64,000 nt of DNA, from positions 2,137,786 to 2,201,785 of the forward strand of contig NZ_JAFIDJ010000001.1 of the NCBI RefSeq assembly GCF_017051705.1, written 5' to 3'. A program made the position numbers and the translations under genes. This stretch comes from Algoriphagus lutimaris (lineage in GTDB: Bacteria; Bacteroidota; Bacteroidia; Cytophagales; Cyclobacteriaceae). Shown piece by piece: positions 1-64,000 of the stretch (positions are counted from its first letter, which is position 1; each line of letters begins with the position of its first letter). The notes under the pieces were generated by a model. That model saw only the letters and a program-made list of their open reading frames with translations, was not told the DNA's origin and did not search any database.

Positions 1-1
1 T

Positions 2-160
2 ATCATCTTTGTTTCTGTTGATGAAAATGGAAACCCCAAAAAAGTCAAACCATGGGTACCGCAGACCGATCAAGAAAAGAAGCTGGAAGAATATGCTACA
101 AGATTAAAAACGCTGAGGGAAACCATTCATAATGAAATGCGCCCCTTCTTTAATGAATAA
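2..160 (+). CDS. C-terminal fragment of an acyl-CoA thioesterase (hotdog family), cut by the window start
   Basis: Fifty-two codons and a TAA stop remain of a gene that begins before the window. The visible residues start IIFVSVDENGNPKKVKPWVP and run into a charged helical tail. The pattern of a final beta strand FVSVDENG followed by K/P-rich residues, then P-x-T-x-x-E-K-x-x-x-E, is typical of the C-terminus of YciA-type bacterial acyl-CoA thioesterases, which hydrolyse acyl-CoA to free acid and CoA in the cytoplasm. The catalytic part of the hotdog fold is outside the window, so the family call rests on the tail alone. The gene converges on the DUF808 gene and shares a terminator hairpin with it. 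Confidence 0.6.
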   Translation: MIFVSVDENGNPKKVKPWVPQTDQEKKLEEYATRLKTLRETIHNEMRPFFNE

Positions 161-163
161 TAA

Positions 164-197
164 AACAATTTAGGCTCCAGAAGGAGCCTAAATTGTT
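164..197. terminator. Bidirectional rho-independent terminator between convergent genes
   Basis: A perfect inverted repeat: left arm AACAATTTAGGCTCC, loop AGAA, right arm GGAGCCTAAATTGTT. The 15-bp stem lies directly after the thioesterase stop and overlaps the stop codon of the minus-strand DUF808 gene by two bases. A run of A bases precedes it (160-165), which would be a U-tract on the minus-strand transcript, so termination is most convincing in that direction. Confidence 0.75.
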
Positions 198-1071
198 AAC
201 GTGCTTTCTTTTTAAACAACTTAAATACTGATTCAAATATTCCAAAAGCCACAAAACCTATGAATAAGCCGATTAGAATCTCTTTAATGATCGAGGGCCA
301 AGATGGAAATAAATGGTGGAAATATTCGATGTTGTGAACGAAAATTCCCCCTGAAACCAAGATCAAGGCTATCGTCCCAATCACTCCCATACTTTTAATC
401 ACCTTAGGCAAAGCTTTGACTAAAACCTTCCCAACTTGATCAGAGAAACTATTTTCCTCCTCATTCAATGCTATTAATTTAAAGCCAAATTCATCCATTC
501 TTACGATCAGTGCCACAATCCCATATACTCCTACGGTAGCAATTAATGCAATAATAGACACCACTATAATTTGGTTTAAGATGGGTTCCCCTACTACCGT
601 ACCCAAAGCTATGATGATGATTTCTACAGAGAGAATAAAGTCAGTGAAGATGGCAGACTTAATTTTCTCCTTTTCAAGTTTCAGTATTTCTTCTTCTGTA
701 AGATTTTCTGCTAAAGAAACCACTTTCTTGTGTTCATGAGGCACTAAATATTCATAGATTTTTTCAGCTCCTTCAAAAGCCAAATAAACACCTCCAATCA
801 CCAATATGACTGTGACAGCAATAGGAAGGAAGGCACTTAATAAAAAGGCGACAGGAAGAATAATCAATTTATTCAGAAGGGATCCTTTGGTAATAGCCCA
901 TAAAACTGGAAGCTCACGATCAGAGACAAAACCAGAGGCCTTCTCTGCATTTACAGCCAAATCATCTCCTAAGATTCCGGCAGTTTTTTTCGCAGCAACT
1001 TTACTCATCACTGCGACGTCATCCATCAAAGTGGCAATATCATCCAGTAAAGCAAATAATCCTGAAGCCAT
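196..1071 (-). CDS. DUF808 (YedI-like) inner-membrane protein
   Basis: A 291-residue membrane protein of the DUF808/YedI family; function unknown. The N-terminus MASGLFALLDDIATLMDDVA, followed by KVAAKKTAGILGDDLAVNA and a DRELPV segment, is the family signature. Several hydrophobic segments follow (about 66-102, 145-185 and 222-285), with a Lys-rich cytoplasmic tail at the end. Length matches the family. It lies 73 bases downstream of the GH20 gene on the same strand, but nothing suggests a shared job. The start is the ATG at 1071; the preceding bases show no Shine-Dalgarno sequence, as is usual in this phylum. Confidence 0.9.
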   Translation of the reverse strand: MASGLFALLDDIATLMDDVAVMSKVAAKKTAGILGDDLAVNAEKASGFVSDRELPVLWAITKGSLLNKLIILPVAFLLSAFLPIAVTVILVIGGVYLAFEGAEKIYEYLVPHEHKKVVSLAENLTEEEILKLEKEKIKSAIFTDFILSVEIIIIALGTVVGEPILNQIIVVSIIALIATVGVYGIVALIVRMDEFGFKLIALNEEENSFSDQVGKVLVKALPKVIKSMGVIGTIALILVSGGIFVHNIEYFHHLFPSWPSIIKEILIGLFIGFVAFGIFESVFKLFKKKAR

Positions 1072-1144
1072 ACTTTTAACTAATCAAATTTGAAATTCCT
1101 CATTAAGCTTGTGAAGATAACGCTCCATCAAAGTCTTCCAAAAA

Positions 1145-3181
1145 CTATTCTTTTATCTTTTCTAAAAATAAATCTTCCACGTAAAACTGCCAGTCAGAAA
1201 ATCTCTTGGCTTGATTCGCCAAATGCACATGATGATCCTGATCCAAAACATAGTCATCTGGTTTATTTAATGACCGTGTTTTGCCATATACTTTTTCCAG
1301 TTCTGATTCAATTGAATTCCATTTTGCTTCCATACCTATTAATTCTGCTTTCGCAATATTTCTTTCCTCACCACTAGGATGGTCTAGTTTAGCCAATGTG
1401 ATCAATGCCTGATTAGTAAATTGAACTACTTTTGCTACTTGTTCATAGGCCTCTAAGTTGTATTTATTTCGTTTTGCTACTTTTTTGGAAGCCTCTATTT
1501 TGGATAATACCTCCTCTACAACTTTTAGATTCTCGGCTGCTTTAGAAACTCTATCTTGATACTTTTCTGTCCAAGTACCTAGTGATTCCAGATCTGGCAT
1601 TTCGATAACAGCTTCCTTAATAGGATCTTCTATATTCCTTAACCTGTTTCGGTCTTTGCCATCTAGCAATGCATTCTTCCAAAAGGCCACGGGACCTTCC
1701 AGACTTTCTACAAATGCAAATTCCTCAGACACCAATTCTGGTCCAAACATTCGTTGTCTAAAGGCAGTATGAAGCTCATCATCTGATCTTTTTTCCCCTG
1801 ACCAGGTGTATTCTGCAAACGTAGCAATCCCTCGTTGGTAAAGTTCAAATAACGGTGAATCATCATCCCATAAAGTCAAAAGTAGCCCATCTGCTTCATT
1901 ATCGATGGAGCTTAGAGCAAAATCACGAATGTTAGCGGTATTGCTATTTTCAAGTGGCATTAAATTCCATCGTGTTTGACCTGCAGTTGCGCCCATTACT
2001 TGAAATCCATTTTCAGTAAACCACTTCATAGCTTTATCATTCCCTGGTGACTCAGGCATGCTGTAATTCCAACGCATGTACACGCAATTTTTAGGGAATA
2101 AATCCACAAACCTATTTAGGTTGATTTCATTCTTTGCCCAAATACTATCCACTTGGGCAGCGGTAAGTTTTGAATTATAAATTGAACTATATACACCGGC
2201 GTTTTTCAAAGGCATATCATCCCAAAAAATCGGTGTTAAACCTCGGTCTTCTGCATATTTACTTACCTTATTTAACCAAATAAGCTGAAGCTCAAGCGGA
2301 GACTTTCCACTATTCCTTCCAGTAGTATGTACCTCATCTCCACCTACGTGTAAATAAGTGGCATGGGTAAATGCTTTCAAAGCATCGGTGTACAAATCAA
2401 ATTGTACCTCATAAGTTTTTTCATTTAGTGGGTTGAACGCCCAATCGCTGGCAGGATCATCTCTCAACTCCTCATATTCAGGATGCTTTAAAATAAAGGA
2501 TGCATGTCCTAAACCTTGGACCAAAGGTGAAATTCGAATATTCCTAGCCATCGCATAATCTGAAATTGCTTTCCAGTCCGCTATGGAAAAGGCATCAGAA
2601 GAGGCTACAACAGGTTGAAGTTCATATCCTAATTTATCCTCAATTTCAATGATAATCCCATTAATTTTTAAAGCCGCCAGTCTATCCATCAATTCATAGT
2701 AATACTCTTTCTGCTCCAAATGATGTTTCACATCCAACTGGATGGCTCGATATGCCAATGCTGGTTCATCAATAATCTCCACCATAGGCAAATAGGCTTC
2801 TTGATCCTCCGCATCTTGGGTAATCTGATCCAAGGTCATCAACCCATACCAAAGACCTGCTTCCGAATTGGATTGTATAAAAATCTCATTGGAAGTAATA
2901 GAAAGTTGATATCCTTCATTTTTCAATTTCAAAGAAGAGTTCAGCTCCAATTCAATGGAACCAGCATCAAAGACCTCCAATTTTCCTCCCGAAGTAAATT
3001 CACCTTTTGCCTTTTCCAAATCCCCCCTAATGGATGATGGATCTAAAGAGGATGCCCCGCTGAAATCAGCACGGGCAGGAATAGGAAGAAGATTGAAATT
3101 TGCCTCCGTATTGAGTTTTGTCTGACAAGCAGCAACAGCTGCTAGAATAAGGAATAGGTAAATTAATCTGGTGAACTTCAT
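1145..3181 (-). CDS. Glycoside hydrolase family 20 lipoprotein (beta-N-acetylhexosaminidase type)
   Basis: A 678-residue lipoprotein with the lipobox VAAC at residues 16-19. Residues about 30-140 look like the GH20b accessory domain, ending in the segment YQLSIT..I.I.S.SEAGLWYGLMTLDQ. The GH20 barrel begins near residue 143 (YRAIQLDVKHHLEQKEYY). The hallmark HVGGDE at 278-283 carries the Asp282-Glu283 pair, in which Glu is the general acid and Asp supports substrate-assisted catalysis through the N-acetyl group. The C-terminal 150 residues are helical and charged. The family removes terminal GlcNAc or GalNAc from glycans; the lipid anchor places it in the envelope. No SusC/SusD pair is near, so this is not part of a recognisable PUL. 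The substrate cannot be read from the sequence. Confidence 0.9.
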   Translation of the reverse strand: MKFTRLIYLFLILAAVAACQTKLNTEANFNLLPIPARADFSGASSLDPSSIRGDLEKAKGEFTSGGKLEVFDAGSIELELNSSLKLKNEGYQLSITSNEIFIQSNSEAGLWYGLMTLDQITQDAEDQEAYLPMVEIIDEPALAYRAIQLDVKHHLEQKEYYYELMDRLAALKINGIIIEIEDKLGYELQPVVASSDAFSIADWKAISDYAMARNIRISPLVQGLGHASFILKHPEYEELRDDPASDWAFNPLNEKTYEVQFDLYTDALKAFTHATYLHVGGDEVHTTGRNSGKSPLELQLIWLNKVSKYAEDRGLTPIFWDDMPLKNAGVYSSIYNSKLTAAQVDSIWAKNEINLNRFVDLFPKNCVYMRWNYSMPESPGNDKAMKWFTENGFQVMGATAGQTRWNLMPLENSNTANIRDFALSSIDNEADGLLLTLWDDDSPLFELYQRGIATFAEYTWSGEKRSDDELHTAFRQRMFGPELVSEEFAFVESLEGPVAFWKNALLDGKDRNRLRNIEDPIKEAVIEMPDLESLGTWTEKYQDRVSKAAENLKVVEEVLSKIEASKKVAKRNKYNLEAYEQVAKVVQFTNQALITLAKLDHPSGEERNIAKAELIGMEAKWNSIESELEKVYGKTRSLNKPDDYVLDQDHHVHLANQAKRFSDWQFYVEDLFLEKIKE

Positions 3182-3379
3182 TTAGGGTTTATTTATTAAA
3201 GGGAAAAAGTTTTTCATTTCAAGAAACGAAAATATAGAAAAATTGCCCAGTTTACCTCTTACTTTCAGTAAAAGCAGTTCCTTTCTGATTATTTTTTGGA
3301 GAAATCAACTTGTTCCTGAACTAAATACATGATCGGCATTTTTTATTGAGCATTTTTATTTAATTTTTAGATTAACCTT

Positions 3380-3397
3380 ATGGTAATAAAATACCAT
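3380..3397. promoter_or_regulatory. Short dyad in the divergent GH20/GntP intergenic region
   Basis: ATGGTA and TACCAT flank a 6-base spacer, 28 bases before the GntP start and in the 243-base region between divergent genes. The size and place suit an operator for a dimeric repressor, but six-base AT-rich arms are also expected by chance. No consensus -7 element was found next to it. Confidence 0.25.
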
Positions 3398-3424
3398 CTA
3401 CCCAAAAAATAACCCAGTATCTAC

Positions 3425-4756
3425 ATGATTACCCTCCTGATTATTCTGGTGGCTCTAGCTTTTATAATGGTAGCCATCGTTAAATTTGACATTCATCCCT
3501 TTCTCGCATTATTCGTCGGAGCTATTTTTTATGGCTTATTATCTGGAATGTCTACTGATCTTATTCTAAAATCTATTTCTGATGGATTTGGAGGGGTTTT
3601 GGGAAGTATAGGCCTGTTGATTCTATTAGGAGTCATGATCGGAACATTTTTGGAGAAAACAGGAGGGGCTTTGGTAATCGCTCAAAAGATTTTATCGTGG
3701 ATCGGAGAAAAAAGAGTGATTTCTGCCATGATGTTTAGCGGATATATCCTGTCAATTCCTGTATTTGGAGACAGTACTTTCATCATGATGAACCCCATCA
3801 GCAAATCTCTATCACTGAAGGGGAAAGTTCCTTATGCTGCCACCACGATTGCTTTGGCTTTGGGTGCTACTGCCTCCCATTCGTTAGTTCCTCCTACTCC
3901 AGGACCTATTGCCACAGCTGGCATTTATGAGGCAGATTTAGGCATGGTGATTTTCTGGGGCCTTATCGTCAGTTTAATCACTTTGATACCCAGTTATCTA
4001 TTTGTAAAAAAGGTAGTTTCTAAATTTCCTCTTCAACCAAAGTTTGCAGTTATAAATCCTGAAAATGAACTAAAGAACACCCCAACTCCTTTTAAATCTT
4101 TCTTGCCAATAATTATTCCTTTGGTATTGATTGTGATGGCTTCTATCGCCAAATACCCAACCCAACCTTTCGGAGACAATTTCTTTACAGACATCATCCT
4201 ATTTTTGGGAAGTCCAGTGATCGCTTTACTTTTAGGGACTTTTTTATCCTTTACATTACCTGCTAAATACGACAAGAAATTACTCAGTTCAAGCGGTTGG
4301 ATTGGCGAGGCCATATTGATCGCTGCCCCGGTTATTTTGATCACAGGAGCCGGAGGAGTTTTTGGAAAAATGCTTCAAAATTCAGGAATTGGAGATTTGG
4401 TAAGTTCTAGCTTAAGTGGGGCAAGCTGGGGAATTTTCCTGCCATTTTTAATCGCCTTTTCTTTGAAAACGGCCCAAGGATCCTCCACAGTAGCCATGAT
4501 TACCACGGCTTCGATCGTCGCTCCATTACTTGGGTCCCTAGGACTAGATACCGAAACAATGAGAGTTTTTGCAGTATTGGCCACGGGAGCAGGAGCAATG
4601 GCCGTTTCCCATGCGAATGATAGTTTTTTCTGGGCAGTCACCCAACTTTCAGGCTTGTCCATTAAACAGGGAAACCAATCCCATAGTCTAGGTACTTTCA
4701 TCATGTCGATCACAGCGATTTCAATGATCTATTTGATCTCATTATTTGTAGTTTAA
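3425..4756 (+). CDS. GntP-family permease (gluconate:H+ symporter type)
   Basis: A 443-residue polytopic membrane protein with about twelve hydrophobic segments. The blocks ILLGVMIGTFLEKTGGA, GYILSIPVFGDSTFI and ATASHSLVPPTPGPIATAG are characteristic of GntP permeases, which import gluconate and related sugar acids with protons. Which acid is carried cannot be told from the sequence; other members carry glycerate, fructuronate or serine. Its stop overlaps the start of the deacetylase gene (TAATG at 4754-4758), so the two are probably translated together. No gluconokinase gene is nearby. Confidence 0.92.
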   Translation: MITLLIILVALAFIMVAIVKFDIHPFLALFVGAIFYGLLSGMSTDLILKSISDGFGGVLGSIGLLILLGVMIGTFLEKTGGALVIAQKILSWIGEKRVISAMMFSGYILSIPVFGDSTFIMMNPISKSLSLKGKVPYAATTIALALGATASHSLVPPTPGPIATAGIYEADLGMVIFWGLIVSLITLIPSYLFVKKVVSKFPLQPKFAVINPENELKNTPTPFKSFLPIIIPLVLIVMASIAKYPTQPFGDNFFTDIILFLGSPVIALLLGTFLSFTLPAKYDKKLLSSSGWIGEAILIAAPVILITGAGGVFGKMLQNSGIGDLVSSSLSGASWGIFLPFLIAFSLKTAQGSSTVAMITTASIVAPLLGSLGLDTETMRVFAVLATGAGAMAVSHANDSFFWAVTQLSGLSIKQGNQSHSLGTFIMSITAISMIYLISLFVV

Positions 4757-5580
4757 TGGGTCTTCCTTTGTATCAAATGACACGAAGCTCAAAACCTTTG
4801 CTCCTAACCTTTCTATTCTTTGGGTGTTGCTTATTTTCTCTTGATGCACAAATTTTAAAAAAGCCTATTCCGGATAAATTGATCATCCTCACTTTTGATG
4901 ATGCTCCTGCAAGTCATTATTCAGTAGTAGCTCCGATGTTAAAAAAATATGGCTTTGAAGGTACTTTTTTTGTCTGTGAGTTTCCCCCCAATTCCAAAGA
5001 CAGTACACTATACATGAATTGGAGACAAATCCAGGCTTTGGACCAGCAAGGTTTTGAAATTGGAAATCATACACATAATCACGCCAATATCAGCAAGTTG
5101 ACACAAGAGGAATTCCATGCACAACTTGCGTATATTGAGCATAAATGTGATTCCTTAGGAATTCAAAAGATTACAAATTTTGCCTATCCAGGATATGGAC
5201 TCAATACACAAGCCTTGGTTTTTTTGCAAGAAAGAAATTACCACTTTGCCAGAGCCGGAGGAAGTAGAGCCTATGATCCATTAACAGATCATCCTTTTTT
5301 AATTCCAAGCTGGGCAACAAATGAATCAAATAAGACAGAAATTATTCAAGCACTTGATCAAGCTAAAAACGGGCATATCGTCGTTCTCACCATACATGGT
5401 GTGCCAGATATAGAACATCCTTGGGTGAATACTCCAATAGAATTATTTAAAGAGTACTTGGACTACCTCAAAAAACATGATTTTCAAGTGATCTCCATGG
5501 GAGGTTTAGAAGAATATGTGGATTTTGAACAGGCAATGACTCAATTGAGGCCAGATTATTCCAAAAAACTCAATAATTAA
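4756..5580 (+). CDS. Exported polysaccharide deacetylase (NodB homology domain)
   Basis: A 274-residue protein. TFDD at 46-49 and HTHNH at 105-109 supply the metal triad Asp49, His105, His109 of carbohydrate esterase family 4, and His214 (TIHGV) is in place for the later catalytic motif. These enzymes remove acetyl groups from N-acetylglucosamine polymers or peptidoglycan. The usual RPPYG motif is replaced by YPGYG. The ATG overlapping the GntP stop was chosen because of the TAATG coupling; Met8 (4777) would give a cleaner signal peptide (TRSSKPLLLTFLFFG... ending before Ala-Gln), so either start is possible. It is the only gene coupled to the permease. Confidence 0.87.
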   Translation: MGLPLYQMTRSSKPLLLTFLFFGCCLFSLDAQILKKPIPDKLIILTFDDAPASHYSVVAPMLKKYGFEGTFFVCEFPPNSKDSTLYMNWRQIQALDQQGFEIGNHTHNHANISKLTQEEFHAQLAYIEHKCDSLGIQKITNFAYPGYGLNTQALVFLQERNYHFARAGGSRAYDPLTDHPFLIPSWATNESNKTEIIQALDQAKNGHIVVLTIHGVPDIEHPWVNTPIELFKEYLDYLKKHDFQVISMGGLEEYVDFEQAMTQLRPDYSKKLNN

Positions 5581-5582
5581 AA

Positions 5583-5607
5583 AGGGCGACCTTTGAATGG
5601 CCGCCCT
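5583..5607. terminator. Terminator hairpin between convergent deacetylase and katG genes
   Basis: Arms AGGGCGACC and GGCCGCCCT pair with one A-C mismatch around a 7-base loop, and ACTTTT follows on the plus strand. It fills the 54-base gap between two convergent stop codons. The T-tract is short, so strength is uncertain. Confidence 0.55.
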
Positions 5608-5634
5608 ACTTTTAAGTGAATTAATTAACACGCT

Positions 5635-8270
<2,636 letters not shown>

Positions 8271-8634
8271 ATGTCTCTACCACTCATAATTTTAGCCGTT
8301 GCCCTGGCTGTCGGCTTCATGCTGGTAAGTATTTTTAATCGCTTCGTCCGAAACAAAAACACCGTCAAAGATGCTTGGAGTAATATTGATGTGGCCTTGA
8401 AAAGAAGGTATGATTTGATTCCCAACTTAGTCGAAACAGTCAAGGGTTATGCTGCTCATGAGCAGAAAACCGTTGAGAAAGTGATTCAGGCAAGAAATGC
8501 TGCCATGGCTGTTCCCTTCGGGGAAATCAATCAACAAATCAACAATGGTTAGTTCCCCTTCAAGTTCTGGAAGCTCCGCCGGTGGTGGCTCTTTTGGTGG
8601 TGGTTTCGGAGGAGGCGGAGGTGGAAGCTGGTAA
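8271..8634 (+). pseudogene. Deletion fusion: N-terminal half of lemA joined to the C-terminal tail of a TPM/YgcG-type protein
   Basis: From the ATG at 8271 the reading frame gives a normal LemA start: one transmembrane segment, then NRFVRNKNTVKDAWSNIDVA and KRRYDLIPNLVETVKGYAAH, but it stops at 8550-8552 after 93 residues, about half the usual LemA length. Immediately after, in another frame (8545-8634), the DNA encodes SSGSSAGGGSFGGGFGG and ends in GGSW, the Gly-rich C-terminus typical of TPM-domain (YgcG-like) membrane proteins that usually follow lemA. The simplest reading is a deletion removing the rest of lemA and nearly all of the following gene, with the junction near 8545. The truncated protein may still be made but is probably non-functional. 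Confidence 0.8.
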
Positions 8635-8757
8635 TTGTAAACTTAAATGAGACTTTTCCTTTAAATTTCTGAATCAGCATCGTATCATCTACCATTGATA
8701 ACCTTCTCAATATGATTAATTACTTAAATTTAATCCCTTAAAATCTCTTCAAATAGA

Positions 8758-9411
8758 ATGTTAAAAGCATTATTAATTACAACACTTATCCTTTTTTACT
8801 CTTGGAATCTTACATTTCAAGATCCTCCAAAAATTCTAATCATTGGCGATTCCATTTCTATTGGCTACACCCCTTTTGTCAAAGAGAAATTCGGGGATGC
8901 TGCCATTGTAAAACATAATCCCGGAAATGCTCAGCACACTGGAACTGGACTAGAAAAGATTGAGGAATGGATTGGGGATGAAGATTGGGACATCATTCAA
9001 ATCAATTGGGGCTTATGGGATTTATGTTACCGACACCCTGATTCTAAAGTCTATGGAAACAGGGATAAAGTAAACGGAACGCTAACCTATTCATTGGAAG
9101 AATATAAATCGAACTTAGACTCGATAGTTTCAAAAATCAAGAAAATTTCAGATGCCAAAATAATTTTTGTCACCACTACTTATGTCCCGGAAAACGAAGC
9201 TGGAAGATTTAAGAAAGACCCTAAGAGATATAATAAGGTGGCAAAAACCGTCATAAAAAAGCAGGGCGTTTTGATCAATGACATTTATAAACCTTCAATT
9301 ACCATTCATAATAACTTTGGGATTGGAGACGATGACGTACATTATACTCCAGAAGGATACGAGCAATTAGGATCGATTGTATATGAATTTCTGAATAAAG
9401 AAATTCAATAA
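8758..9411 (+). CDS. Exported SGNH/GDSL-family hydrolase
   Basis: A 217-residue protein with a hydrophobic N-terminus (residues 3-18) suited to a signal peptide. IIGDSIS carries the nucleophile Ser32 of block I; Asn83 in QINWG is in the region of the oxyanion Asn; Asp192-x-x-His195 in GDDDVHYTPEGY completes the catalytic dyad. Families with this fold hydrolyse acyl or acetyl esters of lipids or carbohydrates. The substrate is unknown. It is flanked by a decayed locus upstream and an unrelated reductase downstream, so context does not help. Confidence 0.85.
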   Translation: MLKALLITTLILFYSWNLTFQDPPKILIIGDSISIGYTPFVKEKFGDAAIVKHNPGNAQHTGTGLEKIEEWIGDEDWDIIQINWGLWDLCYRHPDSKVYGNRDKVNGTLTYSLEEYKSNLDSIVSKIKKISDAKIIFVTTTYVPENEAGRFKKDPKRYNKVAKTVIKKQGVLINDIYKPSITIHNNFGIGDDDVHYTPEGYEQLGSIVYEFLNKEIQ

Positions 9412-9496
9412 TTGAAATTTTAGAAAAACCTATTCCTCTCTATCTTTTTGATTCATTCGAACCACTTTTTGTAAAACAATTGGTCAATAAATTACT

Positions 9497-10039
9497 ATGA
9501 AAAACAGTGTCTTTATAGCAACCAGTTTGGATGGATTTATAGCTGGAAAAAATAATGAACTCGATTGGCTTTCAACTTTTCCAGAAATTGATGACATCAA
9601 CACCGGATTTGATGATTTCACTTCACAGGTAGATGCGTTATTGATGGGAAAAAACACGTTTGAAATTGTAGCTGGTTTTGAAGGAGAATGGTTTTACAAG
9701 AAACCAGTATTCGTCTGGAGCAACTCCACCCCTGAATTACCATCCAAATTTCAAGGAAAAGCATTTCTAGTTAAAGGCACTTTGAAAGAAGTCCTTTCAC
9801 AGATCCATAAACAAGGTTATAAAAATCTTTATATCGATGGAGGTAAGACCATTCAAAGCTTTTTGAAGGAAGATTTGATTGATGAAATGATCATCACCAC
9901 CATACCAGTGCTTTTGGGAGGAGGTATTCCCCTCTTCGAAGATCTTCCAAAACAATTGGTGTTTACTTGTAAAAAAACCACCCTATTTTTAGATAAGGTG
10001 GTTCAAAATCATTTTGTAAGATTGAGGGAAACTACCTAG
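9497..10039 (+). CDS. Dihydrofolate reductase family protein (RibD C-terminal-like)
   Basis: A 180-residue cytoplasmic protein of the DHFR/RibD-C superfamily. Diagnostic segments are the start VFIATSLDGFIAG, DALLMGKNTFE, the nucleotide-binding LYIDGGKTIQSFL and TTIPVLLGGGIPLF. Such stand-alone proteins are NADPH-binding reductases of unknown substrate; they are neither the folate enzyme FolA nor the bifunctional RibD. Its last 8 bases overlap the 3' end of the convergent SDR gene, leaving no room for a terminator between them. Confidence 0.9.
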   Translation: MKNSVFIATSLDGFIAGKNNELDWLSTFPEIDDINTGFDDFTSQVDALLMGKNTFEIVAGFEGEWFYKKPVFVWSNSTPELPSKFQGKAFLVKGTLKEVLSQIHKQGYKNLYIDGGKTIQSFLKEDLIDEMIITTIPVLLGGGIPLFEDLPKQLVFTCKKTTLFLDKVVQNHFVRLRETT

Positions 10040-10823
10040 CGGTCCAGCCTCCATCTACAGTTACCATCGACCCTACCATATAGTTGCTGGCATCTGATGC
10101 CAAGAAAATTGCGGCTCCTTGGATCTCTTTCAATTCTCCCCACCTACCTAGAGCGGTGGCCCCAACAATAAACTTTTTCCCTTCTTCGGTATCTGCAATT
10201 GGTAAATTCATTTCTGTTAAAAATGGCCCTGGGCAAATTGCATTCACATTGATATTAAATGGAGCAAATTCCAATCCCAAAGCTCGGGTCATTTGAACGA
10301 CGGCACCTTTGCTTGAGGTGTAAGGTGTCCTGTTTGCCAGTCCAACCAATCCCAAAGTACTCGCCAAATTGATGATGCTGCCACTTTTCGCAGCCTTCAT
10401 ATAGGGGGTCACCGCCCGGCAGCAAAGCCAAGTGCCAGTAACATTGATATCCATTACTTTTTGAAAATCTGCTAAAGTCAACTCATCGATAGCTCCTCTG
10501 ATATTAATCCCTGCTGAATTGATCAATATATCTATTCTTCCAAACGCTTCTATTGCAGCTTTTGCCATCGCAATGGTTTGATCTTCCTTCACCACATCCG
10601 CTTGAAAAGCGATCGCTTTTACCCCATATATTTTAGAAATTTCATCTGCTGCAATTTGGCCTTCGTCTAAAGTCCTACTGACAAGCATCACATTTGCGCC
10701 AGCACTCGCCAAACCCGCTGCCATCGCTTGTCCCAGTCCTTTGGATCCACCGGTAATGATTGCTGCTCGTCCTTTCAGATCAAAAAGTTTTATCCCTGGT
10801 AATTCACTTACTGAAGTATTCAT
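10032..10823 (-). CDS. Short-chain dehydrogenase/reductase, FabG/gluconate-5-dehydrogenase-like
   Basis: A 263-residue classical SDR. TGGSKGLG (24-31) is the TGxxxGxG cofactor motif, NSAG follows at 102-105, Asn127 is present, and Ser155, Tyr168 and Lys172 form the catalytic set (YTSSK). The C-terminus VGSMVTVDGGW is typical. Close families oxidise sugar acids or polyols, or reduce keto groups. It is the third gene of a minus-strand operon, 34 bases after the TIM-barrel gene, which suggests a role in the same oxidation pathway; the substrate is inferred only in class. Confidence 0.9.
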   Translation of the reverse strand: MNTSVSELPGIKLFDLKGRAAIITGGSKGLGQAMAAGLASAGANVMLVSRTLDEGQIAADEISKIYGVKAIAFQADVVKEDQTIAMAKAAIEAFGRIDILINSAGINIRGAIDELTLADFQKVMDINVTGTWLCCRAVTPYMKAAKSGSIINLASTLGLVGLANRTPYTSSKGAVVQMTRALGLEFAPFNINVNAICPGPFLTEMNLPIADTEEGKKFIVGATALGRWGELKEIQGAAIFLASDASNYMVGSMVTVDGGWTAR

Positions 10824-10857
10824 AGTTTAATGTTTTAATTATTTTTTTGATTTTGGA

Positions 10858-11949
10858 TTAGCCTATTCCTAAGCTTTTCTTACTGAAAGAAAGGCAAGAA
10901 GTGATATTATTTTCTTCAAACGCCAGTCTTTGTTCATCACTTAACCCCTCCACTTTGGGTAATTCTCCTGGATAACTTTTCCCTCTTACTTCCATTATAA
11001 TTTTTGCAAGTTCTTTTTCAGGAATATCTTGAAAGGTCTTCCAATAGCCACTTTCCATTACGGGGATTTCTAAAGGGTCTCGAGTAATCATCTCTAGACT
11101 AAAATGGATGGATGGGTTATATTTTTTGCAAAGTTCTACTGCTTTTTTTAAGTCTATTATTCCTGTTCCTAATGGAACTTCAGAAAGTAAAAACCCTTGT
11201 TCATATTCTTGAACCCCCATATCCTTAACATGAGTTGAAAATGCCATTGGTGCCAATGTTTCAATGACGGTAATAGGGTCTTCTAATAACGCAACATTAT
11301 TCCCAAAGTCCACAGTTACCCCAACCCATTCACTTCCCAAGTTTAGGATTATTTCCGCTAGTTCTGAAGCTGTCCAATCTTTGTGATTTTCTACCGCCAA
11401 CTTCATTTGGTGCTTTCTAACGATCGGTTCAGCGAGAGACAAAGCCATTAAAGCTCCGGCTTTAAACTCTAAAAACTCTTTCTCCGAATGGAAATTTTCA
11501 TACCTTCTTCCATTCAAACATACTGTTCGAAGGACTTCAGCTCCAGCTTCTTTACCTGCCAATACTTCTTTTTCAAATAATGGTACTTGACCCGAAGTTT
11601 GAGGTAACCGTATGCTCCCTTCCAGATAGAGGTCACTTTTTTCTCTTACATCCCTTACTTTTTTCGCAAAATCACTCGCCCATCCATTGACACCTACTTG
11701 TACTCCTCCTGCTCCGATCTCTTTGCAATGCTTGATCAAATCGATGGCATTTTCGAAGGAAGGATAAGCCGAGCTTCCAGCTTTTGAATGCCATCGAGCA
11801 ACGTAGGAATGAACCACAATACCCATTGGGATACCGGCCATGGCTTCCGGGATTTCCGGAAATGAAAAATTCATTGCAAACACTCCCAAACCTGCTGTTT
11901 TCAGGAAATCTCGTCTTCCTGAATCAAAATAACTTTGTGCATTTTTCAT
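10858..11949 (-). CDS. Tat-exported TIM-barrel protein (sugar isomerase/epimerase-like)
   Basis: A 363-residue protein with a twin-arginine signal, GRRDFLKTAGLGVFAMNF, Arg12-Arg13. The body is an AP-endonuclease-2/xylose-isomerase-like barrel. Likely metal ligands are the Glu of AVENHKD, the Asp of VTVDFGNN, the His of HVKDMG and the Glu of FSLEMI. Tat export implies folding with cofactor or metal in the cytoplasm and action in the periplasm. It sits between the cytochrome-containing lipoprotein (37 bases) and the SDR (34 bases), pointing to a carbohydrate oxidation operon. The exact reaction is unknown. Confidence 0.85.
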   Translation of the reverse strand: MKNAQSYFDSGRRDFLKTAGLGVFAMNFSFPEIPEAMAGIPMGIVVHSYVARWHSKAGSSAYPSFENAIDLIKHCKEIGAGGVQVGVNGWASDFAKKVRDVREKSDLYLEGSIRLPQTSGQVPLFEKEVLAGKEAGAEVLRTVCLNGRRYENFHSEKEFLEFKAGALMALSLAEPIVRKHQMKLAVENHKDWTASELAEIILNLGSEWVGVTVDFGNNVALLEDPITVIETLAPMAFSTHVKDMGVQEYEQGFLLSEVPLGTGIIDLKKAVELCKKYNPSIHFSLEMITRDPLEIPVMESGYWKTFQDIPEKELAKIIMEVRGKSYPGELPKVEGLSDEQRLAFEENNITSCLSFSKKSLGIG

Positions 11950-11986
11950 TGCTTATGGATTGGGTTTTTCATGGAATGTGGAAGGT

Positions 11987-14515
11987 TCATTCTAAATTTT
12001 CTATATGTTGATTCAACTCTTCAGCGGACCAAGGATACACCCTCCCTTGAGTTGTCAAACGCATTCCTCCTACCGTCCTCCTTGAGATAGGAGGAGCTTG
12101 GTTTCCCCATTCATTTCTGATGTAGGTCAAGATGGCTGCAATGCTAGCATCATCCATCGTAGAGTGTGCAGGCATAACAGGTAGTATTTCTGGGGCATCG
12201 TACTTTTTCCCATCCACCTCAATGGGTCCCTCTAACCCATGTAAAAGAATTAAGGAAAGGCGCTTTTCATCCCCTAATACCCATTCAGAATTTACCAAAG
12301 GTGGCCCCATTCTATTTTCTCCTCTACCATCTGAGCCATGGCAACTTGCACAACTAACCAGGAACTTCTGCCTTCCATCTGCAAATTGTTTCAAAGCAGA
12401 AGCATCTAATGAGCCGGTTACTACTTCGACTTCGTCCGGATGGAAACCTGGCCAAGTGAACAAACTTTTCAGCATCCCTATTCTTTGGTAATCCATGGGT
12501 AAGTCTGTTCGTTGAAAAATCGAAGGCTCTGAATTAAAAGATACAAAACCTTTTTCAGGAGAATTTGCAGATTGAATAGCCAGTGAACTCAGGACTGTTT
12601 GTTCTTTCCAGCCCAACTCAGGAATATCCACAAGCGCTAAGAGCCCCTTAATTTCATTTTGATCTGCTTTTTTAACGATGGAAGCTGTGAGCATTTCCAG
12701 AAATATTTCATGCTCCGGCTTCAAATCATTCCATGTTACATCCTTCCAGATAGCTTGAAGAAAATCATATTCCCGGTTGGTCAAACTACTCATTGCGGCA
12801 TCCCTGATCAAAGCATCTTCTCCCTGTTTAGACAAGACTTCCAACAAGACTTTTTGAGCATCCTGATCTGACAAAGCATAAGAACTTAATGCCATTTGTA
12901 AATCGGTGGATTGCCCAGCATCTTTTGACTTCTCTATCATTTTCTTACCCAATCTCCTCCTTGTACCTTCACCATCTTTTGCAAGCTTATCCAACATGCG
13001 TAAAGCTGCACTTTGCATCAACTCAGAATCAAGGTCTAAAACTTCAAATAGAAATTCCTCATCCGCTTGTTCCATTCCTTCCAAAGTCCAAAGTGCATGA
13101 AAAGAGCCCAATTCATTAAATGAATTCAGAACAATCTCCTTTAATGCCGGAACCTGGCTTTTATCATTACTTTCCACAAGTAATCGCTGTGCCATATCCC
13201 GGTACCAACCATCTGTATGTCCAAGATAGGCTAGTAATTCTGAATCGGATTTAGAAGAAAGTTTCTCAACTTTTTTAGGATCAGTATCGATAGGAACAAC
13301 TCTCCAAATTCTCCCCATATGAACTGGCGCGTCTAGTTTTCTTTGGATAGTTTGCTCCCTTAAATACTCCGTCATGTAATCCAGATGTTGAATGATTCCT
13401 CGATACATATCAACAATATATAAGGCACCATCAGGTCCCACGTAACCATTCACAGGTCGGAATCTCTCATCGGAAGATGCCAAAAATTCTCTATATGGAT
13501 TTGGATCATTTGCTACCAGGTAATTACCATTTTCTTTTACCACATTTCTTTTTACCAAATTCCCGGCATTCTCCATGACAAAAATATTTCCTAAATATTC
13601 TTGAGGGAACAAAGAGCTTCTATAGACTGTAGGAGCACAAGCAGAAGTGAATTCTAAAAGCCTTCCTTCTTGATCCAAGGTACCAGGAATATAGCCTCTG
13701 TTTACTGCGAAGTTTGGTCGAATGGGATATACCCTTCGATCAATAGTTAATCCATAATCAATCCCTGTAGCAGGAGTATGGTTAGGATTGGCAAAAAGAT
13801 AATTGGGAGGGACAAGATCTCCATGAAGCTGAGACCAATTGTAATTATAAATCAGTCTGCCTTTATCATCTTGAGAAATTCCCCACTGACCTCTAAACTC
13901 AGTACTGTCACGAATCCATTCATCCCCTTTTAATCGATAGCGCAATCTGGATTTAGCACTGTAATACCAATTATCAACAATTCTGACCAACCCATTATCT
14001 GTATGCTCCACCACTCCATTTTGAGAATAAGTAGAATCCAATAAGATTTTGGTATCTGCTTTTAAATCTCCATCCAGATCTTCCGTGATCCATAATGCAT
14101 TATTTTCGGCGACTAAGGCTCCCCCCTTAAAAAGCCCTATAGATCTAGGCATTACCAAGCTATCCAGGTAAATAGTAGATTTATCCATCTCTCCGTCCCC
14201 ATCTTGATCTTCCAAAACAGAAATTCTACCTATGGGTTGCTCTTCATCATTTCCTTCAATATCTACCATATAGCCCCGCATTTCTATTACCCACATCTGT
14301 CCATCTTCATCAAATTGTATAGACACTGGCTCTTGAACCATTGGTTCAGCAGCAACTAATTGGATTTTGAAACCTGGTTCTATTTGGAAAGTAGCATGTT
14401 CTTCAGCGGGACTTAATGGAGGAAAAATGATATTCAGACCCTCTTTTTGGGTACTTGTGCAGGCCAAAATCAGCAGCATCAAACCAACGATGCTTGGTAA
14501 GCGGATAATCGACAT
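11987..14515 (-). CDS. Lipoprotein with beta-propeller, HEAT-like repeats and cytochrome c domain (PVC-type haem-binding family)
   Basis: An 842-residue lipoprotein (lipobox LILAC, Cys19). Residues about 40-390 resemble the soluble sugar-dehydrogenase-like propeller of the membrane-bound dehydrogenase family, with the repeated phrase EDQDGDGEMD and EDLDGDLKAD, which look like calcium loops. Residues about 415-650 are helical repeats of HEAT type. A c-type haem site CASCH lies at 722-726 with a probable distal Met near 781 (VMPAHS). The family is abundant in Bacteroidota and Planctomycetota and is thought to oxidise carbohydrates and pass electrons to the cytochrome. It heads the operon with the TIM-barrel and SDR genes. 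Confidence 0.85.
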   Translation of the reverse strand: MSIIRLPSIVGLMLLILACTSTQKEGLNIIFPPLSPAEEHATFQIEPGFKIQLVAAEPMVQEPVSIQFDEDGQMWVIEMRGYMVDIEGNDEEQPIGRISVLEDQDGDGEMDKSTIYLDSLVMPRSIGLFKGGALVAENNALWITEDLDGDLKADTKILLDSTYSQNGVVEHTDNGLVRIVDNWYYSAKSRLRYRLKGDEWIRDSTEFRGQWGISQDDKGRLIYNYNWSQLHGDLVPPNYLFANPNHTPATGIDYGLTIDRRVYPIRPNFAVNRGYIPGTLDQEGRLLEFTSACAPTVYRSSLFPQEYLGNIFVMENAGNLVKRNVVKENGNYLVANDPNPYREFLASSDERFRPVNGYVGPDGALYIVDMYRGIIQHLDYMTEYLREQTIQRKLDAPVHMGRIWRVVPIDTDPKKVEKLSSKSDSELLAYLGHTDGWYRDMAQRLLVESNDKSQVPALKEIVLNSFNELGSFHALWTLEGMEQADEEFLFEVLDLDSELMQSAALRMLDKLAKDGEGTRRRLGKKMIEKSKDAGQSTDLQMALSSYALSDQDAQKVLLEVLSKQGEDALIRDAAMSSLTNREYDFLQAIWKDVTWNDLKPEHEIFLEMLTASIVKKADQNEIKGLLALVDIPELGWKEQTVLSSLAIQSANSPEKGFVSFNSEPSIFQRTDLPMDYQRIGMLKSLFTWPGFHPDEVEVVTGSLDASALKQFADGRQKFLVSCASCHGSDGRGENRMGPPLVNSEWVLGDEKRLSLILLHGLEGPIEVDGKKYDAPEILPVMPAHSTMDDASIAAILTYIRNEWGNQAPPISRRTVGGMRLTTQGRVYPWSAEELNQHIENLE

Positions 14516-14688
14516 AGGTAAATTTCGGGCTATTTATTGCCTATTCATCACAATGAAATGCAATTTTATAAACAAGGCAGTTTTCCTAATTTGACACTTA
14601 TTCAAATGATACACAAGCCTATTTTACTAAGTGGTCTAATTATTTTTGGTATTACTTCAATTCCTTTCTAAGACTATCTCCTATCACT

Positions 14689-15123
14689 ATGTTCAGCTTC
14701 AATCCATTTTTAGTCCTAATCTTGATGATTCTCTCATCCGTTTCCACCTACCTAATTACCAAGCATTCACTCATTAAAAACGAATCGGAGGTGCTAATTT
14801 CTTAAAACTGAGTTGGAATGGAACGCAATTACCTGATTACCCTGCAGGAAAACCCAAGATTTCTATCTTCATCCTAACTCCCAATTCCTCATTTCGCAAA
14901 CATATTCATCCAATAATTAATTCGGAAGAATTAACCAAAGGAGAACTGTTTGTAGAAGATGAATTTGTAAATCAATTAAAAATGAAAGCTGGAGCCCCCA
15001 TCAGTGAAGTAGTAAATACAATGCATTATGGTGCAAATCGGGGGAATACCCCCTACTGAAATCATTGTCTTTTACGCGGGAAGTGAAGGGTTGACCAATA
15101 AAAAAATCATGGAAGATCTATAG
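14689..15123 (+). pseudogene. Decayed gene for an exported cupin-domain protein
   Basis: The 818-base gap between 14515 and 15334 holds remnants of one gene in three frames. The first (14689-14805) gives a membrane-spanning N-terminus FSFNPFLVLILMILSSVS, stopping at TAA 14803. A second frame from about 14793 reads LSWNGTQLPDYPAGKPKIS, then KHIHPIIN, GELFVED and EVVNTMHYG, stopping at TGA 15057. The third continues IPPTEIIVFYAGSEG to TAG 15121. Joined, they follow the usual order of small Bacteroidota cupins (W.GT.LP.YP.GKPEI, H.HP, EVVN..H.G, IIVFYAG). At least two frameshifts and altered barrel residues show decay. The flanks 14516-14688 and 15124-15333 hold nothing recognisable. Confidence 0.8.
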
Positions 15124-15333
15124 TATAAAAAATTATCTCTTCTGACTATTCAGCTTGCCCGAATCTTGCTTTTCAAAAAGTAAAAACAAGCATATTTTTA
15201 TTAATTTATTGCTTTATTTTCAAAATTTACTATATATATTTATTTTTTTGCTAAAGTATTAGACTAGATTTTACGAACTCAATAAGACTTTTACCTGTTG
15301 GAGGTCAAAGATTAATAGCGATTAAATCAATTT

Positions 15334-16572
15334 TTGTTGAAAAATCAGATTTCAAAAAAGGAATACTTCAAAATTGTCTTGGTCTTAGGGGCTCTTTGTA
15401 CCATCAGCCCTTTTTCCATAGACATGTATTTACCTGGATTTCCAGCAATGGCCAGGGAATTGGAGACTCCTATTGCCAATATTCAATTGTCCTTGACTGC
15501 CTATTTAGTGGGGATTGCCATTGGCCAATTGTTTTATGGCCCCCTATTAGATAAATATGGGAGAAAAAAACCACTTTATGTAGGTTTGGGAATTTATGTG
15601 CTGGCTTCTATTGGATGTGCTTTATCGGGCTCTGTAGAGAATCTAATACTTATGAGGTTCTTACAAGCCATTGGGGGGTGTGCGGGCATGGTTGCCGCTC
15701 AGGCTATGGTTCGTGATATTTTCCCTGTGACGAAAACTGCTCAAGTTTTAGCTTTATTGACTTTAGTAATCGCTGTCTCCCCAATGATTGCCCCTACTTT
15801 GGGAGGTTTCGTAACGGCTTATTACCATTGGCACTGGGTTTTTATTATTTTGGCATTGCTTACGGTGATTATTTGGATGGCCGTAATATGGGTGCTTCCG
15901 GACGGGGCAGAACCTGACACGCAAGTTTCATTGAAGCCTAAACAGGTTTGGAAAAATTATACCCAAGTACTTCAGAACAGGCAATTCTTAGTCTATATGT
16001 CCATCGGAGGTTTGGCCGGCGCAGCTCCATTTGCCTATATCGCAGGTTCAGCTGATGTTTTTATGAATATTTATGGAGTAAGTGAAACACAATACGGGTG
16101 GATTTTTGCGCTGTTGGCTTTTGCCATGATCGGTTCCACCCAATTGAATCACTTGTTACTTAGAAGATTTACCAGCCAGCAAATCATTAATTTCTCCATG
16201 CACTATCAGGTGATAGTTGGATTGCTATTGGTTTTTGGTATTTATTTTCAATGGTTAGAAGTAGGCACTTTGTTAATGTTAATGTTTGTCTTCTTAACAG
16301 CACATGGACTAAACGGTCCAAATACTGCAGCATTATCTTTAGCTCCATTTTCGAGAAATGCAGGAAGTGCTTCCGCAATTTTAGGAAGTATACGAATGGC
16401 GTTTGGTGGATTGGCTTCTGCGGGGGTCAGCTTCTTTCATGATGGCACTTCTCTTCCCATGGTGAGTGGAATGGCTGCTTGTGCTGTAGCAGGATTCATT
16501 GTATTGAAACTTGATCAAAATATCAGAGGTAGCATTAGTAAGGTATATGATAAAAAAGCTCTAGTTAGCTAA
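15334..16572 (+). CDS. Bcr/CflA-type major facilitator drug efflux transporter
   Basis: A 412-residue protein with twelve hydrophobic segments. SPFSIDMYLPGFPAMA after TM1, the MFS motif A GPLLDKYGRKKP, and the GGCAGMVAAQAMVRDIF block identify the Bcr/CflA subfamily, which exports drugs or small metabolites by proton antiport. The start must be a TTG (15334 or 15337): an in-frame stop lies at 15316 and the first ATG (15424) falls beyond the first membrane segment. It is a single gene, separated from the helicase by 77 bases that include that gene's own promoter box. Confidence 0.93.
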   Translation: MLKNQISKKEYFKIVLVLGALCTISPFSIDMYLPGFPAMARELETPIANIQLSLTAYLVGIAIGQLFYGPLLDKYGRKKPLYVGLGIYVLASIGCALSGSVENLILMRFLQAIGGCAGMVAAQAMVRDIFPVTKTAQVLALLTLVIAVSPMIAPTLGGFVTAYYHWHWVFIILALLTVIIWMAVIWVLPDGAEPDTQVSLKPKQVWKNYTQVLQNRQFLVYMSIGGLAGAAPFAYIAGSADVFMNIYGVSETQYGWIFALLAFAMIGSTQLNHLLLRRFTSQQIINFSMHYQVIVGLLLVFGIYFQWLEVGTLLMLMFVFLTAHGLNGPNTAALSLAPFSRNAGSASAILGSIRMAFGGLASAGVSFFHDGTSLPMVSGMAACAVAGFIVLKLDQNIRGSISKVYDKKALVS

Positions 16573-16635
16573 CAGCTTTGTTTTTCCTTCATTGATTCAT
16601 TCCTGATTCCAATAAATTCTATCAAAGAACATCCT

Positions 16636-16643
16636 TACCTTTG
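16636..16643 (+). promoter_or_regulatory. Bacteroidota -7 promoter element before the helicase gene
   Basis: TACCTTTG matches TAnnTTTG exactly. It ends only 6 bases before the ATG at 16650, so transcription would begin at or next to that codon; either the mRNA is leaderless or translation starts at the ATG at 16659. No TTTG was found 19 bases upstream. Confidence 0.55.
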
Positions 16644-16649
16644 TGCAAA

Positions 16650-17792
16650 ATGAAGGATATGACTTTTAAAGAACTTGGATTAAACAAGCAGTTGATTTCT
16701 GCGATAGAGAAAGCGAATTACCAGAAACCTTATCCAATTCAAGCAGAAGCTATCCCTGCATTTTTGAAGCGTCAGGATATTTTGGGAATTGCCCCTACTG
16801 GATCTGGAAAAACCGCTTCTTACATTTTGCCAATCTTACAAATCCTACAAAATAAAAAGGAACACCGAAGCAGAAATATCCCTGTCTTGGTACTAGTTCC
16901 AACTAGAGAACTGGCCTCTCAAGTAGCTCAAGTAGCAGATAACTTTTCAAGGTTTTTAGAGAGAAGGGTCAAAACTGTATCAGTATTTGGAGGGGTCTCC
17001 ATCAATCCTCAAATGATGAAGATGAATGGAACAGATATTTTGGTTGCTACTCCGGGAAGATTATTGGATTTAATATCACAAAATGCGCTGTCACTTTCAG
17101 AAGTAGAAATCTTGGTACTCGATGAAATGGACAAGGTCTTGAATATGGGGTTTCGTGAAGAAGTAAATCAGATATTGTCAGAAATCCCTAAAAAGAGGCA
17201 AAACATCCTATTTTCCGCCACCATGGATGAGACTTTGGAAGAAATGATTTCCTCCCTTCTCAAGGATCCTAAGCGCATAACTGTCAAACCGGAAATACTT
17301 GATGTTGATCTGATCAATCAATATGCCTATAGAGTCAGCGCTGAAAAGAAAGGTCCTCTATTAAGACATCTTATCAAAAATGGCAATTGGACTCAAATCC
17401 TAGTATTTACCTCTTCCATCCGAACTGCCAATAACGTAGTCCAAAAATTAGTAAAGAATGGCATCGATGCCATTGCATTTCATGGGGACAAAAGTCAAGG
17501 TGCCAGAATTGAAGCATTGGCAAGATTCAAGTCTGGAAAAACTCAGGTTTTGGTTGCTACTGACTTGGCCGGTAGGGGAATAGATATTCAGTTTTTACCT
17601 TTGGTGATCAACTTTGAACTCCCACGTTCTCCCAAAGATTATGTACATCGAATTGGAAGAACTGGACGGGCCGGGGCCACAGGAGAAGCCATTTCACTGA
17701 TCACTGAAGAAGATTTGCACCACTTTAAAATCATCCAGAAAAAGATGAAAAAGCATGTTCAATTGAGAAGCACAGATGACTTAGATCTTTAA
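16650..17792 (+). CDS. DEAD-box-type ATP-dependent RNA helicase with DEMD motif II
   Basis: A 380-residue helicase core with almost no C-terminal extension. Motifs in order: Q-motif YQKPYPIQAEAI, I APTGSGKT, Ia VPTRELA, Ib TPGRLLD, II DEMD (158-161), III SAT, V ATDLAGRGID, VI HRIGRTGRAG. The proteins unwind short RNA duplexes in ribosome assembly or mRNA turnover, often under cold stress. The third residue of motif II is Met instead of Ala; the codons GAT GAA ATG GAC are clear in the sequence. The catalytic Asp-Glu pair is intact, so activity is likely kept. The closest group is RhlE-like. A TTG further upstream (16641) is unlikely because it lies inside the -7 box. Confidence 0.93.
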   Translation: MKDMTFKELGLNKQLISAIEKANYQKPYPIQAEAIPAFLKRQDILGIAPTGSGKTASYILPILQILQNKKEHRSRNIPVLVLVPTRELASQVAQVADNFSRFLERRVKTVSVFGGVSINPQMMKMNGTDILVATPGRLLDLISQNALSLSEVEILVLDEMDKVLNMGFREEVNQILSEIPKKRQNILFSATMDETLEEMISSLLKDPKRITVKPEILDVDLINQYAYRVSAEKKGPLLRHLIKNGNWTQILVFTSSIRTANNVVQKLVKNGIDAIAFHGDKSQGARIEALARFKSGKTQVLVATDLAGRGIDIQFLPLVINFELPRSPKDYVHRIGRTGRAGATGEAISLITEEDLHHFKIIQKKMKKHVQLRSTDDLDL

Positions 17793-17852
17793 AAACTATT
17801 TGATTTCCCATTTTTTTAGAGGATCTTTTGTGTAGAACAAGCCCTCCAAAAA

Positions 17853-19610
17853 ATGACGCCCTACACAAGATTAGTCAGTATTTTTCTTACTTTTTTAATT
17901 CTTCATACGAATGTATTTTCCCAAAATACTCCACCAAATATCATCTTAGTTATTACGGATGATCAAGGTTATGGAGACTTTGGCTTCACAGGAAACCCAC
18001 ATATCTCTACTCCAACCCTCGACCAACTCGCTCAAGAAAGTGTGGAGTTTACAAATTTTTACGTATCTCCGGTTTGTGCCCCTACCCGATCCAGTCTTAT
18101 GACCGGACGCTATTCCCTCCGTACAGGAATCAGAGACACTTATAATGGAGGAGCTATGATGTCCACTGAGGAAATTACCATTGCGGAGCTTTTGAAGAAA
18201 AAACATTATGTAACAGGTATTTTTGGCAAGTGGCATTTGGGGGACAACTTCCCCATGCGTCCCAGTGATCAGGGGTTTGATGAATCGTTGATTCACTTAT
18301 CAGGGGGTATGGGACAGGTGGGTGATTTTACAACCTATTATCAAGGCAATCGAAGCTATTTTGATCCAGTCCTTTGGCATAATAATCAACAACAATCCTA
18401 TCAAGGTTATTGCTCTGACATCTTTACCGAAGAGGCGATCAAGTTTATAGAGAACAATAAAGACCAACCATTTTTCACCTATCTCTCTTTTAATGCTCCT
18501 CATACCCCTTTGCAAGTCCCCGATGAGTATTATCAAAAATATAAAGATTTAGATCCCAGTGAAGGATTTGGAGAAGATGGCAAACCATTTTACCCGATGT
18601 CTGAATCCCAAAAAGAAGATGCTAGAAAAGTCTATGCCATGGTAGAAAACATCGATGACAATCTGAATAAGCTATTTAGCAAATTGGAAGAGTTGGAAAT
18701 TGATGACCGTACGATTATTATCTTTTTGACAGATAATGGACCTCAACAACAACGATATGTATCAGGACTTCGAGGACTCAAAGGGAATGTTTTTCAAGGA
18801 GGAGTGCGAGCACCTCTCTTGATTCATTATCCTGAAAAATACCAAAGAAGTAAGAAGATAGATCAATTAACTGCTCATTTGGATATCTTACCTACCATCG
18901 CAGAAGTAGTGGGGATTGACTTACCTAATGACCGCAAAATCGATGGCAAGAGCTTAATCCCCTTGATGAATGGGGATGCAAGCAATTTTCAAAACCGAAG
19001 CTTTTTCTCTTATTGGAACCGCAAATATCCAGAAAGGTATAATAACATTTCCATTCAAAATTCCGGTTGGAAACTAGTTGGAAAAACTGACTATCAAGCT
19101 CCCTTAGAAGATTTTGAGCTATACAACTTGACCGAAGATCCGTACGAACAAACAAATCTCATTTCCACTAAAACTTCCAAAGGGAGGGAACTAAAGATTG
19201 AAATGGATGAATTTTATGAGGAATTAATTCAGGAAAAACACTTGGTAAATCAACCTCTCATCCAGGTAGGTTTTGAGGAAGAGAACCCTGTATTCCTAAA
19301 CCGAAATGATGCTGCAGGTCAAAGAGGTATCTGGGCACAAGAGGAGATTTATGGATATTGGAACGTGTTATTAGCTTCTGGAACCTATGACTTTACATTC
19401 AAATTCGTGAAAGATGTACCTTCTCAAGGCACCATGTACTTGGAAACAGGCCCTATAGTAAATCAAACAAAAATAGAGTCAGAAGGAGAAGTAGAATTTA
19501 TTGAAATGAAGGACATTCAACTTCCTGAAATGAAAACCCAAATCATCCCTTTTTATCAAGTAAATGGAAAACAAATTTTCCCTTTTTGGGTAGAAATCCA
19601 TAAAAAATAA
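17853..19610 (+). CDS. Secreted arylsulfatase-type sulfatase (S1 family)
   Basis: A 585-residue protein with an N-terminal signal peptide (cleavage near Ser23-Gln24). The metal-binding Asp36-Asp37 (VITDDQGYGD) and the modification site CAPTR, Cys75 to Arg79, fit the sulfatase consensus C-x-P-x-R, in which Cys becomes formylglycine. GKWHLG and LTDNGP give further active-site residues. After the catalytic domain (to about 450) is a beta-rich C-terminal region of about 130 residues seen in many Bacteroidota sulfatases. The enzyme removes sulfate from glycans or aryl esters. Neither a formylglycine-generating enzyme nor SusC/SusD genes lie in the window; substrate unknown. Confidence 0.93.
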   Translation: MTPYTRLVSIFLTFLILHTNVFSQNTPPNIILVITDDQGYGDFGFTGNPHISTPTLDQLAQESVEFTNFYVSPVCAPTRSSLMTGRYSLRTGIRDTYNGGAMMSTEEITIAELLKKKHYVTGIFGKWHLGDNFPMRPSDQGFDESLIHLSGGMGQVGDFTTYYQGNRSYFDPVLWHNNQQQSYQGYCSDIFTEEAIKFIENNKDQPFFTYLSFNAPHTPLQVPDEYYQKYKDLDPSEGFGEDGKPFYPMSESQKEDARKVYAMVENIDDNLNKLFSKLEELEIDDRTIIIFLTDNGPQQQRYVSGLRGLKGNVFQGGVRAPLLIHYPEKYQRSKKIDQLTAHLDILPTIAEVVGIDLPNDRKIDGKSLIPLMNGDASNFQNRSFFSYWNRKYPERYNNISIQNSGWKLVGKTDYQAPLEDFELYNLTEDPYEQTNLISTKTSKGRELKIEMDEFYEELIQEKHLVNQPLIQVGFEEENPVFLNRNDAAGQRGIWAQEEIYGYWNVLLASGTYDFTFKFVKDVPSQGTMYLETGPIVNQTKIESEGEVEFIEMKDIQLPEMKTQIIPFYQVNGKQIFPFWVEIHKK

Positions 19611-19745
19611 TGGCTGATATATTAATAAATCCATGAAGGGGTGATGCCTATAATCAAAAAATCAACCAGCACTTATAATTCATTTTTAATAGATTCAATT
19701 TTTGGCTTATCTTTTTAAATCCTAAAAATTGAAAAAAGAAAATCC

Positions 19746-21053
19746 ATGCCGAAATCATCCAATGCCGAAGTGCAAGAAAAATTACCAAGAAACTTAGGGC
19801 TTTGGGGAGTTTGGATGCTAGTGGTTAATGGACTTATTGGAGCGGGAATTTTTGGATTACCCTCAGGGGCAGCTCGATTAGCCGGAGAATACAGTGTTTT
19901 GGTTTACGCATTTTGTGCACTGTTAATGCTTCCAGTCATTTTATGTTTTGCCGAATTAGGAAGCTATTTCAAGGGAACTGGAGGGCCAATCAAATATGGG
20001 AAATTAGCTTTTGGTTCATTTATTGGTTTTCAAGGTGGTTGGCTTTACTATTTGGCAAGATTGATTTCATTTGCCGCCAACACGGTTTTGTTAACAGATA
20101 GCATCGGTTACTTTTTACCTGCAGCAGCGGAAGGATATGGAAGACTCATTTCACTTGCAATTACCTGTGGGGCATTAAGCCTGATCAACATTCTTGGGTC
20201 TGTGGAATCCATTCGTTCTATGACCTTATTTACGATCATCAAATTCTCCGTCTTGATTGGTTTAGTGTTTGGAGGATTTATACTATTAGGCCCTGAAGTT
20301 TTACCAAATTTTGGAAGCCCACTTCCCGAAGGTTCCAATTTAGGTGCGGCAGCTTTATTGTTAATTTATGCCTTTGTCGGATTTGAAGGGGCAGTAGTCC
20401 CTGCTGGTGAAGCCAAAAGACCTGAAAGAGACATGCCGTTGGGCTTAATATTGGGTCTAGTTATCGTCGCAGTATTGTATATGTTGATCCAATTGGTAAC
20501 TCAGGCAGCCGTTCCTGATTTGGCAACTAGTAGCACCCCACTATTGGATGCTTCCTCTTCTTTATTCGGGAGTACAGGTGCGGTAATCTTAATGATTGGA
20601 GTTGCGACCTCAGTGATCGCAAATTTAATTGGATCTATGTTTTCAGCGACCCGGATCACCTACGCCTTATCTCTGGAGAAATCTCTTCCTGAATGGTTCG
20701 GTAGTGTACATGAAAAATACCTGACTCCAGCCAATTCTGTACTATTTTTCGGAATAGTTGCCTTTGCCTTGGCAGCTTTTGGAACATTTACATTTCTAGC
20801 TGCGATGACTGTCTTGTCAAGACTCTTTTTATTCATGATGAGCTGTGCAGCAATTCCTGTTTTACGTCCTAGATTTAAAGAACAAAGCCCATTTATTCTC
20901 AAGGGAGGAATTCTAATTCCTGTTCTTGGAATTTTAGCCTGTCTTTGGTTGATGATTCAAGTGAGCTGGACTTCTGTTTGGTTAACTGCAGTCTTGATTT
21001 TAATTGGTTCAATTTTATATTGGTTAGGAAAAAGGCAAAGTAAGGTGGCATAA
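19746..21053 (+). CDS. APC-family amino acid permease
   Basis: A 435-residue transporter with about twelve membrane segments. The N-terminal segment WMLVVNGLIGAGIFGLPSG is the unwound TM1 G-A-G-I-F substrate site of the amino acid-polyamine-organocation superfamily; YAFVGFEGAVVPAGEAKRPERDMP is the conserved TM6/loop block. It probably imports an amino acid by proton or sodium coupling; the substrate cannot be assigned. The gene stands alone between the sulfatase and the CDF transporter. Confidence 0.92.
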   Translation: MPKSSNAEVQEKLPRNLGLWGVWMLVVNGLIGAGIFGLPSGAARLAGEYSVLVYAFCALLMLPVILCFAELGSYFKGTGGPIKYGKLAFGSFIGFQGGWLYYLARLISFAANTVLLTDSIGYFLPAAAEGYGRLISLAITCGALSLINILGSVESIRSMTLFTIIKFSVLIGLVFGGFILLGPEVLPNFGSPLPEGSNLGAAALLLIYAFVGFEGAVVPAGEAKRPERDMPLGLILGLVIVAVLYMLIQLVTQAAVPDLATSSTPLLDASSSLFGSTGAVILMIGVATSVIANLIGSMFSATRITYALSLEKSLPEWFGSVHEKYLTPANSVLFFGIVAFALAAFGTFTFLAAMTVLSRLFLFMMSCAAIPVLRPRFKEQSPFILKGGILIPVLGILACLWLMIQVSWTSVWLTAVLILIGSILYWLGKRQSKVA

Positions 21054-21084
21054 AAAGTAGGCATAAAGTTTCTTTTGCTGCATT

Positions 21085-21100
21085 CAAAGGCTGACCTTTG
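21085..21100. promoter_or_regulatory. Perfect dyad before the CDF transporter gene
   Basis: CAAAGG and CCTTTG surround CTGA, between the permease stop and the CDF gene. The right arm lies in GACCTTTG, one base from the -7 consensus TAnnTTTG, with a TTTTG about 17 bases upstream, so the dyad may overlap a promoter as an operator would. It could also be a weak hairpin ending the permease transcript; no T-tract follows. Confidence 0.35.
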
Positions 21101-21148
21101 CCAAGCATTTAAGTAAAAGTGGATATCCCACTCCAATTTCGACCAAAA

Positions 21149-22015
21149 ATGACAAATAAAAACCTTGCCATACGCACCGTGATTTTCAGTATGCTGGGAA
21201 ATGTCGCCTTGGCAACTATAAAGTTTTTAGCAGGAATTTTTGGTAATTCATACGCATTAATTGCGGACGGAATTGAATCTGTGGTCGATGTATTTGCATC
21301 CATTTTGGTCTTAGTGGGTCTTCGCTATGCCAATCGGCCAGCGGATGAAAACCATCCCTATGGGCATGGAAAAGCAGAACCCCTGATCACCTTTTTAGTA
21401 GTTGCTTTTCTGATAGTTTCTGCGGCTACTATAGCCTATCAAGCGATCCAACATATCCGAATTCCACACAAGTTGCCTGAAAGCTTCACCTTATGGGTAT
21501 TGGCAGCTATTATTATCTGGAAAGAATCTTCCTATCAAATTGTCATTAGGAGAAGTAAAAAAATAAACTCCGATTCATTAAAAGCGGAAGCTTGGCACCA
21601 CAGAAGTGATGCAATTACTTCCATCGCTGCATTTATAGGAATTTCAATTGCATTATATTTTGGAGAAGGATATGAAGTAGCTGATGATTATGCAGCTCTG
21701 GTAGCTGTGGTTTTCATCGTGTACAACTGTTATAAAATATTCAGACCGGCTTTATCAGAGGTGATGGATGAAAATAATCATGAGGATTTAATTGAGAAAA
21801 TTAGGACAATAGCTATTGAAGTAAAAGGGGTCAAGGGAACTGAAAAATGCTACATTAGAAAAGCAGGTATGGATTACCATGTGGACTTACATGCCTTGGT
21901 GGAAGGTAATCTAACCGTGAAAGAAGGACATCGAATCTCCCATTTATTGAAAGATAAACTTCAAAAGGAAATCCCTGAGATAGGACATCTACTTATTCAT
22001 ATAGAACCTTTTTAG
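21149..22015 (+). CDS. Cation diffusion facilitator (CDF/FieF-like) metal transporter
   Basis: A 288-residue membrane protein, six membrane segments plus a cytoplasmic C-terminal metallochaperone-like domain (about 205-288). In the transport site TM2 has ADGIESVVD and TM5 has WHHRSD; aligned with E. coli FieF (Asp45, Asp49, His153, Asp157) the ligands are Glu43, Asp47, His150 and Asp154, so the first ligand is Glu. NHPYGHGKAE is the conserved cytoplasmic loop. CDF proteins export Zn, Fe, Mn or similar divalent ions against protons. The ATG at 21149 is preferred to an upstream GTG (21119), which adds a non-conserved polar segment. The methyltransferase gene follows after 25 bases. Confidence 0.92.
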   Translation: MTNKNLAIRTVIFSMLGNVALATIKFLAGIFGNSYALIADGIESVVDVFASILVLVGLRYANRPADENHPYGHGKAEPLITFLVVAFLIVSAATIAYQAIQHIRIPHKLPESFTLWVLAAIIIWKESSYQIVIRRSKKINSDSLKAEAWHHRSDAITSIAAFIGISIALYFGEGYEVADDYAALVAVVFIVYNCYKIFRPALSEVMDENNHEDLIEKIRTIAIEVKGVKGTEKCYIRKAGMDYHVDLHALVEGNLTVKEGHRISHLLKDKLQKEIPEIGHLLIHIEPF

Positions 22016-22040
22016 GAAATCGGTTTTTTAAATTATTGCT

Positions 22041-22748
22041 ATGAAAAAATCCACAATTGAGGAATTAAGAGCTCGATTTGACCAGGATGTAGAACGGTTT
22101 TCAAATCTAGACACGGGTCAACTTTCAACAATCGATGCACAGGTTTCTCTTGAGCTAATCACTGAAGCAGCAAAAAGGATCGTTCCCCATGCAAAGCAAT
22201 TGCTCGACATTGGTTGTGGCGCTGGAAACTATACCTTAAAAATGCTTTCCAAGCTTCCCCATCTCAATTGTACTTTAGTGGATTTGAGTTTACCTATGCT
22301 CCAAAAAGCAGAAGAAAGAGTTAAACAAATTGCTCTAGGAAGAGTAAAATGCATTCAAGAAGACATCCGTATTGCAGAACTGGATGATCACGGGTACGAC
22401 ATAATTTTAGCAGGTGCAGTTTTACACCATTTACGAGATGATGAAGATTGGGAAAGCACCTTTACTAAACTTTATCATTTACTCAAGCCAGGGGGATGTT
22501 TGATGATATCAGACTTGATCACTCAAGAAAACTCCATTTTGAATGACTACACCTGGGAGCGATATGGAGATTATTTAGAGGCTTTGGTCGATAAAGAATA
22601 CCGTCAAAAAGTCCTTGCCTATGTTGACAAAGAAGATTCGCCAAGGTCTATGAGTTTCCAATTAGAATTAATGAAAAAGGTAGGTTTTAGCAGTACTGAA
22701 ATTCTACATAAAAACATGTGCTTCGGCGCATTTGGAGGCATTAAATAA
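22041..22748 (+). CDS. Class I SAM-dependent methyltransferase
   Basis: A 235-residue cytoplasmic protein. LLDIGCGAGNYTL is motif I for S-adenosylmethionine, LVDLSLPML the acidic end of strand 2, and ILAGAVLHHLRDD with KPGGCLMISD the later motifs of the Methyltransf_11/25 group. The closest pattern is to small-molecule methyltransferases of the UbiE/Tam type; the substrate is unknown. It lies 25 bases after the CDF transporter and is probably cotranscribed with it. Confidence 0.9.
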   Translation: MKKSTIEELRARFDQDVERFSNLDTGQLSTIDAQVSLELITEAAKRIVPHAKQLLDIGCGAGNYTLKMLSKLPHLNCTLVDLSLPMLQKAEERVKQIALGRVKCIQEDIRIAELDDHGYDIILAGAVLHHLRDDEDWESTFTKLYHLLKPGGCLMISDLITQENSILNDYTWERYGDYLEALVDKEYRQKVLAYVDKEDSPRSMSFQLELMKKVGFSSTEILHKNMCFGAFGGIK

Positions 22749-22859
22749 ATGAGCTTTCGCTTTCTACCGTCACCCTTTTCATACTGTAAATTCTTGCTTT
22801 AAAACTCGCTAGTATAACTTTTTAGGATGTTAATCTATTTTTAACAGAAAAACATTACC

Positions 22860-22877
22860 ACTTAATAATCATTAAGT
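22860..22877. promoter_or_regulatory. Palindrome upstream of the NTF2-like gene
   Basis: ACTTAAT and ATTAAGT flank AATC, 110 bases before the ATG at 22987. Seven-base perfect arms could be an operator or a weak hairpin. The surrounding 238 bases (22749-22986) have no ORF and no exact -7 element. Confidence 0.25.
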
Positions 22878-22986
22878 TGCAAATAAAATTATCAACTCAT
22901 TTTATGTATCTTAATGTGTTTTATGGTTGAAAAATTATCTCAACAAATTCTTTATTTTTCAAACCATTCAACCTAATAATTCGCCT

Positions 22987-23406
22987 ATGAAAATCCTTTT
23001 CACGCTTGCACTTTTCTTGTATTCTAGTTTTGTTTTTGCGCAAACAGAACAAGAAATAGCCACAAAAGTAGAAGCCTTAAGACTAGCTCTCATAGATCCT
23101 ACCGAAGCGAGCTTAAAAGCGCTTAGTTCCGATAGACTGAGCTATGGACATTCTAATGGAAAAATCGAAAATAAAACTGAGTTTATAGAAGCCTTAGTCA
23201 GTGGTGTATCAGATTTTGCAACCGCTACTTTTAAAGATCAAACCATTCAGATTGAAAAAAATACGGCAATTGTAAGACATATACTGGCTGCTGATTTGGT
23301 AAATGGAGACCAAACCAACCACATAGAAATCGGAGTAATTATGTTCTGGCATAAAGAAAAAGGCCAGTGGAAATTGCGGGCCAGACAAGCATATAAATTA
23401 ACTTAA
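22987..23406 (+). CDS. Exported NTF2-like (DUF4440-type) protein
   Basis: A 139-residue protein: a clear signal peptide (KILFTLALFLYSSFVFAQ, cleaved before Gln-Thr) and a single NTF2/SnoaL-like domain. The pattern of an N-terminal helix, then LSSDRLSYGHSNGKIENKTEF and the final strands MFWHKEKGQWKLRARQAYKL, is usual for periplasmic DUF4440 proteins of Bacteroidota. Function unknown; such domains bind small ligands. A TTG at 22927 would put 20 extra residues before the signal peptide and is rejected. The stop lies 5 bases from the convergent BASS transporter stop. Confidence 0.85.
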   Translation: MKILFTLALFLYSSFVFAQTEQEIATKVEALRLALIDPTEASLKALSSDRLSYGHSNGKIENKTEFIEALVSGVSDFATATFKDQTIQIEKNTAIVRHILAADLVNGDQTNHIEIGVIMFWHKEKGQWKLRARQAYKLT

Positions 23407-23411
23407 GAAGT

Positions 23412-24506
23412 TTAGGTATAAGGACTTTCCTCTGGAATTGGTTTTTTGTGCCAATAGGACGCGAGGATGGAACCACTCACATTCATAAATGGCCCAAATA
23501 CCGCCGGAGCTAGGCCTACAGTGGCTATTTTCCCCATTTCTTTGGCAATTCCGGAAGCTAGTCCACCATTTTGCATTCCCACTTCAATAGCAATTGTTCT
23601 ACAATCTCGCTCGCTCAGCCTAAATAAACGGCTTGACCAATAACCCAATAGATATCCTGCAAGATTGTGGAATATGACCATAACAATAAGCATTGGCCCA
23701 ATATCCAACAAGCTATCTCGTCCAGCAGCCACAATAACAACTAAAATCAAAGCAATGGCAGCCATGGAAATAATTGGCATCAAATCATCCAGCCATTTGG
23801 ATTTACCTCGCAGAAAATAATTAAAGACCAGCCCTGCACCAATTGGGATAATCACCATTTTCACAATACTGAACATCATATCCACTACATCAATTGCTAC
23901 AAATTCTCCTGCCAGCCATCCCATGAGGAAGGGAGTTACAAATGGAGCTAATAGCGTAGTAATGGAAGTTACGGTGATCGAAAGTGCTAAATTAGCTTTC
24001 GCTAAAAAACTCATCACGTTTGAAGCCATACCACTAGGAGAACAGCCTATCAGAATCATCCCTGCTGCAATTTCTGGGGGGAACCCACTTAATTTAGCGA
24101 GTGTAAAGCCAATGAAAGGCATAATGGAAAATTGACATAATACCCCAATCAGTACTCCTTTAGGCATTTTTACGACTCCCAAAAAATCTTTAATACTCAT
24201 GGAAGTCCCCATACCAAACATTATTACTTGAATCAAGGGAACAATCAAGGCACTAAATTTAAAACCTTGGTACTCAAGGAAATATTGGGGAAAATAGAGT
24301 GCAAGCGCAACAGACCCAAAGATCATCATAGAATATGCATATCCCTTTAATTTTTCACTTCCCAAAAATGAAAGTGCACAAATAAAGAAAAAGCCAATCC
24401 ATAAAAAGCTTGCATATTCAATTCCTAGAAACAGGCTAGTTCCAACCGCTCCAACAAATAGCGCAATTGAAAGAATTGAAAGAGATTTTGTGATTCTTGG
24501 ATTCAA
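23412..24506 (-). CDS. BASS-family (bile acid:Na+ symporter type) transporter
   Basis: A 364-residue protein with about ten membrane segments. FGMGTSMSIKDF, LIGCSPSGMASNVMSFLAKA and AIEVGMQNGGLASGIA are the sodium-site and crossover motifs of the BASS/SBF family. Bacterial members move pyruvate, pantoate, keto acids or sterol acids; bile acids are not implied. It starts 93 bases after the last dehydratase gene on the same strand, so it may be the uptake step of that cluster, carrying a small keto acid. That role is inferred from position only. Confidence 0.88.
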   Translation of the reverse strand: MNPRITKSLSILSIALFVGAVGTSLFLGIEYASFLWIGFFFICALSFLGSEKLKGYAYSMMIFGSVALALYFPQYFLEYQGFKFSALIVPLIQVIMFGMGTSMSIKDFLGVVKMPKGVLIGVLCQFSIMPFIGFTLAKLSGFPPEIAAGMILIGCSPSGMASNVMSFLAKANLALSITVTSITTLLAPFVTPFLMGWLAGEFVAIDVVDMMFSIVKMVIIPIGAGLVFNYFLRGKSKWLDDLMPIISMAAIALILVVIVAAGRDSLLDIGPMLIVMVIFHNLAGYLLGYWSSRLFRLSERDCRTIAIEVGMQNGGLASGIAKEMGKIATVGLAPAVFGPFMNVSGSILASYWHKKPIPEESPYT

Positions 24507-24599
24507 AATGAAGGTATTTTGGGTGAATGCTCATGAAATTAACCCGAAAACAAGATTTGGAGCAAGTTTCCGGTTTTATCAAAAGGTAAAATAGGAATC

Positions 24600-26084
24600 T
24601 TAACTGTAAGTTCTATCATGAGAACGCTTATCGTTCCACATATCAGTGGGTGCAAAATATGACTTGTCTGAAGGGTGTAAGTGAGCTTTCACTACTTCCT
24701 CATTTAATTCAATCCCCAATCCAGGTGCTTCCAGAGGAACTGGCGCGTAACCTTTGTCAATTATTTTTCCTCCTCCGGTCATGGTGACCATATCTTCCCA
24801 CCAGGGAACATCTACCGAATGGTGTTCCAGAGCAAGGAAATTCTGTGTGGCAGCTGCACAGTGAACATTTGCCATAAAGGATACTGGGGTACCTGCCTGG
24901 TGCATGGCCATGGCAATTCCTTTTTCCTCGGCATAGTCGGCAATGCGTTTGGTCTCCAAAAGCCCCCCTGAAGAGGCCAAATCCGGATGCACGATATCCA
25001 CTGCATGATTATCAATTAAATCTTTGAAATACTGAAGTAGGTAAATATCCTCTCCCGTAGTAGTAGGAGTATTTAATGCAGTAGTAATGGTCTTATGTTG
25101 TTCCCACATTTGCCAGGGCACCATATCCTCAAGCCAGGCAAGTCTGTACTTATCCAATGCTTGCCCCAGTCTGATACAATTGTTCAAGTCAAAATGTCCA
25201 TAATGATCAGTAGAAAGTGGTATTTCATAACCTACCATTCCTCTGACGTGATCCACTATCTTGGCAAGTTCGTCCAAACCTTTTTCTGTTATTTGGACTC
25301 CAGTAAAAGGATGGGCGGTATTCGCATAGGACATATATCCTCCTTGCCACTGGCTTTTCCCTTGCTTGAAAATCTCAGGGTTGACAATACATCCTGGAAT
25401 ATCCATGATTTCACCAATGGAAACATCCATTTTTAGCCAAGTGTATCCTTGCTCCTCGGTTCTATATTTAATAAGTTTTAATTGCTCCTCTGGTGAACTT
25501 GCCTCAGGAGTATCCGCATACAACCTCACAGAATCTCTATACCTTCCTCCCAATAACTGCCAAGCTGGAACATTATAGGCTTTTCCGCAAAGGTCCCAAA
25601 GGGCCATTTCTACTCCACATACTCCTCCTGCTTGACGGGATTGCCCCCCAAATTGCTTGATGATTTTAAAAACCTTCTCCACATTACATGGGTTTTCTCC
25701 CAAAATCCTACTCTTAAGCATCAAGGCATATTTTGGGTCAGCGCCGTCTCTAACCTCCCCCAATCCATAGATTCCTTGGTTGGTATCTATTCTAAGAATA
25801 GCTGTACCTCCCATTACTGCAGTATGTGCATAACGCAAATCAGTAATTTTCAAATCTGAGGGAGAAGAAGCTCTACGCACATTTTTGGTTGTTTCTGCCA
25901 TGGTGTCTTCTATACTAAGTCCCATCAGTGCGGAAAGGCTCAGTCCTCCCAAAGCAGTCTTCTTCAAAAAATCTCTTCTGTTATCTTTTGTCAGAGGATT
26001 ATCAATTTCTGCTTGGCGTTGGGCAATATATTGCTGCTCTCTTATTTTGTTCTTTTCAATGAGTTCTTTTAGGGTATTTTTCAT
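24600..26084 (-). CDS. Tat-exported enolase-superfamily protein 1 (mandelate racemase/sugar-acid dehydratase type)
   Basis: A 494-residue protein. A charged 35-residue extension precedes the twin-arginine motif NRRDFLKK (Arg36-Arg37) and a hydrophobic stretch. The enolase N-terminal domain covers about 78-185 and the barrel follows. Lys218 (WLKMD), metal ligands Asp293 (STDHYGHF), Glu319 (WLEDMVP) and Glu345 (TGEDIY), and His395 (AMHQAG) fit a mandelate-racemase-type active site, so abstraction of an alpha proton from a carboxylate is expected, giving dehydration of a sugar acid. An insertion at about 225-265 is absent from the paralogue at 27212-28489. It is the last gene of two RraA/dehydratase pairs, 110 bases after the RraA gene. 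Substrate unknown. Confidence 0.9.
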   Translation of the reverse strand: MKNTLKELIEKNKIREQQYIAQRQAEIDNPLTKDNRRDFLKKTALGGLSLSALMGLSIEDTMAETTKNVRRASSPSDLKITDLRYAHTAVMGGTAILRIDTNQGIYGLGEVRDGADPKYALMLKSRILGENPCNVEKVFKIIKQFGGQSRQAGGVCGVEMALWDLCGKAYNVPAWQLLGGRYRDSVRLYADTPEASSPEEQLKLIKYRTEEQGYTWLKMDVSIGEIMDIPGCIVNPEIFKQGKSQWQGGYMSYANTAHPFTGVQITEKGLDELAKIVDHVRGMVGYEIPLSTDHYGHFDLNNCIRLGQALDKYRLAWLEDMVPWQMWEQHKTITTALNTPTTTGEDIYLLQYFKDLIDNHAVDIVHPDLASSGGLLETKRIADYAEEKGIAMAMHQAGTPVSFMANVHCAAATQNFLALEHHSVDVPWWEDMVTMTGGGKIIDKGYAPVPLEAPGLGIELNEEVVKAHLHPSDKSYFAPTDMWNDKRSHDRTYS

Positions 26085-26194
26085 GATATGCAGGGTTATT
26101 GTTAAATCAATATGATTGAAGGTCAGTTTATATTAACCGGCTAAAATAAGTCTGAGAAAGGCCTTTAGTCCTTGCCACATTAAAAATGAAGTGA

Positions 26195-27157
26195 TTAGTA
26201 ATTCCTCTCTTTTAGGTAATTATCTAATTCCTCTTTCGTCATAGGTAGTTTTCCAGGATAGTTATTCAACCAATCCAAAAAGTCTTTTTTGATTTCCTCT
26301 GTCCATTGGCTATCAATTTGTCCAGCAAGGTATTTCCCCTCCCGAAGCCTTTGATGACCAAACTCATCTCTTAGGCCAGTCACTTCGGAAGTCAAGACCA
26401 ATTCCTCCACCAAAAAGGCAGGTATAAAAATCACTCCATATTTTTTTGCCAACACCACATCACCGGGAAGCACGGTCGCACGCCCAATTCTAATGGGGGT
26501 ATTAATAGAGATAAGCATCATTTGTTGGATATAAGATGGATCCTGTCCTTTGATCCAAGCATTAAATCCTTCAATTTCAGAAAGGCCTTCCTGATCGCGA
26601 ACCGAACCATTGAATACCACACCTCTCTGAGATTTAGCAAAAATTGCATTTCCTAAATTATCCCCAATTAATGTACCGTCCGCAATTTTCCCATACCCAT
26701 CTGCCACATAAACATCCCCGTTCACGAGTACATCTATTGGCCAGGAATTGGTCCCTCCTTTTGGAGATCGGCCTTCTTTTTCCACTCCTTGATCTTTCAC
26801 TTGTTTTTCAAGATCAGGCCTGAGTGGCATGTATTGGGCAGTTACTACCCGGCCGGTCATCGCCTCGTCTGGCAGCATAATTTGCCAGTCACCTTCGTAT
26901 TGATTTTGAAATCCTTTGTTTCTCAAAACTCCCCAAGCCTCTTCAATCGAAATGTTTTTTAATCGTTCAAGTATAGAATCAGATACTTTAGGTCTTCCAT
27001 CAGGAAATCGCTCGCCCGTCCATTGAGAAGTTAAAGCTTTAATATACTCAGGGGAAGCACCAACATTTTGTGCAGTTGCTTTTCCTATCGGAAGCATCAT
27101 GATGCAAGAAAGCACTAAAGCAAAAGGATAGCTTTTTTGTAGAAATTTAAAATTCAT
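26195..27157 (-). CDS. Exported RraA-fold protein 1 (possible class II pyruvate aldolase type)
   Basis: A 320-residue protein with a Sec signal peptide (cleavage near Ala29). The core has the RraA/HMG-aldolase motif D-x20-R-D: Asp166 in IGDNLGNAI and Arg187-Asp188 in NGSVRD. Related enzymes (4-hydroxy-4-methyl-2-oxoglutarate aldolase) cleave or decarboxylate pyruvate-containing acids with a divalent metal; E. coli RraA instead inhibits RNase E, which is impossible outside the cytoplasm. An N-terminal block with WTGERFPDGRPKVSD and a C-terminal block ending in a helix are shared with the paralogue at 28516. Its gene is 54 bases after enolase-superfamily gene 2. Aldolase activity is an inference. 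Confidence 0.88.
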   Translation of the reverse strand: MNFKFLQKSYPFALVLSCIMMLPIGKATAQNVGASPEYIKALTSQWTGERFPDGRPKVSDSILERLKNISIEEAWGVLRNKGFQNQYEGDWQIMLPDEAMTGRVVTAQYMPLRPDLEKQVKDQGVEKEGRSPKGGTNSWPIDVLVNGDVYVADGYGKIADGTLIGDNLGNAIFAKSQRGVVFNGSVRDQEGLSEIEGFNAWIKGQDPSYIQQMMLISINTPIRIGRATVLPGDVVLAKKYGVIFIPAFLVEELVLTSEVTGLRDEFGHQRLREGKYLAGQIDSQWTEEIKKDFLDWLNNYPGKLPMTKEELDNYLKERNY

Positions 27158-27211
27158 TAGTCATTTTGGGTTACTGGTTAAAATTAAATGATGATGGAAA
27201 AGAGTTAGTGT

Positions 27212-28489
27212 CTACTCAAAAAAGGGAATACCGGGAACGGCATGTTTTTTCATACCTTCTTCATTGATCTCTACTCCAATGCCTGGTTTTTCAGAAAGCG
27301 TGATAAAGCTGTTTTCGGTTCTTGGTCCATCGTAGGTCACGATATCTTTCCAAAGATCATCCTTGTCCATGTAGATCTGCCATTCCATAATTTGAAAATT
27401 TGGAACTGAAGCACATACATGGCAGCTTGCCATCGCACCAAGAAATGAGGCAACCATATGGGGTGAAAAAGGCACATAATACAGATTAGCCAAATTTGCG
27501 ATGCGTTGGGCTTCTCCCAATCCTCCCGCCTTTTGCAAATCAGGCATGATGATATCCAGTGCTCCATCTGCCAATAGCTTGGTGAATCCATAAGCGAGAT
27601 AGATATTTTCTCCAGCGCAAATAGGAGTGCTGGTCTCTTGTGTAATGTGTTTATAAACCTCAGGATTATCTGCTGGAACTGGTTCTTCCAACCACATCAG
27701 GTTCAGAGGCTCATACATTTTAGCCATTTTCATCCCTGTGACTGCATCATACCTTCCATGCATGTCCACGCAAATATCAATGTTAGGACCTACTTCCTCC
27801 CTTACTGCTGCTATGGCATTGTACATTCGATCTATTTCGGCTGGGTTTGCAGTCCAATTGAATCGATCGTATTTATTCGGATCTCTACCATTATCAACAT
27901 CAAATTTCACTGCATTGTAACCCCGGGAAACGGCATCTCGAGCTGCTGCAGCATAGTCCTCTGGTGTTGGATTGGTTGAGGCATAAAGTGCAGTATCACA
28001 ATACACACGGATTTTATCCCGGAACTTCCCTCCTAACAGTTGGTAAACTGGAACATTAAAAACTTTACCTGTAATATCCCAAAGAGCTGTTTCAATTGCA
28101 GTAAGTACAGCGACAAAAACTCCTGATTGGGCTCCTCCAAAAAAAGAACCCTTTCGAAGTTGTTCAGCCAATCGGTTCGGATTTAAAGGATTTTGTCCTT
28201 TCAGTTGATTCCCTAACCTTTTGACTAAGTAATAAGTACCATGAATGGCATCAACCGCCTCACCACAGCCCCAAACATCTTGGTTGGTATATATTTTCAC
28301 ATAAACAGCACCACGGACAAATCCACATTTGACGTCAGTGATTTTTAAATCGGAGGGATTGGAATAATTATTTTGCTTGTGGACTGCTGCTTGCAAGCCT
28401 TGGCCAAAATTGGTCAATAAGCCAGCACCAGTTAATCCAAGAGCAGCACCTTTTTGAAGGAAGGATCTACGTGATTTTTTGTTATTCAT
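27212..28489 (-). CDS. Tat-exported enolase-superfamily protein 2 (galactonate-dehydratase-like)
   Basis: A 425-residue protein. The Tat signal SRRSFLQKG (Arg7-Arg8) leads into a Gly/Leu hydrophobic stretch. Active-site residues: Lys195 (AVKFDVDN), Asp242 with His244 (CVDMHGRYD), Glu268 (WLEEPVP), Glu294 (AGENIY) and His344 (FSPHM). This is the arrangement of D-galactonate/mannonate-type dehydratases, which make 2-keto-3-deoxy sugar acids. The ATG at 28489 was chosen over an upstream TTG (28510), which would place seven residues before the Tat motif and crowd the preceding stop. It starts 26 bases after RraA-fold gene 2 and is clearly in the same operon. Substrate unassigned. Confidence 0.9.
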   Translation of the reverse strand: MNNKKSRRSFLQKGAALGLTGAGLLTNFGQGLQAAVHKQNNYSNPSDLKITDVKCGFVRGAVYVKIYTNQDVWGCGEAVDAIHGTYYLVKRLGNQLKGQNPLNPNRLAEQLRKGSFFGGAQSGVFVAVLTAIETALWDITGKVFNVPVYQLLGGKFRDKIRVYCDTALYASTNPTPEDYAAAARDAVSRGYNAVKFDVDNGRDPNKYDRFNWTANPAEIDRMYNAIAAVREEVGPNIDICVDMHGRYDAVTGMKMAKMYEPLNLMWLEEPVPADNPEVYKHITQETSTPICAGENIYLAYGFTKLLADGALDIIMPDLQKAGGLGEAQRIANLANLYYVPFSPHMVASFLGAMASCHVCASVPNFQIMEWQIYMDKDDLWKDIVTYDGPRTENSFITLSEKPGIGVEINEEGMKKHAVPGIPFFE

Positions 28490-28515
28490 GATTGAAATTG
28501 ATTTTAACAATTAGG

Positions 28516-29454
28516 TTACCAGGTTCTTTTCTTTAGGATTTCTTGTATCTGTTCTCTGGCGATCGGCAATTCATCGATATGGTCATTTAACCATTGTGAA
28601 AAGTCTTTTTCAATCTCATCAGACCATCTAGTATCTATTTGACCAGCTGTGTATTTACCTTCTCTAAGCCGCTGATGACCAAACATATCCCTCAGTCGAA
28701 CTACCTCTGAGGTCACCACTACTTTTTCGGCCAAATGTGCAGGAATAAAAGAAACTCCTCCATCTCTTCCCAACACAACATCTCCAGCCATTACTGTTAC
28801 TTGGTGAATTCTGGTTGGCTTGTTGATACCGATCAGCATGGTATTTAAGTCTCCTGGCTGATTGTGATGGGATGGGTGATAACTGGAAACATAAGATGTA
28901 AAAGAACCTATTTCCTTTAATCCTACTATATCTCTGATTGCTCCATCATATACAATCCCGTTTCCGGACTTGGCATAAATAGCATTTCCAACATTATCTC
29001 CGATGGTAGGGCCTCCATTATGAATACCAAACTGATCTACTACATATACATCACCTGGAACCAATAGATCCACTGGCCATGAATTCTGACCACGTTTCCC
29101 TTCATTCTTTCCACGCTCATCAATCGCATCATGAATATCGGGTCGCCCAGGCATAAAAGTGGCTGTCAAAGCCCTTCCAACCAAAACACTATCTGGATTA
29201 ATCATTAATCCCCAACCATCTGCATATTGATATCTGTAACCTTCGTTCTTCATCACAGCCCAAGCTTCGTCATGGGTAACTTGTTTCATTCTTCTTAAAA
29301 TATCATCGGATACTTTTGGTCGACCATCCTCAAATCGTTCTCCTGTCCACTTTTGAGTCAGAAAGAGCATCTCTTCTTTTGATATCTGTTGAGCGAATAC
29401 TCCCGAAACAATAAGTAAGAGTAAGGCAAGGGTGAGTGAGATTTTTTTGATCAT
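28516..29454 (-). CDS. Exported RraA-fold protein 2 (possible class II pyruvate aldolase type)
   Basis: A 312-residue paralogue of the protein at 26195-27157. Sec signal IKKISLTLALLLLIVSGVFA, then the shared block WTGERFEDGRPKVSDD, and the motif D-x20-R-D with Asp153 (IGDNVGNAI) and Arg174-Asp175. The C-terminal half carries the same RLRDMFGHQRLREGKYTAG segment. The ATG at 29454 gives a normal signal peptide; an upstream GTG-like extension to 29523 would bury it. It is the first gene of the RraA-dehydratase-RraA-dehydratase array and probably carries the promoter upstream, though no exact -7 box was found. Confidence 0.88.
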   Translation of the reverse strand: MIKKISLTLALLLLIVSGVFAQQISKEEMLFLTQKWTGERFEDGRPKVSDDILRRMKQVTHDEAWAVMKNEGYRYQYADGWGLMINPDSVLVGRALTATFMPGRPDIHDAIDERGKNEGKRGQNSWPVDLLVPGDVYVVDQFGIHNGGPTIGDNVGNAIYAKSGNGIVYDGAIRDIVGLKEIGSFTSYVSSYHPSHHNQPGDLNTMLIGINKPTRIHQVTVMAGDVVLGRDGGVSFIPAHLAEKVVVTSEVVRLRDMFGHQRLREGKYTAGQIDTRWSDEIEKDFSQWLNDHIDELPIAREQIQEILKKRTW

Positions 29455-29522
29455 AATTCGAAATGATTTAAATAAAACGGGACTCAGTAAATCCCAAGCT
29501 CCGATTATAATTATTTGTCCCA

Positions 29523-29684
29523 CTATACCTTGATAGCAAGATTATCCGGTCCTTGAGATGATATTGCAGCATTTACATTTTCTGAATTTACTGAAATTTC
29601 AGAATTAGGGTATGTCAATCGATTAATAATATCCACTTCTTTTCCAGGGAAAGGATTGGAATCCAAATTTGGGAAGCCTAATTC
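29523..29684 (-). pseudogene. 3' remnant of an unidentified gene in the 29455-29989 gap
   Basis: On the minus strand 53 codons are open before a TAG at 29523, with no start codon fit for a gene. The peptide ends in ISSQGPDNLAIKV and contains SNPFPGKEVDIINRL. It reads like a genuine protein C-terminus, but I do not recognise the family. Upstream to 29989 the DNA has stops in all frames and no feature. The likeliest reading is the end of a gene lost ahead of the RraA cluster; a chance ORF remains possible. Confidence 0.3.
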
Positions 29685-29989
29685 TCAGAGATTTGTAAGT
29701 ACCTCAGAACCATTTAGAAATGAAAGAAGAATACTCGAACGATTCAGGGTTTATGATATCCACCTATTTCTATAACATGATTACATTCTTCGCAACAAAA
29801 TTGAGTTTCACAGATTTGAAAAGTTGATTTGCTGGCAAATGCTTCGTCAAATCAGGTTATGTGTAGAAGGAAGTGATATTCCCATAAAACTGGAAACCTG
29901 GACATAATTCAGATAATTAAAATATTTTTAAAAATAATCTCACCCTACCTTATCGGGATTCTTGAAAGAGCCAAAAGCAAATATTAAAA

Positions 29990-31129
29990 TCAGCCCAATA
30001 TCCCTGCAATAAAAAATCCGGCATAAGTCCCAACCGCATTTCCCAAACTTCCCACCAAAATTCCTGGGATTAATAGGTCAGGTCTATTCAAACTTTCAGC
30101 CGCCGCTAGAGCAGTGGTATTGCCTCCCACATTTGCTTGGGAAGCAACAGTCACCACATCCCAATCAATCTTTAATATGCCTCCCAAACCATAAATCACT
30201 ACCCCATGAACTAGCATCAAAATACTTACAAAAAGAATGAAAGTTCCTGCAAGGTCACCTATTCCAGAAAGTGTTTTAAAATCACATAGTGTCCCGATCA
30301 CTCCTAGAAACAATAAGATTAAAAAGAAACCAATGGTATGAGTGCCCTGAATCCTTTGAATGAAAGGGAATTGGGCTAAAATTAAAGCCAGAGTCGTCAG
30401 AGTAATAATTTCGGGAATTACTGGAAAGTAAAAACTTAAGAGCTTAGAGAAGGCCATTGCCAAGAAGGACAAACCAAAAATTGCCGCCAAAGCTCCTATT
30501 GAGATGGATTCATGGGTTTTTATTTTCCCCACCTCTCCACTAGGAGGCATTATTTTTTTTCTCGGAAAAAGTTTTTGAAGATAGCGAGGCAAAAGTAAGG
30601 TAATTACAATCCAAGGTGTACCTATTAAATTATCTACTACTGTCGTAGCTGCAAACAAATCAGCATGCTCATTTACCTCATAGGCAAGAGCCACTGCATT
30701 AAAATTGATACTCCCTCCAATATAAGTTCCCGTGTACATTCCTGCAATAGCATTGGCCAAAGGTCCTATTTCCGTCTCTGGTCGAACTAAAAACCAAGCC
30801 ACCAACACTCCAATAATAGTCCCCAAAGCCCCAATTCCAAACATTAATAAAATGGGAAACCCTGCCTTTTTCACACTTTTCAAATCCACATCCAATAAGG
30901 CAATAAAAATACCCATGGGTGCCAGATACAAAAATACGCTATTATAAATAGGGTGACCCGAAGTGGCAGTGGGGATAATGCCAGAATTGGCAAAAACAGC
31001 ACAGATTAAAATTACCAAAATTGGAGTTCCTATGGTTCTCCCGACTTTATTTTTAGCTAACCAAACAGAAAGTAAAACAGCTATGCATAGCATTCCACTC
31101 ACATAGATTGGATCTTCGGTAAATGTCAT
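29990..31129 (-). CDS. DUF819 family membrane transporter-like protein
   Basis: A 379-residue integral membrane protein with ten or more hydrophobic segments. Recognised as DUF819 (YjcL-like) by the blocks LAPMGIFIALLDVDLKSV, AGMYTGTYIGGSINFNAVA and the C-terminal VASQANVGGNTTALAAAESL. The family is thought to transport small molecules; no substrate is established to my knowledge. It lies upstream of the RraA/dehydratase cluster on the same strand but is separated from it by more than 500 bases of decayed DNA, so a common transcript is doubtful. Confidence 0.85.
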   Translation of the reverse strand: MTFTEDPIYVSGMLCIAVLLSVWLAKNKVGRTIGTPILVILICAVFANSGIIPTATSGHPIYNSVFLYLAPMGIFIALLDVDLKSVKKAGFPILLMFGIGALGTIIGVLVAWFLVRPETEIGPLANAIAGMYTGTYIGGSINFNAVALAYEVNEHADLFAATTVVDNLIGTPWIVITLLLPRYLQKLFPRKKIMPPSGEVGKIKTHESISIGALAAIFGLSFLAMAFSKLLSFYFPVIPEIITLTTLALILAQFPFIQRIQGTHTIGFFLILLFLGVIGTLCDFKTLSGIGDLAGTFILFVSILMLVHGVVIYGLGGILKIDWDVVTVASQANVGGNTTALAAAESLNRPDLLIPGILVGSLGNAVGTYAGFFIAGILG

Positions 31130-31249
31130 GTTGGAAAATAGTCAAAAAGTTTTCAAGTCGGGAATTTTGACTTTTAAAATGGTCAAAAACTTTACTTATT
31201 CTTAAAATCCATTTTGAAGAATTTTAGAAACTACCTTTAGTTACTACAA

Positions 31250-32539
31250 TCAAGAAACAGAGCTTTTATCTAACAATTCGGCTAGTTGAAAACTTAAATT
31301 TTTTCGGGAATAGTGATCAATCGAAGCATTTAAACTAACTTCTCCTGAAGATTCAAATAATTCCCGAAGTCTAACTTGAACCCTTACATGATCAGTATGT
31401 GCAATTACTTTATTTGCACCTACAGAAGACAGTATTTTGGAAGCATCTCCATTCGGGTCTCCTAATGCAATTATGGGGATGTTGGTTGCTAAGTATTCAA
31501 ATAATTTTCCTGGAATATTACCCTGCGCATTTTTTGTATTGGTCAAAATCAACACCAAAGCATCAGCCTTTTCATAAAAGTCAAACACTTCCTCATGGGA
31601 GACATATCCGACATAATGCACATGTTTTCTTAACCAGAAATCAGCTGAAATTTGATCTTGAATATGATTACTAACCTTTCCCACAAACGTGAATGAAACC
31701 TGATCGCTTACAGATTTGAATTCTTCTTTCATTGCATTCAATAGCGGCATTGGATTTCGAATGGAATCAATAATTCCGGAATAGACTAAGTTTAAACGAT
31801 TGGGTTCTTTTTTCGCTACCTGGAAATGATCGGGGATATCAGCTGGGTCAAAACCATTGGTTAGAAGTTTTATTTCCCTATGGGCAAGCTTATTCAAGTC
31901 TCGCTGAAAAGTAGGAGAAATTGTAGTGATGACATCTGATTCTTTCAACACAGATTTCTCCATTGTCGCATGTTTTCTTCGCACCATTGACTTCATTGGA
32001 AGTTTATCCAAAAATTCCCATTGAGACCAAGGGTCACGAAAATCAGCCAACCAAAACACTCCGGTTTTCCGCTTCAGATCCCGACCAATTAAATGCATAC
32101 TATGCGGGGGACCAGTAGTAATAATAGCTTGGAATTGTCCTGAATTGACTAGGTCACTTAAAAATTTGACAGAGGGTTTGACCCAAAACACTCTTGGATC
32201 AGGCACCATTAAATTAGCCCTTAACCAGACAGCTGCTTTCTCAATCCATCCCTGTTCTTTTTGTTCCAAAAGCCTCCCTGGATGACTATTTTTTTTACCA
32301 CGGATTTTGTCTAGAAGCTGGTAAGGTTCCCATATTGGGAATTTCAATACCTCCAATCTAGGAGAAACTTCATCCAGTAAAGTCTCATCTTTTAAATCGA
32401 AATCAGGATTTTCAGGTGTGAAAATTACCGGCTCCCACCCTGCTTCAGGAAGGTACTTGGCGAATTTCAACCAACGTTGAACCCCACTACCTCCACTTGG
32501 AGGCCAGTAATACGTGATTATTAAAACTTTTTTTGACAT
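31250..32539 (-). CDS. Glycosyltransferase family 4 protein
   Basis: A 429-residue GT-B fold enzyme. The N-terminus VLIITYYWPPSGGSGVQRWLKFAKYL is the GT4 acceptor-side motif; the C-terminal nucleotide-sugar domain has YSGIIDSIRNP, FVGKVSN and GKLFEYLATNIPIIALG, with the conserved E of the GT4 E-x7-E region. It should add a sugar to an envelope glycan or lipid in the cytoplasm. It is a lone gene here and not part of a polysaccharide cluster; donor and acceptor are unknown. Confidence 0.88.
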   Translation of the reverse strand: MSKKVLIITYYWPPSGGSGVQRWLKFAKYLPEAGWEPVIFTPENPDFDLKDETLLDEVSPRLEVLKFPIWEPYQLLDKIRGKKNSHPGRLLEQKEQGWIEKAAVWLRANLMVPDPRVFWVKPSVKFLSDLVNSGQFQAIITTGPPHSMHLIGRDLKRKTGVFWLADFRDPWSQWEFLDKLPMKSMVRRKHATMEKSVLKESDVITTISPTFQRDLNKLAHREIKLLTNGFDPADIPDHFQVAKKEPNRLNLVYSGIIDSIRNPMPLLNAMKEEFKSVSDQVSFTFVGKVSNHIQDQISADFWLRKHVHYVGYVSHEEVFDFYEKADALVLILTNTKNAQGNIPGKLFEYLATNIPIIALGDPNGDASKILSSVGANKVIAHTDHVRVQVRLRELFESSGEVSLNASIDHYSRKNLSFQLAELLDKSSVS

Positions 32540-32596
32540 AAAAATTGATAAGATACTAAGAACAGCATAGGAAGCAATTTTTCAAAAAAGGAAATA

Positions 32597-32628
32597 AAAA
32601 AGGGAAATGGTTTCCCAAATCCCTTTTT
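32597..32628 (-). terminator. Terminator after the isocitrate dehydrogenase gene
   Basis: Outer arms AAAAAGGGA and TCCCTTTTT pair over a 14-base interior, which contains a competing perfect hairpin GGGAAA-TGG-TTTCCC. Read on the minus strand, the stem ends in a U-run. It sits 17 bases beyond the isocitrate dehydrogenase stop and ahead of the glycosyltransferase start at 32539. Confidence 0.65.
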
Positions 32629-32644
32629 AAGCCATTTTTTCAAG

Positions 32645-34099
32645 TTATTCTCCTTGCGCCAAAGAATATCCTCTCACACCATCAAATGTATAGAGGTGCT
32701 CGGTTTTGATAAAATCAAAACCTAGATCTTGAATTTGCTTAAGCAAGGCTAATACCATATCATGTGTAATCACCTTTTGATCTGCAGTCTTAAATCTACA
32801 TCTCCAGTGGTCTGTACAGAATGTTTCTCTCATTCCTTCTGGAAAAACCTTCACTCCTCTATTGGTGATAAGTTGTAATTGTAGCCCATCTACATTGGCT
32901 TTTCTTAATCTTTCACCGATCACATTGAAATCCCTGTTATCTTCATCCCAATCGATGAAAACATCAACACCAATGAGTTCTTTCTTCTCTTTTTTCTTTG
33001 GTGAAAGAGTGATTTTCATAGGTTCAGTATCCTCTTTATCATAGACTACTGGAGTCATTTTAGTAGGCTTTTGTCCCAATCGGTCAATTACCGCTTGAGC
33101 AAACTCTTTAGTCCCTACTCTTTTTGAGGATAATCCTTCCTGATAAATATCACCAGTATGAATCCCATCTTCCAAGGTTTTCATCCAAGCGTTTGAAATT
33201 TTTTCGGCCATTTCTGGCATGCCGATATGAACGAGCATCATCACAGCACCATTCAGTAATCCAGATGGATTTGCAATTCCCATTCCTGCAATGTCAGGAG
33301 CAGAACCATGAATTGCTTCGAACATAGCTACTTCTTCTCCTACATTCGCAGAACCTCCCAAACCTACTGAACCAGTCACTTGGGCAGCTACGTCTGAAAT
33401 GATATCACCATAAAGATTCAATGTCACAATCACATCAAAAATCTCAGGTCTTTCAGCGATCAAAGCTGTTCCGATATCAATGATTTTATGATCATTTTCG
33501 ATTTCAGGATATTCCTTAGCAATTTCATCAAATTTCTTATGGAACAGACCATCGGCCAATTTCATAATATTATCCTTCGTCATACAAGTCACTTTCTTTC
33601 TGCCATTTTTCTTAGCATACTCAAAAGCATATCGGATGATTTTCTCAGATCCAGGCTCTGAAATCAACTTTAAAGTCTGATAAACTTCCTGTGTTTGTCT
33701 ATGTTCAATCCCTGCATATAGATCTTCCTCATTCTCCCTTACAATAACCATATCAGTTTTTGGAAAATGGGTACGCACAAAAGGAGAAAAAGCCCTACAT
33801 GGACGCACATTGGCAAAAAGTCCAAATGACTTTCTAGTGGTTACATTCAAAGATTTGAATCCTCCTCCTTGCGGAGTAGTTATCGGTGATTTTAAAAACA
33901 CCTTTGTTTCTCTCAAAGACTCGAATGCATTGGGATCCATTCCTGAAGAAATACCTTTTAGATATACTTGCTCACCTATTTCAATGACATCATATTCCAA
34001 TGGTGCCCCGGCAGCCTCTAGGATAGACAAAGTTGCTTCCATGATTTCAGGTCCAATCCCGTCACCATAAGCCACTGTGATTTTTCTTTTTGAAGACAT
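32645..34099 (-). CDS. icd: NADP-dependent isocitrate dehydrogenase, long form with C-terminal extension
   Basis: A 484-residue TCA-cycle enzyme converting isocitrate to 2-oxoglutarate. The start ITVAYGDGIGPEIMEATL, the substrate Ser in TTRKSFGLFANVRP, RENEEDLYAG, and the metal-binding NLYGDIISDVAAQVTGSVG are the isocitrate dehydrogenase signatures. The domain ends near residue 345; the remaining 140 residues, starting with a Lys-rich linker SPKKKEKKELIG, form the extra domain seen in the long Rickettsia/Thermus-like class. NADP preference is assumed from that class. It is divergent from the crotonase gene and has its own -7 box. Confidence 0.93.
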   Translation of the reverse strand: MSSKRKITVAYGDGIGPEIMEATLSILEAAGAPLEYDVIEIGEQVYLKGISSGMDPNAFESLRETKVFLKSPITTPQGGGFKSLNVTTRKSFGLFANVRPCRAFSPFVRTHFPKTDMVIVRENEEDLYAGIEHRQTQEVYQTLKLISEPGSEKIIRYAFEYAKKNGRKKVTCMTKDNIMKLADGLFHKKFDEIAKEYPEIENDHKIIDIGTALIAERPEIFDVIVTLNLYGDIISDVAAQVTGSVGLGGSANVGEEVAMFEAIHGSAPDIAGMGIANPSGLLNGAVMMLVHIGMPEMAEKISNAWMKTLEDGIHTGDIYQEGLSSKRVGTKEFAQAVIDRLGQKPTKMTPVVYDKEDTEPMKITLSPKKKEKKELIGVDVFIDWDEDNRDFNVIGERLRKANVDGLQLQLITNRGVKVFPEGMRETFCTDHWRCRFKTADQKVITHDMVLALLKQIQDLGFDFIKTEHLYTFDGVRGYSLAQGE

Positions 34100-34137
34100 A
34101 GTTTATAATAGTGGATATAGATAATACTAATTTTCCA

Positions 34138-34145
34138 CAAAAGTA
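34138..34145 (-). promoter_or_regulatory. -7 promoter element for icd
   Basis: On the minus strand TACTTTTG matches TAnnTTTG exactly. It lies 39 bases before the icd ATG, which gives a leader of about 30 bases. A matching TTTG 19 bases upstream is absent. Confidence 0.5.
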
Positions 34146-34258
34146 ATAAAAATGAGCGAGGGAATTTTGGGTAATTTTAAATAAGATGAATCTATTGACT
34201 TATAGCAAAATCCAAGTCAAAAATGAATACTAAACTTAAATTTTTCTAAGTCTCAAAA

Positions 34259-34289
34259 TTTGGGATTGACTACCCTGCTTGTATATTTG
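34259..34289 (+). promoter_or_regulatory. Full Bacteroidota promoter for the crotonase gene
   Basis: TTTG at 34259-34262, 19 bases, then TATATTTG at 34282-34289: the -33/-7 consensus with exact spacing. The gene starts 21 bases downstream at 34311. Confidence 0.75.
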
Positions 34290-34310
34290 TTTTAAACAGA
34301 TAAACGGTTT

Positions 34311-35096
34311 ATGGCTGAATTCAATAATATTCTGACTGAGGTAAAAGAAGGCGTTCTTTATTTAACAGTAAATAGAGAAGATAAGATGAATGCCCTAAAC
34401 TTTGATACGCTTGAAGAATTGAAAGCAATTTTTGATGAAGTTGCCGATAGCAAATCTATCAAAGGGGTTATTATTACAGGAGCAGGAGAACGTGCTTTTG
34501 TAGCCGGAGCTGACATAAGTGAAATTGCCGAGCTGAACGAAGTAAATGCACGAAAATTTGCCGAAAATGGTCAGGAGATTTTTAGCATGATAGAAAACCT
34601 TCATAAACCAGTCATCGCTGTCACTAATGGGTTTACCTTAGGTGGAGGATGTGAGCTTGCGATGGCCTGCCATATGAGAATTGCCTCTGCGAATGCAAAA
34701 TTCGGTCAACCTGAAGTCAATTTAGGAATCATACCGGGATATGGAGGCACGCAACGACTTACCATATTGATTGGAAGAGGCAAAGCCAATGAATTGATGA
34801 TGACAGGAGAAATGATTGATGCCAATGAAGCATTAACATTAGGATTGGTAAATCATGTTTTACCTACTAAAGCAGATGCCATAAGTAAAGCTGAAGAGAT
34901 CATTGAAAAAATAATTAGCAAGGCTCCTTTAGCAATCGGCATGATTATAGATTGTGTGAACGCAGCATTCTTGTCGGACGAAAATGGATTTCAAACTGAA
35001 GCAAACTGCTTTGCCCGCTGCGTTAAATCTGGAGATTATAAAGAAGGAACTACCGCATTTCTTGAGAAAAGAAAACCAAATTTCCGAGGAGAGTAA
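34311..35096 (+). CDS. Enoyl-CoA hydratase/isomerase family protein (crotonase)
   Basis: A 261-residue cytoplasmic crotonase. Oxyanion-hole residues come from VAGADISEI (65-73) and LGGGCE. The two catalytic acids Glu115 (GGGCELAMACHMRIAS) and Glu135 (GQPEVNLGIIPGYGGTQRL) are 20 residues apart as in rat enoyl-CoA hydratase, so 3-hydroxyacyl-CoA dehydration/hydration in fatty acid or crotonyl-CoA metabolism is likely. The flippase gene begins 15 bases after its stop, suggesting cotranscription without an obvious functional link. Confidence 0.93.
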   Translation: MAEFNNILTEVKEGVLYLTVNREDKMNALNFDTLEELKAIFDEVADSKSIKGVIITGAGERAFVAGADISEIAELNEVNARKFAENGQEIFSMIENLHKPVIAVTNGFTLGGGCELAMACHMRIASANAKFGQPEVNLGIIPGYGGTQRLTILIGRGKANELMMTGEMIDANEALTLGLVNHVLPTKADAISKAEEIIEKIISKAPLAIGMIIDCVNAAFLSDENGFQTEANCFARCVKSGDYKEGTTAFLEKRKPNFRGE

Positions 35097-35111
35097 TCCC
35101 TATTCTCCCTT

Positions 35112-36614
35112 ATGAGTAATTTAAAACAACTTGCCAGCCAAACTGCGATCTATGGTCTCAGTAGCATATTAGGCAGGTCTATCAACTTTTTATTAATCAT
35201 TGTATATACCGCATACCTCAGCAAAGAGGATATGGGGGCATTTACTGGGATTTATGCATTAATAGGTTTCCTGAACATTGTATTCACTTATGGAATGGAA
35301 ACTTCATTTTTTAGATTTTCCACAGGAAAGAATCTGGATCCATCTAAAGTTTATAGCACCACTCAATCTCTATTAGTAACCAGTTCCTTGGTTTTAGGAT
35401 CCTCCATTTACCTAGCTGCTCCAGTTTTGTCAGAATGGATGGAATATCCTGGACAGGCATATCTTTTTAGATGGACTGCTTTATTATTGACGTTCGATGC
35501 AATTTTAGCAATTCCCTTCGCCAAACTTCGATTAGAGAATAAAGCCCTCATTTTTGCCAGTGCCAAAATCTTAAACATCTTGATGAATGTTGGGTTCAAT
35601 CTGATCCTAATTGTCGCTTTCCCATTTATAATTAATGAGGGGATTATTCCAGAAGGATTCCTTGGCTACAGATCTGAATGGGGAGTAGAATACATTCTTC
35701 TGGCAAACCTATTTGCAAATGGACTAATTGTACCTTTTGTTTGGTGGAAAGCTGGCATGTTTCGTTTTCAATTGGATTCATCCATCCTCTTTCCTATGTG
35801 GAAGTACTCCATCCCACTCTTATTCATGGGACTTGCGGGAGTTACAAATGAACTAATATCCAGACTTTTATTCGAATATTTATTACCAGAAAACTACTAC
35901 ACAGGACTCTCTACCCGTGAAGCCGCAGGAATCTTTGGTGCCAATTTCAAATTGGCCATATTGATGAATTTGGTTATTCAGGCGTTTAAGTATGCAGCAG
36001 AACCATTTTTCTTCAAAAAATCCAATGATAAGAATTCCCCTTTGCTCTATGCCAAGGTCATGCACGCCTTCATTGTATTTTGTACCATATTAATGATTGC
36101 AATTTCGGTCAATTTAAATTGGATTGGACCTCTGTTTTTGAGAAGTCCTGGTTATGAGGAAGGCTTATTTATCGTACCAACCTTATTAATGGGATATTTA
36201 CTTTTGGGAATTTATTTTAATCTTTCCATTTGGTTTAAAATTACTGATCAGACCAAATATAGCTTTTGGATCACTTTGGCAGGAGCGATTGCATCCATCG
36301 TGATCATTTGGTCCCTGTTGCCAATTTGGGGATATTTTGGAGCTGCCCTAAGTACGTTGGGATGCTATCTGATTATGTGTGTGTTGTGCTTTTTTTATGG
36401 TCAGAAATACTACCCAATTCCCTATCAAACTGGTAAAGATATTTTCTATTTGATTTTAGGTTTTGGGATGAGTTATGGAGGGTATTACTTAGACCTTGAA
36501 CATTTTATAGTAAATTTTATCGTTAAAAATAGCTTAGTATTGATTTTTGGAGCCTTCATCTTTCTCTTAGAAAAAGATCAAATCAAATTCTATTTGAAGC
36601 GAAGCACAAAATAA
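35112..36614 (+). CDS. Polysaccharide/lipid flippase of the MOP superfamily (Wzx-like)
   Basis: A 500-residue protein with roughly fourteen membrane segments. The N-terminus QTAIYGLSSILGRSINFLLI, then YLSKEDMGAFTGIYALIGFL and FFRFSTGK, is the pattern of Bacteroidota oligosaccharide flippase-like proteins. It would move lipid-linked glycans across the inner membrane. No polymerase or other O-antigen genes lie beside it; instead the neighbours are envelope-biogenesis genes (DUF4292, EnvC-like), an arrangement I recall from related genomes. Confidence 0.88.
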   Translation: MSNLKQLASQTAIYGLSSILGRSINFLLIIVYTAYLSKEDMGAFTGIYALIGFLNIVFTYGMETSFFRFSTGKNLDPSKVYSTTQSLLVTSSLVLGSSIYLAAPVLSEWMEYPGQAYLFRWTALLLTFDAILAIPFAKLRLENKALIFASAKILNILMNVGFNLILIVAFPFIINEGIIPEGFLGYRSEWGVEYILLANLFANGLIVPFVWWKAGMFRFQLDSSILFPMWKYSIPLLFMGLAGVTNELISRLLFEYLLPENYYTGLSTREAAGIFGANFKLAILMNLVIQAFKYAAEPFFFKKSNDKNSPLLYAKVMHAFIVFCTILMIAISVNLNWIGPLFLRSPGYEEGLFIVPTLLMGYLLLGIYFNLSIWFKITDQTKYSFWITLAGAIASIVIIWSLLPIWGYFGAALSTLGCYLIMCVLCFFYGQKYYPIPYQTGKDIFYLILGFGMSYGGYYLDLEHFIVNFIVKNSLVLIFGAFIFLLEKDQIKFYLKRSTK

Positions 36615-36746
36615 ATTATTAATATTTCATCTGCTTTTGGAATCAATTATATTAAATACGTGGTTATCAAAAAAAGATAAAGTGGACAGAATGTCATTGG
36701 AATAGCATCCAGCACCTAAAAACCTGTCTATTTGCATAAAAGGCAT

Positions 36747-36754
36747 TATGTTTG
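36747..36754 (+). promoter_or_regulatory. -7 promoter element for the TPR-DUF4292-EnvC operon
   Basis: TATGTTTG fits TAnnTTTG, 28 bases before the GTG start at 36782. A TTTG at 36731 is only 12 bases upstream, closer than the 19 usual here, so the -33 element is unclear. Confidence 0.45.
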
Positions 36755-36781
36755 TAATCTCAAGCGGAACCCCTACAATAC

Positions 36782-38509
36782 GTGATTTTCAATAAATTCC
36801 TTATCATATCTCTAGTTCTGACAATGGTCTCATCCATAGGCTATTCTCAGAAAAAACTTTCGAAAAAAGAGCGAAAAGCTCAGGAAACTGAAGCTAAAAC
36901 TACTCGCTATTACATTGAAGGTGAGAAATACCTCGTGCTTGGCGAGTTGGATAAAGCTTATTTTTATTTACAAAAATCCTTGGAGTTTTCTCCAGAAGAA
37001 CCAGCTATTCATTACAAAATTGCGGAAGTTCTTCTTAGGGGTAATAAACCAGAAAAAGCTCTGCCTTATGCAGAAACAGCAGCTAATCTGGATATAGAAA
37101 ATAAATATTATGCACTGATGGTGGCCGAGATTTACACCAATCTCAAACAGCCGCTGAAAGCAGCAGAAATACTGGATCGATTAACTGCTGATGGGGAACA
37201 TAACCAACAGTACAACTTAGACCTTGCTTCCATTTATTTAAGTGCCGGGGAATTTGACAAAGCCTTAGTGGTATTGGACAGAGCAGAGGAATACTATGGC
37301 ATTATGGAGCCAGTTACCACACAAAAACAACGGATATATTTAAGAAAGAACAATCTTGATAAAGCCATCGAAGAAGGTGAGCGCTTAATAGAAGCGAAAT
37401 CAGGTAATCCAGACTATGTGTTGAACTTAGTAGAGATATTATACAATAATAATCGAAGTGAGCAGGCTTTGGACTTGGTAAATGGGGAGTTGGAAAAATT
37501 TCCGAACCAACCAGAATTACACATGGCAGCATATACCCTTCAAAAGGAAAAAGGACAAATAGAAGAGTCGGAAAAATCCATTATCACTGCATTTTCCAAT
37601 CCTGATTTAGACCCTCTAGTAGAATCTAAGGCCTTTGAATCTTTGATCAATGAGATGCAAACTTCAGGAAGGGATATTTTATTGGACAGGCTAGAAGGTT
37701 TGATGCTTCAAAACCACCCCAATGACGCATCTATTTTTGCGGTTATTGGAAAAAGAAGGATGAAAGAAGGAAAAAAAGAGGAAGGAATCGAGAGTTTCAA
37801 ATCTTCTTTACAAATAGATCCTAAGAATGCTGAGTTATTAGAGCAAGTAATTACCAATTCCTTTGGTGAAAATGCGGACTTCACTGAAGTGGAAAAATTC
37901 ACAATTATGGGAGTGGATGAATTTCCCGAAAGGCCAGAATTTTGGTTTTATGACGGAGTGATTAAAAATGCCATGAAAAAGGATTCCTCTGCTATTATTT
38001 CTTTGGAGAAGTCGATGGAAATCAATGCAGGAAAAAATATCGGGCTAGATCAAGCTACATATGGTGCCTTGGGGAATGCTTATTATAATTTAGGAGAAAT
38101 AGATAAAGCCTTCGAAAACTTTGACATGGCAATCAAGCTCAACCCAAATGATGAGCAAGTACTGAACAATTACGCCTACTTTTTATCGATTGAAAAGCGT
38201 GATTTGGAAAAGGCCAGAAGTATGTCTGAAAAAGTTGTTAAAAGATTTCCAAACAATGGCACTTTCCTTGATACACATGCATGGGTGCTGTTCCAAAGTG
38301 GAGACTACGAAGGCGCTAAAAAATACATGGATCTTGCACTAGAACATGAAGCAGAGCCAAGTGGTGTGATGTTGGAACATTATGGAGATATTTTATACCA
38401 TTTGGGAAAGAAGTCCGAAGCCATCAGCTATTGGAAAAAAGCTGAAAACAGCCCCGAAGCTTCAGACAAACTTCCTCAAAAAATTAAAGAAGGAAAATAC
38501 CATGAATAA
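36782..38509 (+). CDS. Exported tetratricopeptide-repeat protein
   Basis: A 575-residue protein: a signal peptide (IFNKFLIISLVLTMVSSIGYSQ), a Lys-rich linker (KKLSKKERK), then TPR units through the whole length, such as KALPYAETAANLD, KALVVLDRAEEYYG and KAFENFDMAIKLNPNDEQ. Such proteins scaffold envelope complexes. The start is a GTG; the first ATG lies inside the signal peptide. Its last codons overlap the DUF4292 start by 8 bases (ATGAATAA), so the two are coupled, and a shared role in outer-membrane biogenesis is plausible. Confidence 0.87.
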   Translation: MIFNKFLIISLVLTMVSSIGYSQKKLSKKERKAQETEAKTTRYYIEGEKYLVLGELDKAYFYLQKSLEFSPEEPAIHYKIAEVLLRGNKPEKALPYAETAANLDIENKYYALMVAEIYTNLKQPLKAAEILDRLTADGEHNQQYNLDLASIYLSAGEFDKALVVLDRAEEYYGIMEPVTTQKQRIYLRKNNLDKAIEEGERLIEAKSGNPDYVLNLVEILYNNNRSEQALDLVNGELEKFPNQPELHMAAYTLQKEKGQIEESEKSIITAFSNPDLDPLVESKAFESLINEMQTSGRDILLDRLEGLMLQNHPNDASIFAVIGKRRMKEGKKEEGIESFKSSLQIDPKNAELLEQVITNSFGENADFTEVEKFTIMGVDEFPERPEFWFYDGVIKNAMKKDSSAIISLEKSMEINAGKNIGLDQATYGALGNAYYNLGEIDKAFENFDMAIKLNPNDEQVLNNYAYFLSIEKRDLEKARSMSEKVVKRFPNNGTFLDTHAWVLFQSGDYEGAKKYMDLALEHEAEPSGVMLEHYGDILYHLGKKSEAISYWKKAENSPEASDKLPQKIKEGKYHE

Positions 38510-39242
38510 GCTTTTTGCAGGATTAACAATTCTGTTGGCTATTGGATTTTTATCAAGCTGCGCAAAGAAAAATGTAGCTTACCAAAGCAACGGGAAGATG
38601 GAAGACTTTTCCCCTTTTTACAATGACTACGATTTTTTATCTGCGAAAGCCAAAATAATAATTGAGGAAGCCTCAGGTAAAATCACTCGTGGCTCCATGA
38701 ATTTAAGAGCAAAAAAAGACAGTGTCCTATGGTTTACCGTTTCACCAGGATTGGGAATGGAGGCAGTCAGGGGGCTTATAACTCAGGATAAAATCCAAAT
38801 CAAAGACCGAATAGGTAAAGAAGATATCAACCTCACCTTTACTGAATTTGAAACTATTTATGGATTGAAATTATCCCTGGATCTATTTCAAAATATACTA
38901 TGGGCAAACCCTCCTATTCCTTTTGATTACAAAGACCGATTGGTTCGAGTAGGAAAAGCATTTGAACTTACTCAAATCCGGGACAAAGTGAGGTATTTCA
39001 GTAAAGTGGATGTCAACACTAGAAAAGTATCTGAGTTAGTCAGCAATTCTTTAGATGACCGTGGTTCATTGTTAGCTAGCTTCCCTAATTTTCAGGAAGT
39101 AGATTCACAACCATTCCCTTTGGAAGTTCTTTACAAATTGGCCTATCAGCTTCCCGAAGGAAGTCAAAATACCATTATCAATTTGGAATGGAATTCTATT
39201 GAACCACACACAGATCCTTTAACCTTCCCATTCAGATTCTGA
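38502..39242 (+). CDS. DUF4292 lipoprotein
   Basis: A 246-residue lipoprotein, lipobox FLSSC with Cys20. The body (KAKIIIEEASGKITRGSMNLRAKKDSVLWFTVSPGLGMEA-type beta repeats) is the DUF4292 family; the fold resembles LolA/LolB-like lipid or lipoprotein carriers with alternate strands and IKDRIGKE loops. The start at 38502 is fixed by the overlap with the TPR stop and by the lipobox. The EnvC-like gene follows after 5 bases. A role in outer-membrane transport is inferred from fold and neighbours. Confidence 0.88.
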   Translation: MNKLFAGLTILLAIGFLSSCAKKNVAYQSNGKMEDFSPFYNDYDFLSAKAKIIIEEASGKITRGSMNLRAKKDSVLWFTVSPGLGMEAVRGLITQDKIQIKDRIGKEDINLTFTEFETIYGLKLSLDLFQNILWANPPIPFDYKDRLVRVGKAFELTQIRDKVRYFSKVDVNTRKVSELVSNSLDDRGSLLASFPNFQEVDSQPFPLEVLYKLAYQLPEGSQNTIINLEWNSIEPHTDPLTFPFRF

Positions 39243-39247
39243 TTTCA

Positions 39248-40495
39248 ATGAATAGGAAAAACCTCATCATTTCTACCCTTCTTTTGGTTTTCATTTGCTG
39301 TCTGGCAGTGGATGTATCTGCGCAGACGAAAAAAACCAGAGAGCAACTAGAAAGAGAGAAAGCAGAAGTTCAAGAGCGACTTAGGGAATTTGATAAGATA
39401 TTAAAGCAAACCACCGCTATCAAGAAGAATTCGATCGGAGAATTGAATGCGGTGACTCGAAAAGTTCAAACTCAATCCAGATTAGTCAACACCCTAGACC
39501 GAGAAATTAAATTATTGGATCAGGAGATTCAACAGACTGAATCAAAAATCAAAAAACTAAAACAAGAACTAGTTGACCTGAAAGCCGAATATGCCAGAAT
39601 GATCTATAATACCTCCAAACTGAATAGAGGGTTATCGATTGTCTCATTCGTGTTTAGCTCAAGTAGTTTCAACCAATTGTACATGAGGTTGAAATACTTA
39701 AAACAATATACTGATAATCGGAAACAGCAAGCTGAGCAGATTCAAGCTGTCAGTGTACAATTGGCTGAGGAACAAGTTTCTCTAGATCTGAAAAGAGCCG
39801 AAAAAGAAAAGGTGCTTGAAGAAGAAAGGCTTGAAAAGTTGGCCTTGGATAAAGCTAGACAAGAGCAGCAAGGTATCGTGAACAACCTGTCCAAAAAAGA
39901 AAAAGAGATTCAGAAGCAAATTGCAGCCACTAAAAAACAGCAGGATCAATTGAATCGTATGATCAAGCAGGTGATCGAAGAGGAAATTAGACTTGCAGAG
40001 GCTGCAGCCAAAAAATCCAATAGCAACACTACCAAAAGTGCAGGAAGTAGTATGCCAATGACTCCCGAGGTGGCAGCATTATCAAGCTCATTCGCAGGAA
40101 ATAAAGGACGCTTACCATGGCCGGTAGAAACTGGATTTATAGCTCAAGGTTTTGGCACTTACCCGCATCCTACTTTGAAAGGAATTACCATGGATAGTGA
40201 TGGGTTAGATATTCGGACTCAACCAAATTCTAATGTCAGATCAGTATTTGATGGTACGGTCACAAAAATCACAACCATGCCTGGATTTGGCGGAACGATC
40301 ATCATCAAACATGGGGAATATTATACCATGTATAGTAAGCTTAAAACCATCTCTGTAAAATCAGGGCAATCTGTCAAAGCAAAAGACGTTATTGGACAAG
40401 TAGCTACAGGACCTGATGGGCAAGCGGAGGTCCATTTCCAAACATGGAAAGGATTAAATGTAATGGATCCTGCTACCTGGATCACGTCCAAATAG
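39248..40495 (+). CDS. EnvC-like murein hydrolase activator with degenerate LytM domain
   Basis: A 415-residue exported protein: signal peptide to about residue 26, a long coiled coil (about 27-265), and a C-terminal LytM/M23 domain (about 290-412). The zinc site is broken: HxGxD reads Ser317-x-Gly-x-Asp321, the YxHL motif has Lys364, and HxH reads Glu394-x-His396. Active peptidoglycan peptidases need these His residues, so this is an EnvC-type activator that switches on an amidase at division rather than cutting murein itself. It is third in the TPR-DUF4292 operon. Confidence 0.88.
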   Translation: MNRKNLIISTLLLVFICCLAVDVSAQTKKTREQLEREKAEVQERLREFDKILKQTTAIKKNSIGELNAVTRKVQTQSRLVNTLDREIKLLDQEIQQTESKIKKLKQELVDLKAEYARMIYNTSKLNRGLSIVSFVFSSSSFNQLYMRLKYLKQYTDNRKQQAEQIQAVSVQLAEEQVSLDLKRAEKEKVLEEERLEKLALDKARQEQQGIVNNLSKKEKEIQKQIAATKKQQDQLNRMIKQVIEEEIRLAEAAAKKSNSNTTKSAGSSMPMTPEVAALSSSFAGNKGRLPWPVETGFIAQGFGTYPHPTLKGITMDSDGLDIRTQPNSNVRSVFDGTVTKITTMPGFGGTIIIKHGEYYTMYSKLKTISVKSGQSVKAKDVIGQVATGPDGQAEVHFQTWKGLNVMDPATWITSK

Positions 40496-40543
40496 TTTAA
40501 ATTATCGTATATTTATAAAAAAGAACAACTCTGCACTGATTAC

Positions 40544-40574
40544 TTTGCGTAAGCAGATGACAGTTATATCTTTG
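40544..40574 (+). promoter_or_regulatory. Full Bacteroidota promoter for tatA
   Basis: TTTG at 40544-40547, 19 bases, and TATCTTTG at 40567-40574, with the same spacing as the crotonase promoter. The tatA ATG is 31 bases downstream. Confidence 0.75.
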
Positions 40575-40604
40575 CAGGACATTTACCCTTAAACATAATT
40601 CATC

Positions 40605-40802
40605 ATGACTACATTGGGTTTCATTCAAAATATGGGCGGAGGTTCGATTGTATTGATCGTACTTGTCGTTCTATTATTATTTGGTGCTAAAAGAATCCCT
40701 GAATTAGCACGCGGTTTAGGCCGTGGAATCAGAGAATTCAAAGACGCTACAAAAGACATTCAGAACGATCTTGAAGAAGGGCTGAAAGACAAAAAGAAAT
40801 AA
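40605..40802 (+). CDS. tatA: Twin-arginine translocase subunit TatA/E
   Basis: A 65-residue protein with one membrane helix (about 13-26), the hinge FGAKRIPELARGLG and an amphipathic helix REFKDATKDI, then a Lys-rich tail. TatA oligomers form the pore that exports folded proteins. Three likely Tat substrates are encoded in this window (10858, 24600, 27212). No tatC is adjacent. GatA follows after 18 bases, presumably on the same transcript. Confidence 0.95.
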   Translation: MTTLGFIQNMGGGSIVLIVLVVLLLFGAKRIPELARGLGRGIREFKDATKDIQNDLEEGLKDKKK

Positions 40803-40820
40803 TCCCGTAAGCCAATAGCA

Positions 40821-42248
40821 TTGGAAAAATTCATTTCATTCGACGAAATCAAAAAATCGCTCGAGAAAAAAGAAACTGATTGTAGAGCAATCGTCAATCA
40901 TTATCTTCAAAACATTAAGACGAAGGCGCACTTAAACGCCTTCGTCGAAGTTTACGAGCATTCCGCATTAGCGCAAGCTGATTTGGTCGATCAAAAGCTT
41001 TCTGAAGGAAAAGCCGGGAAACTTGCAGGAATGGTCATCGGGATCAAAGATGTACTATGTCTAGCCGGACATGAGGCCAATGCCTCTTCCAAAATCCTTC
41101 AAGGTTTTGAATCTCAATTTACCACCACAGCCATCCAAAGACTGATCGATGAAGATGCCATTATAATTGGCAGGCTTAATTGTGATGAGTTCGGGATGGG
41201 CAGTTCTAATGAGAATACTGCACATGGCAAAGTTTTAAATGCTTTGGACGAAAGCCGGGTTCCAGGTGGATCCTCCGGAGGTTCTGCCGTAGCTGTTCAA
41301 GCAAATCTCTGTACGGCCTCTTTGGGTACTGACACTGGTGGTTCCGTAAGACAACCCGCAGCATTTACTGGAGTAATAGGGATGAAACCTACTTACTCGA
41401 GAATATCAAGATGGGGTTTAATAGCTTATGCTTCCTCTTTTGATACAATAGGCACCTTTACCAAAACTGTAAAGGACAATGCTTTACTTTTAGAGATCAT
41501 GGCTGGTCATGATGAGTTTGACAGCACATCTTCCAGAAAACCGGTTCTACCCTATAGTCAACTTCTTCATTTTGACAGAAAAGCTAAAGTTGCTTATTTG
41601 AAGGAAACCATCGAGTCTCCTTCTCTGCAAGAAGAAATAAAAGAGAATACACTTTCAGTTTTAGAGAAATTAAAATCTGAAGGACATGAAGTTCAGGAGG
41701 TGAATTTCCCTTTACTAGATTATATTCTCCCTACCTACTACATCCTTACCACTGCAGAGGCTTCTTCAAACCTTTCGAGATTTGACGGCGTTAAATATGG
41801 GTACCGGACTCCAAATGCCCACAATTTGGAAAGCATGTACAAATTGAGCAGAAGTGAAGGATTTGGCGAAGAAGTCAAACGTAGAATTATGCTTGGAACA
41901 TTTGTTTTAAGCGCCAGCTACTACGACGCCTATTTCACCAAAGCACAAAAGGTCAGAAGGTTAATAAAAAACTTTACTGAAAATCTTTTGAATGATTTTG
42001 ATTATATTATAATGCCGACAACGCCGTCTACCGCGTTTAAGTTTGGTGAACATAGAGATGATCCAGTGGCAATGTACCTGGAAGATCTTTATACTGTTCA
42101 GGCATCTGTATCAGGTGTACCTGCAATCTCTATTCCGAATGGAAAAGATTCCAAAGGAATGCCTATTGGATTACAGGTAATTTGCAACTCATTTAAGGAA
42201 GCTGAACTCTTTGCATTCAGCAATTATCTAAGTGCTTTAACCTCTTAA
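40821..42248 (+). CDS. gatA: Asp-tRNA(Asn)/Glu-tRNA(Gln) amidotransferase subunit A
   Basis: A 475-residue amidase-signature enzyme. The Lys-cis-Ser-Ser triad is Lys76 (GIKDVL), Ser151 (VPGGSSGGSA) and Ser175 (TDTGGSVRQPA), each three less than in Staphylococcus aureus GatA, which also supports the TTG start at 40821. The subunit releases ammonia from glutamine and feeds it to GatB for transamidation of mischarged tRNA. GatB and GatC are not in the window. The first in-frame ATG would remove conserved N-terminal residues. Confidence 0.93.
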   Translation: MEKFISFDEIKKSLEKKETDCRAIVNHYLQNIKTKAHLNAFVEVYEHSALAQADLVDQKLSEGKAGKLAGMVIGIKDVLCLAGHEANASSKILQGFESQFTTTAIQRLIDEDAIIIGRLNCDEFGMGSSNENTAHGKVLNALDESRVPGGSSGGSAVAVQANLCTASLGTDTGGSVRQPAAFTGVIGMKPTYSRISRWGLIAYASSFDTIGTFTKTVKDNALLLEIMAGHDEFDSTSSRKPVLPYSQLLHFDRKAKVAYLKETIESPSLQEEIKENTLSVLEKLKSEGHEVQEVNFPLLDYILPTYYILTTAEASSNLSRFDGVKYGYRTPNAHNLESMYKLSRSEGFGEEVKRRIMLGTFVLSASYYDAYFTKAQKVRRLIKNFTENLLNDFDYIIMPTTPSTAFKFGEHRDDPVAMYLEDLYTVQASVSGVPAISIPNGKDSKGMPIGLQVICNSFKEAELFAFSNYLSALTS

Positions 42249-42259
42249 GAAAATTTTTA

Positions 42260-43657
42260 ATGATGAAAAAAAACTGGAACAATCTATTCTTACTTGCGAT
42301 TATTACTTGTTTGACTCCTTTGTCTCAGGCTTTTTCACAGGACGATCAAAATGTTGCTGCGCCCATATTTTCTGAAGATGAGGTTATCCCCAATTACCAT
42401 TACGAATACATTCCTGACTTCACTTATAATGAAGTAGCGGAGCGTATATCCAAGATGGACACCGAAATGCCTTTTGAGCTAAATGACAGAATTTTTTCAT
42501 TCATCCAATATTTCACTGTAAGAAATAGAGATTACACACGCATGGTTTTGGCCAGAAAGGATTTGTTTTTTGACATGTTTGATGAAACCCTCAAAAAACA
42601 TGAAATGCCAGCGGAAATCAAATACCTTTCCATTATAGAATCTGGACTGGACCCTCAAATTAGATCCCGAGTGGGAGCTATTGGGTTATGGCAGTTTATG
42701 CCCGCCACTGGTAGAATGTATGGCATGTATGTCAACAGTGAAGTGGATGACAGAATGGACCCGGAAAAATCCACCGATGCAGCAGCCAAATATTTAAAAT
42801 CATTGTATAGAATGTTTGGTGATTGGGAAGTAGCCATGGCTGCATACAACTGTGGACCGGGAAATGTCAGACGGGCAATTCGAAGATCTGGAGGAAAAAA
42901 GACATTCTGGGGTATTTATAATTACCTTCCTAGAGAAACCAGAAGTTATGTTCCACAAGTACAAGCAATGCTTTACATCCTAAACCATTTGGACGAACAC
43001 AATCTAAATTTGGAAGACCCCACCTATTACCACACCACAGAGAAAATTCGTTTTGAAAGGGCACTTAACTTAACGAAACTGGCGGAATTAACAGATCTCT
43101 GCACCAAAGATTTAGAATCCCTAAACCCATCACTTAAAAGAGGTAAAGTTTCTGATGTCAACAGAAGCATTGCCCTCAATTTACCAAAAGCCAAAGCTTC
43201 TTTTGTCAAACAAAACTTAGCTTGGTTAAGTGATTCTCTCAACAACACACCTACCACCTATCTTACTGATAACGGTAAGTTTATGTTGAAACCTGTAGAG
43301 GAATTGGCAGAAGAGCCAGAGTTGAATGCCATCACCTACAAAGTGAGATCCGGTGATGTATTAGGTAAAATTGCGTCGAGACATGGGGTTACTGTCACCC
43401 AAATAAAATCATGGAACGGTCTTTATTCCAATCTCATTAGAGTTGGCCAGAATTTGACAATTTATTCAAGCAGCACACCAGCAGTGGCTGAAGTAAGAAC
43501 CAATTCTTCTGGTCAGTTGCTTTACACGGTTCAACCAGGTGATTCTCTTTGGATCATTTCAAGAAAACATGCAGGCCTTACTGTAGACCAAATTAAAAGG
43601 TTGAACAATTTAAACAGCAATAACATCAAACCTGGTCAAAAGCTGATTATTGGTTGA
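42260..43657 (+). CDS. MltD-like lytic transglycosylase with two LysM domains
   Basis: A 465-residue exported protein: signal peptide (about 1-26), a transglycosylase SLT domain with Glu127 as the catalytic acid (SIIESGLDP), GLWQFMPATG, and AAYNCGPGNV, followed by LysM repeats at about 354-400 (TYKVRSGDVLGKIA) and 420-464 (YTVQPGDSLWIIS). It cleaves the glycan strand of peptidoglycan with anhydro-muramyl ends. It is 11 bases after gatA, in the envelope gene cluster. ATG 42260 or 42263 both serve as start. Confidence 0.93.
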   Translation: MMKKNWNNLFLLAIITCLTPLSQAFSQDDQNVAAPIFSEDEVIPNYHYEYIPDFTYNEVAERISKMDTEMPFELNDRIFSFIQYFTVRNRDYTRMVLARKDLFFDMFDETLKKHEMPAEIKYLSIIESGLDPQIRSRVGAIGLWQFMPATGRMYGMYVNSEVDDRMDPEKSTDAAAKYLKSLYRMFGDWEVAMAAYNCGPGNVRRAIRRSGGKKTFWGIYNYLPRETRSYVPQVQAMLYILNHLDEHNLNLEDPTYYHTTEKIRFERALNLTKLAELTDLCTKDLESLNPSLKRGKVSDVNRSIALNLPKAKASFVKQNLAWLSDSLNNTPTTYLTDNGKFMLKPVEELAEEPELNAITYKVRSGDVLGKIASRHGVTVTQIKSWNGLYSNLIRVGQNLTIYSSSTPAVAEVRTNSSGQLLYTVQPGDSLWIISRKHAGLTVDQIKRLNNLNSNNIKPGQKLIIG

Positions 43658-43775
43658 AAAAGCAATAGTTTAACTATTTAGCCCCGCTTTTTTAACTCCT
43701 TTTAAATTTTTAAGTAAACCAGAATCCTTACTTTTAGTTTTGATAAGTAACTTATTAACACTAATTCACCAGAAT

Positions 43776-44873
43776 ATGAGAGCTCTAAAATATATATTCG
43801 GAATCCTCAGCATAGGCTTTTTGCTTATTGCCTGTGAAGGAGACCCCAACCGTGCCGACAGTACCAAACCCAAAGCAAGGGGAACTATAGGAGAAATAAT
43901 TTTGGTCATCGATTCTGCCAAATGGGCTGGCCCTGTTGGAGATGAATTAAGGGATATTTTTGAGGCGGATCTTCCAGGAATGATCAGATCTGAATCAAGA
44001 TTTAAAGTAAATCGGGTAGACCCTAGAGCTATGACCCGAATTCTAAAAATGTCCACCAATCTTATTTATGTCACCACATTTGATGACAAAGGAGCAGCTA
44101 GTCAAGTTATCAATTCCCAATTCTCTAAAGAGTCTAAAGAAAGAGCACAAGCGGACCCAAGTCTCTATACTTTGAGAATGGAAGATGAATATGCCATTGG
44201 ACAAGAGGTACTATATCTTTTTGGAAATACGGAAGAGGAGCTTGTGACTAACCTTAAGAAAAATAAAGCAAGGTTGATCAACTTGTTTGAAGTAAGAGAA
44301 AGAGGAAGATTAGAGAAAATAATTCTTGCCAGAAAAAATACAGCTGCTTCTGCAGAAACAGAAAAGAATTTAGGAATTGAAGTGAATGTTCCTGCTTCCT
44401 ATCAAATTGCAAAAAGCAAACCTGGCTTCGTTTGGTTGAGACAACCTACTCCTACTGCGAATAGAGCAGACATCAGTCTATTCTTTTATGAGACTGATTA
44501 CACCAGTGAAGAGCAGACGTTCCCTGCCAATATTGTCAAATTAAGGGATGAAATTACAAGACAAGAGATATTTGGAGATCCAGAAAACCCAAATTCTTTT
44601 ATGGTTTCCGAAAAACAAATCCCCCCTGCTTTCCGAAACATGGTTATAAATGATAATTTTACGACTGAAATTAGGGGCTCCTGGAAAACTAATAATTTGA
44701 GCATGGGAGGCACCTATCTTGGGTACATCATGGTCGACGAAAAGAAAGGAAAATTGTATTACATGGAGGGCTTTGTATTCTATCCGAATGAAGTTCACAG
44801 AGACGCACTTCGTGAAATAGAGACCATTCTTCTAAACACAAATGTTAGTTGGACTGAGGAGCAGGGGTCCTGA
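43776..44873 (+). CDS. DUF4837 family lipoprotein
   Basis: A 365-residue lipoprotein, lipobox LLIAC with Cys20, recognised as DUF4837 by GTIGEIILVIDSAKWAGPVG, LPGMIRSESRFKVNRVDP and the C-terminal YMEGFVFYP. The family is limited to Bacteroidota and has no known function. The start at 43776 is chosen because it puts the lipobox at the right depth; an upstream TTG (43740) would add 12 residues. The MaeB gene follows after 22 bases. Confidence 0.88.
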   Translation: MRALKYIFGILSIGFLLIACEGDPNRADSTKPKARGTIGEIILVIDSAKWAGPVGDELRDIFEADLPGMIRSESRFKVNRVDPRAMTRILKMSTNLIYVTTFDDKGAASQVINSQFSKESKERAQADPSLYTLRMEDEYAIGQEVLYLFGNTEEELVTNLKKNKARLINLFEVRERGRLEKIILARKNTAASAETEKNLGIEVNVPASYQIAKSKPGFVWLRQPTPTANRADISLFFYETDYTSEEQTFPANIVKLRDEITRQEIFGDPENPNSFMVSEKQIPPAFRNMVINDNFTTEIRGSWKTNNLSMGGTYLGYIMVDEKKGKLYYMEGFVFYPNEVHRDALREIETILLNTNVSWTEEQGS

Positions 44874-44895
44874 CCCAAACTAACTTAGAGCTTTT

Positions 44896-47166
44896 ATGGC
44901 AATTAAAATCCGCAAAGAGGACGCACTCAATTATCATACCCAAGGAAAAGCAGGTAAAATTGAGGTAATCCCAACCAAGCCTTTATCCAGCCAAATGGAT
45001 TTGGCTTTAGCTTATTCGCCCGGTGTAGCTGAACCTTGTAAAGAAATAGCTACAGACAACGAAAAAGTTTATAAATACACAGCCAAAGGAAATTTGGTAG
45101 GCGTAATTTCTAATGGAACCGCAGTATTAGGGTTAGGCGATATTGGTCCAGAAGCATCCAAACCTGTAATGGAAGGAAAAGGCGTTCTTTTCAAGAAATT
45201 TGCAGGTATTGATGTTTTTGACATCGAAATCAACGAAAAAGATCCTAAAAAACTAATTCAAACCATTAAATCTCTGGAGCCAACTTTTGGGGGAATCAAC
45301 CTAGAAGATATTAAAGCCCCAGAATGTTTTGAAATTGAGCAGACATTAAAAAAGGAAATGAAAATCCCTATCATGCATGATGATCAGCATGGTACCGCGA
45401 TTATTTCTGGAGCTGCATTACTTAATGCATTAGAATTAGTAGAAAAAAATATAAGTGAAATCAAATTGGTCGTAAATGGTGCAGGTGCTGCGGCCATATC
45501 TTGTACCAGATTTTACATTACCCTAGGAATCAAAAAAGAAAACATCGTCCTATGTGATATCGATGGAATCTTGAGATCAGATCGTCCTGATTTGGATGAA
45601 ATCAGAAGGGAGTTCGCCACCGACAGAGATATTTATACCATCAATGATGCCTTGGTTGGTGCAGATGTGTTTTTGGGACTTTCTGCCGGAAATGTAATTT
45701 CTCAGGACCAATTGAAACTAATGGCAGACAATCCGATTGTTTTTGCCTTGGCTAACCCAGATCCTGAAATTGCCTATGATCTAGCGATAGCTGCTAGAAA
45801 GGATTTAATTATGGCCACAGGAAGGTCTGATCATCCTAATCAGGTAAATAATGTGTTGGGTTTCCCTTATATCTTTAGAGGAGCACTTGATGTAAGAGCT
45901 ACTGCTATCAATGAAGAAATGAAACTTGCAGCAGCTCATGCAATTGCGAAACTTGCCAAAGAGCCTGTTCCAGACATTGTAAACAAAGCTTATGGGGAAG
46001 ATAAACTAGGTTTTGGAAGATTTTATTTGATTCCTAAACCATTGGACCCTCGCCTGATCACCACGATTGCTCCTGCTGTTGCAAAAGCAGCAATGGATTC
46101 CGGTGTAGCAAAAAGCCCAATTATGGACTGGGAAACATATGAGCTGGAACTTCAAGAAAGAATAGGCATTGATCAACGCTTGATGTCTGTTGTCATCGCA
46201 AGAGCTAAGAAAGATCCTAAACGTGTGGTATTTGCTGAAGCGGACAACAGAAAAATCCTGAAGGCAGCACAGATTCTGAAAGATGAAAAAATTGCCATTC
46301 CAATCCTTTTAGGTAACAAAGAACGGATTCTGACCCTCATCGAAGAAAACTCATTGGATTTACAAAATGTCACCATTATCGATCCAATGGAAGACAGCAA
46401 AAAACTATCTCAGTTTGCGGATATTCTTTTTGAAAAACGTCAAAGAAAAGGAATGACTTATGGAGACGCTTCCAGATTAGTAACTCAAAGAAATTACTTT
46501 GGAGCTATGATGGTGGAAACAGGGTTAGCGGATGCATTTATTTCTGGTCTTACTAGAGATTATCCTAAAACCGTTCTCCCATCCTTACATACCATTGGAG
46601 TCAGACCAGGCACCAAGCGAGTGGCAGGGATGTACATCATGAATACCAGTAAAGGTCCCTATTTCTTTTCTGACGCCACAGTAAACTTGAATCCAACTGC
46701 TGAAGAACTGGTAGAAATAATTGGTTTGACCGCTGAGGCTGTTAAGTTCTTTAACATCGAACCAAGAATTGCGGTGCTTTCTTATTCCAACTTTGGCTCT
46801 GCTAAAGGAGATATTCCTGACAAAATGGCTAAAGCTACAGCCATGGCTAAAGAAAAATATCCTGACTTGATTATTGAAGGAGAAATGCAAGCCAATGTGG
46901 CGCTTAATGATGAAATACAAAAGGAGATGTATCCATTCTCCAAATTGATCAACAAAAAGGCCAACACCTTAATTTTCCCAGATTTGAGTTCTGGAAATAT
47001 TGCCTACAAACTTTTGGCTGAATTAGGAAATTCTGAAGCTATTGGTCCAATTCTTTTGGGAATGAACAAGCCTGTACATATACTTCAATTAGGTAGTTCC
47101 ATTCGAGAAATTGTAAATATGGTTGCAGTGGCCGTTGTAGATGCTCAATCTAATGGAAAATCATGA
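44896..47166 (+). CDS. maeB: NADP-dependent malic enzyme fused to a phosphotransacetylase-like domain (MaeB)
   Basis: A 756-residue two-domain protein. The N-terminal malic enzyme (about 10-385) has [21 protein letters not shown] for the metal, and the Rossmann motif [11 protein letters not shown]; the C-terminal third (about 430-750) is phosphate acetyl/butyryltransferase-like ([32 protein letters not shown]). It decarboxylates malate to pyruvate and yields NADPH; in MaeB proteins the C-terminal domain serves regulation, not acetyl transfer. Its stop overlaps the ruvA start by four bases (ATGA). Confidence 0.96.
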
Positions 47167-47762
47167 TAGACTATCTTAACGGAAGGCTGGTATTTAAAGA
47201 CCCTACTTATGTGCTCATAGATATAGGAGGTATTGGATACCATGTCAAAATATCATTACAAACATACTCTGCCATTAAGGATGAGGAGCAAATCAAGCTC
47301 CTCACCTATCTTCATATTAAAGAAGATGCCCATACGCTGTATGGATTTAAAGAAGAGGCTGAAAAAAGGCTGTTCTTGCTATTGATCTCCATCAATGGCG
47401 TAGGCCCTAATACAGGCTTAATGATCTTATCATCCTTAAATACCAAAGAAATTGAACATGCAATTCTTTCTGGAGATGTGGCTACCATCCAGCATGTCAA
47501 GGGCATTGGAGCTAAGACAGCCCAGCGCATCATTTTGGAGTTGAAGGATAAAATAGGAAAAGATGTGGGTTCAGATGCTACCTCTTCCCAAATTGGATTT
47601 TTAAAATCTGACAATAAAGTTCGTGAAGAAGCGTTAAAAGCCTTAATTACTCTTGGTTTCCCAAAAACAGCTGCTGAAAAAAACATCACTGCTGTATTGA
47701 AAAAAACCACTGGAGAAATTTCTTTAGAAGAATTAATTAAAGCATCTTTAAAGACACCATAA
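47163..47762 (+). CDS. ruvA: Holliday junction branch migration protein RuvA
   Basis: A 199-residue protein of normal length. OB domain with YLNGRLVFKDPTYVLIDIGGIGYHV, helix-hairpin-helix motifs LLISINGVGPNTGL and HVKGIGAKTAQRIILELKDK, and the C-terminal domain III (EEALKALITLGFPKTAAEK) that contacts RuvB. RuvA binds the four-way junction as a tetramer. ATG overlaps the maeB stop, so the two are translationally coupled. SprA begins 12 bases after its stop. Confidence 0.97.
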   Translation: MIDYLNGRLVFKDPTYVLIDIGGIGYHVKISLQTYSAIKDEEQIKLLTYLHIKEDAHTLYGFKEEAEKRLFLLLISINGVGPNTGLMILSSLNTKEIEHAILSGDVATIQHVKGIGAKTAQRIILELKDKIGKDVGSDATSSQIGFLKSDNKVREEALKALITLGFPKTAAEKNITAVLKKTTGEISLEELIKASLKTP

Positions 47763-47774
47763 TTTGAAGCTGCA

Positions 47775-50700
47775 TTGAACTTTCGGAAGTTACTGACTTT
47801 TTGCAGGAGGAGGTATTTCGGTGGTTTGCCCAAATACTTCATCCTGTTTGGGTTTATTCTGGCCTTTTCTACTTCCCAGGCTCAACAAACCGTATCCGAT
47901 AGCCTCCAAACGCGAATCGATTCTCTTAATTATAGGAGAATGGCTCCCTCATTTTTGCTTTGGCAAAACATGAGAACGAGTCCTCTATACCCCTACCGAA
48001 ATCCTTTTTTAAGACCTGAATCACCTTTTTTACCTGCTCCACTTACTAATCAAAATGTTCAGGTTTTAGTAGACTCTACCTTGAGATATAATATTGTGGA
48101 AGAACTCGACAGCACTAGGGTAGGAAATGAACAAGAATATGATTTTGATGAATTTTCGAAAATTCAAGAATATAAAGTAAGACAAGATTATTGGAGAAGC
48201 AGATCTAGAGGTGGAGATGGAGAAAGTGCTGTGGAAGGCCGTGGGTTAATCCCTCCATTGACTGTCAGTCCTTCATTTGACAGAATTTTTGGAGGAAGTG
48301 AAATCAACATTGTTCCAACAGGATATGTCAATTTAGACTTTGGTGCAATTTTTAGAAGGATAGACAACCCTACTCTTCCGATCAGACAGCAGCAAAATGG
48401 AGGATTTAATTTTGATCAACAGATCCAAATGGCTGTCAACGGATCTCTCGGAGAAAAAATGAAAATCGGGGCCAACTTCGATTCTAATAATTCCTTTGAC
48501 TTCCAAAATCAATTGAAGTTAGAGTATGCAGGCTTCCAAGAAGACATTATAAAATCAATTGAAATAGGTAATGTGAGCATGCCAGTTCAGAACCGGTTGA
48601 TTCAAGGGGCTCAAAACTTATTTGGTGTCAAAACTCAAATGCAATTTGGGAAACTTGGTGTCACAGCTGTTGCCTCCACCCAACGGGGAAGAAGAGACCA
48701 GTTAATCATTGATGCAAATGGACAAGGAAGGTCTTTTGATATTCAGGCCTCTAAATATGATGAAAACAGGCACTTTTTCTTAGCTCATTTCTTTAGAGAT
48801 AATTATGAAAGATGGCTTCGAGGACTTCCCCAAGTACTTTCTGGCGTAAATGTAACCAGAATTGAAGTCTACATTATGAACAGGGCTTCCAATACAGAAA
48901 CGTTAAGAAATTTTGCAGCATTCATGGATTTGGGGGAGGGACAAACCTTATTAAATCCATCCAATCCTGCCATTGGACCTGGAACTCCTGGCGCTCCTGC
49001 CGGTAATGGATCCAATAATCTTTTCAACAATATATCTAATAACCCTGCCTTCAGACCATTTGACACAGGTGCTCGGGCCATGGAGTCAAGCCTAAATATT
49101 AAAAAAGGGGTTGACTTTGAACAGATCAATGGATCTAGAAAACTAAGTCCTACTGAATTTTATTTTAACCCACAATTGGGATACCTCTCACTTTTCAGAA
49201 AACTTCAAAACGATGAAGTACTGGCCGTTTCTTATGAATATACTTACAATGGTCAGGTGTATAAGGTCGGCGAATTGACAGAGGACTATCAAAATCGTCA
49301 AGAAGATGAATTGATTTTTCTAAAACTTTTACGACCAGCTAGAATCAATCCTCGGGTTCCATCTTGGGATTTGATGATGAAAAACGTCTATAACTTAAAT
49401 GCGAATCAACTTTTAAGAGATGGTTTCCAGCTTCAGGTGATTTACCGTGACGATAGGACTGGTTTAGACAACCCTTCTCTTCTGGAGGGAGAAAATGTAA
49501 AAGACGTTCCTTTGATCAAGCTAACAGGCTTGGACAATTTAAACCCTCAAAATGACCCAGCTCCAGATGGAAATTTTGACTTTGTAGAAGGGCTAACCAT
49601 TCTTCCAGATCGAGGCTTACTTGTATTTCCGGTTCTAGAACCTTTCGGTTCCAACCTTGAGAAATATTTTCTGGATACAGAAATAGTACTCAAAGATAAA
49701 TATGTCTATGACACCTTGTATCAGACTACTCAAGCTGATGCAGAATTAGTGACCAGACTTAATAAATATTTTATCAAAGGACGCTTAACGGCGGGCTCTG
49801 CTTCGGAGATCCAACTTCCTGGGTTAAATATTTCTCCAGGCTCTGTGATCGTTCAGGCTGGAAATATCCCCTTGACGGAAGGGGTAGATTTTACGGTAGA
49901 TTACAATGTTGGTCGTGTAGTGATTATCAATGACGCCATTTTACAATCAGGAAAGCAAATATCCATCAGTTTTGAAAAGGCAGATTTGGTATCCTTTCAG
50001 ACTCGTAGTCTATTGGGGACCCGATTGGACTATGTATTCAGTGACAAATTCAATTTAGGAGGTACCTTCCTGTATTTAAATGAACGACCCAATGTTACTA
50101 GAATTGCCACTGGAAATGAAACCTTAAGGAATAGCTTATGGGGCTTAGATGCAAGATTTTCGGATGAATCCCGTTGGCTTACTAAAATGGCAGACGCCCT
50201 TCCTTTTACAGATACCAAAGAGACTTCGTTAGTCAATTTTAGTGGCGAATTTGCCCATTTAATCCCTGGAACTTCCAACCAAGTAGATGGAGACCAGGCC
50301 TCTTACATAGATGACTTTGAAGCAGCAGTCACCCCATTTAATCTTGGGGGTGCGGCAAACCAAAACTGGAAATTAGCCTCAACCCCACAAACCGATGACA
50401 ATCGATTTGACTTGAGCAATCAAACAGAAGATTTATTAGGGTCAACCTATAGAAGGGCCCGACTTGCTTGGTATAATATTGATAACATCTTCTATAGGGA
50501 AAGTGGTCCCGGAGTACCTTCCAACATATCAAGGGAAGATCGACGAAATCACTACGTTCGCCGGGTTGTACCGCAAGAGATTTTCCCTCAGCAAGACAGA
50601 ACGGTAATTATTACCCCTGAGCCTTTATTTGAACTGGCTTATTTTCCTAGTGAGCGAGGGATGTATAATTATAATCCCAACTTGACTTTTGATGGGTTAC

Positions 50701-53700
50701 TTCCAAACCCTGAGAAAAATTATGGTGGGGTAACCCGAGCAATTACCACAGAGGTAGACTTTGACCGAACCAATATAGAATACATTGAATTCTGGATGCT
50801 AGACCCATTCATTGAAGGAGAAAATGGTCGAGTGTTAGATGGAATATTCAATGAAAACAACACCACAGGCGGAAAGCTATTTCTGAATTTAGGCGACATT
50901 TCTGAAGATGTGATGAAAGACGGTCGTCATGCCTTTGAAAATGGACTTCCAGCAGACGGAGACCCTTCCAAAACTTCCTCCAATGAATGGGGGCGAATCA
51001 CCAGGGAACAATACCTTCTTCCTGCATTTGACAACTCAGAATCTTCTAGGGAAAATCAAGATGTGGGATTGGACGGTCTGAAAAACTCAGATGAGGCAGG
51101 ATTTTTCCAGTCTAGATTTTTAGATCGTTTGAGTATATCCCAAGAGGCTAGAAATAGAATTAATCAAGATGTTTCCGCAGATTTATTCCAATACTATCTG
51201 GACGAACAATTTGACCAGAACAATGTCAAAATTCTAGAACGGTATAAGAAGTTTAATGGATTGGAAGGAAATACTCCAGTTACTGCCAGCCAAAATCTTC
51301 CCTACACCCCATCCGGTTCCAATACCCCTGATAATGAAGATTTAAATACCGACAATACTATCAATGAACTCGAAAACTATTACGAATACGAAATTGACTT
51401 AAGACCAGGAAACTTGGTGGTAGGGCAAAATTATATCGTGGATAAGGTGACTCATAATGAGGCAGGTGAGAACGTTAATTGGTATTTATTTAGAATTCCA
51501 GTAAGACAACCTGATCGAGTTCAAGGAGATATTAATGGCTTTAAATCCATTCGTTGGATGAGAACCTATTTGACGGAATTTGAGCAACCGGTCGTATTGA
51601 GAATGGCTAATTTCCGAATGATTGGTAGTCAATGGAGGGTATTCCAAGAGTCCCTTTTCGAAAGAGGTCTTTTCGAAATACCTGAGCCAGATGTATCCAA
51701 TGTGACAGTCGATGTGGTAGGTATTGAGGAAAATAGCCAAGGAAGTGCCACACAAAGCCCTTATGTATTACCTCCGGGAATCAATAGAGATAGGGATAAT
51801 ACCTCTACAGTAGAAAGAAGGTTGAACGAGCAGTCTTTAAGAATATGTGTTGAAGACTTGCCTGCAAAAGATGCCAGAGCAGTTTTCAGAAACATAACAC
51901 AGGATTTGGTTCAATTTGAAAGAATCAAAATGTTCTTCCATGCTGATAGTGAAGATGCATTGGATGGAGAATTCACCGGTTTCTTAAGACTTGGAACAGA
52001 CTACACCGACAACTATTATGAAATAGAAGTTCCTCTAACCATTACACCTAAAGGAACGAGAGACCCTCGACAAATTTGGCCATTAGAAAATGAAATAGAC
52101 ATTGCCATTCAGGATATTGTTGGGGCTAAAGTCGAAAGGGATAATAGTCAATCCCCTTTAAACATTCCATATACTATTCAAGTAAATCAGTACAAAGTAA
52201 CCGTAGTGGGTAGGCCTGAATTAAGTTTGATTCAAGGTATGATGATTGGGGTCAGAAATCCAGGTGAATCGGGGGGAGCAAGTAAGAGTATTTGTGTTTG
52301 GGCCAATGAACTTCGGGTGACCGGATTCACAAAATCAAATGGGTGGGCGGCAAATGCTTTATTGAATGCAAAGATTGCAGATGTCGCAGTGGTTTCAGCT
52401 TCTATTAGACACAATTCTATAGGGTTTGGAGGTTTGGAAACCAGACTTTCTGAAAGATCAAGACAATCCACTACTCAGTATGATATTTCTACCAATATAG
52501 ATGTACATAAACTACTTCCTTCTCAATTGGGCGTGAGTATCCCAATGTATTTTAGTGTAGAAAATTCATCTACTAGACCAGAATATGATCCTTTAAATCC
52601 TGACGTTCCTTTTGAAGTGGCATTAGGTAAATTTGAAACTGATGCAGAACGAGATGCATACCGAGGAATCGCACTTGACCAGTTAAATAGGAAAAATATT
52701 AGCTTTAATAATGTCCGAAAAATCAAAACCAATCCTGAATCTGTAAGTAGGTTCTATGACCTGAGTAATTTCTCATTTTCTTATGCTTACGGAACTGTAA
52801 AACAAACCAATGCCCAAATTCAGGATTATACCTTTAAGACTTATAAAGGCAATATTACTTATAGTTTTCAGCCTAAGCCACTGGTGATTGAGCCATTTAA
52901 AAACAGCACCTGGCTTGATTCCCCACACTTAAGGTTAATTAAGGACTTTAACTTTAATTTGGCCCCTACCCTTGTTCTGGCGAGGTTAGATATCGACCGA
53001 AGATTCCTAAGATCTCAATATAGAAACGATCAATTAAGTACCTCTGGAGTGGATCCGCTTTTCCAAAAAAGCTATTTCATGAATCGCTTCTACACGGTCA
53101 ACTGGGATCTTACTAGAAACCTGAGGGTAGATTATTCTGCCAGAGTCATGGCCGTGATCGATGAACCGGAAGGTGACCTAGATTCAGAAGCAAAGCAGGA
53201 TTCTGTAAAAAGTAATTTCTGGAGATTTGGTAGAAGAACTAATTACAATCAAACCATAAACCTGAATTATACCATACCTTTTGACAAGTCTCCAATTTTG
53301 GATTGGATAAGAGCTGATTACAAATACACAGCTAATTATACCTGGCAGACCGGCGCCATAGGTCAAAAAGATACACTGGGAAATGTTATTCAAAATACCA
53401 GGGATCAATCCATCAATGGTAAGCTAGACTTGATAAAGCTTTACAACAAGAATAAAAAGCTAGCTGCTCTGAATGCTCCTAAACGTCCAACAATTCCAGG
53501 AAGGAACTCTGTAGGAGCGGAAGATACCATCGGAACACCATTTAGTAATAAGGTCCTCAAATTTTTGATGATGGTGAAGGAAATCACTTTTAATTACGGG
53601 GTGATACAAGGCACTTTCTTACCAGGTTATTTACCAAATACGGGATTATTGGGAATGGACCGAGCTTTTGAAAATCCAGGACTGGCTTTCCTTTTTGGTA

Positions 53701-54908
53701 GTCAAGATCCTGCTATTCGTTACAGATTAGCAAGTGCAGGCTATATAGCTCCAAGTTCGGAACTCACCCAACCATTCTCTCAAAACCGAGCTATGAATTT
53801 AAGGCTGGGTAGTTTAATTGAACCGTTCCAGGATTTTAGGATCACTTTGACAGCCACTAAACGAGAAACAGGTAACTATCAAGAGATATTTAGAAATTCT
53901 ACAGATGACCCAGGAGAATACATTTCAATTAGTCCAAACCGATTAGGTTCTTACAGTATTACCACCATCATGCTTGGAACAGCATTTTCGAGAGACGACT
54001 TTGAAAACAACTCCCCACTTTTCACAGATTTTGAAAAAAATCGAGACATTGTAAAAAGTAGGTTAGATAGCGAAAACGCATCCGGAGGAGAATATTCCAT
54101 CAATGGGCAAGATGTATTAATCCCATCCTTTTTAGCTGCCTATCGAGGAAAGAATGCCTCTGATATGAAATTGAACCCTTTCCCAAAAACTCCACTGCCA
54201 AACTGGAGACTTGAATACAGAGGGCTTTCCAGACTCAAGGGATTAAGTGAAATATTTAGCAGCATCAATATTTTACATGGCTACACCTCTACTTATGATG
54301 CCAGCAATTTCTCCAACTCCCTGCAATACCAAGAGGGATTAGAGCTTTATAATAACTTACAAAAAATACCGAGACCAGATGTAACCAATGATGAAGGTCA
54401 GTTTATACCTATTTATGTGTTAAATCAGGTGGTCATGGCTGAACGTTTTTCACCGTTGATCGGGGTAGACTTGTTGACTAAGGACCGATTGAATATTGCT
54501 ATCCAGTACAATAAAGAAAGAAGTTTGGGACTAAACTTTTCAAACGCCCAAGTGACGGAGCAGCGCAGCAATGATTTTGGAATAAATATAGGATATACCA
54601 AAGCAGGAGTAAAAATCCCTTTCAAAATTCAAGGTCAGCAGAAAATACTTAAAAATGATTTAACCTTCAGGTTGGATACCAAGGTGGTAGATACTCGACA
54701 AGTTCAGAGGAAAATCGAAGAAGGAAGCACTATTACCAATGGCAATTTGAATATACAGATCAGGCCGACCATAGGATATTTGATCAATCAGAACCTAAGC
54801 GTGACTCTTTATTTTGATAGAACAATTAATGACCCAAGGGTTACTACTGCCTATAGAAGATCTTCTACAGCATTTGGAGGACAATTACGATTTAATTTGT
54901 CACAATAG
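47775..54908 (+). CDS. sprA: SprA, outer-membrane translocon of the type IX secretion system
   Basis: A 2377-residue protein, usual SprA/Sov size, forming the 36-strand outer-membrane pore of the type IX secretion system. Recognised by its length, the RQDYWRSRSRGG region, ESPFLPAPL near the start, and the beta-rich body ending in LRFNLSQ. The signal peptide PKYFILFGFILAFSTSQAQQ ends near residue 38. No ATG precedes residue 56, so the start is TTG: 47775, or 47826, which gives a compact signal peptide and has AGGAGGAGG (47805-47813) 12 bases before it. Position after ruvA and before gcvH is the conserved order. Confidence 0.96.
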   Translation: MNFRKLLTFCRRRYFGGLPKYFILFGFILAFSTSQAQQTVSDSLQTRIDSLNYRRMAPSFLLWQNMRTSPLYPYRNPFLRPESPFLPAPLTNQNVQVLVDSTLRYNIVEELDSTRVGNEQEYDFDEFSKIQEYKVRQDYWRSRSRGGDGESAVEGRGLIPPLTVSPSFDRIFGGSEINIVPTGYVNLDFGAIFRRIDNPTLPIRQQQNGGFNFDQQIQMAVNGSLGEKMKIGANFDSNNSFDFQNQLKLEYAGFQEDIIKSIEIGNVSMPVQNRLIQGAQNLFGVKTQMQFGKLGVTAVASTQRGRRDQLIIDANGQGRSFDIQASKYDENRHFFLAHFFRDNYERWLRGLPQVLSGVNVTRIEVYIMNRASNTETLRNFAAFMDLGEGQTLLNPSNPAIGPGTPGAPAGNGSNNLFNNISNNPAFRPFDTGARAMESSLNIKKGVDFEQINGSRKLSPTEFYFNPQLGYLSLFRKLQNDEVLAVSYEYTYNGQVYKVGELTEDYQNRQEDELIFLKLLRPARINPRVPSWDLMMKNVYNLNANQLLRDGFQLQVIYRDDRTGLDNPSLLEGENVKDVPLIKLTGLDNLNPQNDPAPDGNFDFVEGLTILPDRGLLVFPVLEPFGSNLEKYFLDTEIVLKDKYVYDTLYQTTQADAELVTRLNKYFIKGRLTAGSASEIQLPGLNISPGSVIVQAGNIPLTEGVDFTVDYNVGRVVIINDAILQSGKQISISFEKADLVSFQTRSLLGTRLDYVFSDKFNLGGTFLYLNERPNVTRIATGNETLRNSLWGLDARFSDESRWLTKMADALPFTDTKETSLVNFSGEFAHLIPGTSNQVDGDQASYIDDFEAAVTPFNLGGAANQNWKLASTPQTDDNRFDLSNQTEDLLGSTYRRARLAWYNIDNIFYRESGPGVPSNISREDRRNHYVRRVVPQEIFPQQDRTVIITPEPLFELAYFPSERGMYNYNPNLTFDGLLPNPEKNYGGVTRAITTEVDFDRTNIEYIEFWMLDPFIEGENGRVLDGIFNENNTTGGKLFLNLGDISEDVMKDGRHAFENGLPADGDPSKTSSNEWGRITREQYLLPAFDNSESSRENQDVGLDGLKNSDEAGFFQSRFLDRLSISQEARNRINQDVSADLFQYYLDEQFDQNNVKILERYKKFNGLEGNTPVTASQNLPYTPSGSNTPDNEDLNTDNTINELENYYEYEIDLRPGNLVVGQNYIVDKVTHNEAGENVNWYLFRIPVRQPDRVQGDINGFKSIRWMRTYLTEFEQPVVLRMANFRMIGSQWRVFQESLFERGLFEIPEPDVSNVTVDVVGIEENSQGSATQSPYVLPPGINRDRDNTSTVERRLNEQSLRICVEDLPAKDARAVFRNITQDLVQFERIKMFFHADSEDALDGEFTGFLRLGTDYTDNYYEIEVPLTITPKGTRDPRQIWPLENEIDIAIQDIVGAKVERDNSQSPLNIPYTIQVNQYKVTVVGRPELSLIQGMMIGVRNPGESGGASKSICVWANELRVTGFTKSNGWAANALLNAKIADVAVVSASIRHNSIGFGGLETRLSERSRQSTTQYDISTNIDVHKLLPSQLGVSIPMYFSVENSSTRPEYDPLNPDVPFEVALGKFETDAERDAYRGIALDQLNRKNISFNNVRKIKTNPESVSRFYDLSNFSFSYAYGTVKQTNAQIQDYTFKTYKGNITYSFQPKPLVIEPFKNSTWLDSPHLRLIKDFNFNLAPTLVLARLDIDRRFLRSQYRNDQLSTSGVDPLFQKSYFMNRFYTVNWDLTRNLRVDYSARVMAVIDEPEGDLDSEAKQDSVKSNFWRFGRRTNYNQTINLNYTIPFDKSPILDWIRADYKYTANYTWQTGAIGQKDTLGNVIQNTRDQSINGKLDLIKLYNKNKKLAALNAPKRPTIPGRNSVGAEDTIGTPFSNKVLKFLMMVKEITFNYGVIQGTFLPGYLPNTGLLGMDRAFENPGLAFLFGSQDPAIRYRLASAGYIAPSSELTQPFSQNRAMNLRLGSLIEPFQDFRITLTATKRETGNYQEIFRNSTDDPGEYISISPNRLGSYSITTIMLGTAFSRDDFENNSPLFTDFEKNRDIVKSRLDSENASGGEYSINGQDVLIPSFLAAYRGKNASDMKLNPFPKTPLPNWRLEYRGLSRLKGLSEIFSSINILHGYTSTYDASNFSNSLQYQEGLELYNNLQKIPRPDVTNDEGQFIPIYVLNQVVMAERFSPLIGVDLLTKDRLNIAIQYNKERSLGLNFSNAQVTEQRSNDFGINIGYTKAGVKIPFKIQGQQKILKNDLTFRLDTKVVDTRQVQRKIEEGSTITNGNLNIQIRPTIGYLINQNLSVTLYFDRTINDPRVTTAYRRSSTAFGGQLRFNLSQ

Positions 54909-54964
54909 ATTTTATTTAGCGCGATTCCTTTTAATTTTGGGACTCTTTACAAAAAATTTCAATT

Positions 54965-55339
54965 ATGAATATTCCACAAGAATTAAAGTACACAAAAGAC
55001 CACGAGTGGGTAAAAATCGAAGGTGATATTGCTACTATAGGAGTTACTGATTTTGCACAATCAGAACTTGGTGATATCGTTTATGTGGAAGTTGAAACAG
55101 TTGGTGAAACACTTGATGCTGAAGAAGTATTCGGAACCGTCGAAGCAGTCAAAACTGTATCTGATTTGTTTATGCCTGTTGCTGGTGAGGTAACAGAACT
55201 AAACGAAAAACTTGCAGATGAACCTGAATTGGTAAATTCTGATCCATACGGAGAAGGGTGGATGGTCAAAGTCAAAATTTCTGGTGAAGTTCCTAACCTT
55301 CTTTCTGCCGAAGAATATGCAGAATTAGTAGGTGCCTAA
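54965..55339 (+). CDS. gcvH: Glycine cleavage system H protein
   Basis: A 124-residue protein with the lipoyl-domain core. Lys63 in [20 protein letters not shown] is the lipoylation site; the start [20 protein letters not shown] and the region [11 protein letters not shown] are standard. It carries the aminomethyl group between GcvP, GcvT and the lipoamide dehydrogenase. The other subunits are not in the window. The VanZ gene is 11 bases downstream. Confidence 0.97.
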
Positions 55340-55350
55340 TTCGTTGACTT

Positions 55351-55722
55351 TTGAGATTGTTTTTGAGTTTAGCTTGGCTAATTACCATTTCAATCGCAAT
55401 GTTAACCCCCGGAGATAAATTTCCTGAGGTAGATGCGTTCGATTTCCAAGATAAATTTATTCACTTTATATGCTTCAGTTTACTAAGTTTTCTGTGGTGT
55501 GGAGTGGGAATAAAACCTCATGAAAGAGGAGTTTTAAGCAAAAGACTACTAATTAACTACTTGATTTTCGGAGTATTAGCCGGGATCATTTTGGAGTCTT
55601 TGCAACAATTCATCCCCTTTCGTACGTATGATTATATAGACATGGCAGTTAATGAGATAGGTGGAATCGCAGGATTCTTTGCATATTTTAAGCTGTCAGT
55701 CGTAAAAAACAACTTGGAATAA
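55351..55722 (+). CDS. VanZ family membrane protein
   Basis: A 123-residue protein with four hydrophobic segments. The family pattern is visible in MLTPGDKFP, KFIHFICFSLLSFLW, LAGIILESLQQFIPFRTYDYIDMAVNEIGGIAG. VanZ relates to teicoplanin resistance in enterococci, but Bacteroidota members are of unknown role. Start is TTG 55351; the first ATG (55399) would cut TM1. Between gcvH and tonB this is the usual order for the phylum. Confidence 0.85.
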   Translation: MRLFLSLAWLITISIAMLTPGDKFPEVDAFDFQDKFIHFICFSLLSFLWCGVGIKPHERGVLSKRLLINYLIFGVLAGIILESLQQFIPFRTYDYIDMAVNEIGGIAGFFAYFKLSVVKNNLE

Positions 55723-55789
55723 TCGTCCTAAATACTTAGACTTGTTATTCCAAATTAGAAAAAAATTAACCTGTATAAACCAATTCACC

Positions 55790-56464
55790 ATGGAAGCAAA
55801 AAAGACTCCTAAGGCTGATCTAACCAAAAAGTCAGGAATGTTCCTGAACTTAGGTTTAGCGTTGGCTGTTGGCGCTACTCTTGCTGCATTTGAATGGAAG
55901 TCATTCGACGAAGGTGCTCTTAAGGACCTTGGCCAGGTGACTGACAATTTCGAAGAGCTGATTGATATTCCAATCACCGAGCAGCCACCGCCACCACCAC
56001 CACCAGTAGAACAGCCAATTATTGAGGAAATCCCTGATGAAGTTGAAATCGAAGAAAAAATCGAAGTAAACTTTGATGTGGATGTGAAAGAAGAAACTGT
56101 CATCAAAGAAGTTGTAATTGCAGAAGCTCCAGTAGAGGAGAAAGCTGACGAAATCTTTGACGTAGTGGAAACTCAACCAAATCCTCCAGGTGGAATGTCA
56201 GGTTGGAATCAATACCTTAGTAAAAACTTGAAATACCCTACTCAAGCAAGAAGAATGGGGATTGAAGGTACTGTAATTGTGGTATTCGTAGTTAACACCG
56301 ATGGATCTATTCAAGACGTTGATGTTTTGAGAGGTATCGGAGGAGGTTGTGACGAAGAAGCAATTAGAGTAGTATCTGCAGCTCCTAAGTGGGAACCAGG
56401 TAAACAAAGAGGTAGACCAGTTCGTACCAGAATGAGACTTCCAATCAGATTTAAACTGAGCTAA
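55790..56464 (+). CDS. Energy transducer TonB, paralogue 1
   Basis: A 224-residue TonB. A short cytoplasmic start (EAKKTPKADLTKKSG), one membrane helix (about 17-34), a periplasmic linker with seven consecutive prolines (66-72) and a Glu-rich stretch, then the TonB C-terminal domain (about 130-224) with NLKYPTQARRMGIEG and VRTRMRLPIRFKLS. With ExbB/ExbD it transmits proton-motive force to outer-membrane receptors; those partners are not in the window. The ATG at 55790 starts the conserved KKTPKAD segment shared with paralogue 2; an upstream frame from 55742 is not shared. Confidence 0.93.
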   Translation: MEAKKTPKADLTKKSGMFLNLGLALAVGATLAAFEWKSFDEGALKDLGQVTDNFEELIDIPITEQPPPPPPPVEQPIIEEIPDEVEIEEKIEVNFDVDVKEETVIKEVVIAEAPVEEKADEIFDVVETQPNPPGGMSGWNQYLSKNLKYPTQARRMGIEGTVIVVFVVNTDGSIQDVDVLRGIGGGCDEEAIRVVSAAPKWEPGKQRGRPVRTRMRLPIRFKLS

Positions 56465-56473
56465 AAAAATAAG

Positions 56474-56500
56474 AGACCCGAGCAATCGGGTCTTTTTTTT
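56474..56500 (+). terminator. Rho-independent terminator after tonB paralogue 1
   Basis: AGACCCGA-GCAA-TCGGGTCT, an 8-bp perfect stem with four-base loop followed by eight T. It is a strong terminator 9 bases after the tonB stop, so the second tonB is transcribed separately. Confidence 0.92.
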
Positions 56501-56613
56501 GTTCACATTTTTTCACCTTTTAATTTAGTTAATTTTTGTTATCCGGCTAGTATCCTGCTTTTCAACAGGTTAAATTCTTAGGTGTTAATTTTTACCTAAA
56601 CAAAAAACAAGCC

Positions 56614-57285
56614 ATGGAAAACAAAAAGACCCCTAAAGCGGACATACGAAAAATGTCCGGGATGATTTTTAATCTGGGATTAATGCTCAGCGTAGCGGCA
56701 GTTTTGGTGGCCTTCGAATGGAAGGCTTATGAGGATTTCGAAATAAAGTCTCTTGGAACTGAAGACAACACCTGGGATTTGTTGGATATCCCCAATACAG
56801 TCCAAACCCCTCCTACTCCCCCTCCGGTTTTACAGCAACCAGAAATCGAATTGGTTCCTGATGAAATTATCATTGAAAAACTGGATGTTGTTATTGATTT
56901 CAGTCTGGAACAGGAACCTGCCCCTACAGAAATTGAATTTGAAGGTCCTCCAGTGGTCGAAGATCCAGATGTCATCAATGATTTTGTGGAAGTGCAAGCC
57001 TCTTTTAAAGGAGGGATGGACCAGTGGTATGTCTATTTGAAAAATAATTTAAAATATCCTATCCAAGCGAGAAGAATGGGAATCGAAGGGACAGCAATCG
57101 TTCGATTTGTTGTCAATACAGATGGAAGTATCCAAGATGTGGAGCTAGTACGAACTATTGGAGGAGGCTGTGACGAAGTAGCTATGGAAGTTATAAAAAA
57201 ATCCCCTAACTGGAATCCTGGCAGAATAAATGGAAAAGCAGTGAGATCAAGAATGACCATCCCGATCAAGTTCCGACTTAATTAA
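56614..57285 (+). CDS. Energy transducer TonB, paralogue 2
   Basis: A 223-residue close relative of the preceding gene: ENKKTPKADIRKMSGM, one membrane helix, AFEWKAYEDF, Pro-rich linker (PPTPPPVLQQP) and a TonB domain with NLKYPIQARRMGIEG, TDGSIQDVELVRTIGGGCDE and the final VRSRMTIPIKFRLN. The linker differs most, with VIDFSLEQEP in place of the acidic VEIEEKIEV run. A terminator separates the two genes, so they can be expressed independently. Probably a tandem duplication with specialised receptor choice; that division is inferred. Confidence 0.92.
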   Translation: MENKKTPKADIRKMSGMIFNLGLMLSVAAVLVAFEWKAYEDFEIKSLGTEDNTWDLLDIPNTVQTPPTPPPVLQQPEIELVPDEIIIEKLDVVIDFSLEQEPAPTEIEFEGPPVVEDPDVINDFVEVQASFKGGMDQWYVYLKNNLKYPIQARRMGIEGTAIVRFVVNTDGSIQDVELVRTIGGGCDEVAMEVIKKSPNWNPGRINGKAVRSRMTIPIKFRLN

Positions 57286-57303
57286 AGAATTATTTAAACA
57301 ATG

Positions 57304-57340
57304 AGAAAGCTTACACCAAAAGTGTAAGCTTTCTTTTTTT
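57304..57340 (+). terminator. Rho-independent terminator after tonB paralogue 2
   Basis: A 13-bp perfect stem, AGAAAGCTTACAC and GTGTAAGCTTTCT, around CAAAA, then seven T including the last stem base. It lies 18 bases after the stop. Confidence 0.92.
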
Positions 57341-57364
57341 ATCTATAAATTCATTGTTCTGAAA

Positions 57365-58948
57365 ATGAACCACCAACCCAAACCATTTATGAAGAATTAT
57401 TCATTCCTTCTGAGTATTCTACTCCTATTTTCCTGTACTCAAAAATATGACCTTCTACTGATCAATGGAGAAATTTACGACGGGCAAGGAACTAGTGCTT
57501 TTGTTGGGGATATAGGTATTGTTGGAGATAAAATCGTTGCCATTGGAGATCTGGAAAAATCTAAATCTGCTGTTGTGATCGATGCCACTGGTCTTGCTAT
57601 CTCTCCAGGTTTCATCGATATGCATACTCATTTAGAGCCCTTGATGGAGTTACCTATGGCTGAAAGTCTCCTAAGACAAGGAGCCACTTTTGCATTGGGA
57701 GGTCCAGATGGAGGTGGGCCTTGGCCTTTTGTAAGCTATTTAGACAGTCTGGACCAACTAGACCTGGGAATTAATGTTGGATACCTTGTTGGACATAATA
57801 CCCTTAGAAAAGAGGTAATGGGAATGGAAGATAGAAAACCTACAGGTGAAGAACTAAACCTGATGAAATCCTATGTAAATGAGGCCATGGACGCCGGCGC
57901 ATTTGGAATTTCAACTGGTTTAAAATACTTACCTGGGACATTTTCTGAACTGGATGAAGTCCTTGAGTTATCTAAGATGGCAAGCTCAAAAGGTGGGATT
58001 TATACTTCACATTTAAGAGAAGAAGGTTTAGGTTTAATTGATGCTGTAGAAGAAGCTATCGTGATTTCACGAGAAGCTTCCATACCGGTGGTTTTAACTC
58101 ATCATAAAGCCATAGGTGTTAAAATGTGGGGACAAAGCTCCAAGACCCTTGCCATGGTCGACTCAGCCAGAAAAATAGGGTTGGATATCATGATGGACCA
58201 ATACCCTTATGCGGCAAGTCACACAGGAATTAGCATTTTGATACCTAGTTGGGCCTTAGAGGGAAATGAATTCGAAAACAGAGTTGCCGATCCTGTTTTA
58301 AAAGATAGTATCAAAGCAGGCATTATCTTCAATATTCTGAATGACCGAGGAGGAAGTGATTTAAGAAGGATTCAATTCTCGAGAGTATCCTGGAAGAAGG
58401 AATTGGAAGGAAAAACGCTTCAAGATTGGTTAGAAATGGAAGGGATGGAACCTTCTATGGATAATGGGGCAGAATTGGTGATTCAGGCCCAATTGAATGG
58501 TGGCACTGGGACTATATACCATGCCATGGATGAAAAGGATGTGGAAAATATCATGAAGCACCCGATGACCATGGTTGGATCTGATGGAAGACTATCCTCT
58601 CCTGGGGATGGACACCCTCACCCAAGAGCCTATGGGACCTTTCCAAGGATTCTCGGATATTATGTAAGAGAATTAAAAGTGCTTTCGCTTCCAGAGGCCA
58701 TTCACAAAATGACAGGTCTCTCTGCAAACCGTCTAGGGTTAAAAAATAGAGGATTAATCAAAGAGGGATATTTTGCAGACATCACTATTTTCGATCCTAA
58801 AACCGTAATTGATCAATCCACATTTACAGAACCCCATCAATATCCAGAAGGCATTGAATATGTCATTGTTAATGGAAAAATTGAAGTAAATGAAGGTGAA
58901 CTAACTGGTATTTCCAATGGTCGGGTAATCAGAAAAAATCAACCATAA
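57365..58948 (+). CDS. D-aminoacylase-like amidohydrolase lipoprotein
   Basis: A 527-residue lipoprotein (LLFSC, lipobox). Amidohydrolase superfamily with GFIDMHTHLEP for the HxH metal site, SHLREEG, LTHHKAIG, and near the C-terminus SDGRLSSPGDGHPHPRAYGT, the signature of N-acyl-D-amino-acid deacylases. The family frees D-amino acids from their N-acyl derivatives; related proteins act on dihydropyrimidines or other amides. Envelope location hints at peptidoglycan-derived substrates, which is inference. Starts at 57365 or 57389 are both possible; the latter gives the shorter lipoprotein signal. Confidence 0.88.
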   Translation: MNHQPKPFMKNYSFLLSILLLFSCTQKYDLLLINGEIYDGQGTSAFVGDIGIVGDKIVAIGDLEKSKSAVVIDATGLAISPGFIDMHTHLEPLMELPMAESLLRQGATFALGGPDGGGPWPFVSYLDSLDQLDLGINVGYLVGHNTLRKEVMGMEDRKPTGEELNLMKSYVNEAMDAGAFGISTGLKYLPGTFSELDEVLELSKMASSKGGIYTSHLREEGLGLIDAVEEAIVISREASIPVVLTHHKAIGVKMWGQSSKTLAMVDSARKIGLDIMMDQYPYAASHTGISILIPSWALEGNEFENRVADPVLKDSIKAGIIFNILNDRGGSDLRRIQFSRVSWKKELEGKTLQDWLEMEGMEPSMDNGAELVIQAQLNGGTGTIYHAMDEKDVENIMKHPMTMVGSDGRLSSPGDGHPHPRAYGTFPRILGYYVRELKVLSLPEAIHKMTGLSANRLGLKNRGLIKEGYFADITIFDPKTVIDQSTFTEPHQYPEGIEYVIVNGKIEVNEGELTGISNGRVIRKNQP

Positions 58949-58972
58949 AAAAGGGGCCTAAGCCCCTTTTTT
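58947..58972. terminator. Bidirectional terminator between the amidohydrolase and yicC genes
   Basis: AAAAAAGGGGC and GCCCCTTTTTT, an 11-bp perfect stem around CTAA. A-run and T-run on either side allow it to work on both strands. It overlaps both stop codons by two bases. Confidence 0.9.
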
Positions 58973-59852
58973 ATAACACATTCATGGATTGTTCTTTAAT
59001 TTTTTCGAGCTCATCCTTCATTAAAATCACGTATTTTTGAATACCTGCATCGTTGGCCTTCGAACCAATGGTATTGATTTCTCTTCCGATCTCCTGGCTA
59101 ATAAATCCCAGTTTTTTACCTTGATTTTTCTCTTCTTTCATGATTTTGGAAAAATACTTCAGGTGTGTATCTAAACGAACAAGCTCTTCGGTAATATCTA
59201 GTTTTTCAAAATAATAAATGAGTTCCTGCTCAAACCGATTGGCATCAAACGAATTTTCGTCCAACCATTCGCTGAAATGATTTCTGATTTTCTGTTTGAT
59301 CTTATCTTTTCGCTGCCCTTCCTCATTGATAATATAGGATAAGTTCTGAGCAATACTTTCAAGGTTGCCTTGCAGTTTTTCTTCCAAGGAAGCCCCCTCA
59401 TCTTTTCTGAAGTTATCACAGTTTTTCAAAGCATCCGCCAACACAGACATGACCTGTTCCCATTCCTGGGCCTCGTCTTCATCTTCCGTCGTCACGTTAT
59501 TGATGACGTTAGGGGCTTGAAGAGCCAATTTGAATAAATCCTGAGAATCATCACCCACGGATTGAGCCATGTCTTTAAACTTCCTATAGAACGTTTCAAA
59601 GAGCTCCTCGTTGATAGAAACAGGCAATTCTTTTGAGCTTTTGGATAAAAATTCAATGGACACACTTACTTTTCCACGATCCAAAACTCCCTGTACTAGG
59701 TTTCTTATTTCATGTTCTTTATCCGAAAACTGTCTTGGACTTCGAATGGAAAGGTCCAAGAATTTTGAGTTGAGAGATTTGACCTCCACATGGATCATAA
59801 CCTTCTCATTCTCGAATCCGGCATTTCCAAAGCCGGTCATCGATTTGATCAT
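58971..59852 (-). CDS. yicC: YicC family endoribonuclease
   Basis: A 293-residue cytoplasmic protein. MIKSMTGFGNAGFENE and the following VEVKSLNSKFLDLSIR are the N-terminal YicC signature; the C-terminus has FISQEIGREINTIGSKANDA. E. coli YicC is reported to be an endoribonuclease acting on small RNAs. It begins 15 bases after the large outer-membrane protein gene on the same strand, so they share a transcript. Confidence 0.93.
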   Translation of the reverse strand: MIKSMTGFGNAGFENEKVMIHVEVKSLNSKFLDLSIRSPRQFSDKEHEIRNLVQGVLDRGKVSVSIEFLSKSSKELPVSINEELFETFYRKFKDMAQSVGDDSQDLFKLALQAPNVINNVTTEDEDEAQEWEQVMSVLADALKNCDNFRKDEGASLEEKLQGNLESIAQNLSYIINEEGQRKDKIKQKIRNHFSEWLDENSFDANRFEQELIYYFEKLDITEELVRLDTHLKYFSKIMKEEKNQGKKLGFISQEIGREINTIGSKANDAGIQKYVILMKDELEKIKEQSMNVL

Positions 59853-59867
59853 AATTGGTTTTGATGA

Positions 59868-62800
59868 TTAGAAATTAATCCCCAAAGTTACATAGAACTT
59901 TAGATCTTCATTTTTATAATTTCGAACAGGTTGCGCCACATCAAATTTTACATAATAATTTAGCAAAACAGTGCGAAGTCCAGCCCCATAGCTTTGTAAC
60001 CAAGGATTATTGAAATTATTTAACGTGATGGTAAAAGGAGAGCCTTCCGTATTAATTACTTCAGTGTTTTGATCATTTACCTTCTCCCAAGGAGCAGAAT
60101 TATTCCAAGCTGAAGCTATATCGTAAAAGCCAACTAATTGGAAATTTCTAATGAAATTTGAAGTAATATTCCCTCTACTTAAGTATGAGAAAATAGGCAC
60201 TCTAAGCTCGGTAGTAAAAGATATCACATTCCTCCCTCGGATTTCATCATAATCATATCCTCTTAGATCAACAAAATCTGCAAATAAAATATTAGAATTT
60301 TCTATCCCTGTCGGATTCCTGATTGGAGAAGCTTCAGGCCTGTTGGATGGAGGTCTATAAAATTCATTGAATAACCAATTATCCATACCTCCCACAATAT
60401 AGGTTTGAGGGTTATTCCCCATAAATGAACCTGCGTATAATTTGGATGCGAGGACAATGTTTTTATGAATTCTTTGATAATTTCTCAAATCCAGATAGAA
60501 GTTCCCGAATGAACGGGAAGATCTATTCAAGGATTGGTATTGCATGTATCCTATTTTGCCTTTAAATCCAGCTTGGGAATACAGACCAATGGGTTCTGTT
60601 TTATCAAAAACAAATTCAGCTTTTCCGCCAATATAATTTACATCAAACCTATTTTGATCCGGATCTTGACCAAGAATCAGAGAGTCAGAATTCAGGTTAA
60701 AATATTGAGTTTTGGCAACAAATGGTGCCAACATAAATCGTGCATTAATATTGAATGGATAAGAAAACCCTGCTTCCACTTTCGTAAGAACATACTTTTG
60801 GAAAGTAATATCTCCTTCAGATATTCGAATGGTTCTTCGATCAAACCTACCTCTAAAATCAATTCTGCTTTTTAAGTATTCATATTCAAAGAAAATATCT
60901 CCCCCAGACCGAAAATCCAAGGTAGTCATCACTCCTGCATAGAATTTATGGTTATCTAGGAGATCAGTCATTCTACCTGTAAAACTAATCCCAAAACCTC
61001 TCAACGGATCTACTACAAACCTTGTATTGATACTATTTGTCAAAAACTGAGGTTCCATTCGCCTTGGCCCGGAAACTCTTTTTTGCAAGCTCTGCTTTCT
61101 AAAAGTTTCTAATAAATTAATCTTATTATCTCTCCCTTCTGACCCTATTCTCTCGCTGGCAATAGTTGGGTTTGGAAGTGAATCAAATGTGTAATTCTCT
61201 GTATTTATACCATTTTTGGATTCAAATCGTAATCTATCCAAGTTGATTGAAGTAGAGATGTTTTTTTTAGTGGTATCTACTTTGACAGTAACCGTATCCT
61301 TTGTAACAGGCAATTCCAATGATGGTTTTTCTTCCACTGGATCCTGAGCTTTCTCTTCCAATAATCTTCTGGCAGCAATTCGTTCATTCAGCGATTTAGC
61401 TTGTTCCAATTGGATTCTTGGAGTACTTGGAGTAAACTGATCGGCGCTGGAATAATTTTCAATCTTTAGGAATACTTCTCTTCCATCTCTCACTGCGTAA
61501 GCAATCTTGCTCATTCTACTGCTCACATCAAATACTTCAATACTCTTATTAAACCCAGAAATTTGGTTGGCAACTTGAGATCCAATCCCCAATCTCATCA
61601 AATTATTTATCCCACTGAGGTCACTCAAAAACACTACACTATTTCCATTCAATTTTCTAGGAAGAATATTTTTACTATTGGTATTAGTAAGCTTTCTAGT
61701 CACAATAGTATCTCCTACTTCCATGAGGTAAAGATTATATGCGTTGGGTAAACTGCTCAAATCCATTTCCTTCACATCTACCGAATCGGATAATTCAGTG
61801 TAATTCGTAGAATATATGATAGTGGAATCATTCAAAAATGTAGGCGTAAGATCATCAAAAATGTCATTGGTCAACCTTTTACCAGCTCCTCTTGTATTTA
61901 AGGTATAGATATCGGATTTCCCATTGGATATAGCAGAAAGCACCATATTCCTTCCAGACTCATTAAAATCTAAGCTTAAAATCTGTGTAATATTTCTCAG
62001 AAATATTTTGTCTTGACTACTACCATCAATTGATCTTAATCTTAAAGTTGTAAAGCCTCTTTTGAATGATGCAATAGCTAGATTTGCGGAATCCTTCCAA
62101 GCAATTATTGGAGATATTAAATTTGGAGCCTGGTCTTTATACACGGCCCCTCCCTGCAACAAAGTGCGTTCATTTCCAGAACTCACTTCCCTAATCTGAA
62201 CTTTATAGCGACCGCCATTATTAATCACATAAGCTACATTCAGACCATCTGGGCTAAATTTGATATCACTTATGGCTCCCATTACTTTGGAAGAAGTAGA
62301 GGCTACTGCATTTGATCTGTCTACATCTTTGAAATTTGTAAAGACCTGCTGATTGATGGTCTTATAATATTTCATCCATTCCGAGGTAAAAGTATCATAA
62401 TTCAGGCCCACCGTATTGGCGATACTATTTTCCTCATTTCGGTTGATTCTTGATAGATTCAAAATACTGGAAATATATCTTCGCCCATACCTTTCTGCTA
62501 TATAGTTCCAAATAGATTGCCCTACAAGAGCCGCTTCATGTTGCTTTAATTTTAAGATTTTTGGATTTTCCTCTTCTTGTAAATAGTGGCGAACAAAATC
62601 ATCCATTTCTAAACTCCACCCTTTTGCCAAATACAAAGCAATCCCGTCAATATACCATTCCGGAAAAGCATTGACTAAATTGGATTGGAAGGCATCGGAC
62701 ACTGAAGATCCATATAGCATCTCCTGGATGATCACCTTTGAAGTAGCATATAAAATATCTTCTTTAAACTGATCTACCTCCCCTTTGTATGAAACTTCAG

Positions 62801-63170
62801 CAATCAAACGGTTAAAATCAGTCTGACCTTCTTCATACAATTCCATTTTATTGACGTCCAGATTACTTTGCAATAGTTCTTCTGGAGAATTGTAGATATA
62901 AATCTTTGGTTTGGTATATGCCACATACCCTATCATTTGAGTTAGCTTATTAAACTCTTCCTCCAAAAACTCAATGGCCATTTTTGCATTTGCTCCACCA
63001 CGGTCATAGTAATACACCTCAAAGTTATTAGAGGTGAAATAGTACCATTCAAATTGCTGGTGCTGAACCCTGTTCTTTCCAAATCTCTCTTGATCAAATT
63101 GAGCAAGAACAAAAAATGAATTCAACCATAACCCAGCAAAAATCAATATTCGTAACAGGTGATATCGCAT
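59868..63170 (-). CDS. Large envelope protein: degenerate gluzincin-like domain, beta-propeller and outer-membrane barrel
   Basis: A 1100-residue protein with a signal peptide (to about residue 23). Residues 40-270 resemble the Peptidase_MA-like region of secreted metallopeptidases, but the expected HExxH is QEMLY (149-153) and the later zinc Glu is Asp175 (WYIDG), so zinc catalysis is unlikely. Residues about 280-560 are TolB-like propeller strands (DIKFSPDGLNVAYV, YTLNTRGAGKRLT). After a variable linker rich in Lys/Glu (about 600-690), the last 380 residues are a BamA/D15-like barrel ending in ...VTLGINF with a terminal Phe. It is probably an outer-membrane assembly or secretion component; that role is inferred. 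It lies between the FAD enzyme and yicC in one operon. Confidence 0.72.
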   Translation of the reverse strand: MRYHLLRILIFAGLWLNSFFVLAQFDQERFGKNRVQHQQFEWYYFTSNNFEVYYYDRGGANAKMAIEFLEEEFNKLTQMIGYVAYTKPKIYIYNSPEELLQSNLDVNKMELYEEGQTDFNRLIAEVSYKGEVDQFKEDILYATSKVIIQEMLYGSSVSDAFQSNLVNAFPEWYIDGIALYLAKGWSLEMDDFVRHYLQEEENPKILKLKQHEAALVGQSIWNYIAERYGRRYISSILNLSRINRNEENSIANTVGLNYDTFTSEWMKYYKTINQQVFTNFKDVDRSNAVASTSSKVMGAISDIKFSPDGLNVAYVINNGGRYKVQIREVSSGNERTLLQGGAVYKDQAPNLISPIIAWKDSANLAIASFKRGFTTLRLRSIDGSSQDKIFLRNITQILSLDFNESGRNMVLSAISNGKSDIYTLNTRGAGKRLTNDIFDDLTPTFLNDSTIIYSTNYTELSDSVDVKEMDLSSLPNAYNLYLMEVGDTIVTRKLTNTNSKNILPRKLNGNSVVFLSDLSGINNLMRLGIGSQVANQISGFNKSIEVFDVSSRMSKIAYAVRDGREVFLKIENYSSADQFTPSTPRIQLEQAKSLNERIAARRLLEEKAQDPVEEKPSLELPVTKDTVTVKVDTTKKNISTSINLDRLRFESKNGINTENYTFDSLPNPTIASERIGSEGRDNKINLLETFRKQSLQKRVSGPRRMEPQFLTNSINTRFVVDPLRGFGISFTGRMTDLLDNHKFYAGVMTTLDFRSGGDIFFEYEYLKSRIDFRGRFDRRTIRISEGDITFQKYVLTKVEAGFSYPFNINARFMLAPFVAKTQYFNLNSDSLILGQDPDQNRFDVNYIGGKAEFVFDKTEPIGLYSQAGFKGKIGYMQYQSLNRSSRSFGNFYLDLRNYQRIHKNIVLASKLYAGSFMGNNPQTYIVGGMDNWLFNEFYRPPSNRPEASPIRNPTGIENSNILFADFVDLRGYDYDEIRGRNVISFTTELRVPIFSYLSRGNITSNFIRNFQLVGFYDIASAWNNSAPWEKVNDQNTEVINTEGSPFTITLNNFNNPWLQSYGAGLRTVLLNYYVKFDVAQPVRNYKNEDLKFYVTLGINF

Positions 63171-63193
63171 TCGTATTGCTGAAGATGTTTTTT

Positions 63194-64000
63194 TTAAATA
63201 TAATTAAAATACCTTGCTATGTCTACTTCATTGGGTAGTGAAGACTGCCCTTTCAAATAGTCACACATTAATTTACTAAAATAAGGAACTAAAGAAACAC
63301 CCTTCGCTCCAAACCCATCAAATATGTAAACGCTTTGCTCCTTAGGATGTTTACCCAAAAATGGTTTTCTGTCCTTAGTAGCTGGTCTAATACCTGTTTT
63401 ATGAGAAATAATTTCCTCTACAGGTAATTTTACTAAAGCTCCTAGCCGCTCTAAAATTTCAGCTTTGGCAGAATCAGTAGGACCTTGATCCAGGTCATGT
63501 TTGGTGTAAGTAGAGCCAACCCGGTGAATTCCATTTCCCAGATGAACTCTAAACACGCCCCTATTTACAATATAATCAGGGCAGAAGGCTTGTTTCAATT
63601 CCAATATTTCTCCTTTCACAGGTGCAAAAGGCAAATAATTAAAGAACGAAGACTTCATCGCTCCCAAACCATTGCAAAATATGATGGACTTATACTTGAT
63701 GCCTTTGTATACCCAATGCCCCTCCTCTTTTCTCAATTCATTTTCTTCAAAATATTCCTGCTGAAGCTTCTCAGCAAAATACCTCTGCATGGCATTCAGG
63801 AAAACATTTATTTTCAACCAACCCGATTGTTTAAGCAACACCCCTCCAAATGAATCATTCAACGAATCACTTTGGCTCTCGGTATAGATGTCCTTTAAAT
63901 AAATTTGGAATCCCTCATCAGCACTATGCCCCATCCATTCATTCTGTTCTTCAATGGATAAAAAGGGCCTGTAAATAGGCTGCTCTTCCAAAAAAGATTG
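63194..64000 (-). CDS. FAD-dependent oxidoreductase (DAO family), N-terminus outside the window
   Basis: The last 268 codons of a minus-strand gene. The frame remains open to the window end; the N-terminal Rossmann fold with GxGxxG is missing. Visible: VKGEILELKQAF, TKHDLDQGPTDSAKAEILE, KTGIRPATKDRKPFLGKHP and IFDGFGAKGVSLVPYFSKL, the pattern of glycine oxidase/D-amino-acid-oxidase-type DAO proteins and of the C-terminal part of MnmC. It oxidises an amine or amino acid with FAD. The envelope protein begins 23 bases after its stop. Confidence 0.82.
   Translation of the reverse strand, partial: QSFLEEQPIYRPFLSIEEQNEWMGHSADEGFQIYLKDIYTESQSDSLNDSFGGVLLKQSGWLKINVFLNAMQRYFAEKLQQEYFEENELRKEEGHWVYKGIKYKSIIFCNGLGAMKSSFFNYLPFAPVKGEILELKQAFCPDYIVNRGVFRVHLGNGIHRVGSTYTKHDLDQGPTDSAKAEILERLGALVKLPVEEIISHKTGIRPATKDRKPFLGKHPKEQSVYIFDGFGAKGVSLVPYFSKLMCDYLKGQSSLPNEVDIARYFNYI

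Follow-up and report, generated by a model that had tools for sequence, protein, structure and literature searches.

A candidate exported sugar-acid catabolic module built from two enzyme pairs in Bacteroidota

The dehydration and cleavage of sugar acids are usually placed in the cytoplasm, and the question raised by this locus of Algoriphagus lutimaris is what role a run of RraA-like and enolase-superfamily (MR) genes may have when every product begins with a predicted export signal. Within the window (the whole 64,000-nucleotide stretch of DNA that was analyzed), the minus strand encodes, in order of transcription, RraA1 (positions 28516 to 29454, 312 aa), MRA (27212 to 28489, 425 aa), RraA2 (26195 to 27157, 320 aa), and MRB (24600 to 26084, 494 aa), and the coordinates confirm the alternating order and the gaps of 26, 54, and 110 bases given in the first-pass annotation. 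The last gene of the run, on the same strand, encodes a putative BASS/PanS-type inner-membrane transporter (23412 to 24506; PF01758, 141 bits), whose matches to TIGR00841 and NF047939 fall under the cut-off. Its convergent neighbor on the plus strand (22927 to 23406) specifies a small DUF4440 protein with a signal-like N terminus, such genes being present in 30 of 80 related loci. The run is also flanked by a minus-strand gene for a DUF819 membrane protein (29990 to 31129), which was rejected as a core component, being matched in just 8 of the 80 loci.

These related loci represent the 80 kept of 506 relatives, all of them Bacteroidota by record title. Five matches below 200 bits were left out before counting, namely, one RraA-like match (L047) and four MR-like matches (L019, a contig-end fragment, L081, L035, and L042), and trees were built without fragments shorter than 250 aa (RraA) or 380 aa (MR). 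The run had been described as a duplicated pathway, a description which does not hold: RraA1 and RraA2 are 49% identical, MRA and MRB are 32% identical, the four proteins fall in separate ortholog clades (82 members for RraA1 and 52 for RraA2), and, judged by their residues, the active sites of MRA and MRB differ. Recent tandem duplication is ruled out because each protein belongs to its own ortholog clade, and RraA1 with MRA and RraA2 with MRB are two old orthologous pairs. Comparison of the four enzymes and the BASS transporter with those of three relatives gave dN values of 0.02 to 0.11 and pS values of 0.69 to 0.85, a sign of constraint on all five.

The N termini agree with the Sec and Tat signals assigned earlier, as both RraAs start with a hydrophobic, Sec-type segment closing in A-Q and both MRs harbor a twin-arginine motif (SRRSFL and NRRDFL, the twin arginine of MRB lying at residues 36 and 37). 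Export was called from motifs and a simple hydrophobicity score; by this measure, a hydrophobic N terminus is present in 129 of 131 related RraAs, and the Tat motif RRxF[LIVMF] lies near the N terminus of all 141 related MRs. Among loci from 394 evenly sampled Bacteroidota genomes, 19 of 20 MRs (the one unreadable, L165, making up the number) carry the Tat motif versus 0 of 10 unpaired MRs, a comparison covering 20 of 33 high-group MRs, the window's own included, and 10 of 29 low-group MRs. The assignment of export signals to both partners of each pair is thereby supported.

The adjacency of RraA and MR genes, for which the first-pass annotation had proposed a survey of genomes, extends well beyond this strain. 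At most 500 bp separate RraA1 from MRA in 77 of 80 loci, the three misses being situated at contig ends (L081 was scored as a miss because its MRA fragment had been excluded by length), and the same holds for RraA2 and MRB in 51 of 51 loci; the core genes occur in 16 arrangements of order, strand, and gene content over the 55 loci with full flanks. Across the 394 genomes, 28 of 38 such RraAs are joined by an exported-type MR at a distance of at most 500 bp; of the other 10, 8 have none within 3 kb. None of the 29 other MRs has this RraA within 500 bp. Counted by genome, the window's own included, 20 encode both exported-type MR and RraA, 4 encode the RraA only, none encodes the MR only, and 370 encode neither. 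Because adjacency holds in both surveys and the Tat motif separates the related MRs (141/141) from the unpaired ones (0/10), the pairing exceeds what chance would produce.

Both MRs match the Pfam domain MR_MLE_C (209.8 and 153.4 bits; cut-off, 29.4), and the full sets of metal ligands previously noted were located at D242, E268, and E294 in MRA and at D293, E319, and E345 in MRB, the D/E/E ligands being present in 142 of 142 aligned MRs. In MRA, residues D242, H244, E268, E294, D317, H344, K195, and D197 are conserved in 85 of 85 sequences, all of which display the DxH motif and Asp-His dyad of galactonate-type acid-sugar dehydratases. The DxH histidine is missing from all 57 MRB sequences, D-H-[YF]-G-H replacing D-x-H-G-R. 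Galactonate dehydratase is the best NCBIfam model for MRA and MRB alike, with scores of 249.7 and 170.1 bits, respectively, falling under the 311-bit cut-off of NF010624, and every listed equivalog cut-off was missed. The AlphaFold model of MRB (pLDDT 82.4) has 2qq6 as its best PDB match. The MRs thus resemble the acid-sugar dehydratases (galactonate, gluconate, and mannonate) in fold and metal ligands, and MRA also in DxH, whereas the scores, the Tat motif, and the D-H-[YF]-G-H site of MRB set them apart. To our knowledge, no activity has been ascribed to any member of these RraA and MR groups.

RraA1 and RraA2 match the RraA-like family PF03737 at 53.2 and 60.7 bits (gathering cut-off, 24.5), and each retains the D-x20-R-D residues already reported for it (D153/R174-D175 and D166/R187-D188, respectively), a motif of HMG/CHA-type class II pyruvate aldolases. 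Both window proteins have the first Asp, as do 81 of 82 members of the RraA1 clade and 39 of 52 members of the RraA2 clade, the other 13 having Ser; covariation between this Asp/Ser site and the Tyr/Phe site of MRB was sought, and none was seen. The AlphaFold model of RraA1 (pLDDT 86.5) matches PDB entries 3k4i, 5x15, and 3noj, the last being the HMG/CHA aldolase, a class II pyruvate aldolase which shares the RraA fold but acts on an aromatic-pathway substrate, is 17% identical in the fold match, and has no export signal that we know of. Alignment to this enzyme is loose around its metal-site acid Glu199, near which E250 and D256 are fully conserved. Residues G152, R174, and D175 are kept in 134 of 134 aligned RraAs and align with its G101, R123, and D124, which are reported to have pyruvate- and metal-site roles (PMC5065237). 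Members of the RraA family need not be aldolases, since FlDet, from the alginate pathway of Flavobacterium sp. UMI-01, is reported to be a keto-deoxy-glucarate (KDGR) dehydratase/decarboxylase (PMC8563752). Like the window RraAs, FlDet belongs to the RraA family, and it serves a Bacteroidota sugar-acid pathway, as is proposed here; it differs from the proposed aldolase in its reaction, and the terms "periplasm" and "signal peptide" each occur zero times in the text of that paper (PMC8563752).

Among the 55 full-flank loci, SusC is present in 46, SusD in 41, and BASS in 41, no SusC being found in 9 within the available flanks; BASS relatives were matched at 54 of the 80 loci, never more than 8 kb from RraA1. 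ECF sigma and FecR genes accompany SusC and SusD in many relatives, whose loci resemble SusC/SusD uptake loci in these four components and are unlike them in the accompanying dehydratase and RraA-fold enzymes and in the rarity of glycoside hydrolases nearby. In this strain, a 414-bp minus-strand scar of the importer/regulator module (29514 to 29927), found by tblastn and blastn against intact relatives, holds an ECF sigma tail (29838 to 29927), a SusC tail (29725 to 29853), and a SusD C terminus (29514 to 29747), and no adjacent intact SusC/SusD was present in the window. Decay was judged by stop and codon-position counts with an intact-intact control, intact genes being named by Pfam. The scar carries five in-frame stops while the enzyme genes are still open, and the divergence of its sigma piece does not exceed that between intact sigma tails.

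Sugar-acid genes occur in or near the run of some relatives, including those for a KDG kinase-like protein with Eda, a GarL/HpaI-like protein with GarR, UxuA, GntP, L-fucose dehydrogenase with a fuconolactonase-like protein, a PQQ dehydrogenase, and an IlvD/Edd protein closely resembling L-arabinonate dehydratase. Such genes are confined to a minority of loci, most having none, and indicate several different acids rather than one.

We propose, with moderate confidence, that these genes specify an exported Bacteroidota sugar-acid catabolic module built from two enzyme pairs, a reading in which the sugar-acid pathway of the first-pass annotation gains from the export signals, the conserved pairing, and the context in some relatives, and its simple duplication is abandoned. 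The sugar acid, a small aldonate or aldarate, would reach the periplasm, the SusC/SusD importer being the probable route in many relatives, where Tat-exported MRA, with its acid-sugar-dehydratase layout, would take the alpha proton and remove the beta hydroxyl to yield a 2-keto-3-deoxy acid. Its Sec-exported RraA-fold partner would form a metal-bound, pyruvate-type enolate and most likely split the keto acid into pyruvate and an aldehyde, and the BASS protein would carry the resulting keto acid over the inner membrane. MRB and RraA2 may play a parallel part for a second acid or for an intermediate further along the pathway, the site of MRB being altered. Gene order, pairing, export motifs, conserved ligands, the sugar-acid neighbors of some relatives, and importer decay in this strain are observed; chemistry, substrates, periplasmic location, and transport are all matters that we infer. 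Counting against the proposal are the missing DxH histidine of MRB, the Ser in part of the RraA2 clade, the loose alignment at Glu199, the RraAs with no exported-type MR close by, the different reaction of FlDet, the KDG kinase-like and Eda genes of L060 and L063, and the variety and scarcity of sugar-acid neighbors. A complete non-phosphorylating pathway outside the cytoplasm, in which Tat-exported dehydration, preceded in some species by PQQ-type oxidation, and periplasmic RraA cleavage are followed by pyruvate import through a BASS sodium symporter and the D-H-[YF]-G-H pair handles a further acid, is a more tentative extension.

Other readings keep the export and alter the chemistry. RraA might instead act as a keto-acid dehydratase/decarboxylase like FlDet, with alpha-ketoglutaric semialdehyde or a similar product imported and oxidized inside, which we deem unlikely, if still worth serious consideration: a flavobacterial family member is so reported (PMC8563752) and some loci have genes for FAH-family proteins and aldehyde dehydrogenases close to the module, yet the FlDet substrate is a six-carbon diacid, the gene clusters are limited to 9 (FAH) and 6 (aldehyde dehydrogenase) of 80 loci, and alpha-ketoglutaric-semialdehyde-type models are only weak best matches of the latter, far under NCBIfam cut-offs. 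A little less probable again is dehydration and isomerization in the periplasm without cleavage, whereby BASS would import the 2-keto-3-deoxy acid for phosphorylation and cleavage inside and RraA would be a tautomerase or a lactone/anomer helper. The KDG kinase-like and Eda genes directly after BASS in L060 and L063 suggest that in those relatives KDG passes into the cytoplasm uncleaved, but this arrangement was seen in just 2 of 80 loci within the available flanks, and RraA retains residues with reported roles in enolate chemistry (PMC5065237).

It is improbable that the enzymes act on sugar acids bound within oligosaccharides or glycosides imported by SusC/SusD, as the SusC/SusD linkage and the GH43 and esterase clusters near some modules (5 and 12 loci, respectively) would permit; the 9 full-flank loci lacking a detected SusC, in whose genomes an importer may lie elsewhere, and the decayed importer beside open enzyme genes here fit a porin-sized substrate. 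Least credible of all are the ideas that the genes are neighbors by chance or that RraA regulates RNase E. The latter is invited by the Pfam name and by weak RraA2 matches to RNase-regulator models, but RraA2 scores 33 bits against the 136-bit equivalog cut-off of NF006875 (NCBIfam), RraA1 is not among the matches listed, and the pairing counts and export signals already contradict both; the regulator reading is thus very unlikely here and was rejected.

The exported two-pair module favored here has a partial counterpart on plasmid p2 of Rhizobium sp. NLR16a, where an MR and an RraA gene lie side by side next to a sugar ABC importer and two more MR genes are found nearby; the paired proteins differ from those of the window in that no signal was seen at their N termini, and they are 24 to 28% identical. 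A plasmid search returned only matches below 60% identity, and no description of an exported RraA-MR pair was found among the matches listed in the literature searched, a scope outside which preprints and most subscription journals lie. If the proposal is correct, part of a carbon catabolism usually considered cytoplasmic would be periplasmic in a major polymer-degrading bacterial group, and two protein groups now carrying general or misleading names ("RraA family" and "mandelate racemase") would gain a function. It would, furthermore, name sugar acids as the substrate class, tie BASS transporters to keto-acid uptake, and bring to light an enolase-superfamily subgroup with a D-H-[YF]-G-H active site.

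The RraA-MR pairing, the export motifs and the gene context of this module are directly observed. The first-pass annotation had described alternating genes for two RraA-like proteins with a Sec-type signal and two enolase-superfamily (MR) proteins with a Tat motif, and its account of the four genes, their intergenic gaps and their motifs matches the window sequence. The minus-strand run comprises RraA1 (28516-29454), MRA (27212-28489), RraA2 (26195-27157) and MRB (24600-26084), followed by a BASS/PanS-type transporter gene (23412-24506; BASS), with a small DUF4440 protein bearing a signal-like start encoded convergently to the module at 22927-23406. Genome searches returned these two RraA-like genes only, and five MR_MLE_C matches. 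A plus-strand open reading frame of 2377 codons is present at 47775-54908 of the window.

Scanning a single genome from each species gave 506 relatives of the RraA pair, and the best 80 loci among them were analysed further. MRA lies ≤500 bp from RraA1 in 77 of these best 80, the exceptions being L019 and L081, in which the contig end leaves only a fragment of MRA next to RraA1, and L034, where the contig stops 157 bases past RraA1; MRB lies ≤500 bp from RraA2 in 51/51 RraA2-bearing loci of the same best 80. Trees that include the window sequences separate RraA1 (82 sequences) from RraA2 (52), and MRA (85) from MRB (57). When gene order, strand and content are all considered, the five core genes occur in 16 arrangements among 55 full-flank loci, two of which carry MRA on the strand opposite RraA1; the pairing therefore persists through rearrangement. 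In seven loci (L012, L013, L018, L020, L028, L051 and L058), RraA1 and MRA are separated by an additional MRA-type gene, and in four others (L014, L027, L033 and L038) MRB-type genes number two or three per locus, one such gene lying upstream of SusC.

In an even sample of 394 Bacteroidota genomes, the window's own among them, RraA was detected in 24 genomes (38 matches at E≤1e-40), and MR matches at E≤1e-60 separated into a high-scoring group (33 matches, 282-696 bits, 20 genomes, the two lowest being truncated by contig ends) and a low-scoring group (29 matches, 207-269 bits, 24 genomes). A high-group MR is situated ≤500 bp from 28/38 RraAs and ≤3 kb from 30/38, and, reciprocally, RraA lies ≤500 bp from 27/33 high-group MRs and ≤3 kb from 31/33; the corresponding counts for low-group MRs are 0/29 at ≤500 bp and two of 29 at ≤10 kb. 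RraA is likewise present in each of the 20 high-group genomes, and four genomes have RraA alone; absences in this sample are soft, as only 4-5 first-look candidates were scored per genome. The Fisher value for these counts, 5e-30, overstates independence because the sampled genomes are related. Three unpaired MR matches (L168, L173 and G237:C8:165240-166385) contain in-frame stops.

The motif RRxF[LIVMF] occurs within the first 90 residues of 141/141 MRs of the 80 loci, and a strongly hydrophobic stretch, as judged by a simple window score, was found in 129 of the 131 RraAs with a readable start, the remaining two falling slightly below the threshold. Among even-sample loci, a twin arginine is present in 19/20 high-group MRs (one being unreadable) versus 0/10 low-group MRs. 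The twin arginine of MRB is preceded by 35 residues, a long n-region predicted to be mostly helical.

In 85/85 sequences, MRA retains the acids D242, E268 and E294, D-x-H (H244) and the D317/H344 dyad, residues with known roles in galactonate-type dehydratases. MRB retains the three acids and the dyad, with D293-H-[YF]-G-H at the DxH site, where Tyr (44/57) or Phe (13/57) occupies the DxH position; its predicted structure (pLDDT 82) matches enolase-superfamily structures, with 2qq6 at the top and mannonate and gluconate dehydratases further down. At the RraA site, for which the first-pass annotation gives the motif D-x20-R-D, G152, R174, D175, E250 and D256 are conserved in 134/134 sequences and D153 in 120/134. 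Ser replaces the first Asp in 13/52 RraA2 sequences (L045-L049, L052, L053, L056, L057, L060, L063, L083 and L086). The RraA model (pLDDT 86.5) matches 3k4i and 5x15, with the HMG/CHA aldolase 3noj at rank 8. PMC5065237 assigns R123 of that aldolase to stabilisation of the pyruvate enolate and places the acids D124 and E199 at the metal site, and it describes either of two motifs in most homologs.

The 80 loci encode SusC (51), SusD (47), BASS (54), DUF4440 (30) and FecR (29), with two ECF-sigma clusters jointly in 30. Rarer clusters, each named from one representative, comprise a PQQ dehydrogenase with a cytochrome domain (9/80), FAH (9/80), SMP-30/gluconolactonase (7/80), aldehyde dehydrogenase, GntP and FGGY kinase (6/80 each), and IlvD/Edd and GH43 (5/80 each). 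Within the module's gene run, L060/L063 encode a KDG kinase-like protein and Eda; L035/L042, GarL/HpaI-like, GarR and glucarate-dehydratase-like proteins; L044/L048, L-fucose dehydrogenase and a fuconolactonase-like protein; and L066/L072, the mannonate dehydratase UxuA, to which L066 adds a galactonate-transporter-like gene. Eda, GarR, L-fucose dehydrogenase, UxuA and the gntP subfamily score above NCBIfam cut-offs; KDG kinase, GarL/HpaI, glucarate dehydratase, fuconolactonase, aldehyde dehydrogenase, galactonate transporter and an L-arabinonate dehydratase match (853 versus 882 bits) score below them. Most of the 80 loci contain none of these sugar-acid genes.

Whether RraA is simply an aldolase is doubtful, the strongest grounds being the KDG kinase and Eda loci and FlDet, an RraA-family protein of Flavobacterium sp. 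UMI-01 reported in PMC8563752 as a keto-deoxy-glucarate dehydratase/decarboxylase.

Neither the two folds nor the sugar-acid dehydratase idea is new, and a signal-less MR-RraA pair occurs in Rhizobium. On plasmid p2 of Rhizobium sp. NLR16a, MR adjoins RraA after a sugar ABC importer, with two further MR genes close by; this pair differs in having no evident signal at its starts and shares 24-28% identity with the window proteins. In Paracoccaceae La 6, RraA lies behind genes annotated as L-arabonate dehydratase, DapA family and aldehyde dehydrogenase. Of four plasmid places inspected, one lacked sugar-acid genes and one lacked annotation. In the literature searched, no account was found of the exported form with two pairs, the MRB site and frequent SusC/SusD linkage.

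The module of L008 and similar Algoriphagus relatives begins with ECF sigma, FecR, SusC, SusD and RraA1. Its window counterpart has collapsed to a 414 bp scar (29514-29927) with its pieces in the right order and 5 in-frame stops: a sigma tail (30 codons, 1 stop), a SusC tail (43 codons, 2 stops) and a SusD C-terminus (78 codons, 2 stops), with no FecR match in the scar. Relative to L008, divergence at first/second codon positions amounts to 0.23/0.15 in the SusD piece (0.09/0.03 between two intact relatives) and 0.12/0.09 in the SusC piece (0.02/0.00); the sigma piece is uninformative, as its scar-L008 and intact-intact divergences overlap. Elsewhere in the genome, SusD has only distant relatives (32%, 30% and weaker). 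Three of the downstream enzyme genes gave 0.05-0.06/0.00-0.05 in the same comparison, and all four, together with BASS, are open, with dN of 0.02-0.11 and pS of 0.69-0.85 versus three relatives. We infer that the enzymes stayed in use after importer decay; alternatively, they may recently have lost function in this strain. Continued use of the enzymes would agree with a substrate small enough for porins.

It is proposed that MRA would dehydrate a sugar acid in the periplasm, that RraA1 would then perform enolate-type chemistry on the 2-keto-3-deoxy acid, and that BASS would then take up the product. Such a route, in which MRB and RraA2 would form a second pair of altered type, is the most likely reading of the module, its substrates, chemistry, location and transport being inferred.
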